This document shows positions 1 to 45,173 of a DNA stretch of 45,173 nt, piece after piece (the first letter of the stretch is position 1; each line of letters begins with the position of its first letter). Origin of the DNA: Vicinamibacteria bacterium (GTDB lineage: Bacteria; Acidobacteriota; Vicinamibacteria; Fen-336). The translations under genes and the position numbers were made by a program. Location: contig DATMML010000013.1 in the NCBI GenBank assembly GCA_035570235.1, positions 1-45,173 on the forward strand, given 5' to 3'. Under the pieces are notes generated by a model, which saw only the letters and a list, made by a program, of their open reading frames with translations, searched no databases and was not told the DNA's origin.

Positions 1-170
1 TCGGTGCTCGCCTCCACCAAGCCGACGGCGGCGACAGTGTTCGGAAAATCGGACACGGGGGGCGGAGCCGGCGGATCCGTGCGCCGCCGCTGGGGCTGGG
101 TCCGGGCGACGGAGAATGTCGCCCAAAAGGCGGCGACAAGACCGAGGAAGGGCAGGACAAGTCTCCTCAT
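1..170 (-). CDS. HlyD/DevB-type membrane-fusion protein of an ABC exporter, N-terminus only
   Basis: Only the first 56 codons lie in the window; the gene runs off the left edge. It starts at ATG 168-170, overlapping the stop of the upstream ATPase gene as ATGA. The product opens with MRRLVLPFLGLVAAFW, a short basic end followed by a single hydrophobic anchor. A Pro/Arg-rich linker follows, then VAAVGLVEAST, which resembles the conserved start of the first beta strand in HlyD/DevB adaptors (A-x-G-x-V-E). Such proteins bridge an inner-membrane permease to the outer membrane. Coupling to the ATPase and FtsX-like permease genes supports the DevB-like role. The substrate cannot be read from the sequence. 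Confidence 0.75.
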   Translation of the reverse strand, partial: MRRLVLPFLGLVAAFWATFSVARTQPQRRRTDPPAPPPVSDFPNTVAAVGLVEAST

Positions 171-925
171 GCGAATGCCTCCTGGGGGGATGACTGCGCT
201 TGGTCGGGGCTCGCCGTAAGGGAGGAGCCCTGGGGGTGGCTGACCTCGAGGATCCGCCCATCGTCCATGTGGGCGATGCTGTGGGCGTAGTGGAACACCC
301 GCGTGTCGTGGGTCACGACGATCACCGCCCGGTCCGGGTGGACCGCGTTCGCGGCCAGCAGGCCCATGACGGCTTCGCCGCTGGCATGATCCAGGGCCGC
401 GGTGGGCTCGTCACAGACCACGAGGCGCGGCTCGTGGACGAGCGCGCGCGCGATCGCCACCCGCTGCTGCTGCCCACCGGACAGGGTCGAGGGGAGGGCG
501 CCGGTGCGGCTGCCGAGGCCGAGCCGCGAGAGAAGGGACTTCGCCCGGTGCACGGCCTCCGGGCGTGGGATTCCCGCCGCGAGCAGGGGCACGGCTACGT
601 TCTCGGCCGCGGTCAGGGCCGGGAGCAGGTTGTACTGCTGGAAGACGAAGCCCACGTTCTTGCGGCGGAAGAGCACGCGCTCGGTGCCCGAAAGATCGTC
701 CATCCGCGCTCCTAGGACGGCCATGTCTCCGGCCGTGCGGTCCAGAAGGCCGGCGATGACCGAGATCAGGGTCGTCTTGCCGCAGCCACTGGGACCGACG
801 AGAAAGCTCAGCTCCCCGAAGTTCGCGCTGAAGTCGACCCCGCGCAGAGCCTCGATCCGGGTCTCCCCCTCCCCGAAGTGCTTGCGCACGTCACGGCACG
901 ACACGGCCAGGTCGGTAGTGGTCAT
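167..925 (-). CDS. ABC transporter ATP-binding protein, DevA/LolD-like
   Basis: A 252-residue ATPase of the MacB/LolD/DevA class that powers an FtsX-type permease. Visible motifs are Walker A GPSGCGKTT (about residues 44-52), a Q-loop in FVFQQYNLLP, the signature LSGGQQQR, Walker B with DEPTAALD, and the H-loop in VVTHD. I chose ATG at 925. An in-frame GTG at 934 would overlap the permease stop as GTGA and is a fair alternative, giving three more residues. The stop overlaps the start of the membrane-fusion gene. Gene order permease, ATPase, adaptor on one strand fits a DevBCA-type exporter. The substrate is unknown. Confidence 0.92.
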   Translation of the reverse strand: MTTTDLAVSCRDVRKHFGEGETRIEALRGVDFSANFGELSFLVGPSGCGKTTLISVIAGLLDRTAGDMAVLGARMDDLSGTERVLFRRKNVGFVFQQYNLLPALTAAENVAVPLLAAGIPRPEAVHRAKSLLSRLGLGSRTGALPSTLSGGQQQRVAIARALVHEPRLVVCDEPTAALDHASGEAVMGLLAANAVHPDRAVIVVTHDTRVFHYAHSIAHMDDGRILEVSHPQGSSLTASPDQAQSSPQEAFA

Positions 926-930
926 GGCGC

Positions 931-2070
931 TCACCCCCGGAAGACCTCGGCGGGTTCGAGAACGAGGACCCGCCGGATGCTCAGGATACTGGCCACCGTG
1001 ACCACGAAGAGAATGCAGGCCCCGGTGAGACCCACGCACTGCCACATGAGGACGATGTGACGAGTTGCTATCTTGTTGAGTGTGATCTCGAAGAAGGTGG
1101 CCGCCATGCCCGTGCCGATCGCGAAGCCGAGGCCGGCCACGCTCCCCGCCTGGAGCAGGATCATGCCGATGAGCCTCGGGTTCGTGACCCCCATGGCCTT
1201 GAGGGCACCGAACTGCTTCAAGTTCTCTACCGTGAAGAGGTAGAAGGTCTGGCCCGCCACCACCGTCCCGACCACGATCGCTACCGCGATGGTGATCCCG
1301 AAGTTGACAGGGATGCCGGTGTTCTTGAGGTAGTAGTTGACGCAGTCCCACATGAACTCCTGCGTCGTGCGGGCCCGGAGGGCGGTCAGGGCCCCGATGC
1401 GGGCGGTGAGCTCCTGGGGGCTCACCCCCGGGGTGGGACGTGCGATGACGAAGGAGAGCTGGGTCCGCTCCCGTCCCAGGAAGTTGACGGCCTCGCTGTA
1501 GCGCGCGTGCATGACGGGCAGGCTCGCAAACGGCGGCGAGGCGTCGGAGATGCCCACGATCGTGACCCGGTGGTCGTTCATCTCCAGGGTACGACCGAGT
1601 TCCAGCCGCTCGCCTGGAAAGAGCAGCAGGTATCCCGCCTGGTCCACCACCACGGAGTCCGGCTCGCGGAGGTGCTCCCAGGAGCCCAGGAGCATGTTCC
1701 GCGGAGCGCCGGCGAGGGTCGCGTCGTCGAGACCGATGAGGAACGACACCGCAAACTTCCCCCTCGGCGTCTTGGCGACCGGGTTGCCCTTGAAAAGCCG
1801 GGCCGCCCAGAGGACGCCCGGGACCCCACGGACGCGGGTCAAGTCGGTGTCCTTGAGCGCTTTGGTCTGTTCCCAATACTCGGTCTGCGGATCCATCACC
1901 CACACCTCGGCGTCGGTGACGTCGAGGATTTGGCTGGCCGTCCGCCTCAGGATATTGGCAAAGATGGAGGTCTGGTTCTCCAGAAGGAAGGTGCAAAAAG
2001 CGATGGCGAAGACCAGACCGAAGTACTTGGCCCGATCCCCGGTCAGCATCCGCAAGGCCACGAAGTTCAT
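931..2070 (-). CDS. FtsX-like ABC permease, DevC-type
   Basis: A 379-residue inner-membrane permease. One N-terminal membrane segment (about residues 15-35, GLVFAIAFCTFLL) is followed by a large extracytoplasmic domain. Three more hydrophobic segments sit in the last third, including VNFGITIAVAIVVGTVVAG and IVLMWQCVGLTGACILFVV. This is the FtsX/MacB 1+3 topology. The N-terminal NxxALRMLxxDRxKY-like start resembles DevC, the permease of the heterocyst glycolipid exporter family, but orthology is only inferred. Its start lies 25 bases from a perfect 14-base palindrome that also occurs, with one change, at the marR promoter. Expression is therefore probably under MarR control. Confidence 0.88.
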   Translation of the reverse strand: MNFVALRMLTGDRAKYFGLVFAIAFCTFLLENQTSIFANILRRTASQILDVTDAEVWVMDPQTEYWEQTKALKDTDLTRVRGVPGVLWAARLFKGNPVAKTPRGKFAVSFLIGLDDATLAGAPRNMLLGSWEHLREPDSVVVDQAGYLLLFPGERLELGRTLEMNDHRVTIVGISDASPPFASLPVMHARYSEAVNFLGRERTQLSFVIARPTPGVSPQELTARIGALTALRARTTQEFMWDCVNYYLKNTGIPVNFGITIAVAIVVGTVVAGQTFYLFTVENLKQFGALKAMGVTNPRLIGMILLQAGSVAGLGFAIGTGMAATFFEITLNKIATRHIVLMWQCVGLTGACILFVVTVASILSIRRVLVLEPAEVFRG

Positions 2071-2094
2071 GAGGCGCCTCCCTAGAGGCTTACG

Positions 2095-2108
2095 TGTGTA
2101 TATACACA
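2095..2108. promoter_or_regulatory. Palindromic MarR-type operator upstream of the permease gene
   Basis: TGTGTATATACACA is a perfect 14-base palindrome in the 58-base gap between the marR stop (2129) and the permease ATG (2070). A TATATA-like -10 for the minus strand lies inside it, but I see no good -35. The same palindrome with one substitution overlaps the marR promoter at 2582-2595. AT-rich palindromes of this size are typical MarR-dimer targets. The binding assignment is inference from position and repetition. Confidence 0.6.
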
Positions 2109-2128
2109 GTAGTTCCCCAAAAAGACTC

Positions 2129-2572
2129 TTACTCAGCGGCCTTCCGAGCCATCCGGGTGAGTGCGTCCGGGCCCCGCGACCAATCCATCCCCTGTAGAGT
2201 TTGGAGGGCTTGCTCTTGGGCTCGTCTCCAGTGTGGGTAGAGTCGTTTCAGCAGGGCCCGCCCGGTCGCCGTTCCCCAAATCTCGGTCCGCCGTGAGTTT
2301 GAAGACGGGGCCACGCGGACCAACCGTCGGCGAACGAGAGGGCGAACATTCCTGAGAAGCGTTGTCCGGTCCAGCCCCAGCTCCTGGGCCAGCGCCGCCA
2401 GAGGCACCGACCCCTTTGCGTTCGCTGCCCACAAGATCGGGAGCTGAGTGGCGCGCAGGCCATGCGGCCTCAGCGCACGGTCGTAGAACTGAGTCAGCGC
2501 CCGCGCCGCCCGACGGAAGGCGAAGCACACGCAGCCGTTCATCTCCCGAAAATCAACCGGGCCCGAGTTCAT
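2129..2572 (-). CDS. MarR-family transcriptional regulator
   Basis: A 147-residue winged-helix regulator. The start is placed at ATG 2572 (MNSGPVDF), downstream of a promoter with TTGACA and TATATT boxes. A longer in-frame start at 2620 would lie within or upstream of that promoter. The MarR pattern is visible: an N-terminal dimerisation helix (FRRAARALTQFYDRAL), then LRATQLPILWAAN, then the recognition region LAQELGLDRTTLLRNVRPL and a basic wing RRRLVRVAPSS. MarR dimers usually repress neighbouring efflux genes and themselves until a ligand binds. Operators on both sides and the exporter genes 58 bases downstream support this. The inducer is unknown. Confidence 0.9.
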   Translation of the reverse strand: MNSGPVDFREMNGCVCFAFRRAARALTQFYDRALRPHGLRATQLPILWAANAKGSVPLAALAQELGLDRTTLLRNVRPLVRRRLVRVAPSSNSRRTEIWGTATGRALLKRLYPHWRRAQEQALQTLQGMDWSRGPDALTRMARKAAE

Positions 2573-2581
2573 TCCCACAAC

Positions 2582-2622
2582 TGTGAATATACACACTTCC
2601 GATGGAGTGTCAAAGTACACTC
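2582..2622 (-). promoter_or_regulatory. marR promoter overlapped by two inverted repeats
   Basis: On the minus strand a -35 TTGACA (2608-2613) and a -10 TATATT (2586-2591) are separated by 16 bases, close to the sigma-70 consensus. The -10 lies inside TGTGAATATACACA (2582-2595), which matches the operator at 2095-2108 in 13 of 14 positions. A second inverted repeat, GAGTGT-N6-ACACTC (2605-2622), covers the -35. Occupation of either would block RNA polymerase, which is the usual layout for MarR autorepression. Confidence 0.65.
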
Positions 2623-2682
2623 ATTAGATGCTGACACGGAACTGGGTCTCTGCCTCGTCGCGGCCTTTCATCAGAGGGGCAG

Positions 2683-2708
2683 GGCCTGCGCCATGGCCTC
2701 TGCAGGCC
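2683..2708 (-). terminator. Possible hairpin after addA
   Basis: GGCCTGC (2683-2689) and GCAGGCC (2702-2708) form a 7-bp GC-rich stem with a 12-base loop, 14 bases past the addA stop. There is no T tract on the minus strand, so this is at best a weak or factor-assisted terminator. Confidence 0.3.
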
Positions 2709-2722
2709 TATTGGCTTCGAGA

Positions 2723-5700
2723 CTAGACGGGCACGGCCTGGCCCAGGGCGGTGAAGAGGACGAGGCGCTCCTTGACCGGGCGGCCCAGGGCCTGGGTGAG
2801 ACCGCGTCCGTAGAGCTGGAGCTGGGGGGCATGGGAGGCAGCCTGGTCCAGGGCCTGAGCCGGCTCAATGGCGTCGGTCTTGTAGTCCACGACCACGAGA
2901 GAACCCTCCTCCTCGAAGACCAGGTCCACGATCCCCTCCAGAAGGTCCTCCTCCTCGGGGAAGAAGAGGGGAAGCTCACGCCAGAGTCGCACCGCGCGCC
3001 GCGCCCTCTGCATCACGGGGAGGGCCAGGGCCCGTGCCGCATGCTCGCCCGCCCGTCGACCGGCCTCCCGATCCAGGCCCAGGGTGGGGGCGAGCGACTC
3101 GGCGAGGGCCCGGACGCGCAACGGGGAGGCTTCCTCGAGGGGAACCCATTCCAGGACGCGGTGGACGAGGCGGCCGAAGTCGGGCCCCCCCGGGCCGGCC
3201 GCGGCCACGGGAGGGGGAGCCTCCTGCCGGGCCCGCCGCGTGACGGAAACAGGAACGAACGGCCGTTTGCCGGCGGTATCGAGGAGCGTGCGGCGCTCCG
3301 CCTCCCAGCGCGCGGCCACCGCGTCCCCCCCCTCGGCCGCGGAAAGGGCGAAGAGCTCGGTCCGGGCACTGGCCGCCTCCCCCTGGGGCAGGGTGTCCGC
3401 GTCCACGACCCGCACATCCGCGTCCGAGGCGGGGGGGAGGCGCGAAGAAAGGTCCTTCCAGAACTCCCCTACCCGGGCGTTGGCGGGCGGTTTGGGTATG
3501 ACCAGCCAATCCCGGGCGCGGGTGCAGGCCACGTAGAGCAGCCGCCGGGCCTCCGCCCGAGCCTTCGCCTCCTCCTTCCTGACGAGGGCGTCCCAGCCTG
3601 GGGGCTGGCAGCCCCAGCGGAAGCCGATGGCGATCTTGCCCTCGTCCCATAGGGGCACCGTTTCCACGGGGGCGCCCGCGTTGTCGGCGGTATCGTACAG
3701 AGCGACCAGGGGAGCCTCTAGGCCCTTGGCGCGGTGGATCGAGAGTAGGCGAACGGTCGCGGGATCGCCGGGCCGCGTGGTCGGCAGGTCGGGCTCCTCG
3801 CGCGCGTTTTGGATGCGATCCGCGAGGAGGCTGGTGAAGCCCCGGAGGGTGAGCACCCCCAACTCCGCGGCTTGGCGGGCTAGGGCGGCCACCTTCTCCA
3901 AGTTCGCGACCTGGGCCTCCCCGCGCCTCGTCCCGGTGAGGGCGGCCAATATCCGCGTGTCCTGGTAGAGGCGCTCCAGGAGGGCGGGAACGCTCGCGCG
4001 GGTCCGTCGGTGGTGAAGCTCGTCCAGGAGCCGGAGGGCGGGGCCCAGGGACTCCGCCCCCGGCTTGCTCTCGTCCACCTTGCCCAGCCAGAGCCCGCCC
4101 CCCGCCAGCGCGTAGGCCACGATGTTGCGGTCGCTCACCCCGAGGAACGAGGAGCGCAGGGCGGCCACCAGCGACACCCGGTCCGATGGGTCGTCGATGG
4201 CGCGGAGCACGGCCAGGGCCTCGTGCACCTCCTGGCGGTCGAAGAAGGACTTCCCACCCTCCACGGTGAACCGCAGCCCCGCCGCTTCGAGGGCCTCTTC
4301 CAGGTGCCTCACCTGGGTGAGGCGACGAGCGAGGACCATGACGTCCCCGGCCCGGCTCCCCCGCGGTTCCCCCCCCGCCGCGTCCCGCACCGGATAGCCG
4401 CCGTGGGCGGCCTGGGCAATGAGGGCGGCCAGGGCCCCCGCTTCCGCGCGCAGGAGGTCCTCGCCGGAAGCGAAGGGGGCGTCGAAGCGGAGGGCCACCA
4501 CCGCCGGCTCGTCGGGCAGGCCGGGGGGGGGATCAATAGGCTCGTAAGCCGGCTGATCCGTTTCCACCGAGGGCTGGATCAGATCGGCGAAGACGCGGTT
4601 GACGAAGCGCAGGATAGCCGGGCGGGCGCGGAAGCTCTGGGTGAGGTGGAGCACCGCCCGATCCTTCCCTGCGCCGGCTTCCTCCGAGAGCCGCCGGAAG
4701 AGCGAGACCTCGGCCCGACGGAAGCGGTAGATCGATTGCTTGGCGTCGCCCACCACCACCAGCCCGCCCGGCGCCGACCCCGCCAGGAGCTGGGCGATCT
4801 CGACCTGCAGGCGGTCGGTGTCCTGGAACTCGTCGATCAGGAGGAAGCGGAAGCGGGCGCGGAAATAGCGGCGGACGCTCTCGCGGTCGCGGAGGGCGGC
4901 CCGGGCCAGGAGGAGGAGGTCGAGGAAATCGACGAGCCCACCCTCTCTCTTCTTCTTGTCGTAGAGGACGAGCACGCCGCGGAGTGCCCTCACCAGCCTT
5001 CCGTGGAGGCCCGCCCCCCGGGCCGCGTTCCAGGCCGCGGGTCCGGTCCGGGTCCACTCTGCGATCTTCCGCGCCTCTTGGAGGGCCTCCGCCGAGGGCC
5101 AGCGCGGCTTGTGGCCGAAGTGCTTAGGGATCTCCCGGAGCGTCGCCAGGTGGGCGAGCAGAACCGTGCCCTCGCAGAATCGAGATTGCTCGGCGAAGGC
5201 TACCAGCTCTTGGAGGCGCGCGGCCAGCAGGTCCCCGGGGGCCACCAGAGCGGTGAGCTCCCTCGCCCGCGCCGCTTTCAAAAGGAGCTCCTGCCTCCAG
5301 GCTCCCGGATCAACGTCCGCCTCCGCGGCCACGGGCTCCAGGTCCCGCTGGTCGAGGAGGGTGCGCGCCAGGCCCCGCAAGGAGGTCCGCTCGTCGTAGG
5401 GGCCGATGCCCTCGAGGGGGATGCCGCGGTCCAGAGCGTCAACCAGCGTCGAGTCGCCGGCCACCAGACGCTCGGCCAGCCAGGCTTCCCAGGCGTCGGC
5501 GAAGAGAAGGTCCGTCTCCGCCTCGTCAGCCACGCGGAAGCCAGGAAGGACGCCGCAGTCCAGCGGACGCTCCTGCAGGAGGGCGGCACAGAGGGCGTGG
5601 ATGGTGGAGATAGGGGCGCGCTCCAGCACGTCCAGCGCCTCCGCCGCCCGGGCGCGCTCGGGGGCGGGGAGGTCGCCCGCGCGCGCTCTCTCCAGACGCT

Positions 5701-5917
5701 CGCGCAGCCGCAGCTTCATGGTGGTGGCCGCGTTCTCGGTGAAGGTGACGGCCGCGATCTCGGTCAGGCGGGCCGTGCCCGAACACACCAGGGCCTCGAT
5801 CCGGTCAACGAGGAGGGTGGTCTTGCCCGTGCCCGCCCCCGCTTCCACCACCAGGCTGGTGGTGAAGTCACTGCGGGCGCGCACGCGGGCTTCGTGGTCG
5901 ACGGGCCGGAAGCTCAT
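2723..5917 (-). CDS. addA: AddA-like UvrD-family helicase with C-terminal nuclease
   Basis: A 1064-residue helicase/nuclease subunit of an AddAB-type complex that processes double-strand breaks for recombination. Visible superfamily 1 motifs are Walker A GAGTGKTTLL (about residues 26-35), motif II LLIDEFQDTD, motif III VVVGDAKQSIYRFR, motif V LLSIHRAKGLE and motif VI LLYVACTRARD. The last 150 residues carry a RecB-type PD-(D/E)XK nuclease core: GIVDLVF followed by LVVVDYKTD. The start is ATG 5917, overlapping the addB-like stop as ATGA; the longer upstream reading is just the addB gene in another frame. Length is slightly below the 1200 residues of Bacillus AddA. Confidence 0.92.
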   Translation of the reverse strand: MSFRPVDHEARVRARSDFTTSLVVEAGAGTGKTTLLVDRIEALVCSGTARLTEIAAVTFTENAATTMKLRLRERLERARAGDLPAPERARAAEALDVLERAPISTIHALCAALLQERPLDCGVLPGFRVADEAETDLLFADAWEAWLAERLVAGDSTLVDALDRGIPLEGIGPYDERTSLRGLARTLLDQRDLEPVAAEADVDPGAWRQELLLKAARARELTALVAPGDLLAARLQELVAFAEQSRFCEGTVLLAHLATLREIPKHFGHKPRWPSAEALQEARKIAEWTRTGPAAWNAARGAGLHGRLVRALRGVLVLYDKKKREGGLVDFLDLLLLARAALRDRESVRRYFRARFRFLLIDEFQDTDRLQVEIAQLLAGSAPGGLVVVGDAKQSIYRFRRAEVSLFRRLSEEAGAGKDRAVLHLTQSFRARPAILRFVNRVFADLIQPSVETDQPAYEPIDPPPGLPDEPAVVALRFDAPFASGEDLLRAEAGALAALIAQAAHGGYPVRDAAGGEPRGSRAGDVMVLARRLTQVRHLEEALEAAGLRFTVEGGKSFFDRQEVHEALAVLRAIDDPSDRVSLVAALRSSFLGVSDRNIVAYALAGGGLWLGKVDESKPGAESLGPALRLLDELHHRRTRASVPALLERLYQDTRILAALTGTRRGEAQVANLEKVAALARQAAELGVLTLRGFTSLLADRIQNAREEPDLPTTRPGDPATVRLLSIHRAKGLEAPLVALYDTADNAGAPVETVPLWDEGKIAIGFRWGCQPPGWDALVRKEEAKARAEARRLLYVACTRARDWLVIPKPPANARVGEFWKDLSSRLPPASDADVRVVDADTLPQGEAASARTELFALSAAEGGDAVAARWEAERRTLLDTAGKRPFVPVSVTRRARQEAPPPVAAAGPGGPDFGRLVHRVLEWVPLEEASPLRVRALAESLAPTLGLDREAGRRAGEHAARALALPVMQRARRAVRLWRELPLFFPEEEDLLEGIVDLVFEEEGSLVVVDYKTDAIEPAQALDQAASHAPQLQLYGRGLTQALGRPVKERLVLFTALGQAVPV

Positions 5918-8900
5918 CCCATGTCCCTCAGGCGGAGGATGCGAATGAGCTGGGGGTCGCTCCCTTTGATCTGGCGCCGCCGCTCCAAGAGCGGCCGCGG
6001 CCCGCAGACGGCGGTGAAGTCGCACCAGGGGCAGGCGCTCGGCTCCTGGACGAAGAGGCCCTGGCCGATGGCCTCCACCAGGCCCCCCAGCAGGGCGCGA
6101 AAGCCTTCGCTGCGCACCACATCCGGGTCCACCGCCACCTGCCGGCCGCCGTCGACGTAGTCGAGGAAAGCCTCGACCACGGGGGCGTCGGGAAACAGTT
6201 GGGCGGCGGCGAGGATGTAGAAGGGAACCTGGAGCTGCTTGCCACCCCTGAAGATCCCCAGTTCATCCTTGGGTGCCTTGCCCGTCTTGTAGTCCCGCAG
6301 GACCAGGGTGCCGTCCGGGCGGCGGTCGATGCGGTCGATCTTTCCGGACATGCGCAACATCCGCCCGTCCCCGAGGTCGAAGGTGAGGGGAGCGGGGGCG
6401 TGAGGCTCACCCCCGCTCGGGCTCTGGCCCATCCCGAAGCTGACCTCGAAGTGGGCGGGCATCGCCCGCTCGTTCCCCGCCGCCTCCCGGGCCAGCCAGC
6501 CGAGGAGGGTCTGCCGGAAACGCGTCTTCTCCCTCTCCCAAAGGAGGGTGAAGCGGGGTGGACTCCCCGCCACGTGGGCAGCCAGCGCCTCTTCCGCCAT
6601 CTCGATGAGGCGGGTCCGCGTCGCCTCAACGTCTTGTAGCGGAAGCTCTCCCCTATCCCGGCACTCGCGCAGGAACCGCTCCGCCACCCGGTGGAAGAGG
6701 TCGCCGCGCTCCAGCGGCTCCAGCCGTTTGCGCTCCTCGGGCTCGAGGGCCGGCTCCAGCCGGAGCACGTACTGGAGCAGGTACATGAAGCCGCAGCGGG
6801 AAAAGGTGGCGAGGCGGCTAGCGGAGATGGGGCCGGACGCGCTCAAGGGGTCGAGCTTACGGCGCGCCTCTTCGGGAAGGTCGGCGAGGAGGCCGTCGTA
6901 GATAGTGAGCCGATTGCTCCAGCGCCCGCGCACCGCCCAGCGCGACTGGCGGAAGAAGATCGAGCCCGTGGCGATGGCCTCGGCCGCGGGCTGGCCGCCC
7001 TCCCGGACGCGGAGGCGGTCGCGCTCCCCGGGGTCCAGAGCGGCGTCGAGCGAATCGGGCACGTCCTCTCGGACCAGGCCTTCCAGCTCGCTGCCCGAAA
7101 GGGCCCTCCCCGCGCGGGCGGAAGCCGCAGCCACGAAGAAGAGGGAGGGGAGGCGCTCGCGGCCGCTGCGGGGGTCGGCCCGCGGGTAGGTGAGGATGAG
7201 CCGCTCTCGGGCCTGGCCCACCGCGCGCTGGAAGAGCCGCCGGGCCTCCAGGAGGCGGTCCTGGGTGGTGACCAGGGCGCCCCCCGACCGCGCCGGGCCC
7301 GGCTCCGCGAAGAGGGATAGCTGGGCCTTGCCCGCCGTTTTTTTGCGGGCGGGAGGGGCCGCGGAGGGAGGGGGCGCGGCCTCGGCGAGCGCCTCCCTCT
7401 CGGGGTCGAGCAGGAACGGGTCCGGCCGGAGGACGCCCGGATAGCCCCCCTCCCCGAGCCCGGGGATGGCCACCACCCGGAAGGGGAGACCGGCCAGCGC
7501 GTCGAGGGCGCCCACGTGCACGGCCCCGCTTCCGGGCGGGTCGAGGGGGAGCCGCTTGCGCTCGAAGCGCGTCTCCACCACCGCCTCCACCTCGCTCCAG
7601 GCCACCCGCGCGTCGATCGTGCTCAGACCGGAGAGCTCCGTCAAGACCCGGAGCACCGCTTCCCGCTCCCGGTCGGGGTCGCCCCGCGGAGCCACCCACC
7701 GCTCGCAGACCCCCTTGAGCCTCTCCGACCATTCGCGCCAGGTGGCCTCCCCGGAGAGGGCATCCAGCTCCAGCGCGAGCAGCTCCACCATGCGCAGGAG
7801 GGCCTCTGCGTCGGCCGCGGTGCGGAGCCGGCGCTCCGCGCGGTCCGGATTCGCATCGAGCCCCGCCCCTTCCCGCTCCAGCTCCGCGAAGGAGCGGAGC
7901 CCGATGATCCAGCGCTCGAGCCCGGAGACGATCTGGGCATCACGGCTGACTTGGTCCCAGCGCGAGGGCCAGGCCCGGACCGCCTCCCCCAGCATGATCT
8001 CGAAGGGGATGGGGGCGAAGGTGAGCAGCTCCATCACCGCCTGTCGCGCCAGTCCGCGGGAGCGGAAGAGGAGGAGGAGGGAGCGCGCGCAGCGGCCAAA
8101 GCGGAGGGGCAGGGAGGGGTGGAGCTGGTGCGGAATGCCGAGCCGGCCCAGGAGGTCCGTGAAGAGGGGCGCGTAGGGGTCGGGGCGGGGAAGGAGCACC
8201 GCCATTTCTTCGAAGGGGACGCCGCGGGCCGCTTCGCGCAAGAGCCGCCGGGCGATCGCCCGCGCCTCGGCCGCCTCGCCGGGGCCGGTCACGAGCTCGA
8301 CGGAGTCGTCGTCCGCGGGCGTCCCCGAGGGGGGTTCGAAGAGGCCCCCCCGAACACGGGCCAGGCCCGCCGGAAGAGGCGGGGGGGCAAGGAGGGCGAG
8401 GGGCGTGTCCTCCCAGGCCGACTCCACGATTCCCTCCTTCCCCGCCCAGGCCCGGAAGGAGGAGGCGAGGAGGCTGGGTGGCATCTCCCGCCGCAGGAGG
8501 CGCACCGGAAAAGCTCGCGCGAGCGCGGAGAGAAACTCCTTCTCTCCCTCGTCCAGCTCCAGGTCGTCGACGATCAGGATCTCCGCCCCCTTGAGCCAGT
8601 CTGCCCGGCCCAGGGCTTCGTGGGCCGCGGCCAGGACGGAGGCGGGGTCCGCGACCTTCCCTTCCCGCTCGACGGAAAAAGCGCGAAAGAGGCGGGCGAG
8701 GGTGCGCAGGCGGGGCGCGTCATCCGCCCCCACGTCCGCCCGCCCGGCCAGGGCCTCCAGCCGCTCGGGCGGGACGCGCGCCAGCCTGAGCTCGGCCAGG
8801 GTGCGGGCCAGGGCCGCGGCCACGGGTCCCCGGGGCACGTCGGGAGGGAGGGGGAATCCCCCCTCCGCGTCCCCGGCCAGGAGCTTCGCGGCCAGGCGTG

Positions 8901-9123
8901 TATCGTGGCCGTAGTCCCAGGCGCGAAGGCCGCGCCCGAGGAGGACCGGCTCCGCCAGCGCGCGCGCGAGGTCGAGGAGGCCCGAGCGGTAGTGGTCGGG
9001 CCCGGGCTCGGGGAAGCGGTAGAGCACCAGCGCGCGCCCGGCCGAGGCCAGCCGTCTCGGCAGCTCCGACGCCGCTGCCACCGAGGGAGCGACAAGCACG
9101 AAGGGACGAGTCAGGTCCCGCAT
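5914..9123 (-). CDS. addB: AddB-like nuclease subunit with a probable Fe-S cluster
   Basis: A 1069-residue partner of AddA. The C-terminal nuclease is visible as GKIDRIDRRPDGTLVLRD followed at once by YKTG, i.e. the D...D-x-K core of the RecB nuclease family. Four cysteines frame it, one in FSRCGFMYLL upstream and three in CPWCDFTAVC near the end. This matches the AddB/AdnB/Cas4 pattern in which they hold a 4Fe-4S cluster. The N-terminus (VLVAPSVAAASELPRRLA) has no Walker A motif, so the helicase-like part is probably structural or inactive for ATP. The start ATG 9123 lies 13 bases inside the end of the glycosyltransferase gene, so translation is coupled. The AddB name rests on the nuclease, the cysteines and the AddA neighbour. 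Confidence 0.87.
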   Translation of the reverse strand: MRDLTRPFVLVAPSVAAASELPRRLASAGRALVLYRFPEPGPDHYRSGLLDLARALAEPVLLGRGLRAWDYGHDTRLAAKLLAGDAEGGFPLPPDVPRGPVAAALARTLAELRLARVPPERLEALAGRADVGADDAPRLRTLARLFRAFSVEREGKVADPASVLAAAHEALGRADWLKGAEILIVDDLELDEGEKEFLSALARAFPVRLLRREMPPSLLASSFRAWAGKEGIVESAWEDTPLALLAPPPLPAGLARVRGGLFEPPSGTPADDDSVELVTGPGEAAEARAIARRLLREAARGVPFEEMAVLLPRPDPYAPLFTDLLGRLGIPHQLHPSLPLRFGRCARSLLLLFRSRGLARQAVMELLTFAPIPFEIMLGEAVRAWPSRWDQVSRDAQIVSGLERWIIGLRSFAELEREGAGLDANPDRAERRLRTAADAEALLRMVELLALELDALSGEATWREWSERLKGVCERWVAPRGDPDREREAVLRVLTELSGLSTIDARVAWSEVEAVVETRFERKRLPLDPPGSGAVHVGALDALAGLPFRVVAIPGLGEGGYPGVLRPDPFLLDPEREALAEAAPPPSAAPPARKKTAGKAQLSLFAEPGPARSGGALVTTQDRLLEARRLFQRAVGQARERLILTYPRADPRSGRERLPSLFFVAAASARAGRALSGSELEGLVREDVPDSLDAALDPGERDRLRVREGGQPAAEAIATGSIFFRQSRWAVRGRWSNRLTIYDGLLADLPEEARRKLDPLSASGPISASRLATFSRCGFMYLLQYVLRLEPALEPEERKRLEPLERGDLFHRVAERFLRECRDRGELPLQDVEATRTRLIEMAEEALAAHVAGSPPRFTLLWEREKTRFRQTLLGWLAREAAGNERAMPAHFEVSFGMGQSPSGGEPHAPAPLTFDLGDGRMLRMSGKIDRIDRRPDGTLVLRDYKTGKAPKDELGIFRGGKQLQVPFYILAAAQLFPDAPVVEAFLDYVDGGRQVAVDPDVVRSEGFRALLGGLVEAIGQGLFVQEPSACPWCDFTAVCGPRPLLERRRQIKGSDPQLIRILRLRDMG

Positions 9124-10628
9124 GGCTTTCCCCGGCAGAGACGATAGATCTCGTCGCAAAGGAGACCCCCCGGCTTGAAAGTCTGAGCCACGAGGCTGCC
9201 AAGATGGGCCCAACTCTCGGCGGGGGGCGGGGGGGAGGTGGGGTCGGCGCGGGGAACCACGAGGAGGGTGGGGCGGGCGGCCGCCCAGGCGGTGATGGCG
9301 GGTAGGGCGGAGGGATCGCCCAGGTCCCAGTCCTCGAGCTGGACGCGGGGCTCGTTCCTGAACTCCAGGTCGAGGAGCAGCGGCGTCAGGCGGAGGGTGC
9401 GCGAGTGCGTCACGTGAGTCACGACCGTGATGCCGGCTGGGTACCGGGCCAGCTCCCCGCGCACGAAGGCCAGCGTGTCCCGTACCCCGTAGCCCGAGGT
9501 CCAGCCGGAGATGAACTGGTCCCGGTCCGGGGGGGGCAAGGCGGCGCGGGAGGGATCGTTCCAGAGGTCGTAGTCGAGCCGCAGCGCGGAGGCGATGGCG
9601 AGGAGGAAGAGAACGCCGAAGAGGGCACCCTGGCCGGCTATCGGCAGACGCAGCCGGTCGGCCAGGGAGTCGAGGAGGGAGGAAAAGGCGGCCGCCGCAA
9701 GCACGAGGAAAGGGACGCTCGTGAAGAGTAGATAGCGCGGGAGCCCACGAGTGATGCAGGCGGAGAAGGCCAGGAGGGGAAGAAGGGTAAGAAGGGCCAG
9801 GAGGAGGCCGGGCCGGGAGCGCCGCGCCGCCGCCATGACGAGGCCCGCGACCCCGAGGACGATGAGGGGCACCGTCCAGTAGAGGGAAAGCCAGCCCGCG
9901 GCCAGATGCAGATTCACGCCCAGTCTCTCCCGGAGGCCGATGTCCGTGTGCGTCGCCATCTCCACCATGAAGCTCATCTGGGCCCCCCTCGCCCAGAGCA
10001 GCAGGGGGTAGGCGACAAGAGCCACGGCCAGGGCGTGAGCGGCGAGGAGAGGCCGGACCATCGCCCGCGCGGGCCGGAGCAGGAGCACACTCACCACGGG
10101 AATGCCCAGCATGGGCAGCCCCGTGATCTTGGTGTAGACCACCAGGGCCATGACCAGACCGAGCAGCAGGCCCCCCCGGACGGTCGGGAACTCAACCAGC
10201 CGGAGGCTCAGGAGGAGGGTTGCGGCGCCGAGGGTGGAGAGAAGGGGATCGGCCAGGACCAGCCGGTCGTAGAGGAGCGTGAAGGGGCAAAAGACGTAGA
10301 AGAGCGCTGACACCAGGCCCACCCGCGGCCCGTAAAGACGGCGGCCGATCTCGAAGCAGGCCCAGAGCGTGACCGCGCCCATCGCCACGCTCAGGGCGCG
10401 GTCGCGGAGGAGCGGGTCTCCGCCCAGGGGTGTGAGAAGCGCGTCCAGCCACACGCCCAGGGCCCGCCCCCAGTCCCAGGGCCTCCACCAGGCCTTCTTG
10501 CCCTCCGCGATCAACATCGCCCAGCGGATGTGCAGGGCCTCGTCCAGGAAGATGGGGAGCGAGGTGAGGCGGAAGAGCCGGCTCGGAAAGTACAGCGAGT
10601 AGAGGAGAAGGGCGTGCGAACGGCCCAA
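9111..10628 (-). CDS. GT39/ArnT-like membrane glycosyltransferase
   Basis: A 505-residue polytopic GT-C protein of the PMT/ArnT (glycosyltransferase 39) type. It would move a sugar from a polyprenyl-phosphate donor to a lipid or protein on the outer face of the inner membrane. The first loop has the acidic pair in LPIFLDEALHIRW, the expected catalytic site of GT-C enzymes. Around ten hydrophobic segments follow, then a soluble C-terminal domain of about 120 residues. The TTG start at 10628 is the first available and lacks a clear ribosome-binding site, so the exact N-terminus is uncertain. It follows the DUF4013 gene by 6 bases and overlaps addB by 13. Confidence 0.82.
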   Translation of the reverse strand: MGRSHALLLYSLYFPSRLFRLTSLPIFLDEALHIRWAMLIAEGKKAWWRPWDWGRALGVWLDALLTPLGGDPLLRDRALSVAMGAVTLWACFEIGRRLYGPRVGLVSALFYVFCPFTLLYDRLVLADPLLSTLGAATLLLSLRLVEFPTVRGGLLLGLVMALVVYTKITGLPMLGIPVVSVLLLRPARAMVRPLLAAHALAVALVAYPLLLWARGAQMSFMVEMATHTDIGLRERLGVNLHLAAGWLSLYWTVPLIVLGVAGLVMAAARRSRPGLLLALLTLLPLLAFSACITRGLPRYLLFTSVPFLVLAAAAFSSLLDSLADRLRLPIAGQGALFGVLFLLAIASALRLDYDLWNDPSRAALPPPDRDQFISGWTSGYGVRDTLAFVRGELARYPAGITVVTHVTHSRTLRLTPLLLDLEFRNEPRVQLEDWDLGDPSALPAITAWAAARPTLLVVPRADPTSPPPPAESWAHLGSLVAQTFKPGGLLCDEIYRLCRGKPCGT

Positions 10629-10634
10629 ACGCGC

Positions 10635-11357
10635 CTAGACCGAGCCGGGGTTGAGGCGCACGGTTTCCCCGAGAGCGAAGCCCAGGACGCAATAGCCCCA
10701 GAAGGCTACCGGAAAGACGCCCACGCAGCAGAGCAGGACCCCGAACTGGGCCACGAAGCCGGCCAGGAGGTGGAGCACGAGGGAGAGGGCGTAGTTGCCG
10801 AGGTTGGCCCGGATGAACTCGAACGTCTCGCGGAAGGCGAAGCCGGCCCCGAAGTCGTCCTTCATGACCACGCGCACGAAAGCAGCGGGCAGGTAGAGAG
10901 CGAGGGCCAGCATGAGGATCAGAAAGAGAGCGTAGAGGCCCGTAAAGCCTAGGCCCCCCAGGGCGGCCACCGCCCCGCCGGCATCCTCCGAGCGACCGGC
11001 CGCGGCGCCGAGCGAGATGAGGGCCAGGCAACCGACCCCGGCCGGGATGCCCACGATCAGCCCCACCCCCACCGTGTAGACGAAGTAGAGACCGACGAGC
11101 CTCACGCCGTCACCGAAGATCCCCCCCAGGTCATCCCAATCCGGCAGCGGCCGCGCTTCGCCCGCCGCCACCCGCTTCAAGAGGCGCGCCCAGTACCCGG
11201 CCACGAAGAAAGCGCCCACGATCAGAGGAGACAGGAGCGCGAAGAGGCCCCCGATCAGGATCTTCTTGATCCATTCCGGGTCCTCGAACACGAAGCGCAA
11301 GCACTGTGCGAAGTCGATCGTGGGGGGCCCGGTCGGGGTGACGGACGCGGTGGACAT
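10635..11357 (-). CDS. DUF4013 family membrane protein
   Basis: A 240-residue membrane protein with about five hydrophobic segments. The N-terminal half has the features I associate with DUF4013: a short cytoplasmic start with DFAQCLRFVFEDPEWIKKIL, a Gly-rich first helix, and a loop with RPLPDWDDLGGIFGDGVRL. Members are of unknown function. It appears to be the first gene of a minus-strand run through the glycosyltransferase, addB and addA. A candidate promoter sits just upstream. Confidence 0.8.
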   Translation of the reverse strand: MSTASVTPTGPPTIDFAQCLRFVFEDPEWIKKILIGGLFALLSPLIVGAFFVAGYWARLLKRVAAGEARPLPDWDDLGGIFGDGVRLVGLYFVYTVGVGLIVGIPAGVGCLALISLGAAAGRSEDAGGAVAALGGLGFTGLYALFLILMLALALYLPAAFVRVVMKDDFGAGFAFRETFEFIRANLGNYALSLVLHLLAGFVAQFGVLLCCVGVFPVAFWGYCVLGFALGETVRLNPGSV

Positions 11358-11391
11358 GCTGACCTCGATTGGTTGTCAGCGGCAGGCCGAG

Positions 11392-11418
11392 GCTATAACG
11401 TGGGCCGGCTCCGGTCAA
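11392..11418 (-). promoter_or_regulatory. Candidate sigma-70 promoter for the DUF4013-GT39-addBA run
   Basis: On the minus strand TTGACC (11413-11418) is followed by TATAGC (11392-11397) at a 15-base spacing, or by TAGCCT (11390-11395) at 17. The -35 contains the TGA stop of the upstream MFS gene. The reading is plausible but not strong. Confidence 0.4.
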
Positions 11419-12596
11419 ACCGAGGTCGGGGGCGTCCTCTCTGGTACCAGCGTCCACAGACCAAGCGCGGCGACGCCGGCGAGGGCAGCGCCCGCAGCCA
11501 GCGCGGTCCCCGCCCCGAAACGTTGCCACAGCGCGCCCGTCAGGAGGCTGGCAAAGAGCGCCATGCCCCCCGTCACCGCGTGGTAGAGGCCGAAGGCCCG
11601 GCCGCGTTCGTCCGCCGGCGCCAGCTGGGCCACCAGAGCCCGCTCCGGACCCTCGGTCAGGGCCGGGAATAGCCCATAGAGACCGAACAGCAGCCAGATC
11701 GACCCCGCAGAGGTCGCACCTGCGAAGCCCGCGTAGGCTAGGGCGTAGACGAACCAGCCCGCGAGAATCGCCTCTTTCCGGCCCCGGCGGTCGGCTAGCA
11801 CCCCGCCGTGGGTGCTGACTGCGGCTTTGACCACATGGTGGAACGTCCAGAGGAGAGGGATCAGGATCAAGCTCACGCCCGCCTCCTGGGCCTTGAGGAG
11901 CAGGAAGGCATCGGAGGAGTTGCCCAGGCTGAAGATGGCGAGCACGCCCAGGTAGAGGTGGAGCGATCCGCGGCGGGGAGGCTCGGCGCCTCCCGGTATT
12001 CCCGAAGCGGCGGGGGGAGATGAAATGGGCTGCCCCTCCCGCACCCCAAAGACCAGCACGGCCATGGCGAGGACCGCGGGCAGCGCGGCCAGGGCGAAAA
12101 CCGTCCGCAGATCGCTCCCGGCCAGGAGGAGGGCGGAGGCCAAGAGGGGGCCGACCACCGCCCCCGTGTGATCGAGGGCGCGCTGGAAACCGAAGGCCCG
12201 ACCCCGCTGCCCCTCGGCCGTGATCTCCACGACGAGGGCGTCCCGCGGCGCGCTGCGCACGCCCTTGCCCACGCGGTCGAGAAGGCGCACGGCCAGCACG
12301 TGGAAGGGGGCGGCGGCGAGAGCGACCAGCGGGCGCACCGCGGAGGAGAGGCCGTAGCCCGCCACTACCAGAGGCTTGCGCCGGGGCAAGCGATCGGAAA
12401 GAAGGCCGGAGGCGATCTTGAGCAGGCTCGCCACCGCCTCCGCCAGGCCCTCCACGAGGCCCAGGAAGGCCGGACTCGCCTTTAGGATCCCCGTGAGAAA
12501 GGCGGGCAGGAGGGGATAAATCATCTCGCTGCTGGCGTCGGTGAGCAGGCTGACGAGGCCAAGCATCTTGACCGGCCGGGGGAGAGGGGGGTCCAC
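11415..12596 (-). CDS. MFS transporter
   Basis: A 393-residue major facilitator with 10-12 hydrophobic segments. The N-terminal half has LGLVSLLTDASSEMIYPLLP in the first helix and the loop 2-3 motif GLLSDRLPRRKPLV, the usual G-x-x-x-D-R-x-x-R-R gate. It then has LLDRVGKGVRSAPRDALV, a signature of a widespread uncharacterised bacterial MFS subgroup. The GTG start at 12596 is chosen because the family normally has a few residues before the LGLVS helix; ATG 12566 is the alternative. Substrate unknown. It lies 44 bases after the second MFS gene on the same strand. Confidence 0.85.
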   Translation of the reverse strand: MDPPLPRPVKMLGLVSLLTDASSEMIYPLLPAFLTGILKASPAFLGLVEGLAEAVASLLKIASGLLSDRLPRRKPLVVAGYGLSSAVRPLVALAAAPFHVLAVRLLDRVGKGVRSAPRDALVVEITAEGQRGRAFGFQRALDHTGAVVGPLLASALLLAGSDLRTVFALAALPAVLAMAVLVFGVREGQPISSPPAASGIPGGAEPPRRGSLHLYLGVLAIFSLGNSSDAFLLLKAQEAGVSLILIPLLWTFHHVVKAAVSTHGGVLADRRGRKEAILAGWFVYALAYAGFAGATSAGSIWLLFGLYGLFPALTEGPERALVAQLAPADERGRAFGLYHAVTGGMALFASLLTGALWQRFGAGTALAAGAALAGVAALGLWTLVPERTPPTSV

Positions 12597-12640
12597 CGCG
12601 CGATTCTAGGCGCGGGCAGCCCGAACGGGGAGCCGCCCCC

Positions 12641-14044
12641 TCAGGCCTGGCCGGCCTCCCGGATGGCCCGATCCGTGTCCGTGACCACGAGGAGGAGAAA
12701 GCCCACGGCGAAGAGCGTGATCAAGGAGAGCAAGGCCTGACGGTAGGAGTTGGTCCCGCTCACCACGAGGGCAAAGATGAAAGGGCCGATCCAGGAAGTG
12801 CCGCTGTTGGCGATCTCGTAGAGTCCGAAGAAGGAGGCCTCCCGCTGGGGAGGGATCATGCACGAGAATAATGACCGGGAGAGGGCCTGGGAGCCGCCCA
12901 GCACGACCGCGATGACGGCCGCCATCCCCCAGGCCTGGGCCTCGGTCTGAAAGGCGGCGTAGGCGTAGACGACCACGCCCGACCAGATCGCGAGCGCCAA
13001 GAGGAGGGCGCTCTTGGCGCCGCTGAAGGCCGCGATGCGCTCGAAGAAGAGCGCACCCCCGAACCCCACGAACTGCACCATCAGCATCAGGCCGAGCAGG
13101 AAGGCTTCGTCCACCTCCCGGCCGCGGGCCACGAAGAGCTCCTGGGCGAAGAAGACCGCGGCCACGGAGATGACGGTCTGGATGCCGTCATTGAAGAACA
13201 GATAGGCGATGAGGTAGCTCCGCGTCCGCGGAAGTCGGCTGAGCTCCCGGAAAGTGCCCCTGAGCTCTGAGAGAGCCACGGCCAGATAGCTCCGGCCCAG
13301 CGGCCGGGCCCTCGCGGCCGCCCTCGCTCTCAGGCGGCGAAAGGTGATGAGGGAGAAGCCGACCCACCAGAGGCCGGCGGAGAGCAGGGAGAGGCGGACG
13401 GCGCGGCCCCGGGGGATTCCCAGATCGGGGGCGAAGCGCATGAAGACCAGGTTGGCGGCGAGGAGGAGCCCGCCCCCGAGGTAACCCAGGGCATAGCCAC
13501 GGCTCGAGACGCGGTCGCGCTGGTCCGGGGGGACGATCTCGGGCAGGAAGGCGTTGTAGAGGACCGTGGTGGCGCCAAGGCTCAGGTTGGCCACGATGAA
13601 GAGGAGGCCGCCCCAGCGGAAGTCCAGACCCGCGCCCACGAAAAACAAGAGGCAGGTCGCCCCCGCCCCGATGTAGCCGGTGAGCACCAAGATGCGCTTC
13701 TTCGCGTGTGAATAATCGGCGATGGCTCCCAGCAGGGGCAGGAGGAATAGCTGGAGGAGGACGGACAGGGAGACGCACAGGAAGAAGAATGATTTGGCGG
13801 TAACGGTGCCGAGCAAGGAGAGGGCAAAGACCCGGCCATTTTCACCCACCGCCTGCTGCGCGAGGTCGGTCAGGTAGGGCCCGAAGAGCACGGTGGCGAC
13901 GGTGGTCACGAAGCCGTGGAAAGCCCAGGCATACATCATCCAGCCGAAGACCTCCGGGCGTGGGCCGGCTTCGGTTGGCAGGACCTCGGAGCGGCTCGGG
14001 GGGTGCCCTTGGCCAGGGCCGGTCTCCGGATCCTTTGGCGTCAC
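12641..14044 (-). CDS. UMF1-type MFS transporter (Atg22-like)
   Basis: A 467-residue polytopic carrier. The N-terminal FGWMMYAWAFHGFVTTVATV and the following FGPYLTDLAQ match the UMF1/Atg22 subgroup, which starts with a 'WxxYDWANSxF'-like helix. GAIADYSHAKKRILV is the loop 2-3 gate. About 12 membrane helices follow. Atg22 exports amino acids from yeast vacuoles; bacterial members are mostly uncharacterised. The start is GTG at 14044, whose GTGA overlaps the acyltransferase stop, so the two are translationally coupled. Confidence 0.85.
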   Translation of the reverse strand: MTPKDPETGPGQGHPPSRSEVLPTEAGPRPEVFGWMMYAWAFHGFVTTVATVLFGPYLTDLAQQAVGENGRVFALSLLGTVTAKSFFFLCVSLSVLLQLFLLPLLGAIADYSHAKKRILVLTGYIGAGATCLLFFVGAGLDFRWGGLLFIVANLSLGATTVLYNAFLPEIVPPDQRDRVSSRGYALGYLGGGLLLAANLVFMRFAPDLGIPRGRAVRLSLLSAGLWWVGFSLITFRRLRARAAARARPLGRSYLAVALSELRGTFRELSRLPRTRSYLIAYLFFNDGIQTVISVAAVFFAQELFVARGREVDEAFLLGLMLMVQFVGFGGALFFERIAAFSGAKSALLLALAIWSGVVVYAYAAFQTEAQAWGMAAVIAVVLGGSQALSRSLFSCMIPPQREASFFGLYEIANSGTSWIGPFIFALVVSGTNSYRQALLSLITLFAVGFLLLVVTDTDRAIREAGQA

Positions 14045-15177
14045 CTTGCGTCGTGCTCCTCTGAGAACCGGAGCGCCGCATACCCACTCACGGGGGCGGC
14101 GATTGCCATGACGAATCCTCCGACCGGCCCCGCCCAGTGAACGGCGAGGGCCGTCTCGGCGACCCAGAAAACCGGAAAGGTCAAAAGGCCCGCCAGCAGC
14201 TTGTAGGTAGCCGGTTCGTCGGGAGTGGTGGAAACGCGGTCGGAGATCCAGCCCGGCAGGCGATACGGGAGCCAGTTCAGGGGCACGCCAATGAGGTACA
14301 CGGAGAGCCCTAGGAGAAGGCGGGCGGCCCGAAGCCAGGGCGCGGAGGGCTTCGACGGCGCGAGCGCCTCGGCCGACCAGCCGTCCCCACGGGTGACGAG
14401 GTCCAGGCCATCGGCGAGGCGTGTCGTGAGCGCGCGGACCGCCGCCCCCGGTTCGTCGCGGTACCGAGCGGCCTCCGACGCGGGGTCGATCGGAAGACCC
14501 ACCCTCACTCTCACCCGCGAGCGAAAGGTCTCCTTGGCCTCGTAGCCCAGTCCGACGGGTACGATGCGTATCCCCAAAGGCCCGTAACGATCCTCCGCTT
14601 CGAGCACGATCCGCGCCGCTCCGGTTTTCAGGGGAAGGCGATGCCGCTCGTTGTGGCTCATGCCCTCGGGGAACAGTGCGATGTTGATTCCCGCCCGCAG
14701 GGCTTCGTGGCAGCGGGCGAAGGTCGCGAAATTCCCGGCCACGTCGACGCCCGGATCCTGACGACGGTAGACGGGGAGGGCTCCGATCAGGACCAGGAGG
14801 GGGCGCATGACGGGATGCGACCAGAGCGTGCTCTTGGCCAGCAGGCGAGGCCGCGCGCCCGGGAGGGCCAGCAGGAGGACCCCATCCACGACGGAGTTGT
14901 TGTGGTTCGCGGCGAAAACAAGCGGCCGATCGTGGGGGACTTGTTCCATTCCCACCACTTCGATCTTGCGGAAGAAGATGTGCTGGACGAGCCCGGCGAG
15001 GCCCACCACTGCCTTGTCCAGGCCGCGCCGCAGGTGTGGCCTTTGAGCTTCCGGCGGTCTCGGGTCGGCTGGCAGCATGGGGTCAAGACCGGCCGGACCG
15101 CTGCGGCCCGCCCCGGCCTCCGCGCCGCCGATATTGTGCATCAGGGCGGAGTCGGCGTCCCAGAGGCCGTTCACCAT
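14041..15177 (-). CDS. Glycerol-phosphate acyltransferase, Gpt2/Sct1-like PlsC fold
   Basis: A 378-residue membrane acyltransferase, probably in phospholipid synthesis. The acceptor motif reads AANHNNSVVDG, with five residues between His and Asp. This differs from classical HX4D of PlsC but agrees with the NHxNxxxD version of the Gpt2/Sct1-type group. ALFPEGMSHNERHRLPLKTG is the conserved glycerolipid-binding block. Two C-terminal hydrophobic stretches follow (LLLGLSVYLIGVPLNWLP and a second near the end). The start is uncertain: ATG 15177, 15141 and 15078 are all in frame and none has a strong ribosome-binding site. The similarity begins only after 15078. It overlaps the UMF1 gene by 4 bases. 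Confidence 0.83.
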   Translation of the reverse strand: MVNGLWDADSALMHNIGGAEAGAGRSGPAGLDPMLPADPRPPEAQRPHLRRGLDKAVVGLAGLVQHIFFRKIEVVGMEQVPHDRPLVFAANHNNSVVDGVLLLALPGARPRLLAKSTLWSHPVMRPLLVLIGALPVYRRQDPGVDVAGNFATFARCHEALRAGINIALFPEGMSHNERHRLPLKTGAARIVLEAEDRYGPLGIRIVPVGLGYEAKETFRSRVRVRVGLPIDPASEAARYRDEPGAAVRALTTRLADGLDLVTRGDGWSAEALAPSKPSAPWLRAARLLLGLSVYLIGVPLNWLPYRLPGWISDRVSTTPDEPATYKLLAGLLTFPVFWVAETALAVHWAGPVGGFVMAIAAPVSGYAALRFSEEHDAR

Positions 15178-15255
15178 GGCTGCCGCGTCCGCCAAAACGT
15201 CGGCTAGGGACGCGGCTCGCGCACGTAGTGTAAGCTCTGTCGCCGAGGAGGATCC

Positions 15256-15588
15256 ATGACCACACCTCGCCGTCGCTTCCTCGGCACCCTGGCCGCGGTG
15301 CCCTTGGCCCCCGGGGCGCTTGCCCTCCCCCAAACCACGCCTCCGCCGGCAGCGGCGTCACCCTCACCCTCTCCCCCCAGCCCTGTCGCGGAAGCCCTCG
15401 CGGAGGTGGCCCGCCGCCGCTACGGCGCCCATTTTGACAGCGGCGATTCTGAGGCCGTCCTCAAGCTTGTGGCCGAGAACCTGAAGGCGGCGGAGCGTCT
15501 GCAAGCGCGGCGGCTCGGGAATGCCGACGAGCCGGTGACGGTCTTTGCCGCCCGGCCCCGACCGGCCAAGAGCGGAGCCCGGCGGTGA
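15256..15588 (+). CDS. Small twin-arginine-signal protein coupled to an amidase
   Basis: A 110-residue protein of unknown function. It begins TPRRRFLGTLAAVPLAPGALA, a good Tat signal (twin Arg, FLG, Ala-rich core). A Pro/Ser linker of about 25 residues and a short helical stretch (VAEALAEVARRRYGAHF) follow. A strong Shine-Dalgarno GAGGAGGA lies at 15244-15251. Its TGA overlaps the GTG start of the amidase. The amidase carries no export signal of its own, so this protein may be an exported partner or an unrelated lead gene. The helical part somewhat resembles small oxidoreductase-associated Tat proteins, but I could not assign a family. Confidence 0.72.
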   Translation: MTTPRRRFLGTLAAVPLAPGALALPQTTPPPAAASPSPSPPSPVAEALAEVARRRYGAHFDSGDSEAVLKLVAENLKAAERLQARRLGNADEPVTVFAARPRPAKSGARR

Positions 15589-17036
15589 TCGGCGACGACA
15601 TCCTGTTCTCTTCTGTCCGCGAGCTGGGCCTCCTGCTCAAGAGCCGGAAGATATCCGCCGTCGATCTGACGGAAGCCTACCTGCAGCGGCTGGAGACCAT
15701 CGGTCCTAAGCTCGGGGCGGTCGTGACGGTGACACGTGAGCTGGGCCTTGCCCAGGCCCACAAGGCGAACCAGGAGATCCTGGCCGGAAAATACCGGGGA
15801 CCCCTGCACGGCATCCCCTTCGGGGCCAAGGACCTCCTGGCTACGAAAGGCATCCCCACCACCTGGGGGGCGGAGCCCTACCGGAGTCAGGTCTTTGACG
15901 AGGACGCGACCGTGATCGAGCGTCTGCGCGAGGCGGGGGCCGTGCTCGTGGCCAAGCTGGCCATGGTCGAGCTCGCGGGCGGGATGGGCTACAACAACCC
16001 CGATGCCAGCTTCACCGGCCCCGGCCGCACGCCCTGGAACCTCGAGTACTGGAGCGGCGGCTCCTCGAGCGGGTCCGGTGCCGCCACCGCTGCCGGCCTG
16101 GTTGCCTTCGCGATAGGTTCCGAGACCTCCGGCTCGATCCTGACCCCCGCCACGTTCTGTGGACTCTCCGGCCTGCGCCCCACATACGGGCTTGTCCCCC
16201 GGCACGGAGCCATGGCTCTCTGCTGGACGCTCGACAAACTGGGACCCCTATGCCGCACCGCCGACGACTGCGGTCTGGTGCTGGCCGCCATCTCCGGCCC
16301 CGACCCCAAGGACCCCACCACCGAGGGCAGCTTCACCTACAACCTGCGCGGAGCGGAGGAGGGGGGGGCGGCCCGGCGCTTCCGGATCGGCGTGATCAAG
16401 GACGCGGACCTCGGGGCCGACCCCGACGTGAAGGCCAACTTTGCGAAGTCGCTCGAGACCCTCCGCACCTTCGCCACCCTGGACACGGATGTGCCCTTTC
16501 CCGACTTTCCATGGGGGCCGGCGGTGAAGGTGATCGTAGACGCCGAGGGTGCGGCCGCCTTCCGCGACCTCATCGAGAGCGGGGGTACCCAGAGCCTCCG
16601 GGCCAAGAAGGACCGCGTAGGGGGCTACGCGATGATGATGACGCTGGCGGTGGACTACATCCAGGCCTTGCGCGTGCGCGTGCCCATGCGGGCGGCCCTG
16701 GACGCTCTCCTCTCCCAGTACGACGCCCTGGTGGCCCCCACCCGGCGCGACGGCGGGCGCCGAATCGGGTACGACTTTGACCAGCCGCCTGCGGGGACGC
16801 CCTCCCCCAGCCCCTCGCCCGTCCCGGAAGGGCCCGTGGCCCCCGCCACCATCCCCGCCGGCAACTTGGTGGGAGTGCCCGCTCTCTGCGTCCCCAACGG
16901 CTTCGGCGGCCACGGCGTTCCCACCTCGCTCCAGCTCATCGGTCGGGCTTTCTCGGAGCCCACCCTGCTGGCCATCGCGGACCGCTACCAACAGGCGACG
17001 GACTGGCACCAGAGACGGCCCCAACTCCCCGCCTAA
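15585..17036 (+). CDS. Amidase-signature family hydrolase
   Basis: A 483-residue enzyme of the amidase signature family (GatA, fatty-acid amide hydrolase). The Ser-cisSer-Lys triad is visible: Lys82 in GIPFGAKDLL, the cis-Ser in GGSSSGSG (about 160), and the nucleophile Ser184 in GSETSGSIL. It hydrolyses a C-N amide bond; the substrate is unknown. It is not GatA, because there is no gatB or gatC nearby and the context is catabolic. The GTG start at 15585 overlaps the preceding TGA, and the stop is 2 bases before the molybdopterin enzyme. An insertion rich in Pro and Ser sits near residue 405. Confidence 0.93.
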   Translation: MIGDDILFSSVRELGLLLKSRKISAVDLTEAYLQRLETIGPKLGAVVTVTRELGLAQAHKANQEILAGKYRGPLHGIPFGAKDLLATKGIPTTWGAEPYRSQVFDEDATVIERLREAGAVLVAKLAMVELAGGMGYNNPDASFTGPGRTPWNLEYWSGGSSSGSGAATAAGLVAFAIGSETSGSILTPATFCGLSGLRPTYGLVPRHGAMALCWTLDKLGPLCRTADDCGLVLAAISGPDPKDPTTEGSFTYNLRGAEEGGAARRFRIGVIKDADLGADPDVKANFAKSLETLRTFATLDTDVPFPDFPWGPAVKVIVDAEGAAAFRDLIESGGTQSLRAKKDRVGGYAMMMTLAVDYIQALRVRVPMRAALDALLSQYDALVAPTRRDGGRRIGYDFDQPPAGTPSPSPSPVPEGPVAPATIPAGNLVGVPALCVPNGFGGHGVPTSLQLIGRAFSEPTLLAIADRYQQATDWHQRRPQLPA

Positions 17037-17038
17037 AC

Positions 17039-19225
17039 ATGCTCCTTAACCCCTCGCTCTGGGCGTCGCTCGTCCCCCGCGATCCGCGCCAGCGGAAGCC
17101 AAACCACTACCGGGAGATGTTCCGCACGGCGTGGGAGAACCGTGACCAGCTCCCCTTCGCTTGGCGCATCCTGAAGCACGGGGTGTGCGACGGCTGCGCG
17201 CTCGGCACCCGCGGCCTCCGGGACTGGACCCTCGAGGGTATCCACCTCTGCATGGTCCGCCTAGAGCTCATGCGTCTCAACACCGCGCCCTCCCTTGACC
17301 CGGATCGCCTGGCCGACGTGTCCCTCTTGGCGGACCTCGACTCACGGGCCCTTCGCGGCCTGGGCCGGCTCCCCGAGCCCATGATCCGCCGCCGCGGCGA
17401 TCGGGGCTTCGGCGTGGTGGCCTGGGAGGAGGCGTGGGAAGCGGCCGCGGCCGCGATCCGGGCCGGGCCCCCGGAGCGGCTGGCCGTCTATCTGACCTCG
17501 CGGGGGATCCTGAACGAGCACTACTACGCGGCGCAGAAGGCGGCCCGGGCCATGGGCACCAACCACGTGGACAACTCAGCGCGCCTCTGCCACGCCGCCT
17601 CCACCGTGGCCATGAAGAGCACCCTCGGCCACGGGGCCTCCACCTGCTCCTACACGGACTGGCTCGGCACCGACCTCATTGTCTTCTTGGGCGCCAACCC
17701 CCCCAACAACCAGCCGGTGACCATGAAGTACCTCCACCGGGCCCGGCAGCAGGGGACGCGGGTGGCCGTGGTCAACACCTATGCCGAGCCCGGTCTCAAG
17801 AGCTATTGGGTGCCCTCAGTTCCGGAATCGGCGGTCTTCGGGACCCGGCTGGCCGAGCACTGGTTCGCGGTGGACACGGGCGGCGACCTCGCTTTTCTGC
17901 AAGGCGTGTTCAAGGTCCTGGTGGCCGAAGATTGGGTCGATAGGGAGTTCATCGGCAGGAGCACCCTCGGCTTCGAGGAGGCGAAGGCGAGCGTGGAGGC
18001 CCTGGACTGGGGGCTGCTCGAAAGCGGGAGTGGAACCACGCGCGCCGAGATGGCGCGCTTCGCGGAGCTCCTGCACCGGGCAGGGAGCGGGGTGCTCGTC
18101 TGGTCCATGGGCCTCACCCAGCACGCCCACGGCGTCGAGACGATCCGGGCCCTCCTCAATGTCGGCCTCGCTCGCGGCTGGGTGGGGCGGGAGAAGGTGG
18201 GCCTCATGCCCATCCGCGGACATTCCGGGGTCCAGGGCGGTGCCGAGGTGGGTTGTAGCCCTGCTCTCGAGGAGACGCAGCGGCGGCGGTTCGAAGAGGT
18301 CTGGGGTTTCGCCCTGCCTCGGGGGAGAGGCTTCACCGCCCCCGAGATGATGACCGCCGCCGACCGCGGGGAGCTCGGCGTCCTCTGGATGACGGGCGGG
18401 AACTTCCTGGAGACCCTGCCCGACCCTGGGGCTGCCGCCCGTGCCCTCGGGCGGGTGGGGACCCGGATTCACCAGGACATTGTGATGTCCTCCATGATGC
18501 TCCTCCCGCCCCGGGACACCGTGATCCTCTTTCCGGCCACGACTCGCTACGAGTCGGCGGGGGGTGGCACCGAGACCTCCAGCGAGCGGCGCGTGATCTT
18601 CTCCCCGGAAGTGCCGGGCCGCCGCATCGGCTCCGCGAAGCCGGAGTGGGAGGTCTTCGGAGAGGTGGCGGCCCGCGTCCGCCCGGAGCTTGCGGACCGG
18701 CTTCGCTTCGCCTCCTCCCGCGCCATCCGGGAGGAAATCGCGCGCGCGGTGCCCCTCTACGCCGGGATCGAGACTCTGGGGAGGGAGGGGGACGAGTTCC
18801 AGTGGGGCGGGCCCCGGCTCTTCGCGGACGGCACCTTCGCCACCCCCGACGGCAAGGCGCATTTTTCCGTGCTGGCCCCGAGCCCGCGCGGGCTCGGGGA
18901 AGGTTGGTTCTACCTTTCCACCCGCCGTGGGAAGCAGTTCAACTCCATGGTGCAGCACGAGGTCGATCCCCTCAGCGGAGCCGCCCGCCGGGACGTCCTC
19001 ATCTCGGCGGAGGACGCTGCCCGCTTGGGCTTGAGGAATGGGGATCCCGTCCGGCTCGTCTCCGGGGGGGGCCATTTCCAGGGCCGTGCGCGGATCGACG
19101 CCATCAAGCCGCGCAACCTGGCCGTTCATTGGCCGGAGGCAAACGGTCTGCTCTCCCCCGCGGAGGTCGATTCCGCCTCCGGCGAGCCGGACTACAACGC
19201 GGTAGTCGTGCTCGAGAAGGGTTGA
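17039..19225 (+). CDS. FdhF/YdeP-family molybdopterin oxidoreductase
   Basis: A 728-residue enzyme of the DMSO-reductase superfamily, closest in pattern to the YdeP/FdhF-like group. N-terminal cysteines lie at 50, 53 and 71 (GVCDGCALGTRG, then IHLCMV), suggesting an Fe-S site with an atypical spacing. Cys184 in ARLCHAASTVAM sits where the molybdenum ligand is expected. Pterin-binding stretches include VFLGANPPNNQPVT, MPIRGHSGVQGG and the C-terminal domain from about residue 620. There is no signal peptide, so it is probably cytoplasmic. The reaction is unknown; members are often annotated as formate dehydrogenase-like without proof. It is the third gene of the amidase operon; a MogA-like cofactor gene lies 17 kb downstream. 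Confidence 0.9.
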   Translation: MLLNPSLWASLVPRDPRQRKPNHYREMFRTAWENRDQLPFAWRILKHGVCDGCALGTRGLRDWTLEGIHLCMVRLELMRLNTAPSLDPDRLADVSLLADLDSRALRGLGRLPEPMIRRRGDRGFGVVAWEEAWEAAAAAIRAGPPERLAVYLTSRGILNEHYYAAQKAARAMGTNHVDNSARLCHAASTVAMKSTLGHGASTCSYTDWLGTDLIVFLGANPPNNQPVTMKYLHRARQQGTRVAVVNTYAEPGLKSYWVPSVPESAVFGTRLAEHWFAVDTGGDLAFLQGVFKVLVAEDWVDREFIGRSTLGFEEAKASVEALDWGLLESGSGTTRAEMARFAELLHRAGSGVLVWSMGLTQHAHGVETIRALLNVGLARGWVGREKVGLMPIRGHSGVQGGAEVGCSPALEETQRRRFEEVWGFALPRGRGFTAPEMMTAADRGELGVLWMTGGNFLETLPDPGAAARALGRVGTRIHQDIVMSSMMLLPPRDTVILFPATTRYESAGGGTETSSERRVIFSPEVPGRRIGSAKPEWEVFGEVAARVRPELADRLRFASSRAIREEIARAVPLYAGIETLGREGDEFQWGGPRLFADGTFATPDGKAHFSVLAPSPRGLGEGWFYLSTRRGKQFNSMVQHEVDPLSGAARRDVLISAEDAARLGLRNGDPVRLVSGGGHFQGRARIDAIKPRNLAVHWPEANGLLSPAEVDSASGEPDYNAVVVLEKG

Positions 19226-19229
19226 GGTC

Positions 19230-20012
19230 ATGGACATCCCATCTCCGGCGGAGCTGCTCGACTTCCACGGCAAGGCCGTGATCGTCACCGGGGCCGGCCG
19301 CGGGCTGGGCGCGGGCATTGCGGCGCGCTTCGCCCAGGCCGGGGCCTCGGTAGTGGTGGGCTACCGGCAGAGCGACGAGGGGGCCCTCTCGGTGGTGGAG
19401 ACGATCAAGGCCGGGGGCGGCCAGGCCGTGGCCGTACCCGCCGACGTCACGCGGAGGGCGGACGTGGAGTGGCTGGTCGACCGCTGCGGGGAAGCCTTCG
19501 GCCGGCTCGACGCCCTGGTCAACAACGCCGGGGTCTACCCCCTGGCCCCCCTCCTGGAGATGAAGGAGGAGGAGTGGGACCTCGTGATCGACTCCAACCT
19601 AAAAAGCGTCCATCTCTGCACCCAGGCCGCGGGCCGGGCGATGATGGCCCAGGGCCGGGAGGGGGCGATCGTGAACATCGCTTCCATCGAAGGTACGAAC
19701 CCGGCACCCCTCCACAGCCACTACGACGCCGCCAAGGCGGGCGTTCTCCAATACACGCGGGCCGCGGCCCGGGAACTGGGCCCCCTGATCCGGGTGAACG
19801 CGGTCTCACCCGGGCTCATCTGGAGGGAGGGGCTAGATCGTGACTGGCCGGAGGGGGTCGAACGCTACCAACGGGCGGTGCCCCTGGGCCGCCTGGGCCG
19901 TCCCGAAGACGTGGCCGATGCCAGCCTCTTCCTGGCCTCCCCCGCCGCCCGCTGGATCACGGGGGCGGAGTTGGTGGTGGACGGAGGGGTCCTGACCCAC
20001 ACCGTCTACTGA
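19230..20012 (+). CDS. SDR family NAD(P)-dependent oxidoreductase
   Basis: A 260-residue classical short-chain dehydrogenase. The nucleotide-binding motif TGAGRGLG is at 20-27 and NNAG at 98-101. The catalytic tetrad Asn123, Ser152, Tyr165 and Lys169 is intact. The C-terminal W-x-TGAELVVDGG is typical of FabG-like members. It starts 4 bases after the molybdopterin gene and is the last gene of the operon. It may oxidise or reduce a hydroxyl/keto intermediate of the same pathway, but the substrate cannot be deduced. Confidence 0.95.
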   Translation: MDIPSPAELLDFHGKAVIVTGAGRGLGAGIAARFAQAGASVVVGYRQSDEGALSVVETIKAGGGQAVAVPADVTRRADVEWLVDRCGEAFGRLDALVNNAGVYPLAPLLEMKEEEWDLVIDSNLKSVHLCTQAAGRAMMAQGREGAIVNIASIEGTNPAPLHSHYDAAKAGVLQYTRAAARELGPLIRVNAVSPGLIWREGLDRDWPEGVERYQRAVPLGRLGRPEDVADASLFLASPAARWITGAELVVDGGVLTHTVY

Positions 20013-20336
20013 TGTCGAACAGCAGTTGAACACCGACAGCAACTGAACGCGGGGTTGTGAGTTTGCGTTGCTCTTGATGACTTTCCATAGGTCACGTGCC
20101 AGGAGGGGCCTACAAACCCTGCTGCCCGAGCGAAATCTGTCCAGGGGTTCACTCTCAAGCACGTCGGCTGTCCACAGGTCAAGGGGCGGGCAAACGGCCC
20201 GGAGCGGCCCAGTCCGGGGGCTTCGCTGGTGGTCGACAGCGGACGTCGTGGTCACAGGCCTCTCGGCGTGAAAGAGGGGTGACAAGCCATTGCGTGAAGC
20301 GGGCCATTGTGTAATCCTCTGTGTGGGGGAGGCTCG
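20013..20336. other. 324-base non-coding stretch between the SDR gene and vapB
   Basis: No convincing gene. Just after the SDR stop lie CAGTTG (20023-20028) and CAACTG (20040-20045), which could pair as a 6-bp stem with an 11-base loop. They sit within two imperfect 12-base direct copies (20020-20031 and 20037-20048, 10 of 12 identical). No T tract follows, so it is a weak terminator candidate. The rest shows no coding bias in any frame that I recognise. This may be the left edge of an acquired VapBC unit. Confidence 0.4.
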
Positions 20337-20537
20337 ATGCCCACGAACCTAGCCATTGACGACCAGTTGCTCGAGGAAGCCCTCCGGGTTGGAGGGCGTC
20401 GCACGAAGCGCGAGACGGTGAATGAGGCTTTGACCGAGTACGTAAGAAGGCGTAAGCGCCGCAACTTCGTGAAGCTCTTCGGAACGATCGACTTTCGAAC
20501 CGACTGGGATTACAAGAAGGCGCGACAGCGTTCGTGA
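20337..20537 (+). CDS. vapB: VapB-type antitoxin
   Basis: A 66-residue antitoxin. MPTNLAIDDQLLEEALRVGG is a ribbon-helix-helix-like DNA-binding start, and RRTKRETVNEALTEYVRRRK is its helical second half. The C-terminal tail (residues 45-66) would wrap the toxin. The start ATG 20337 has a GGGGGAGG ribosome-binding site 5 bases upstream; an earlier in-frame start at 20307 lacks one. The stop overlaps the toxin GTG as GTGA. VapB usually represses its own operon together with VapC. No clear operator palindrome was found upstream. Confidence 0.88.
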   Translation: MPTNLAIDDQLLEEALRVGGRRTKRETVNEALTEYVRRRKRRNFVKLFGTIDFRTDWDYKKARQRS

Positions 20538-20938
20538 TACTCCTCGATACCAGCGTCGTATCAGCGATCCTGCGACGCCGCCGAAAGGGTGAGGGGGAGC
20601 AGGTCTTGGCCCGGAAGGTTGACGAGTTGCTGCGGAGCGACGAGCAAGTGGCCCTTCCGGGAATCGTTCTCCAGGAGCTGCTGAGTGGAATCGCGGAGCG
20701 GTCGCAGTACGAGAAGGTACTCACAGGAGTGCGGGAAAGCTTTTCCGTCGTTCTGGCCACCGAGGGTGATCACCTGAAAGCAGCTGACATCGTCAACACC
20801 GCATCCGCCAAAGGCATTGCGTTCACCACTCCGGATGCCCTCATCGCCGCTCAGGCGCTGAACCGTCGGGCCGCCCTGCTGACTACAGACGCCGATTTCG
20901 CCAAGCTGGCCAAGCTCGCTGGCCTCAAGCTTGCGTAG
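20534..20938 (+). CDS. vapC: VapC-type PIN-domain toxin ribonuclease
   Basis: A 134-residue PIN-domain endoribonuclease. The expected acidic metal-binding residues are present: Asp5 (ILLDTSVV), Glu48 (VLQELLSG), Asp101 (TTPDALIAA) and Asp119 or Asp121 (LLTTDADF). VapC toxins typically cut tRNA or rRNA when freed from VapB. The start is GTG, overlapping the vapB stop. Complete length and an intact active site suggest a functional pair. Confidence 0.92.
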   Translation: MILLDTSVVSAILRRRRKGEGEQVLARKVDELLRSDEQVALPGIVLQELLSGIAERSQYEKVLTGVRESFSVVLATEGDHLKAADIVNTASAKGIAFTTPDALIAAQALNRRAALLTTDADFAKLAKLAGLKLA

Positions 20939-20980
20939 GGTACCCGGCCGGGGTTTGGCTCTTGGTCGACAACTGAGCCA

Positions 20981-21652
20981 CTAAGGCCGGAAGAAGAGCC
21001 CCGCCCGGACGCGCAGGTCGTGCTCGGCCCTCCCCGTGAGGTAGTGATCGAGCACGAGCTGGTCGCCGGCCTCCAGGCGCGCTCCCACCCGGCCCAGGCT
21101 CAGCTTCAGCCCGGCTCCGAAGTTGAACGAGAAGTTGGTGCGCACGCGGTCGGGGGTGTCGAAGGAGATCCCGCCGAAGCCGGCCAAGAGGAACGGCCGG
21201 AGCTTCGCGCCCCCGAGGTGGTAGAGGAGGGCGGCGTCGTAGTCGAACGACGCTACCTTGTCCTCAACGGGCCGGATGGCCAGGAACGGGCAAGGCGCGC
21301 CGCCGAGGCAGCGGAAGGTGACCACGGTGCGCTGGGTCCGAGAGGGCTCCACTCCGAAGCCGACCTCCAGCTGGGCCTTGGCGCCGAGGTCGTATCCGAA
21401 TCGAAACCCGAGGAGGAAGCCCACGCCCAAGGAAGCCGTCCGCGAGGTCTGGAAGTCGGGCGGCCGCAGGGGGGGAAAGGCCTCCGCAGGCGCCGGGCTC
21501 GGGCAGGCCAGGCAAATCGGGGTCCGGACGTCCTTCGTGACGTCGAGGAGCGACGCCCCGCCGAGGATCGTGACCTCGACCTTTCCTTCGGCGGCACTTG
21601 CGGCCGCGGTTACGAGCAGGGCGAGGACGAAGAGTCCGATGAGCCTTCGCAC
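20981..21652 (-). CDS. Outer-membrane beta-barrel protein, OmpW/OmpA-barrel-like
   Basis: A 223-residue exported protein. The signal peptide is MRRLIGLFVLALLVTAAASA, with cleavage expected after AASA. The mature part has alternating hydrophobic strands rich in Gly and aromatic residues, such as ASLGVGFLLGFRFGYDL, LRPFLLAGFGGISF and NFSFNFGAGLKLSLG, and ends in VRAGLFFRP. Terminal Phe-x-x near the C-terminus is typical of proteins folded by BamA. Four Cys in two loops could form disulfides. The start is GTG 21652. It lies 25 bases downstream of the P-II gene on the same strand. The role is unknown. Confidence 0.75.
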   Translation of the reverse strand: MRRLIGLFVLALLVTAAASAAEGKVEVTILGGASLLDVTKDVRTPICLACPSPAPAEAFPPLRPPDFQTSRTASLGVGFLLGFRFGYDLGAKAQLEVGFGVEPSRTQRTVVTFRCLGGAPCPFLAIRPVEDKVASFDYDAALLYHLGGAKLRPFLLAGFGGISFDTPDRVRTNFSFNFGAGLKLSLGRVGARLEAGDQLVLDHYLTGRAEHDLRVRAGLFFRP

Positions 21653-21677
21653 CCGCCCATCGTACCCGCTTCCGGGA

Positions 21678-22043
21678 CTAGGCGGGCAGCCCGGCCTCGA
21701 CGGGAGTGACCGCGGCCTGGTCCTGCTCCCCGGTGCGGATGCGGTAGACCTTCTCCACCGGGAGCACGAAGATCTTCCCGTCCCCCACCGCCCCCGTCTG
21801 TCCCGCGGCCAGGATCGCTCCCACCGTAGGCTCGACGAAGTGATCGGAGACGCCGATCTCCAGCCGCACCTTCTCGCTCAGCTCCATCTTGACCGTGGTG
21901 CCCCGGTAGGTCTCAACCCGGTCCATCTCTCCCCCATGGCCTTGCACACGGCTGATGGTGAGGCCCCGCACCTCCGCCCGGTAAAGAGCCTCCAGCACCT
22001 CGTTCAGCTTCTCGGGACGGACGACGGCCACCACCAACTTCAT
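21678..22043 (-). CDS. glnK: P-II nitrogen regulatory protein lacking the T-loop tyrosine
   Basis: A 121-residue P-II signalling protein. MKLVVAVVRPEKLNEVLEAL, the V-Q-G-H-G block and the C-terminal GDGKIFVLPVEKVYRIRTGE (B-loop and C-loop) fit GlnB/GlnK, which sense 2-oxoglutarate and ATP/ADP. The T-loop reads ETYRGTTVKMELSEKVR. Position 51, the uridylylated Tyr in enterobacterial P-II, is Val here, and the usual L-P-K is missing. It therefore cannot be uridylylated at that site. The gene overlaps the amtB stop by 4 bases, so it probably controls AmtB by direct binding. The C-terminal tail is about 9 residues longer than in E. coli. Confidence 0.93.
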   Translation of the reverse strand: MKLVVAVVRPEKLNEVLEALYRAEVRGLTISRVQGHGGEMDRVETYRGTTVKMELSEKVRLEIGVSDHFVEPTVGAILAAGQTGAVGDGKIFVLPVEKVYRIRTGEQDQAAVTPVEAGLPA

Positions 22044-23338
22044 GCGCGGCCTCCCTCGGCCTTTAGGCGGCCCGCCAGGACCCCTGCCGGGGCCGGGCTT
22101 TCCGCCGTGAACTCGGACAGGATCAGGATGGCGCCCTCGTCTCGGGCATAGGCCTCCTCGCCATGCTGGCTCACGTCGAGGCCCAGGCCCTCCTCCCGGG
22201 TGGCCACCTTAAGGGGCACAACGAAGCTCAGCAACTTGAGGAGGCCCGCGGTCAGGACGCCGCTGAAGGCGATGGTCACGACCACGGCCAGGAGCTGAAC
22301 GAGGAACTGCTTCGGGTTTCCGAAGAGCAGGCCGTCGGCGGTGCCGTTCCACGACTTCTGGGCGAGGAGGCCGGTCAGGAGCGCCCCCATCGTGCCCCCC
22401 AGTCCGTGGGCCGCCACCACGTCGAGCGAGTCGTCCAGACGCGTCCGCGCCCGCCACAGAAGCGCGAAATAGCTGGGCAGGGCGGAGATCCCGCCGAGCA
22501 CGATGGCGGACATGGGGCTCACGAAGCCCGCGGCGGGGGTGACGGCCACCAGGCCCACCACGATGGCGGTGGCGGCGCCCACCGCCGTGGCCTTGCCCGT
22601 CCGCCGCAGGTCCAGGAGCGTCCAGACGCAGAGGGTGGCGGCCGGGGCCAGCATGGTGTTCACAAAGGCGAGGGCGGCCGAGGCGTTGGCGGCGAGAGCG
22701 CTCCCGCCGTTGAACCCGAACCAGCCGAACCAGAGGAGGCCCGCCCCCAGGAGGGTGAAGGGGACGTTGTGGGGAAGGATGGCTTGGCGGGCGTAGTCCT
22801 TGCGGGGGCCCAAGATCATAGCCGCCACCAAGGCCGCTACCCCCGCGTTGATGTGCACGACCGTGCCGCCCGCGAAGTCGAGCGCGCCCATTCCCCCCAG
22901 CCAGCCCCCTCCCCAAACCCAGTGAGCGATGGGGGAGTAAACGAGGAGAGACCAGATGGTGATGAAGGCCAGATAGGCGGAGAAGCGCATCCGCTCCACA
23001 ATGGCTCCCGAAACCAGGGCGGCGGTGATGATCGCGAAGGTTGCCTGGTAGGCCATGAAGAGCAGGTGGGGGATTGTGCCCTGGGGTTCGAGCCCGACGC
23101 CCTGAAGGAAGGCCCGGCCCACCCCTCCCAGCCAAGGTGTGCCCGGGCTGAAGGCCAGGGAATAGCCGAGGACCACCCAGGCCAGACCCACAAAGCCGAG
23201 GGCGGACACGCTCATCATCAGGGTGTTGAGCGCATTCTTGGAGCGCACGAGCCCCCCGTAGAAGAAACCCAGGGCCGGGGTCATGAGAAGGACAAGCGCG
23301 GTCGAGACCATCATCCAGGCGGTGTCGGCGGCGTTCAT
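22040..23338 (-). CDS. amtB: Ammonium transporter AmtB
   Basis: A 432-residue Amt-family channel with 11 predicted helices. Recognisable blocks are MMVSTALVLLMTPALGFFYG near the start, the signature DFAGGTVVHINAGVAALVAA, and conserved pore His residues in HINAG and AHGLGG. The start ATG 23338 (MNAADTAW) is preceded by GGGGGTG; a longer in-frame reading adds 13 unlikely residues. The cytoplasmic tail of about 50 residues is longer than average, and the stop overlaps the P-II gene. No signal peptide of the E. coli type is obvious. Confidence 0.95.
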   Translation of the reverse strand: MNAADTAWMMVSTALVLLMTPALGFFYGGLVRSKNALNTLMMSVSALGFVGLAWVVLGYSLAFSPGTPWLGGVGRAFLQGVGLEPQGTIPHLLFMAYQATFAIITAALVSGAIVERMRFSAYLAFITIWSLLVYSPIAHWVWGGGWLGGMGALDFAGGTVVHINAGVAALVAAMILGPRKDYARQAILPHNVPFTLLGAGLLWFGWFGFNGGSALAANASAALAFVNTMLAPAATLCVWTLLDLRRTGKATAVGAATAIVVGLVAVTPAAGFVSPMSAIVLGGISALPSYFALLWRARTRLDDSLDVVAAHGLGGTMGALLTGLLAQKSWNGTADGLLFGNPKQFLVQLLAVVVTIAFSGVLTAGLLKLLSFVVPLKVATREEGLGLDVSQHGEEAYARDEGAILILSEFTAESPAPAGVLAGRLKAEGGRA

Positions 23339-23393
23339 GAGGGCACCCCCGCCCGCTTCCGACTCGCCGCTCCCCAACCCTGCTCACACAGCT

Positions 23394-23405
23394 GAAGCAT
23401 GCTTC
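23394..23405. promoter_or_regulatory. 12-base palindrome in the amtB leader
   Basis: GAAGCATGCTTC is a perfect palindrome 56 bases before the amtB ATG. A second GCATGC occurs at 23447-23452. It lies downstream of the proposed sigma-54 element, so it would be in the transcript or act as a regulator site. Function unknown. Confidence 0.35.
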
Positions 23406-23438
23406 TCCCTCCTGAGACTCCTAACCAGTTCGAAGACG

Positions 23439-23455
23439 AGCAAAAAGCATGCGCG
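23439..23455 (-). promoter_or_regulatory. Candidate sigma-54 promoter for amtB-glnK
   Basis: On the minus strand CGCGCATGCTTTTTGCT aligns with the sigma-54 consensus YTGGCACG-N4-TTGCW. The -12 part TTGCT is perfect, whereas the -24 GG is degraded to CG. A neighbouring gene encodes a sigma-54 activator, and an inverted repeat lies upstream at 23499-23515. The fit of the -24 is poor, so this is tentative. Confidence 0.35.
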
Positions 23456-23498
23456 GGCGGCTCCCTAGAGTCCACCCACGCAACTAATAGTAAGACAA

Positions 23499-23515
23499 GA
23501 AGTTATCGACTTCTA
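23499..23515. promoter_or_regulatory. Inverted repeat, possible enhancer site
   Basis: AGAAGT (23499-23504) and ACTTCT (23510-23515) are perfect arms around TATCG. The centre is about 70 bases upstream of the proposed -12 for amtB, a distance usual for upstream activator sequences. It also lies between the regulator stop (23602) and amtB, so a weak terminator is possible, but no T tract follows. Confidence 0.35.
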
Positions 23516-23601
23516 GGTCCGTGAGGAGGCCGCACCCCCCGCCCCACACTTTCGTGGTATTCCCAACAATTCAACGACAGAAGTGTAGCCTTCGGCGACG
23601 C

Positions 23602-25134
23602 TCAGCCCTTGAAGCGGGCGGTGTCGATCCCGTGCTTGCGCACGCTGTAGGCCACGATGCGCTCCGTGGAGTCCAGAAGCCGCGCCGCCTTGGCCTTGTT
23701 CCCCCGCGCGCTCTTCAGGGCGTCGATGATGAGGTCCTTTTCGTAGCTGGCTAGGGCCTCGTCGAGCGAACGCCGGGGCAGGGTCCCCGAGACCTCCGCC
23801 GTCTGGAGGGTGGGCGGCAGGTGGTGGGCGTGGATGACGCCTCCCTCGCAGACCAGCACCGCCCGCTCGATGCAATTCTCCAGCTCGCGCACGTTCCCCG
23901 GCCAGTGGTAACTCATGAGCATGTCGATGGCGGTGGTGGCGATGCGCCGCACGTCCTTGCCGTGGGTAGCCGCGTATTTCTCCACGAAGTGATCGGCGAG
24001 GAGCGGGATGTCGGGCTTGCGCTCGCGCAGGGGGGGCATGTAGACGCTGAAGACGTTGAGGCGATAGTAGAGATCCTCGCGGAACGACCCTTCCTTGACC
24101 GCGGTCTCGAGGTCCTTGTTCGTGGCCGCCACCACTCGCACATTCACCTTCACCGGCTGCACGCCGCCCAGGCGCTCGAACTCCCGCTCCTGCAGGACGC
24201 GCAGCAGCTTGACCTGGGTGGAGCCCGAGAGCTCGCCCACCTCGTCCAGGAAGAGGGTGCCGCTATGGGCCAGCTCAAAGCGGCCCTTCTTCTGGGAGCG
24301 CGCGTCGGTGAAGGCCCCCGGCTCGTAGCCGAAGAGCTCGGACTCGATCAGGCTCTCGGGGAGGGCCCCGCAGCTCACCTTCACGAATGGCTTCTTGGCT
24401 CGGGGCGAGCTGTAATGGATGGCGTGGGCCACCAGCTCCTTGCCCGTGCCCGACTCGCCGCGGATCAGCACGGTGGTGGTGGTGCCCGCCACCTGCGCCA
24501 CCTGCTCGTACACCTGCTGCATGGTCCGGCTGCTGCCCACGATGTTACGGAGGTCGTAGCGCTCCTGCAGCTCCTGGCGCAGCTTCGTGTTCTCATCCAG
24601 CAGGCGGCGACGCTCCCCTTCGATGAGCTTGTGGACCCGCACCGCCTGGCCGATCATGGAGCCCACGATCCCGTAGAACTTGGCCTCCTGGTCATAGTGG
24701 CGTTCCTCGTGGTAGGGCAGGGCCACGCCCAGGGCGCCCACCGTGCGGGTGTCGACCTTGATGGGGACGCAGACGAAGGAGAGCTCCCCCCGCCCCGACT
24801 TCTTGAAGACCCCGGTGCGGTTCAGAAAGAGGGGCTCGCGGCTCACCTTAGGCACCACCACCGGCTTGCCGCTCTGGACCACACGCCCGGTAATGCCCTC
24901 CCCCACCTGATAGCGGGCGGCACGGGCGGACCCCGCCACGCCGGTGGCCGCTTCCACCGCCAGCTCTCCTCCGCCCTCCTCCCGGAGAACGATGTTTCCG
25001 GAGAGGGTGCCGTGACTCTCCTCCAGGATCTCGAGCACGCGGCTCAGAGAGGACCTCAAGTTCAAGGTGGAGCCGAGGGTCTGGCTGACTTCCAGGAGAT
25101 CCGAGAGCTTGCGGATGTCGGCGGGCGGGGGCAT
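23602..25134 (-). CDS. Sigma-54-dependent activator, GAF-AAA+-Fis (NifA-like)
   Basis: A 510-residue enhancer-binding protein. It has a GAF domain (about 18-170), a linker coiled coil (170-195), an AAA+ domain with Walker A GESGTGKE (226-233) and Walker B TLFLDEVG (293-300), and a C-terminal Fis-type helix-turn-helix ([20 protein letters not shown]). The sigma-54 contact loop is GAFTDA (273-278) rather than the common GAFTGA. The domain order is that of NifA, and the position next to amtB-glnK suggests nitrogen control, but no nif genes are present. I placed the start at ATG 25134 with GGGGA 10 bases upstream. Confidence 0.9.
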
Positions 25135-25211
25135 GGGCGTTGCGTCCCCATTATTGCACTTTACAGAAGTGATGCTCCCCAACCGGGGAGCGACAGGAAT
25201 GTCTGCGACCC

Positions 25212-26309
25212 TCAGCGCCCCCGCGATCCCGGGGAGCCGAGTCCCAGCCGGCCCTTCCCGCCGGGGGCGGAGAAGCCCCAATAGGGCGAGGAGGAAACGC
25301 CGGAGGCCGTCGCCGAGCGGGCTTGGGTGAGGGCCTTGAAGAAGCCCTGGGCCATGAGGTCGTACCCAAGGTCGTTGGGGTGGACATCGCCCAGGGGACC
25401 ATCCGCGAAGAATCGGCTCAGGTCTCCGCCCTGGGCCAAAAAGACCGCGTTCAGGTCGGCCAAGAGCGCCCCCTCCTGGAAGGCCAGGGCCTTGATGCCC
25501 GGGTTGATTTGGTTGATCCACAGGTTCTCGCTCGGGTTCACGGCGGGGTTGGTGGGGATGAGCGTGGCCAGCACGGGGAGGCTCTGGCTGGCCTTCACCT
25601 GGTCCACGATCGAGCGGAGGGAATCGAGGGTGTAGCAGTTCGCGATGGGGCCCACCTGGCAGGACTGGTCGTTAAAGTCGTTGGTCCCGTAGTGGATGAG
25701 GGTGTACGCGGGCCGATTCCGGCCCAAGCGGCCGGGGATGCGGTTCGCTCCGTCCTTGCTGAACGTCCCGTCCTTGCCTTCGTTGTTCACCTGGGCCCGG
25801 CCAAGGTAGGGCCCGAGCAGGTTCTGCAGACGCACGCGGTAACCATTGCCGTCGCTCGACCCGAGGCCATTGGTGATGCTGTCCCCGAAGGCCATGTAGA
25901 CGTTGGGCTGGTTCGTGCCGATGGGAAGGACTACGGGCAGATTCACGACCCCGGTCTGCGGAACCTGGACGCCCACGGGAGGGCCGGGCACGAAGAACAT
26001 GGGAAGGCTCTCGGTGCGGATGGCCACGGATTGGCTCCCCGCCTTCACGCCCATGACCACGGCCTGGCCCGTGGCGGCGGCGGTCTTGGCGGAGCCGACG
26101 CCCTGCACCACCACGTCCACCTGGGGCAGGCGCACCACCTCGGTCGGATCCAGCACCCCGTTGGCGTTCTCGTCGTAGAAGACGACGGCCGTCACCGGGT
26201 AGGTGGGCTCGCTCGGGGGAGAGGGCTGGGTCGGGGGACCGCCCGTGCCGCCGCAGCCGACGAAGCAAAGCTGGGCGAGGGCCAGCAGGGCGGGCCGTCG
26301 ACGCACCAT
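25212..26309 (-). CDS. SGNH/GDSL-hydrolase lipoprotein
   Basis: A 365-residue exported protein. The N-terminus MVRRRPALLALAQLCFVGC is a lipoprotein signal with Cys19 as the likely lipidated residue (box FVGC is slightly atypical). Residues 46-57, DENANGVLDPTE, form an EF-hand-like calcium loop within a small beta domain. The SGNH domain follows: block I FGDSITNG (Ser144), block III HYGTNDFND, block V GDVHPND (His310). The Asp usually three residues before the catalytic His is here two residues before it. It is an esterase or acetylhydrolase of unknown substrate, probably acting on a surface polysaccharide or lipid. Confidence 0.87.
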   Translation of the reverse strand: MVRRRPALLALAQLCFVGCGGTGGPPTQPSPPSEPTYPVTAVVFYDENANGVLDPTEVVRLPQVDVVVQGVGSAKTAAATGQAVVMGVKAGSQSVAIRTESLPMFFVPGPPVGVQVPQTGVVNLPVVLPIGTNQPNVYMAFGDSITNGLGSSDGNGYRVRLQNLLGPYLGRAQVNNEGKDGTFSKDGANRIPGRLGRNRPAYTLIHYGTNDFNDQSCQVGPIANCYTLDSLRSIVDQVKASQSLPVLATLIPTNPAVNPSENLWINQINPGIKALAFQEGALLADLNAVFLAQGGDLSRFFADGPLGDVHPNDLGYDLMAQGFFKALTQARSATASGVSSSPYWGFSAPGGKGRLGLGSPGSRGR

Positions 26310-26484
26310 GGGGTGAACAGAGTACCACAGCGGGCGCCGCCCGCGGGGGGATTGGCCGCTTCGCCGGCGAGCGCGAGAGGAGCCCGGCCCGCCTCCACTC
26401 GTCACGCGACCCGTTCCGTCCACGGGGCGCGAACGTCTTCTCTTTGCCGCGCGCAGAACAGCATTCGGCGGGGGGAAGCGCGGC

Positions 26485-27648
26485 TCAGGCGCCGGCCGGC
26501 GCCTTGGCGCCACGCAGGACGAGGTGGGCCGGGCGTTCCGGGATGGGCAGCAGGCGTACCCCCACGTCGTAGCTGGGGTGCAACCGGCCCGGAGCTGGTT
26601 CCACCCGCACCACCTCTCCCCGCAGGCCCACCCGGGGAGAGTCGGCAGGGCGGATGACCAGGCTGACCATGCTCCCCACCGGCACCGGCCTCTTGAGGGT
26701 CATGAGCAGGCCCCCCTCGGAGACGTTCTTGATCCGGGCCGCGGCGCGCGGGCCGGGAGCCCCCAGGGTGACGGAGTGGTGGGCGGGCACGCGCAGGTGG
26801 CGCCGGCGCTCCCCCCGGATGAGGGTGATCCTGTTCTTTCCCGCCGCCTTGGCGCGATAGAGGCCCTCGTCCGCCTTCACGATCAGGTCCGCGGGGGTGC
26901 CCGCGTCGTCGGGGTAGGTGGCCACCCCCCCCGAGATGGTCACCTTCGGGACCACCTTCGCGCGGCGGAAGCGCTCTTCGATTCGGCGCCGGACCCGCTC
27001 CGCCACCACGTAGGCCCCGGTGCCGGAGGTCTCCGGCAGGATGACCGCGAACTCCTCCCCTCCGTAGCGCGCGGACAGATCGATCTCGCGCACGCTGTCC
27101 CGGATGATGGCGGCGGAGCGGGCCAGGATCCGATCTCCCTCCACGTGACCCCGGCTGTCGTTGACGCGCTTGAAGTCGTCGAGGTCGAAGAGGGCGAGAG
27201 AGGTCTTCAGATCGTGGCGCTTGGAGCGCATTATCTCCTGGCGCAGAGCCTGCAGGAAGTAGCTGTGGTTGAACAAGCCGGTCAGGCCATCCGTCACCGC
27301 CGAGCGCTCGGTGCGCGCGTAGCTGGAGATCTCGATGACCTTGGGGTTCTTGAGCTCGCGGTCGATGTTGAGGAAGTAGTCGAGCAGGGCCACCCGCAGC
27401 CCGGCGTCACGGCCGAGCCGGATGCGCAGCTGCTCGCGGTGGCTCTGCAGCCGCCGCCAGTGGCGCTGGGCCTCCGTCTCCGAGAAGTTCAGATGGGTGA
27501 GGATGTTGAGGATCGACGAGTAGAGGGGCGTGCCCCGGGCCCGCTGCTGATCCAGCTCCGCCAGCAACTCCTCCTCGTGGGGGGGGCCGGCTTCCAAGGC
27601 ATCGAGCAGCGCCTGCCGGAAGGTCGAGGGATCGACCGGGGTCTTCAA
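26485..27648 (-). CDS. Diguanylate cyclase with C-terminal PilZ domain
   Basis: A 387-residue protein. Residues 1-110 are helical with no known domain. A GGDEF domain (about 115-280) has DLDDFKRVND and an intact active site GGEEF (196-200). The inhibitory I-site RxxD is at 187-190, at the canonical spacing of five residues. A PilZ domain follows, with the RxxxR-type start RRRHLR (282-287) and NVSEGG (309-314). It should make cyclic di-GMP and also bind it at two places. The start is TTG 27648, supported by AAAGGTGG 6 bases before it. No transmembrane segment, so cytoplasmic. Confidence 0.92.
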   Translation of the reverse strand: MKTPVDPSTFRQALLDALEAGPPHEEELLAELDQQRARGTPLYSSILNILTHLNFSETEAQRHWRRLQSHREQLRIRLGRDAGLRVALLDYFLNIDRELKNPKVIEISSYARTERSAVTDGLTGLFNHSYFLQALRQEIMRSKRHDLKTSLALFDLDDFKRVNDSRGHVEGDRILARSAAIIRDSVREIDLSARYGGEEFAVILPETSGTGAYVVAERVRRRIEERFRRAKVVPKVTISGGVATYPDDAGTPADLIVKADEGLYRAKAAGKNRITLIRGERRRHLRVPAHHSVTLGAPGPRAAARIKNVSEGGLLMTLKRPVPVGSMVSLVIRPADSPRVGLRGEVVRVEPAPGRLHPSYDVGVRLLPIPERPAHLVLRGAKAPAGA

Positions 27649-27690
27649 GCCTTACCACCTTTTTTCGCGGGGCCGAGAACGCCAGACTGT

Positions 27691-27696
27691 ATGATA
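27691..27696 (-). promoter_or_regulatory. Possible -10 element for the diguanylate cyclase gene
   Basis: TATCAT on the minus strand inside CTCCTATCATAC, 43 bases before the TTG start. No good -35 is seen at the right spacing. A nearly identical CTCCTATCATCC lies before the mogA-like gene at 35927-35938. On the plus strand the same bases read TATGAT (27690-27695), which could serve the DUF4412 gene. Confidence 0.3.
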
Positions 27697-27732
27697 GGAG
27701 TCGTCCGTTTGTCCAGCCCTCGGAGGTACCCC

Positions 27733-28434
27733 TTGAGCCCAGTCCTGGCCGCCCTCCTAGGTCTCCTCGCCGCCGTCAGTGCTCCCCCGGCCGAGATCTA
27801 CTTCGAGCAGGCCACCCTCACGAGCACCGACGGCAAGGCGGGCGGCCCCGGGGTTCAGTCGAGGGTCTGGTGCTCCGGCAAGCGCATGCGGCTGGAAGCG
27901 GGAGACGCTCCCGCGGGCCCCGCCTTCCTGCTCCGCCTCGACACCGGAAAGGCCTATCGGCTCGACCCCGAGCAGAAGGTAGCGGTGGTCATCGACGTGG
28001 AACGGCTGCGGGCCCGTTCCCAACTGGACCTCTCCATGGCGGGGGACCTGATGGGGGGGGCGGACAACGGGCGGGTCCGCACCGCCGCCCTCGCCACGAC
28101 CAAGACCATCGCCGGGCAGCCCTGCCACGGCTACCGCATCACCGCCCCCTCGGTGGTGATGGAGCTCTACGTGACCGAGGCCATCCCCGTCGGGGTGGGT
28201 GCGTTCGCGGATTTTCTGGAATGGTCCGGGGCCAACCAGTCGCTGGGGCCGCTGCTCACGGAGATCCGGCAGCTCCCCGGCTTCCCCATGCAGACGCGGT
28301 CACGAATCACGGTCGTCGGCCGGGTGCACGAGACCTCCTCAACCATCACCCGGATCCTGGTGGGCCCCCAGCCCCGCGAGCAGTTCGAGGTCCCCCCGGG
28401 CTATCGCCTGATCCCGGAAACGCCCGCGCCCTGA
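27733..28434 (+). CDS. DUF4412 domain-containing exported protein
   Basis: A 233-residue secreted or periplasmic protein of unknown function. The TTG start at 27733 is chosen because GGAGGT stands 5 bases before it and the signal peptide LSPVLAALLGLLAAVSA then begins at once. ATG 27691 is in frame but lacks a ribosome-binding site. The mature part has IYFEQATLTS, CSGKRMRLEAG, QPCHGYRIT and MELYVTEAIPVGVGAF, which fits the DUF4412 pattern of a beta-rich protein that reports a 'substrate conversion' region. Two Cys may pair. Divergent from the GGDEF gene. Confidence 0.78.
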   Translation: MSPVLAALLGLLAAVSAPPAEIYFEQATLTSTDGKAGGPGVQSRVWCSGKRMRLEAGDAPAGPAFLLRLDTGKAYRLDPEQKVAVVIDVERLRARSQLDLSMAGDLMGGADNGRVRTAALATTKTIAGQPCHGYRITAPSVVMELYVTEAIPVGVGAFADFLEWSGANQSLGPLLTEIRQLPGFPMQTRSRITVVGRVHETSSTITRILVGPQPREQFEVPPGYRLIPETPAP

Positions 28435-28460
28435 ACCGGGCTTCGCGCAAGGAGATCGCC

Positions 28461-28805
28461 ATGGCAATCCTCTTCTCCATCATCGGCAACGCGGTGGCGC
28501 TCTTCGCGACCACCATCGTCCCCGGGATCCGCTTCAACGGGGACTGGCTGCACCTCTTGCTGGCGGGGGCGCTCTTCGGCCTCTTCAACCTGATCGTGCG
28601 GCCGATTGCCTTGTTCCTCTCCATCCCCGTCCTCATCCTGACCATGGGCCTGTTCTACTTCGTCCTGAACGGGATCCTGCTCTGGGTGGCGGCTCAGTTC
28701 TTCCTGCCCGGCTACCACGTCTCGGGCATCGTGTCCGGAATCCTGGGCAGCCTGGTCATCACGGTGGTGAACTGGGCCCTGCACGCGATCTTCGGGCGGA
28801 GGTAG
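28461..28805 (+). CDS. Small four-helix membrane protein of the phage-holin-4 (YvlD) family
   Basis: A 114-residue protein made almost wholly of four hydrophobic helices. Features are NGDWLHLLLAGALFGLFN, then LIVRPIALFLSIPVLILTMG, the N-x-x-x-R-P-x-x-x-x-L-x-x-P motif of the YvlD group, and a final GSLVITVVNWALHAIFGRR. These are chromosomal membrane proteins, not true phage holins. Function unknown; YvlD relatives are linked to envelope stress in Bacillus. An AAGGAG ribosome-binding site lies 6 bases before ATG 28461. It follows the DUF4412 gene by 26 bases. Confidence 0.88.
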   Translation: MAILFSIIGNAVALFATTIVPGIRFNGDWLHLLLAGALFGLFNLIVRPIALFLSIPVLILTMGLFYFVLNGILLWVAAQFFLPGYHVSGIVSGILGSLVITVVNWALHAIFGRR

Positions 28806-28811
28806 GAGCCC

Positions 28812-29810
28812 TTAGACGCGGCGGGCGATGGCCTCCGCGATCTCGGTGGTGCCCACGCTGCCCCCCAGATCGCGGGTGAGTCCCTTGCCCTCGCTTAGCA
28901 CCGCGAGCACGGCCGCGCGCACCCGCTGGGCGGCCTTCAACTCCCCCAGGTGCTCCAGCATCATGACCCCGGAGAAGATCAGGGCCATGGGGTTGGCCTG
29001 ATTGCGCCCCGCGATGTCGGGGGCGCTGCCGTGCACGGCCTCGAAGACCGCCGCCCTCTCCCCCACGTTCGCCCCCGGGGTCATGCCCAGCCCGCCCACG
29101 AAGCCCGCGCAGAGATCGGACACGATGTCGCCGTAGAGGTTCTCGAGGAGGAGGATGTCGAAGCGGGTGGGGTCGAGCACCAGCTGCATGCAGCAGTTGT
29201 CCACGATGATCTCGTCGTAGGTCACTCTTGGAAACTCGCGAGACACGAGCCGGCAGCAGTCCAGGAAGAGGCCGTCGGAGAGCTTCATGATGTTGGCCTT
29301 GTGGACCGCGGTCACCCGCTTACGGCCGTGCTTCTGCGCATGCTCGAAGGCGAACAAGGCGATGCGCGTGGAAGCCCTCTCCGTGATGATCTTGATCGAC
29401 TCCACCACCCCCGGCACCACCACGTGCTCGATCCCGCTGTAGAGGTCTTCCGTGTTCTCGCGGACCACGATCAGATCCACCCCGTCGTAACGGCTCTTGA
29501 CCCCGGGGAGGGTCTTCACCGGCCGCAGGTTCGCGTAGAGGTCCAGGGTCTTCCGGAGCTCCACGTTGACGGAGCGGTGGCCCTTCCCCACCGGAGTCTC
29601 CGTGGGCCCCTTGAGAGCCACGCGATTGCGACGGATGGAGTCGAGGACGCGCGCAGGCAGCGGGCTGCCGTGCTCGCCCACCGCGCACGCCCCCGCCTGC
29701 TCCGTCTCCCACTCCAAGTCGAGGCCCGTAGCGGAGAGGACGCGCACCGCGGCCGCCGCCACCTCCGGTCCGATACCGTCTCCCGGGATCAGGGTGATGC
29801 GGTGGCCCAT
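28812..29810 (-). CDS. NAD-type isocitrate/isopropylmalate dehydrogenase family protein
   Basis: A 332-residue beta-decarboxylating dehydrogenase. It begins ITLIPGDGIGPEV. The substrate loop reads SVNVELRKTLDLYANLRPVK, where S-x-N-x-x-L-R is typical of NAD-linked isocitrate dehydrogenases rather than LeuB. Other blocks are DLIVVRENTEDLYSG, the catalytic Tyr within it, HKANIMKLSDG and the metal-binding LENLYGDIVSDLCAG. It should convert isocitrate to 2-oxoglutarate in the TCA cycle; homoisocitrate is a less likely substrate. It begins 1 base after the LOG-family gene, so the two share a transcript. Confidence 0.92.
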   Translation of the reverse strand: MGHRITLIPGDGIGPEVAAAAVRVLSATGLDLEWETEQAGACAVGEHGSPLPARVLDSIRRNRVALKGPTETPVGKGHRSVNVELRKTLDLYANLRPVKTLPGVKSRYDGVDLIVVRENTEDLYSGIEHVVVPGVVESIKIITERASTRIALFAFEHAQKHGRKRVTAVHKANIMKLSDGLFLDCCRLVSREFPRVTYDEIIVDNCCMQLVLDPTRFDILLLENLYGDIVSDLCAGFVGGLGMTPGANVGERAAVFEAVHGSAPDIAGRNQANPMALIFSGVMMLEHLGELKAAQRVRAAVLAVLSEGKGLTRDLGGSVGTTEIAEAIARRV

Positions 29811-29811
29811 A

Positions 29812-30465
29812 TCAAGCCACCATGTCGTCCTGCAGGAGCCGCAGGACCTCGTCCGTTGTCGCCGCCCGCTTCAGGATCTTGAGATCCTCGAGGCTGATCT
29901 TGCCCCGGGCGAGCAGGGTGTTGCGCATCCAGGACAGCAGGCCGTCCCAGTAGCCATCGTCCCCGGCCAGGATGACGGGGAAGGGCTTCACCTTGCGGGT
30001 CTGGATGAGGGTCACCGCCTCGAACAGCTCATCCAAGGTGCCGAAGCCGCCGGGGAGGATCACGAAGGCCTTGCTGTACTTCACGAACATCACCTTCCTC
30101 ACGAAGAAGTATCGGAAGGAGACGGTGGTTGTGAGGTAGGCGTTGGGCCGCTCCTCGTGGGGGAGCTCGATGGCGAGGCCGACCGACTCGCCCCCTGCCT
30201 CGAGGGCCCCCTTGTTCGTGGCCTCCATGTCCCCGGGGCCGCCCCCCGTGATCACGGTGTGGCCGGCGCGGGCCAGGGCCTGGCCCAGCTCCTCGGCCCA
30301 GCGGTACTCCTCGCTCCCCGGCTGGCTCCGGGCGGAGCCGAATACCGTGACCGCCCGGGGCACCTGGGAGAGCGTCTCAAACCCCTCCACGAACTCCGCC
30401 ATGATGCGGAAGATCCGCCAGGTGTCCTTGACCGCGAAGTCCAGAAGGTACGGCCGTTGCTCCAA
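29812..30465 (-). CDS. LOG-family (TIGR00730-like) protein
   Basis: A 217-residue Rossmann-like protein with VFGSARSQPG, VITGGGPGDMEATNKGA and LPGGFGTLDELFEAVTLIQ, the nucleotide-binding and catalytic blocks of the LOG / 'lysine decarboxylase-like' family. Members release cytokinin-type bases or act as nucleotide 5'-monophosphate phosphoribohydrolases; the actual substrate here is unknown. I chose TTG 30465 because GGGAG stands 6 bases before it. TTG 30480 is in frame but would leave almost no leader after the promoter at 30492-30521. Conserved KDTWRIFRIMAEF precedes the first internal Met, so that Met is not the start. Confidence 0.86.
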   Translation of the reverse strand: MEQRPYLLDFAVKDTWRIFRIMAEFVEGFETLSQVPRAVTVFGSARSQPGSEEYRWAEELGQALARAGHTVITGGGPGDMEATNKGALEAGGESVGLAIELPHEERPNAYLTTTVSFRYFFVRKVMFVKYSKAFVILPGGFGTLDELFEAVTLIQTRKVKPFPVILAGDDGYWDGLLSWMRNTLLARGKISLEDLKILKRAATTDEVLRLLQDDMVA

Positions 30466-30491
30466 GCTCCACTCCCACAAGGGATTCCGCG

Positions 30492-30521
30492 ATGATAGGC
30501 GACGCCGCCCTCGGAAATCAA
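30492..30521 (-). promoter_or_regulatory. Sigma-70 promoter for the LOG-IDH operon
   Basis: On the minus strand TTGATT (30516-30521) and TATCAT (30492-30497) stand 18 bases apart. The expected start of transcription near 30485 lies just before the chosen TTG start (30465). The match is good for a GC-rich genome. Confidence 0.5.
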
Positions 30522-30531
30522 ACCCCGTTCC

Positions 30532-30558
30532 GGGAACCCTTTTCCGCCGCCGGGCGTT
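30532..30558 (+). promoter_or_regulatory. Candidate ECF-type promoter for the sigma factor operon
   Basis: GGGAAC (30532-30537) and CGTT (30555-30558) are separated by 17 bases. This matches the common ECF pattern GGAAC-N16/17-CGTY. It lies 43 bases before the first ATG of a run of genes that includes an ECF sigma factor, so autoregulation is likely. Based on pattern only. Confidence 0.5.
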
Positions 30559-30600
30559 AACGGGGTGGGTGGCTGGCTACCCGCCGGCCAGGGAGGGCGC

Positions 30601-30999
30601 ATGAGAGGGGGGGGCATTCTCGGGGTGGTGCTGGCCGCGGGCCTGGGCACGGCCTGCTTCGTGGAGGTCCATAAGGTGTCGGACCCGCGGGCGGCCTTTG
30701 AAAAGGCGAGGGCCGAGGCCCAGCGCTATCAGGGCCGGCCCGGTCCGGGGCACGAGCTGAACGTCCTCGCCTACGATGGCCACGACGGCGAGCTGGTCCA
30801 GGTCTCCCTCCCCCTCTGGCTCGTGCGTAAGATCGACCGCGAGGGAGGGGACCTCGAGCTGGACGGTTCGGAGGGGCGCGTGAAGGAGCATCTGCGACGC
30901 CACTTGCGGCTCCGGGACATCGAGAAAGCCGGGCTCGGCGTCTTGGTGGAGGTGGAGGAGGAAGAGAGCGGCGACCAAGTCCTCGTCTGGCTGCGCTGA
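30601..30999 (+). CDS. Small exported protein with the repeated operon domain (copy 1)
   Basis: A 132-residue protein. It begins MRGGGILGVVLAAGLGTAC, an export signal that may end in a lipobox Cys19 (the preceding residues are not ideal). From about residue 50 the sequence resembles the ends of two other products of this operon (at 32402 and 33254): a strand, then VSLPLWLVRKI, a variable helix, then a hydrophobic strand VLVEVEEEE and the terminal DQVLVWLR. The domain recalls the small domain of LiaX/YvlB and DUF2089-type proteins; that is an inference. ATG 30601 has GGGAGG directly upstream. It is the first gene after the candidate ECF promoter. Confidence 0.72.
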   Translation: MRGGGILGVVLAAGLGTACFVEVHKVSDPRAAFEKARAEAQRYQGRPGPGHELNVLAYDGHDGELVQVSLPLWLVRKIDREGGDLELDGSEGRVKEHLRRHLRLRDIEKAGLGVLVEVEEEESGDQVLVWLR

Positions 31000-31074
31000 A
31001 GGGTGCGGTCATGGTCCAATGGAGCCGAGCACGAAGGGAGAGCGGGTGCGTTCCCCGGGAGGGCTCCCGAGTCG

Positions 31075-31656
31075 ATGGAGCGGTCAGCGGGCGACGACCG
31101 GCCCCTCTCCGACCGGGACCTCATGGTCCGGCTGGCCGCGGGGGACCGCGAGGCCCTGCCCCCGCTCATGGAGAGGCACTACCGGCGCTTGTACCGGATC
31201 GCGCTGGCCTACCTGCGGAACCCCGATGATGCGCTCGACGCCGTGCAGGAGACTTTCGTGAAGGCCTTTCAGAATGCGGTCCGGTGGGACAGGGCGTCCG
31301 AGGTCGGCCCCTGGCTCTCGCGGATCGCCGTGAACCACGCGATCGACCGCTACCGGAGGGAGAAGCGGCGGCGGCAGACCTTGACCCCTTTCGATGACGA
31401 GGCCCGCGAGCTGCCGTCCACGGACCAGCCCTCGCCGGAAAGGACGGCCCTCGGCCGGGAGCTGGGGGTGAGGATCGCGGCCGCCCTGCGCGCCCTGCCC
31501 GAGAGGCAGAGGGCGGTGTTCGTCCTGCGCCACTACGAGGAGCACACCCTCGAGGAGATCGCAGGAGTCCTAGGGCTCAGCCTGGGGACGGTCAAGAGCA
31601 GCCTGCACCGGGCCATCAGGCGGCTGCGCGAGCGGCTGGCGGGCTTGAGCGCATGA
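31075..31656 (+). CDS. ECF RNA polymerase sigma factor
   Basis: A 193-residue sigma-70 family factor. Region 2 is visible as LMERHYRRLYRIALAYL and NPDDALDAVQETFVKAF, followed by WLSRIAVNHAIDRYRREKRR (regions 2.3-2.4). Region 4 has LRALPERQRAVFVLRH, then YEEHTLEEIAGVLGLSLG and VKSSLHRAIRRLRERL, the promoter -35 reader. The start ATG 31075 has GGGAGGG upstream; GTG 31003 is also in frame but has no proper ribosome-binding site. The stop overlaps the anti-sigma ATG by 4 bases. It should direct transcription of this operon. Confidence 0.93.
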   Translation: MERSAGDDRPLSDRDLMVRLAAGDREALPPLMERHYRRLYRIALAYLRNPDDALDAVQETFVKAFQNAVRWDRASEVGPWLSRIAVNHAIDRYRREKRRRQTLTPFDDEARELPSTDQPSPERTALGRELGVRIAAALRALPERQRAVFVLRHYEEHTLEEIAGVLGLSLGTVKSSLHRAIRRLRERLAGLSA

Positions 31657-32405
31657 TGTTCGAGCACCTGCGGGCGCGTCGCCGGCTCCCCCTCCTGGCG
31701 GCCGGGGTCTTGGACGGCCCCGCCCGCGGGGCCACCCTCGCCCACGTGGCTTCCTGCTCCTCCTGCCGGGGAGAGCTCGACGAGTTGGGAGCCGTCCTCC
31801 GCCTCCTCGCCTCGGATCTCAAGCCCGCCGAGCCTCCGCTCTCCTTGTCCCTGCTCGTGGCCCGGGTGGGGTCCCGCCTGGACGAGCTGGACCGTGGCCC
31901 CGGGACGGTTCGACCCCGGCCCTGGGTGGTCGCGTCCTGGGCGGGGGCGGCCGCCGTGGTGGCGGCGGTGGCGGCTGTGGTCTTCCTCCTTCCGGGGCGT
32001 CCCCGGGGCGGGAACGAGCGTCCGCTCGTCTCCGAGGACACGCTCCAGCGGCTCGAGCGTAACGTGGCCCGCGAGCAGGCCGCGCGCTACCTGGGCGAGG
32101 CGCAGGACGTGCTGGTGAGCGTGGCCGCCGCCCCGCCCCCCTGCGACCGCGAGAAGGTGGACATGGGGGAGGCCTCCGAGCGAAGCCGCAAGCTTCTGAC
32201 CCGAGGGGCTCTGCTCGTGGACCCGGAGGGGCCGGCGGTGGCGAGCGCCCGTCCTGTGCTGAATGACGTCGAGCAGGCGCTCAGGCAAGTGGCCGCGCTC
32301 GAGTCCTGCGTGAGGGCGCGGGACGTACAGAGAGTTCGGGAGGACCTGGCGCGGCGTCAGCTCCTTATGAAGATCCGGCTCATGAAGCGGGAGCTCGAGG
32401 GATGA
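31653..32405 (+). CDS. Putative zinc-finger anti-sigma factor with one membrane helix
   Basis: A 250-residue protein. HVASCSSC at 31-38 is the H-x3-C-x2-C of zinc-finger anti-sigma domains, which hold the sigma factor inactive in the cytoplasm. A membrane helix lies at about 91-113 (WVVASWAGAAAVVAAVAAVV). The remaining 135 residues would be periplasmic: charged, helical, with two Cys (in PPPCDRE and LESCVRA) that could act as a redox or disulfide switch. The 4-base overlaps with the sigma factor gene before and the HEAT-repeat gene after argue for strict co-translation. The anti-sigma role is inferred from motif and position. Confidence 0.82.
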   Translation: MMFEHLRARRRLPLLAAGVLDGPARGATLAHVASCSSCRGELDELGAVLRLLASDLKPAEPPLSLSLLVARVGSRLDELDRGPGTVRPRPWVVASWAGAAAVVAAVAAVVFLLPGRPRGGNERPLVSEDTLQRLERNVAREQAARYLGEAQDVLVSVAAAPPPCDREKVDMGEASERSRKLLTRGALLVDPEGPAVASARPVLNDVEQALRQVAALESCVRARDVQRVREDLARRQLLMKIRLMKRELEG

Positions 32406-33235
32406 AGGCGCCCCGCCCCGCCCTCGCCCTCCTCCTGCTCGTCCTCGTGGCCGCGGCCCCCGCCCACGCCCAGGTGGACGCGGAACGGCTGCGGGCCGCC
32501 AAGACGCTCTTCTTCGACCGCAAGTACGCGGAGGCGCGCCAGGCCTGGGCCACGCTCGCGGAGGTCAAGGGCCCCGATGCGGAAGCCGCCGTCTTCTGGA
32601 TGGCCCGCTGCAGCGAGAACCTGGGCGAATCCGCCCGGGCCCTGGCCGAGTACACCGCCTACCTGGACCGCCGGCCTGCGGACCGCGCGCTGTCTCAGGA
32701 AGCGCGCACGAGCCGGGTGGGCCTCGCCGCCCGGCTCTACAAAGGGGGGGAGAAGGGGCACCTACCCATCCTCAAGGAGGCGTTGGGCGATCCGAGCAAG
32801 ACCGTGCGCTACTACGCCGCCTTTCAGCTCGGGGGGCTGGGCCCGGACGTGGGCCAGCCCGCGGTCCCCGTGCTCAAGCGCATCTTGGAGGAAGAGAAGG
32901 ACGAGGACCTCGTCGAGCGCGCCAAGCTCTACCTCCTGCGGCTCGACCCCGGGGCCTTGACCCGGGCGCGCCCGGTTCCGGGCCTCGGCGAGGCGGGCTG
33001 GCTCCGCGTGCGCATCTACAGCCGCGGCCAGTCCCGGCCCGAGGTCTCCATCAACCTGCCCATGGCCCTGGCGGAGATGGTCTTCAAGAGCCTCCCCGAC
33101 GAGGTGCGGACCGAGCTCGGACATCGGGGATATGAGGCCGGCAAGTTCTGGGAACAGCTCAAGAAGCTGCGGCCGGCCGAGATTTTGAGCATCGAGGGCA
33201 AGGACGGTGACCGGGTCCAGATCTGGATCGAGTGA
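32402..33235 (+). CDS. Exported TPR/HEAT-like protein with the repeated operon domain (copy 2)
   Basis: A 277-residue exported protein. The signal peptide is MKAPRPALALLLLVLVAAAP with cleavage after AHA (23). Residues 25-110 look like TPR helices (AAKTLFFDRKYAEARQAW, then AEAAVFWMARCSENLGESA). Residues 115-180 contain HEAT-like pairs such as LKEALGDPSKTVRYYAAFQL. Residues 199-277 form the shared domain: WLRVRIYSRG, then VSINLPMALAEMV, a variable middle and the terminal ILSIEGKDGDRVQIWIE. It overlaps the anti-sigma stop by 4 bases. It probably acts in the periplasm; no enzymatic motif is seen. Confidence 0.8.
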   Translation: MKAPRPALALLLLVLVAAAPAHAQVDAERLRAAKTLFFDRKYAEARQAWATLAEVKGPDAEAAVFWMARCSENLGESARALAEYTAYLDRRPADRALSQEARTSRVGLAARLYKGGEKGHLPILKEALGDPSKTVRYYAAFQLGGLGPDVGQPAVPVLKRILEEEKDEDLVERAKLYLLRLDPGALTRARPVPGLGEAGWLRVRIYSRGQSRPEVSINLPMALAEMVFKSLPDEVRTELGHRGYEAGKFWEQLKKLRPAEILSIEGKDGDRVQIWIE

Positions 33236-33253
33236 GAGGGAGGAGGAGATCAC

Positions 33254-33676
33254 ATGTCTATGGTGCGGTTGGGTAGAGTGCTCGTGGCGGTGGGGGCCGC
33301 GCTCATCCTGGGAGGGGCGGTTGCCGCCGACGATGATCTGGCCGTGGTGAAGCGAGCCACCACCGGGGAAGCCCAAGCGGCTCCGGAGGGGGAAAAGGCG
33401 GGGCCGGCGCCGAAGGGCAACGCGGCCGCGCCCCAGTGGCTGAAGGTCAGGATCGTGGAAAAGAACGGCAAGAAGTCGCGGGTCTCGGTCAACGTGCCGC
33501 TGGCCCTCGTTCATGCCCTCGGCGACGAGTGCCCCATCGATTGGCACTTGAAGGCGGGCCGTCAGGGGGAGACTCGGAAGGTTCGCTTGTCCGAGGTGCT
33601 CAAGGCCTTGCAGTCCGGCCAGGACATCGTGCAGATCGAGGACGAGGAAGCCACGGTCAAGGTCTGGGTGGAGTAG
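33254..33676 (+). CDS. Small exported protein with the repeated operon domain (copy 3)
   Basis: A 140-residue protein with a signal peptide MSMVRLGRVLVAVGAALILG and cleavage near AVAA. A charged Pro/Ala linker follows, then the shared domain (about 59-140): WLKVRIVEKNGKKSRVSVNV, PLALVHALGDE, a middle with VRLSEVLKALQSGQ, and the end DIVQIEDEEATVKVWVE. It is the clearest copy of the LiaX/YvlB-like pattern (strand, V-x-V-x-[LV]-P-L-x-L-V, helix, [IV]-x-I-E-D, V-x-[IV]-W-V-E). A strong AGGAGG lies 7 bases before ATG 33254. Last gene of the ECF operon. Confidence 0.78.
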   Translation: MSMVRLGRVLVAVGAALILGGAVAADDDLAVVKRATTGEAQAAPEGEKAGPAPKGNAAAPQWLKVRIVEKNGKKSRVSVNVPLALVHALGDECPIDWHLKAGRQGETRKVRLSEVLKALQSGQDIVQIEDEEATVKVWVE

Positions 33677-33818
33677 ACTAAAAGACGACAGCCCTGTCCC
33701 CGAGACGCAACGAATACCGAGGACGCGCTTGGCCTAAAGTGTTGACAGGCTTGAGACTGGACCGTGGGAACGGCCCTTGCAGCCTCTCGGGTATGGACGA
33801 CGTTCAGGAGGTGCTCTC

Positions 33819-34088
33819 ATGACGATCACGACCCTTGCTGGAGCCGTGGTCCTTTCCGCCGCTCTCGCCGCCCCGGCCTTGGCCGAGGCCGGCGATTACT
33901 ACTATGCCCGCCCCTACGGGGCGTATTACGCCGCCCCCTATCGGGTCCACCGATACGGGTACTATGGGCCCTACGGGTACTACGCTTACCCGTACCGCTA
34001 CTACCGCCGGGCCTACGTACCGCCGCCGCGCCCGTTCTACGCGTACCGCAACCCCCGGCCCCGATTTCACTTCGGCGTCTGGTGGTAG
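33819..34088 (+). CDS. Secreted Tyr-rich small protein
   Basis: An 89-residue protein. MTITTLAGAVVLSAALAAPA is a signal peptide with cleavage near ALA. The mature 67 residues hold about 20 Tyr, with many Pro, Arg and Gly, in motifs such as YYARPYG and GYYGPYGYYAYP, ending in FHFGVWW. This composition is low-complexity and could give a sticky, cross-linkable or aggregating surface material. AGGAGG lies 7 bases before ATG 33819. TTGACA is present at 33742-33747, but I see no good -10. It follows the ECF operon by 142 bases and may be regulated separately. Function unknown. Confidence 0.75.
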   Translation: MTITTLAGAVVLSAALAAPALAEAGDYYYARPYGAYYAAPYRVHRYGYYGPYGYYAYPYRYYRRAYVPPPRPFYAYRNPRPRFHFGVWW

Positions 34089-34104
34089 TCGGGCCGCGCA
34101 GGGG

Positions 34105-35022
34105 TCACGAGGCCGGCGCGTAGTAGCCGAGCTTGTGGCGGATCTGTAGGTCGTCCCGCTCCGGGGTGCGGACGACGATCCTCCGCCATTTGCCGTCCTT
34201 CCGCCGGTTGGAGGAGACGTAGCCGAGCGAGTACTGGGTTCGGAGTTCCTCCGCGATGCGGTCGTAGACGGTGTCCAGCTCCGAGAGCGAGTTGGGAAAA
34301 TGGACCTGGCCGCCGGTCTCGCGGGCGAGGGCGGTGAGCAGGTACTCGGCCTGGCTGAAGGCCTGGCGGGCACGGTCCTGCGGCCGGTTGGGGCGCAGGC
34401 TGATGCAGTAGACATTGATCTCGGTCTTACGGGCCAGGTCCAGGACCTGCTCGTCGCTCACCAGGGAGGCCGTGTCCTCGCCGTCCGTGAGCAGCACGAC
34501 CGCCCGCCGCCGCAGCTCCCCCGCCTTCTTCTGCTTGCCCAGGTCCTTGAGGGCGATGTAGATCGTGTTGTGCAGCGCGGTGGGGCCCGAGGCCGAGGTA
34601 CTGTTGATGGCCTTCTCCAGGAGGGCATGGTCGGACGTGAAGTCCTGGAGCACGGTGGCCCGGTCGTTGAACTGGACAACCTGCGCGCTGTCCTGGGGGC
34701 GGAGGGTCTTGATGAAACGGATGGCCGCCTGCCGCGCGGCGGGCAGCTTTTCGTCCATGGAGGCGGAGACGTCTATTAGGAGGGCCAGGGAGATGGGCAG
34801 GTTCTCGTGGGTGAAGAGAGAGAGGTCCTGGCGCACCCCGTCTTCGAACACCGCGAAGTCCCCCTCCTTGAGGTCGGTCACGTAGCGGTTGCGGCCATCG
34901 GTCACGGAGATGTTCAGGTTGATGACCTCGATTCCGACCTGGAAGGTGGGGGGCTGGGGGATCGTCTGCGCGGAAAGGGTGGCGGCCAGGATCAGGGCGG
35001 CCGAAGCAAAGCGGAGCCGCAT
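34105..35022 (-). CDS. VWFA-related exported protein, acidobacterial type
   Basis: A 305-residue exported protein. A signal peptide of about 19 residues is followed by a beta domain (FQVGIEVINLNISVTDGRN and DFAVFEDGVRQD) and a von Willebrand A domain. The metal site (MIDAS) reads DVSASMD at 84-90, with the later Thr and Asp in GPTALH and LLTDGEDTA. The combination N-terminal 'VxVxVTDxxGrxVxxLxxxDFxVxEDG' plus VWA matches the acidobacterial VWFA-related domain (TIGR03436). Proposed roles are protein binding at the cell surface. It lies 4 bases after its paralogue on the same strand. Confidence 0.9.
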   Translation of the reverse strand: MRLRFASAALILAATLSAQTIPQPPTFQVGIEVINLNISVTDGRNRYVTDLKEGDFAVFEDGVRQDLSLFTHENLPISLALLIDVSASMDEKLPAARQAAIRFIKTLRPQDSAQVVQFNDRATVLQDFTSDHALLEKAINSTSASGPTALHNTIYIALKDLGKQKKAGELRRRAVVLLTDGEDTASLVSDEQVLDLARKTEINVYCISLRPNRPQDRARQAFSQAEYLLTALARETGGQVHFPNSLSELDTVYDRIAEELRTQYSLGYVSSNRRKDGKWRRIVVRTPERDDLQIRHKLGYYAPAS

Positions 35023-35026
35023 TGGG

Positions 35027-35890
35027 TCAGCTGTGGTCGACGGTGGCGGGGCCGATCCGCACGCGCACCCCGGGCCGGGAAACCTTCACTTCTAGTTTCC
35101 GCTCCTTGATCTCGGGCACGGTCGCGTAGCGCAGCCGGTACTGGCCGCGCAGCGCCGCGCCCACCCTCTCCAGGGCGTGGCCAACGGCCAGGGAGGTGAG
35201 CACGGTCTCGTAGACCCCGCCCGTCTTCCGCGTCAGCTCGCCCAGGACATAGTCGTACCTGGCCAGACTCTCGAAACTCTCCCCCCCCTCGTCGATCTTG
35301 ACCGCCATGAAAAGGGGCGCGTTGGCCAACGCCTGCTCCACGACCCGGAAGCGGTCCCGGCTGCTGAACTCGATGCCGATCTTGGTCACCGCCACTACCG
35401 CCGACCGCTCGCCTTCCTTCTTCTTGAGGTCCGCCGAGGCCTCCACGAGCGCGTCGAGGACCGTGTTCCCGCCCTGGGGTGGCACCCGCTTCAGAGCCTG
35501 CGACGCCTCCAAGGGGTCGGAGGTGTAGTCCACGAGCTTCAATGGCCGATCACCCGTGGTCCAGAGGGCGTATTTCGACCCCGAGGGCAGTCCCATGAGG
35601 AAAGCCACCAGCGGCTCCAGCACCTGCATCCGCAAGTCCGAATTCATGTTGGCGCTGGTGTCCAGGAGGACGGCGACGGTGAGGGGCCGGCGGTCGGGAA
35701 GGAGTCCCACGATGTCGCGGGCCAGGCCGTTTTCCAACACCACCACTTCCTCCGGGGAGAGCCCCTCGGCGGGCCGGCCCTTCTCGTCCGTGATGGTGAC
35801 GAGGAGGGAGCGGACCATGGCCTGCTCCGTGCTCGCCGGGGGAGCCCCGGCCTGGGCCAGGAAGAGGCCGGCCCACAGTGCTAAGGACAT
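35027..35890 (-). CDS. Second VWFA-related exported protein with altered MIDAS
   Basis: A 287-residue paralogue of the next gene. The signal peptide is short (MSLALWAGLFLAQAGA). The beta domain has VTITDEKGRPAEGLSPEEVV and VLENGLARDI. The VWA metal site reads DTSANMN at 77-83, so the second serine of D-x-S-x-S is Asn; metal binding may be weakened. The C-terminal strand-rich segment resembles that of the first. The two form an operon with a promoter at 35939-35968. Function unknown. Confidence 0.85.
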   Translation of the reverse strand: MSLALWAGLFLAQAGAPPASTEQAMVRSLLVTITDEKGRPAEGLSPEEVVVLENGLARDIVGLLPDRRPLTVAVLLDTSANMNSDLRMQVLEPLVAFLMGLPSGSKYALWTTGDRPLKLVDYTSDPLEASQALKRVPPQGGNTVLDALVEASADLKKKEGERSAVVAVTKIGIEFSSRDRFRVVEQALANAPLFMAVKIDEGGESFESLARYDYVLGELTRKTGGVYETVLTSLAVGHALERVGAALRGQYRLRYATVPEIKERKLEVKVSRPGVRVRIGPATVDHS

Positions 35891-35906
35891 CGTCTCACGA
35901 CCTTTC

Positions 35907-35936
35907 TTGCGTCCTCCCCGCCCCCGCTCCTATCAT
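35907..35936 (+). promoter_or_regulatory. Candidate promoter for the mogA-like gene
   Basis: TTGCGT (35907-35912) and TATCAT (35931-35936) with an 18-base spacer, ending about 49 bases before the GTG start. The surrounding CTCCTATCATCC recurs upstream of the GGDEF gene. Confidence 0.4.
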
Positions 35937-35938
35937 CC

Positions 35939-35968
35939 ACTATAGGTTCCGCCGTCCACCGCCGTCAA
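35939..35968 (-). promoter_or_regulatory. Sigma-70 promoter for the VWA gene pair
   Basis: On the minus strand TTGACG (35963-35968) and TATAGT (35939-35944), spacer 18. The start of transcription would fall near 35932, 42 bases before the ATG at 35890. It overlaps closely the divergent mogA promoter, so the two may compete for polymerase. Confidence 0.5.
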
Positions 35969-35984
35969 CGCAGGAGGACTGGCC

Positions 35985-36467
35985 GTGCCCGTTCGGGCCG
36001 CCGTCATCACCGTCAGCGACGCCGCCTCCCGGGGCGAGCGGGAGGACGTCTCCGGGCGCGAGGCATGCCGCATCCTGCGCGAGGCGGGGCTCGAGGTGGA
36101 GGGTGCGCTCGTTGTCCCCGACGAACGCCCGCTGATCGCGGAGAGGATCCGGGCCGCGGCCCAGGGTTGCCGGCTCGTGATCACGACCGGCGGCACCGGC
36201 CTCGGCCCCCGCGACGTCACACCCGAGGCCACCCGCGACGTGCTGGACCGCGAGGCCCCCGGCCTCTCCGAGCTGATCCGAGCCCACGGCCTCAAGAAAA
36301 CGCCCTTGGCGGCGCTCTCGCGGGGAGTGTGCGGGCTGGTCGGCTCGTGCCTGGTGGTGAACCTGCCCGGGAGCCCCCGGGGCGTGCGCGAGGGACTCGA
36401 GGTCCTGGCCCCCCTCCTCCCCCACGCCCTCGACCTCGTGCAGGGGAAGACGGACCACCCGGCTTGA
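35985..36467 (+). CDS. mogA: MogA/MoaB-family molybdenum cofactor biosynthesis protein
   Basis: A 160-residue MPT-adenylyltransferase-like protein. [20 protein letters not shown], the catalytic loop [18 protein letters not shown] and [15 protein letters not shown] are the conserved molybdopterin-binding blocks of MogA/MoaB. It should activate molybdopterin before molybdenum insertion. The GTG start at 35985 has AGGAGG 8 bases upstream. It stands alone between the VWA genes and nuoL; the only molybdoenzyme in view is at 17039-19225. MoaB cannot be told from MogA by eye. Confidence 0.92.
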
Positions 36468-36492
36468 CGCCCCCGGGCCCCTTCTATAAGAT
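36464..36492 (+). promoter_or_regulatory. Sigma-70 promoter for nuoLM
   Basis: TTGACG (36464-36469) with TAAGAT (36487-36492) at 17 bases, or TATAAG (36485-36490) at 15. The TGA stop of the mogA-like gene is inside the -35. The start codon of nuoL is about 60 bases beyond. Confidence 0.5.
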
Positions 36493-36558
36493 CCAGCCGC
36501 TCTTGGACGCCACGCCGATCCGTTCCCGAGCCGGCCGCTTCCTGCCGGCGGAGCGCCG

Positions 36559-38676
36559 ATGAAGTTCATCTACCTCATCCCCCTCCTGCCCCTCCTCGGT
36601 TTCTTGGTCAACCTCACCCTGGGCCGGCGCCTGGGCGGGAAAGCCCACGGAGAGACTGCCGGCCATGCCCATGGGGGCCCCTCGCCGATCATCGGCCTCG
36701 TGGCCTGCGGCACGGTGGCGCTCGCCTTCCTGTTCTCTCTCTACGCCGTCTTAGAGGCCCGGGGCGCCCCCGAGCACACGCTCGTGGAGACCCTCTGGGA
36801 GTGGATCCCCGCCGTTCCCGCCACCGGGGTCGCGACCCCCTTCCGGGTGGATTGGGCCTACCAGGTGGACCCCCTCTCCTCCGTCATGATCCTGGTCGTG
36901 ACCTTCGTGGGCTTCCTTATCCACGTCTACTCGGTCGGCTACATGGGCCACGATCCCGGCTACGCCCGCTTCATGTCCTACCTGAACCTGTTCATGTTCG
37001 CGATGCTGACCCTGGTCCTGGGCGCGAATTACCTGGTTCTGTTCGTGGGCTGGGAGGGGGTCGGCCTTTGCTCGTACCTCCTGATCGGGTTCTGGTTCGA
37101 GAAGCAGAGCGCCTCCGATGCGGGCAAGAAGGCGTTCATCGTGAACCGCATCGGAGACGCGGGCTTTCTCCTCGGGGTGTTCCTGATCTTCGTCACTTTC
37201 GGGAGCCTGGACTTCCGGACCGTCATGGCCGCGGCCGCCCGCCTCCCTGTCGACCAGGCCTGGGGCGGGACCCTGACCGTGATCGGCCTCTGCCTGTTCG
37301 TGGGCGCCTGCGGCAAGAGCGCGCAGATCCCGCTCTACGTCTGGCTCCCCGACGCCATGGAGGGCCCCACCCCGGTGAGCGCCCTAATCCACGCCGCCAC
37401 CATGGTGACGGCGGGGGTCTACATGGTCGCGCGGTCCTCGACCCTCTATGCCCACGCGCCCCGTGCCCTCCTGGTGGTGGCGTTGGTGGGGGCGGCGACC
37501 GCGGTCTTCGCGGCCTCCATCGGCCTGGTCCAGAACGACATCAAGCGGGTGCTGGCCTATTCCACGGTGAGCCAGCTCGGGTACATGTTCTTGGCCTGCG
37601 GGGTGGGCGCCTTCGCGGCTGGGATCTTCCACCTCATGACCCATGCCTTCTTCAAGGCGCTTCTCTTCCTGGGCTCGGGTTCGGTGATCCACGCCCTGGC
37701 CGGCGAACAGGACCTCCGGAAGATGGGCGGGCTCAAGGACCGGCTGCCCGTCACCCACATCACCATGTTCATCGCGTGCCTGGCCATCGCGGGGGTGCCC
37801 TTCCTGGCCGGGTTCTTTTCGAAGGACGAGATCCTGTATTCCGCCTTCAAGATCGGCGGCTACGGGCGGGTCGTCTGGGCGGTGGGCCTTCTGACCGCGG
37901 GGATGACGGCCTTCTATATGTTCCGCCTCTTCTACCTGACCTTCCACGGAACCTTCCGCGGGAGCCCCGAACAGGCCAGCCATGCGCACGAGTCGCCATT
38001 TTCGATGACGATCCCGCTCATGGTCCTGGCCGGAGGCTCGATTCTCGCCGGATACCTGGGCATGCCCGCGGTGACGGGTCTGCCCAACCTCCTCGAGGGC
38101 TTCCTGGAGCCCGTCTTAGCACCCGCCCACCATGCCCTGGGGGAGGTCTTCCGGGCGCAGGAGCACGGCCCGGGCATGGAATGGGTGCTGATGGGAGCGA
38201 GCATCGCCGTCGCCCTCATCGGAATTTTCGCCGGGCGCAGCTTTTACAAGGTTCGTCCCCAGATCGCGGATGGCCTGGCCGCCACCTTCGCCGGCGCCCA
38301 CCGCCTGCTCACGAACAAGTACTACGTGGATGAGATCTACGGGGCCCTCTTCGTGCGCGGCGTGGCCCTGGGCGGCGGCCACGCGCTCCACGGCGTTGAT
38401 CGCTACGTGGTGGACGGAGGGGACGGCGAGGTGCGCCCCGGCTTGGGCGTGAACGGGATCGCCTGGGCCACCCGCGACATCGTGGCCGGCTTCTCCGACC
38501 TCTGGGACCGGCATGTGGTGGACCGCCTCGTGAACCTGACCGCGGCCGTCCTCGACAACACGAGCTACCTCTTGCGGGCAGTTCAAGACGGCCTCGTACA
38601 GCACTACGCGTTGAGCATGCTCATCGGCGTCTTCCTCTTGATCGCGGCCGGCCGGTTCGTTCTCGGCCTCTACTAG
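36559..38676 (+). CDS. nuoL: NADH-quinone oxidoreductase subunit L
   Basis: A 705-residue antiporter-like membrane subunit of respiratory complex I that pumps protons. About 16 helices are visible. Conserved blocks are FVGWEGVGLCSYLLIGFW (with the key Glu), KSAQIPLYVWLPDAMEGPTP (with the Lys), LIHAATMVTAGVYMVARS, and QNDIKRVLAYSTVSQLGYMF. The length is above E. coli NuoL (613), owing to a His-rich first loop (HGETAGHAHGG) and a longer C-terminal part with the lateral helix. A GGAG ribosome-binding site precedes ATG 36559. There is no nuoK upstream. nuoM follows after 11 bases. Confidence 0.96.
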   Translation: MKFIYLIPLLPLLGFLVNLTLGRRLGGKAHGETAGHAHGGPSPIIGLVACGTVALAFLFSLYAVLEARGAPEHTLVETLWEWIPAVPATGVATPFRVDWAYQVDPLSSVMILVVTFVGFLIHVYSVGYMGHDPGYARFMSYLNLFMFAMLTLVLGANYLVLFVGWEGVGLCSYLLIGFWFEKQSASDAGKKAFIVNRIGDAGFLLGVFLIFVTFGSLDFRTVMAAAARLPVDQAWGGTLTVIGLCLFVGACGKSAQIPLYVWLPDAMEGPTPVSALIHAATMVTAGVYMVARSSTLYAHAPRALLVVALVGAATAVFAASIGLVQNDIKRVLAYSTVSQLGYMFLACGVGAFAAGIFHLMTHAFFKALLFLGSGSVIHALAGEQDLRKMGGLKDRLPVTHITMFIACLAIAGVPFLAGFFSKDEILYSAFKIGGYGRVVWAVGLLTAGMTAFYMFRLFYLTFHGTFRGSPEQASHAHESPFSMTIPLMVLAGGSILAGYLGMPAVTGLPNLLEGFLEPVLAPAHHALGEVFRAQEHGPGMEWVLMGASIAVALIGIFAGRSFYKVRPQIADGLAATFAGAHRLLTNKYYVDEIYGALFVRGVALGGGHALHGVDRYVVDGGDGEVRPGLGVNGIAWATRDIVAGFSDLWDRHVVDRLVNLTAAVLDNTSYLLRAVQDGLVQHYALSMLIGVFLLIAAGRFVLGLY

Positions 38677-38687
38677 GAGCCGTAGAG

Positions 38688-40292
38688 ATGGACTTCTGGC
38701 GAGCGCATCTCCTCTCCATCATCACCTACACCCCTCTCCTGGGGGTCGCCCTCCTCCTCTTCCCCTATTTCCGGGGGAAGGACCAGGCGGTGCGGTGGCT
38801 GGCCAACGGTGTGGGCCTCTTGGGATTCCTGGTCAGCCTGCCCCTCTGGTTCTGGTTCGACCGGGGCGGCCCCGGGTTCCAGTTCGTCGAGAAGGGGGAC
38901 TGGATCCCCTCTATCGGCGTCCACTATTTCTTTGGCGTGGACGGGGTGAGCACGCTCCTCATCCTGCTCACGACCCTGCTCGGGTTCATCGCCATCCTGT
39001 CTTCCTGGACCGCGATCACGGACCGCGTGCGCCAGTACTACATCTTCCTCCTCCTCCTCCAGACCGGGATGCTGGGCGTGTTCTGCGCGCTCGACATGTT
39101 CCTCTTCTACGTCTTCTGGGAGGTCATGCTCGTCCCCATGTACTTCCTGATCGGGATCTGGGGGGGCGCTCGCCGGCTGTACGCGGCCATCAAGTTCTTC
39201 CTCTACACGCTGGTGGGCTCGGTGGTGATGCTGCTGGGTATCCTGGCCCTGTACTTCCACTCCCGTAAGCTGCCCGCCTTCGCCGCCAGTGGTACCTTCG
39301 ACTACACGCAGTGGCTGGCCATGGGCATCCCCCCCGACCTGCAGTACTGGGTCTTCCTGGCCTTCTTCCTGGGCTTCGCCATCAAGGTCCCCATGTTCCC
39401 CTTCCACACCTGGCTCCCAGACGCCCACGTGGAGGCCCCCACCGCGGGCTCCGTGATCCTGGCCGGGGTGCTACTGAAGATGGGCACGTACGGCTTCGTG
39501 CGCTTCTCGCTCCCCTTGCTGCCCCAGGCCACCCTGCAGGCCGTGCCCTGGATGGTCACGCTCTCCATCATCGGCATCGTCTACGCGGCTCTCGTGACCC
39601 TCGTTCAGAAGGACATGAAGAGGCTCATCGCGTACTCCTCGGTCAGCCACCTGGGGTTCGTGATGCTGGGCATGTTCGCCCTAAACCCCCTCGGTCTCGA
39701 GGGGAGCGTCCTCCAGATGGTGAACCACGGCCTCTCCACGGGCGGGCTGTTCCTGATCGTGGGGCTCGTCTACGAGCGGCGCCACACCAAGGAGATCGCC
39801 CAGTTCGGGGGCCTGGCCCACGTGATGCCTCTCTACGCCACCTTCACCCTCATCATTTTCCTGGCCTCCCTGGGCCTACCCCTCCTGAACGGCTTCATCG
39901 GGGAGTTCATGATCCTGCAGGGGGCCTACGCCGCGAACCCGGTCTGGGCTTACTGGGCGGTCTCGGGGGTTGTCCTGGGGGCCGCCTACCTGCTCTGGCT
40001 CTACCAGAGGGTGTTCTGGGGGAAGGTCAGCAACGACGAGAACGCCCACCTCAAGGACCTGAACGCCCGTGAGCTGGCCACCCTCCTGCCCCTGGTGGTC
40101 CTCTGCTTCGTGATCGGCGTGTACCCGAAGCCATTCCTGGAATTCCTGCACGCGCCCATGGCCCGCGTGGCCGCCATTGTCCAGCCCGGAAAATTCGGCC
40201 CGGGGGTGGCGCAGGCGGCCAGCCCCCTGCCCGTCACGCCCGTGGTCGAGCCGACCGTCATCCCCGAGACGGCGGGCCCGGGCCGGCCCTGA
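38688..40292 (+). CDS. nuoM: NADH-quinone oxidoreductase subunit M
   Basis: A 534-residue antiporter-like complex I subunit with about 14 helices. FLFYVFWEVMLVPMYFLIGI carries the conserved Glu, and AIKVPMFPFHTWLPDAHVEA the conserved Lys and WLPDAHVEAPT signature. LVQKDMKRLIAYSSVSHLGF is the later Lys/His helix. AGGAG stands close before ATG 38688. The C-terminal 35 residues are Pro/Ala-rich. No nuoN follows; the next gene is of the ATP synthase group after 214 bases. Confidence 0.96.
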   Translation: MDFWRAHLLSIITYTPLLGVALLLFPYFRGKDQAVRWLANGVGLLGFLVSLPLWFWFDRGGPGFQFVEKGDWIPSIGVHYFFGVDGVSTLLILLTTLLGFIAILSSWTAITDRVRQYYIFLLLLQTGMLGVFCALDMFLFYVFWEVMLVPMYFLIGIWGGARRLYAAIKFFLYTLVGSVVMLLGILALYFHSRKLPAFAASGTFDYTQWLAMGIPPDLQYWVFLAFFLGFAIKVPMFPFHTWLPDAHVEAPTAGSVILAGVLLKMGTYGFVRFSLPLLPQATLQAVPWMVTLSIIGIVYAALVTLVQKDMKRLIAYSSVSHLGFVMLGMFALNPLGLEGSVLQMVNHGLSTGGLFLIVGLVYERRHTKEIAQFGGLAHVMPLYATFTLIIFLASLGLPLLNGFIGEFMILQGAYAANPVWAYWAVSGVVLGAAYLLWLYQRVFWGKVSNDENAHLKDLNARELATLLPLVVLCFVIGVYPKPFLEFLHAPMARVAAIVQPGKFGPGVAQAASPLPVTPVVEPTVIPETAGPGRP

Positions 40293-40313
40293 GGGTTCAA
40301 GCTGCGCGCTGTC

Positions 40314-40377
40314 GACACGGGAAAACGCGTGTCTCCGGCAGCTCCGGCGGGTTCCAGGGAGGTCCTTCGGGGAGCTG
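40314..40377 (+). other. Structured gap between nuoM and the atp genes
   Basis: Two inverted repeats lie in the 214-base gap 40293-40506. GACACG/CGTGTC (40314-40319 and 40328-40333) forms a 6-bp stem 21 bases after the nuoM stop. CAGCTCC/GGAGCTG (40339-40345 and 40371-40377) forms a longer-range 7-bp stem. There is no T tract, so termination is unproven; a structured leader or read-through attenuator is possible. I found no convincing promoter in the rest of the gap. Confidence 0.35.
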
Positions 40378-40506
40378 GGACGGCCATGAGCCTCTCTGCG
40401 GTATCCTGCTGAAGCTCTAGAGCTAACGCCGTCTTGCGCCTCCCGGCGGGCTGTGATAGCCTCCCCCGCTGTTGTTCGCTCGACGGCCCTCTGTGCAGGG
40501 GGCAGT

Positions 40507-40746
40507 TTGACGCCGGACAAGAAGGACGGGGATCGGGGAGACTGGGCGCGCGCTCTCAGGGACGTGGCGCCCTATCTCGGGATGGGGACGGCCCTGGCCG
40601 TCACCGTCCTTCTGGGGCTCGCCGGCGGCTACTGGCTGGATGGCCAGTTTGGGACCAGGCCGCTGTTCTTTCTCCTGGGCGGAGCGTTTGGCTTGTTCGC
40701 GGCGCTATACCACTTCTACAAGACAGTGACGGACCTTAACCGGTGA
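40507..40746 (+). CDS. AtpZ-like small ATP synthase accessory membrane protein
   Basis: A 79-residue protein. A charged start (TPDKKDGDRGDWARAL) is followed by two helices (YLGMGTALAVTVLLGLAGGYWL and PLFFLLGGAFGLFAALYHFY). The G-x-x-x-D between them is typical of AtpZ, which sits at the head of many atp operons and is thought to act with AtpI in F0 assembly or ion transport. TTG 40507 has GGGGG 4-5 bases upstream; no ATG is available in a suitable place. The stop overlaps the next gene as GTGA. Confidence 0.85.
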   Translation: MTPDKKDGDRGDWARALRDVAPYLGMGTALAVTVLLGLAGGYWLDGQFGTRPLFFLLGGAFGLFAALYHFYKTVTDLNR

Positions 40747-41123
40747 GTCTCGGCAGATACACGCTCGTCGTCCTCGCCCTCCTCGGCGCTGGGCTGGGGA
40801 CGGCTTGGCTGCCCCTGCTGCGCGGCCTCGAGCCCCGCGCGCGCTGGGCGGCCCTCTTGGGCGGCGCCCTGGCCGCGCTCAACGCCATCACCGCCTATTT
40901 CCTCGTTCTCTGGTCGGCCTCGCGGCCGACGGGAGCATTCCTGAGGGCCATCCTCGGGGGCATGGTCGGCCGAATGGCCTTGATGCTAGCGGCGGTGGTG
41001 GGGGCGGTTCTGGGCCTGGGCCTGCCCAGCGTCCCTCTGACCGTCTCCCTGCTCGCCTGCTTCGTGCCATTCCTGGTCCTGGAACTGACCGTTCTCCACA
41101 AGCGGGCGACGGCGGCTCCATGA
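40743..41123 (+). CDS. AtpI-like ATP synthase subunit I
   Basis: A 126-residue membrane protein with four hydrophobic segments (from LVVLALLGAGLGTAWLPLL to LLACFVPFLVLELTVL). The size, topology and place between the AtpZ-like gene and atpB match ATP synthase I, a chaperone of c-ring assembly, although the sequence of this family is poorly conserved. The GTG start overlaps the preceding stop, and the TGA overlaps the atpB ATG as ATGA. Confidence 0.75.
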   Translation: MSLGRYTLVVLALLGAGLGTAWLPLLRGLEPRARWAALLGGALAALNAITAYFLVLWSASRPTGAFLRAILGGMVGRMALMLAAVVGAVLGLGLPSVPLTVSLLACFVPFLVLELTVLHKRATAAP

Positions 41124-41959
41124 TGAGCCTGCTCCTCGCCCTCCAAGCCGCGGGTCCGGAAGCGGAGCCCGCCGCCGCCGGCGCGCATGAGGGGCCGGCC
41201 GCGATCCTCATGCACCACGTGCTCGACCAGCGGCTGGCCCACGTCGTGATCGGCCCCCTGGACCTGGGTCCTACCAAGCACCTCCTCTTCTTCCTGGCCG
41301 TGGGCGTCCTCCTGGTGGCCCTCATGAGATGGACCCTGGCCAGCTACCGGGACGGCATCCCCCGGGGGATCGCCGCCTTCGTGGAGATCCTCGTGATCTA
41401 CATCCGCGACGAGGTCGCGGAGAAGAACATCGGCCACGGGGAGGGACGGAAGTTCACTCCCTTGCTCCTGAGCTTCTTCTTCTTCATCCTTGCCGCAGCC
41501 CTTTTCGGTCTGCTGCCGTTTTCCGCCACCGCCACCGGCAACCTGAGCGTGACCTTGGGCCTGGCCCTGGTGGCCTTTCTGGCCATGCAGTACGCCGGCA
41601 TCTCCAAGTACGGCGTTGTCCACCACTTCGCGGGCATGGTGCCACCCGGGCTTCCCGTCTGGCTCATCCCCATCATGATCCCGGTGGAGATCCTGGGGGT
41701 ACTCTCCAAGCCCTTCGCACTGATGATCCGCTTGTTCGCGAACATGCTGGCCGGGCACATGGTGATCACGGCCCTCCTGCTCCTGATCCCCCTCATGTCC
41801 GTGATCAGCACCGCTTTCGGCGTGGCCATGATCCCGGTGTCGGTGGGCCTCGCCCTCTTCATCGATCTGCTCGAGATCCTGGTCGCTTTCATCCAGGCCT
41901 ACATCTTCACGCTGCTCACCGCTATCTTCATCGGGATGTACGCGCATCCCGCGCATTGA
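41120..41959 (+). CDS. atpB: ATP synthase F0 subunit a
   Basis: A 279-residue membrane subunit that forms the proton half-channels. Five to six helices are present; MIRLFANMLAGHMVITALLL contains the essential Arg of R-x-F-x-N-M-x-A-G-H. GLALFIDLLEILVAFIQAYI, followed by FTLLTAIFIGMY, is the conserved C-terminal pair. ATG 41120 is followed by another ATG, and the first overlaps the atpI stop. The first 30 residues are Ala/Glu-rich and face outside. Confidence 0.95.
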   Translation: MMSLLLALQAAGPEAEPAAAGAHEGPAAILMHHVLDQRLAHVVIGPLDLGPTKHLLFFLAVGVLLVALMRWTLASYRDGIPRGIAAFVEILVIYIRDEVAEKNIGHGEGRKFTPLLLSFFFFILAAALFGLLPFSATATGNLSVTLGLALVAFLAMQYAGISKYGVVHHFAGMVPPGLPVWLIPIMIPVEILGVLSKPFALMIRLFANMLAGHMVITALLLLIPLMSVISTAFGVAMIPVSVGLALFIDLLEILVAFIQAYIFTLLTAIFIGMYAHPAH

Positions 41960-41970
41960 TCCCACGGAGA

Positions 41971-42001
41971 AACAACAGAACTCTCAGGAGGAACTAAGGA
42001 C
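41971..42001 (+). promoter_or_regulatory. Translation-enhancing leader of atpE
   Basis: The 42-base gap before atpE is unusually A-rich for this genome (AGAAACAACAGAA) and has AGGAGG at 41986-41991, 10 bases before the ATG. E. coli atpE carries a similar unstructured A/U-rich enhancer that raises c-subunit output. Function here is inferred. Confidence 0.45.
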
Positions 42002-42229
42002 ATGGATCCCAAGGCTCTGGCGTACTTCGCGGCCGGCATTGGCGCCGGACTCACCATCATGGGGGGAGGGGCGGGGATCGGCCGCCTCGCCGCCGCCGCC
42101 CTGGAGGGCATTGCCCGCCAGCCCAACGCCGCCGCCGACATCCGCGCGGCCATGATCGTGGCCGCCGGTCTGATCGAGGGGGTGACGTTCTTCTCCTTGA
42201 TCGTGGCCATCCTTCTGGCCATCAAGTAG
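42002..42229 (+). CDS. atpE: ATP synthase F0 subunit c
   Basis: A 75-residue hairpin of two helices. The polar loop is ARQPNAAAD (RQP at 39-41) and the ion-carrying Glu is at 59 in AAGLIEGVTFF. The residues around it (I-E-G, and GIGRLA in helix 1 instead of GQG) do not give the Na+ signature, so a proton ring is expected. Length is normal. Confidence 0.96.
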   Translation: MDPKALAYFAAGIGAGLTIMGGGAGIGRLAAAALEGIARQPNAAADIRAAMIVAAGLIEGVTFFSLIVAILLAIK

Positions 42230-42235
42230 GCCACG

Positions 42236-42775
42236 ATGATGGCAGCCGCCGTTCTCCTGCTCGCCGCCCCCGAGGGCGGGGGCGGGGGCCTGACCGACAT
42301 CAACCTCGGCCTGACCATCTGGACGGGAGTGGTCTTCCTGCTCTTCGCCATCGTGCTCGCAAAGTTCGCGTGGCGGCCGCTGCTTGACCTGATCGAGCTT
42401 CGGGAGCGGACGGTGCGCGAACAGGTGCAGGGCGCGGAGAAGGCCCACCACGAGGCCGAGGCCCTGCTGACCCAACAGAAGGAGATGCTGCGGGAGGCGG
42501 GGCGCGAGCGGGAGGAGATGATCCGGCGGGCCCTCAAGGAGGTGGAGCAGATCCGGGCCGACCTCGTGGCCAAGGCCCGGGCGGAGGCCGAGCACATCCT
42601 AGCGCGGGCCCAGGAACGCATCGAGCGGGACACGAGCGCCGCCCTGCTCGAGCTCCGGGCCCAGGTGGCGGACATCGCGGTGGAGGCGGCGGGCCGCATC
42701 GTGAAATCCTCCCTGACCCCCGAGGTCCAGAAGAAGCTGGTGAAGGACTACATCGACACCCTGCCGCGAGCTTAG
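42236..42775 (+). CDS. atpF: ATP synthase F0 subunit b
   Basis: A 179-residue stator subunit. One membrane helix (about 26-45, LTIWTGVVFLLFAIVLAKFA) is followed by a long charged coiled coil rich in Glu/Arg/Ala heptads up to about residue 150, and an end rich in VAGRIVKSSL-like delta-binding sequence. It starts 6 bases after atpE. No atpH, atpA, atpG, atpD or atpC follows, so the F1 genes must be elsewhere. Confidence 0.94.
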   Translation: MMAAAVLLLAAPEGGGGGLTDINLGLTIWTGVVFLLFAIVLAKFAWRPLLDLIELRERTVREQVQGAEKAHHEAEALLTQQKEMLREAGREREEMIRRALKEVEQIRADLVAKARAEAEHILARAQERIERDTSAALLELRAQVADIAVEAAGRIVKSSLTPEVQKKLVKDYIDTLPRA

Positions 42776-42796
42776 AGGGGGGGGAGAGAGCCAGGC

Positions 42797-43111
42797 ATGT
42801 CTGAGGTCGGCACGATCTTCAAGGGCCTGTGCAAGCTCTTCCAGAAGGGGAAGGTCAAGACCGCGCGGACGTTCTATTTCTCCCTGGGCGACGACGAGAA
42901 ATGGACGGTGTCTCTCACGGGGGAGAAGTGCGAGGTCAAGGCCGGGAAGCCGGATGAGGACGCGGACTGTTTCTTCAAGGCCACGGAGCAGATGTTCCTG
43001 GATGTCTGGAACGGGCAGTACACCCCCTCCGCCAAGGACTTCCTGACCGGCGCCATCAAGAGCAACAACCCCCTCCTCCTGAAGGAGTTCATAGCCGCCT
43101 TTCGCAAGTAG
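42797..43111 (+). CDS. SCP2 sterol-binding domain protein
   Basis: A 104-residue cytoplasmic protein that is nearly all one SCP2 domain: FYFSLGDDEKWTVSL, CEVKAGKPDEDADCFFKATE, MFLDVWNGQYTPSAKDFLTG and SNNPLLLKEFIAAFRK. Such domains bind lipids or other hydrophobic molecules. It starts 21 bases after atpF with GGGGAGAGAG before ATG 42797, so it may be co-transcribed with the F0 genes, though a functional link is not known. Confidence 0.88.
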   Translation: MSEVGTIFKGLCKLFQKGKVKTARTFYFSLGDDEKWTVSLTGEKCEVKAGKPDEDADCFFKATEQMFLDVWNGQYTPSAKDFLTGAIKSNNPLLLKEFIAAFRK

Positions 43112-43120
43112 GCAGGACGG

Positions 43121-43147
43121 GCGGGGGCACGGCGCGCCTTCCCCCGC
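43121..43147. terminator. Hairpin between convergent SCP2 and M16 genes
   Basis: GCGGGGG (43121-43127) and CCCCCGC (43141-43147) form a perfect 7-bp GC stem with a 13-base loop. AAGCGGCTCCGCTT (43149-43162) forms a second, tight stem reaching the M16 stop. No T tract. It probably separates convergent transcripts. Confidence 0.4.
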
Positions 43148-43161
43148 TAAGCGGCTCCGCT

Positions 43162-44625
43162 TCAGCGCTTCATGGTCATGGGGTCCCGCAGGGGCAGGGT
43201 CGTGACCCGGCCCCCGGGGGCCAGGGCCACGAGCTTCACGGGATGGCCGGGATCCCCGTGGTCGATCTCTTTCTGGTCTCCTACCACCAGGATGACGAAC
43301 TTCTCGGGCCGGAGATATGCCCGGGCGACGCGCCGGACGTCGCCCGCGGTCACGGCCTTGATCCGATCGCGGTAGGTCGCCCAGTAACCGGGATCCCGGT
43401 GCGTGTACTCGTCGGAGGCGAAGATCGCCATGGCCTGGGCCGGGGAGGCGAAGCTGGAGGGGAAGGTCTCGATCAGGCTCTTCTGGATCGTGTCCAGCTC
43501 CTCCTTCTCCACCGGGGCCTCCCGGATCTTCCGAATCTCCTCCAGCACGAGGCTCGTGGCCCAGGCCACGGTGGGGCTCTTGGACTGGAAGGCAGCCCGG
43601 AAGCGGCCCGGGTAGTAGACGCCGAACGAGATGGCGGAGCCGGCGTCGTAGGCCAGGCCCTCGTCGGAGCGGACGGTCTTGGTGATGCGGGAGGTGAAGC
43701 CGCTCCCCCCCAGGATCTCGTTCATGACCTCGAGCGCGTAGACGTCGGGGTCGTCGCGCTTCACGGTAGGCAGGCCGATGGAGACCCGCCCCTGGTTCAC
43801 GTCCTTTCCGACCCGGTAGAGGCCGGGGAGGGCGGGGGAGATCGTGGCCGGCACGGGGGGCACCACGGGCGGCGACCCCGGCCAGTGCGCGAAGGCCGCC
43901 TCCAGCTTGGCGATCATCTCCGCCCGGGAGAACGCACCCGAGACCGCGGCCACCATGCCCGCGGGGTGGAAGTACTTACGGTGAAAGGCCACGAGGTCGT
44001 CGCGGGTCACGGCCTTGACGGAGGCTTCGGTCGGGAAGCGGTTCGTGAAATGCCCGTCTCCGTTCAGGAGCACGCTCCATTCCCGCTCCTCGATGTCGCC
44101 GGAATCGTCGTTCCGCTTCCTCATGGCCTGCAGCTCCTGCTCCTTGGCCAGGGCCAGGCGGTCCTCCTGGAAGCGCGGCTCCTTGAGCATCTCCACGAAG
44201 GGGCGCAGGGCCTCGTCCAGGTTGTCGGACAGGCAGTTGAGGCTGGCCGAACCCGCGGTGGGCCCGATCCCGGTCCCGACCTGCGCGGCCAAGAGGTCCA
44301 GCTTCTCGTCGAGCTCCTGGGCGGTGAGGCTCTTGGTTCCCCCCCTCCGAATCAGGGAGCCGGTGAGGGCGGCCAAGCCCTCCTTGCCCGCAGGCTCCAG
44401 GTAGCTCCCCGTGCGTATGGTGAGGGAGATGGTGACGAGGGGCAGGGTCCGGTCCTCGGCGATGAACACCACCATCCCGTTGCCGAGCACGACGCGGTGG
44501 GGCGCGGCCGCGGGGGGTGTGAAGACAAGGGGCGGGAAGGTCAGCTTGTCCGGGTGGTCGGGGATGGTCTGGGGGGCCGCGGCCAGGGCGGCGGAGATCA
44601 AGAGGCTCGGAGTCCACGCGCTCAT
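43162..44625 (-). CDS. M16-family peptidase-like subunit without zinc motif
   Basis: A 487-residue exported protein of the insulinase (M16) family. A short signal (SLLISAALAAAPQ) is followed by HRVVLGNGMVVFIAEDRTLP. Where HxxEH should stand there is GLAALTGSLIRRGGTKSLTA, so the catalytic zinc site is lost. The C-terminal half keeps the R/Y region: SRITKTVRSDEGLAYDAGSA. This is the pattern of the non-catalytic partner in two-subunit M16 proteases, where a neighbour carries HxxEH. The start ATG 44625 overlaps the stop of the upstream M16 gene. Confidence 0.9.
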   Translation of the reverse strand: MSAWTPSLLISAALAAAPQTIPDHPDKLTFPPLVFTPPAAAPHRVVLGNGMVVFIAEDRTLPLVTISLTIRTGSYLEPAGKEGLAALTGSLIRRGGTKSLTAQELDEKLDLLAAQVGTGIGPTAGSASLNCLSDNLDEALRPFVEMLKEPRFQEDRLALAKEQELQAMRKRNDDSGDIEEREWSVLLNGDGHFTNRFPTEASVKAVTRDDLVAFHRKYFHPAGMVAAVSGAFSRAEMIAKLEAAFAHWPGSPPVVPPVPATISPALPGLYRVGKDVNQGRVSIGLPTVKRDDPDVYALEVMNEILGGSGFTSRITKTVRSDEGLAYDAGSAISFGVYYPGRFRAAFQSKSPTVAWATSLVLEEIRKIREAPVEKEELDTIQKSLIETFPSSFASPAQAMAIFASDEYTHRDPGYWATYRDRIKAVTAGDVRRVARAYLRPEKFVILVVGDQKEIDHGDPGHPVKLVALAPGGRVTTLPLRDPMTMKR

Positions 44626-45173
44626 TGCGGTGCGCTCCCTGGAGCGGCGGAGTTCGCGGCGCCGCCGCCCTCCTTGCGGAGAAAGATGCCCACCGTCCGG
44701 TTCGCCCGGGTGAGGTACGCCCCCGCCACCCGGCGAAGGTCGTCGGCGGTGACGGCGTCCGCCCGCGCGGCCGCGTTGTTGATGTAGGCCCAGTCCCCCA
44801 GGCCGTCGTAGACCAGGAGTTGGATGGTGATGTAGGAGGGGCTGGACAGCCGCCGGTAAGCGTTGGCCTTGAATTGGTTCTTGACCTTCTGCAGCTCGGC
44901 CGCGGGCAGGGGCTCCTGCTGGAGCTTCCCGAGCTCCTCGTAGACCGCGGCCTCCACCGCCGCCGGCTCCTGTCCGTCCTTGACCACGCACTCCACCTCG
45001 AAGATGCCCGCGTACTTTCGGGGGTCGACGGAAGCTGAGACCTCGTTTGCGATGCGTCGCCCGAGCACGAGCCCCTTGTACAGGCGGCCGGTGCGCCCGC
45101 TGAGGACGTCGCTCAGGAGGTCCAGGGCGGAGGCGTCCTTGTGGACGAAGGGGACGCCCTTCCACCAGATGCG
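44622..45173 (-). CDS. M16-family peptidase, C-terminal part (cut by window edge)
   Basis: 184 codons of a gene that begins beyond the right edge. The visible part has DLLSDVLSGRTGRLYKGLVL, then ANEVSASVDP, YAGIFEVECVV and AAVYEELGKLQQEPLPAAEL, the typical second domain of M16 peptidases. The expected HxxEH lies outside the window, so catalytic status cannot be judged. It ends in a low-complexity Gly/Ala tail. The stop overlaps the next M16 gene by 4 bases; the two probably form a heterodimer. Confidence 0.88.
   Translation of the reverse strand, partial: RIWWKGVPFVHKDASALDLLSDVLSGRTGRLYKGLVLGRRIANEVSASVDPRKYAGIFEVECVVKDGQEPAAVEAAVYEELGKLQQEPLPAAELQKVKNQFKANAYRRLSSPSYITIQLLVYDGLGDWAYINNAAARADAVTADDLRRVAGAYLTRANRTVGIFLRKEGGGAANSAAPGSAPQ

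Follow-up and report, generated by a model that had tools for sequence, protein, structure and literature searches.

The 45,173-nucleotide stretch analyzed here, called the window below, contains an operon of five genes, all on the + strand, encoding in order an exported protein (c1), an ECF sigma factor, an anti-sigma factor, and two further exported proteins (c2 and c3). Profile comparison indicates that c1, c2, and c3 share a single homologous domain of ~80 residues at their C-termini. This conserved acidobacterial operon appears to be a cell-envelope stress circuit not described before, one that also seems to control further genes for the same domain. No description of the operon or of its arrangement was found among the open-access papers searched. 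New here is also a promoter-like site, which lies before c1, before a separate gene for an exported protein with two domain copies (the tandem-domain gene), and before a gene for a small membrane protein. The features are as follows.

30533..30559, + strand: predicted ECF promoter of the operon, GGAACC-N16-CGTTA, kept in 11/11 family operons.
30601..30999, + strand: c1, predicted lipoprotein of 132 aa with the shared domain at its C-terminus (lipobox Cys19, homologues).
30751..30996, + strand: shared domain copy 1, in c1 (hhalign against the c2/c3 domain profiles; model).
31075..31656, + strand: ECF sigma factor (Pfam Sigma70_r2 8.6e-18, Sigma70_r4_2 1.8e-18).
31653..32405, + strand: anti-sigma factor with zf-HC2, one TM helix (residues 90-117), and an extracytoplasmic C-terminal part.
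32402..33235, + strand: c2, exported TPR/HEAT protein with the shared domain at its C-terminus (model pLDDT 89.9).
32996..33232, + strand: shared domain copy 2, in c2 (BLASTP, hhalign, model).
33254..33676, + strand: c3, exported protein of 140 aa, with a DDLxVVKxA segment after the signal, then the shared domain.
33434..33673, + strand: shared domain copy 3, in c3 (BLASTP, hhalign).
33819..34088, + strand: conserved neighbour, encoding an exported protein rich in Tyr, Arg, and His (89 aa when counted from this ATG), candidate operon member.
L146 (G000 C20:23112), - strand: small multi-pass membrane protein, found also at L152-L155, L157, and L158.

A sequence-only reading of this DNA had described the positions of the genes and the 4-base overlaps that join the sigma, anti-sigma, and c2 genes. 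Both were confirmed. The overlaps are of the ATGA type, and together with the five-gene order they are preserved in each of the 11 complete family loci; the G009 locus ends at a contig end and is outside this number. Pfam matches and a single hydrophobic segment likewise agree with its assignment of an ECF sigma factor and a zinc-finger, single-TM anti-sigma factor. In the sigma factor, Sigma70_r2 covers residues 31-99 and Sigma70_r4_2 residues 133-184, and Pfam shows no further domain. It thus consists of the sigma2 and sigma4 domains only, and its gene overlaps that of a membrane anti-sigma factor which is predicted to bind it. The anti-sigma factor matches zf-HC2 above the Pfam cut-off, carries the motif H-x3-C-x2-C (HxxxCxxC), and has its hydrophobic segment at residues 90-117. 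In c2, the HEAT_2 and TPR_16 matches are under the Pfam cut-off, and most of the structures that Foldseek found with the c2 model are helical repeat proteins of TPR- and HEAT-like type. Export signals had been claimed for all three domain proteins, and a hydrophobic signal is present at the start of each. Those of c2 and c3 are ordinary-looking, but c1 is more accurately a predicted lipoprotein, with Cys19 invariant in 19/19 homologues.

The genome of the window is 5.7 Mb in size. A search with c3 found the shared domain in 12 of the 13 other family genomes, and a related Acidobacteria groundwater MAG has the same five genes. In G004, the only match is a separate tandem-domain gene. Neither c2 nor the operon was found in G004 (98% complete) or G001 (68% complete). 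Across the phylum, the domain is present in 126/396 Acidobacteriota genomes, and among the loci read elsewhere in the phylum, the sigma and anti-sigma genes adjoin c2 in every one that holds c2 with room upstream (28/28). The loci were picked from domain matches, and the counts are silent on operons that have no domain copy. The core of the operon across Acidobacteriota is sigma/anti-sigma/c2, while the presence of c3 and c1 varies between clades. The expected conservation of the three-copy set around the sigma factor is therefore seen in the 11 complete family loci, but elsewhere only c2 is invariant. Loss of copies without pattern, which the sequence-only reading had named as evidence against itself, does not describe c1: its presence follows the tree, with 4 changes against 13.3 in shuffles (lowest shuffle 8). 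The presence of c3 follows it less clearly, with 5 changes against 9.1, and the lowest shuffle is also 5.

A small exported Tyr/Arg/His-rich protein like that at 33819-34088 lies 40-184 nt after c3 in 9/12 family loci. It has no Pfam match, is absent in genus g6, and is also observed at L006, about 6577-6904. Two von Willebrand A-like proteins are encoded downstream of the operon in the window (34105-35022 and 35027-35890, - strand), and such a protein directly follows c3 in L040-L042.

In 11/11 family operons, the sequence GGAACY-N16-CGTWA begins 35-75 nt upstream of c1. AAC at -35, CGT at -10, co-transcription of the anti-sigma gene, and autoregulation are typical of ECF sigma factors (PMC8103513), and the operon site, a predicted promoter, has the same AAC and CGT. 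In the genome of the window the pattern has seven matches, no more than the reversed control. One is at the operon and one precedes the small multi-pass membrane protein (~100-120 aa, with an LPF[RK]-type core), whose orthologues have a site of the same kind in 6/8 cases. The other matches in this genome revealed no conserved target beyond these two.

The tandem-domain gene is followed by a second gene of its kind, and both are absent from the genome of the window. In the family, such paired genes were observed outside the sigma operon (L045, L047, L048, L050, and L051), and their products are exported or membrane-anchored. RGAACY-N16-CGTWA precedes the tandem-domain gene in seven genomes. In G008 this gene has a variant site, CGAACC, and in G004, which is without the sigma operon, it has no site. 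In nine genomes, RGAACY-N16-CGTWA has 30 matches against 18 for the reversed control, and 16 of the 30 precede domain genes, nine at the operon and seven at the tandem-domain gene; a rough estimate of the chance expectation at tandem-domain genes is ~0.001. Because the operon itself supplied the pattern, matches there do not count as independent evidence. The matches at the tandem-domain and membrane-protein genes are independent, with the qualification that R for G at position one was allowed after the tandem-domain genes had been seen. Matches within efflux adaptor genes of g6 (L174, L175, and L181) are coding sequence and were left uncounted. Outside the window's family and the sister one (L104), a loose pattern found a site in only a minority of operons, 8/29.

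The presence of these sites at the domain genes makes the domain proteins look like the regulon of the sigma factor itself, as far as a motif can show. GGAAC/CGT is a generic ECF site, and the AAC/CGT pattern is usual among ECF sigma factors, so that another ECF could use these sites, and they can be linked to this sigma factor only indirectly. A similar site, AGAACC-N16-CGTTA, lies 12 nt upstream of the gene for another ECF sigma factor in genus g6 (L165 and L180). ABC permease-like genes were observed 19-35 nt behind GGAACY-N16-CGTWA in the window (2090-2116, - strand), L171, and L187; they are not obviously orthologous to each other.

The best explanation, with a probability of about 0.5, is an ECF circuit that responds to envelope stress and regulates itself. 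In it, c2 would partner the anti-sigma factor in the periplasm, while c1, c3, and the tandem-domain protein would be envelope proteins made upon induction. The anti-sigma factor is predicted to span the membrane, and its zinc-finger part would hold the sigma factor at rest. A periplasmic signal would be read by the extracytoplasmic part of the anti-sigma factor together with c2, which by analogy may act as RseB does, and the sigma factor would then be released, presumably by proteolysis. It would transcribe its own operon from GGAACY-N16-CGTWA, and probably also the genes for the tandem-domain exported protein and the small multi-pass membrane protein. The most likely role of the shared domain is to bind proteins in the periplasm. 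The lipoprotein c1, c3, and the tandem-domain protein may feed back through this domain. The contact of c2 with the anti-sigma factor is suggested by the coupling of their genes.

The main rival, tentative yet with a real chance of being right, is that c1, c2, c3, and the tandem-domain protein are all output. They would protect the envelope or form part of it and be produced when needed, without any of them touching the anti-sigma factor, which would sense stress alone and be released by proteolysis. Such a role fits the location of nearly all examined family domain genes behind the same kind of site, the dispensability of c1 and c3 in other clades, and the distance of the tandem-domain genes from the sigma gene. 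Against it speaks c2, which is never apart from the anti-sigma gene in the 28 loci and overlaps it in the family, more than an ordinary target needs. It is improbable that all three copies are sensors or ligands that use a common binding site to tune the anti-sigma factor, the view to which the sequence-only reading had inclined. Three exported proteins encoded together and carrying the same domain could indeed compete for one partner, but many operons with sigma, anti-sigma, and c2 are missing c1 and c3, and the tandem-domain protein of G004 carries the domain without the operon.

The homology of the three domains had been claimed from the sequence-only reading and was supported by profile comparison. 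BLASTP connects c2 and c3 (4e-9), gives only 0.012 for c1 and c3, and finds no meaningful match between c1 and c2. With hhalign, profiles from 11-12 family genomes give 1e-15 for c2-c3, 6.5e-6 for c1-c2, and 1e-5 for c1-c3; phylum-wide profiles give 3e-24, 3e-11, and 1e-13, respectively. These E-values are from single pairs and were calibrated by controls (N-terminal parts, sigma, and anti-sigma), which score 0.01 or worse. The phylum-wide values are far below the controls, so the resemblance is more than chance. In the AlphaFold models of c1 (pLDDT 81.9) and c2 (pLDDT 89.9), predicted separately, the domain has the same order of elements: two strands, three helices, and two strands. A common small strand/helix arrangement without homology is hardly credible, for although the domain is short and the pairwise similarity of c1 to the other copies is weak, the profile E-values are 1e-11 to 3e-24 in magnitude and all copies lie at the very C-terminus with the element order alike in the c1 and c2 models.

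Single-sequence scans found no Pfam or NCBIfam model for the shared domain. A profile search against PDB sequences gave only chance-level matches, the best being designed beta-propellers, and the c1 model has no convincing relative among known structures (best Foldseek E 0.24, best VIA-align Z 4.3). As judged by profiles, the shared domain is closest to the second domain found in small PF22746 (SHOCT-like, DUF2089-C) proteins such as L127, L130, and L133. The hhalign values of this second domain against c1, c2, and c3 are 4e-7, 3e-8, and 6e-7, while controls score 0.28 or worse. PF22746 proteins have SHOCT-like N-terminal helices and no visible signal peptide, whereas c1-c3 are without those helices in Pfam. 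None was found in the genome of the window; the fetched loci are from other families of the phylum. In these proteins the domain would not be periplasmic, which counts against a periplasmic role.

The kinship with known small domains that had been proposed at first is therefore supported for DUF2089-C but, as judged by Pfam, not for LiaX/YvlB. LiaX signals through LiaFSR in enterococci (PMC10269926), and the yvl operon of B. subtilis is partly under the ECF sigma-W (PMC12791056). They share the envelope-stress context, and a SHOCT-like start with PF22746 proteins. Their large domain is Toastrack (PMC11237479, PMC12791056), which sets LiaX/YvlB apart; membership was rejected, as no copy has a Toastrack/DUF4097 match in Pfam.

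The closest system in layout is RpoE-RseA-RseB of Enterobacteria, which likewise combines an ECF sigma factor, a membrane anti-sigma factor, and an operon-encoded periplasmic protein, and which is autoregulated from a GGAACTT-type -35 element (PMC8103513), as predicted here. In contrast to that system, c2 consists of TPR/HEAT repeats and a new domain, the anti-sigma factor is of the zf-HC2 type, and two more exported proteins (c1 and c3) carry the domain of c2. No Pfam match to the RseB family was found in c1-c3.

Acidobacteriota are abundant in soil. The hosts of the operon are soil and groundwater bacteria. It is rather unlikely, if conceivable, that the operon represents an undescribed, phylum-wide acidobacterial envelope-stress system in which the ECF sigma factor drives exported proteins of several kinds (lipoprotein, TPR/HEAT protein, proteins with one or two domain copies), a new periplasmic domain common to them contacts the anti-sigma factor, and the regulon products compete at the sensor. 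The domain has no Pfam model and connects exported proteins of acidobacteria to small proteins of the SHOCT-like type. The operon offers a sigma factor together with a predicted promoter and a set of targets with an unnamed domain in common, so that both the regulon and what the domain does can be tested directly.
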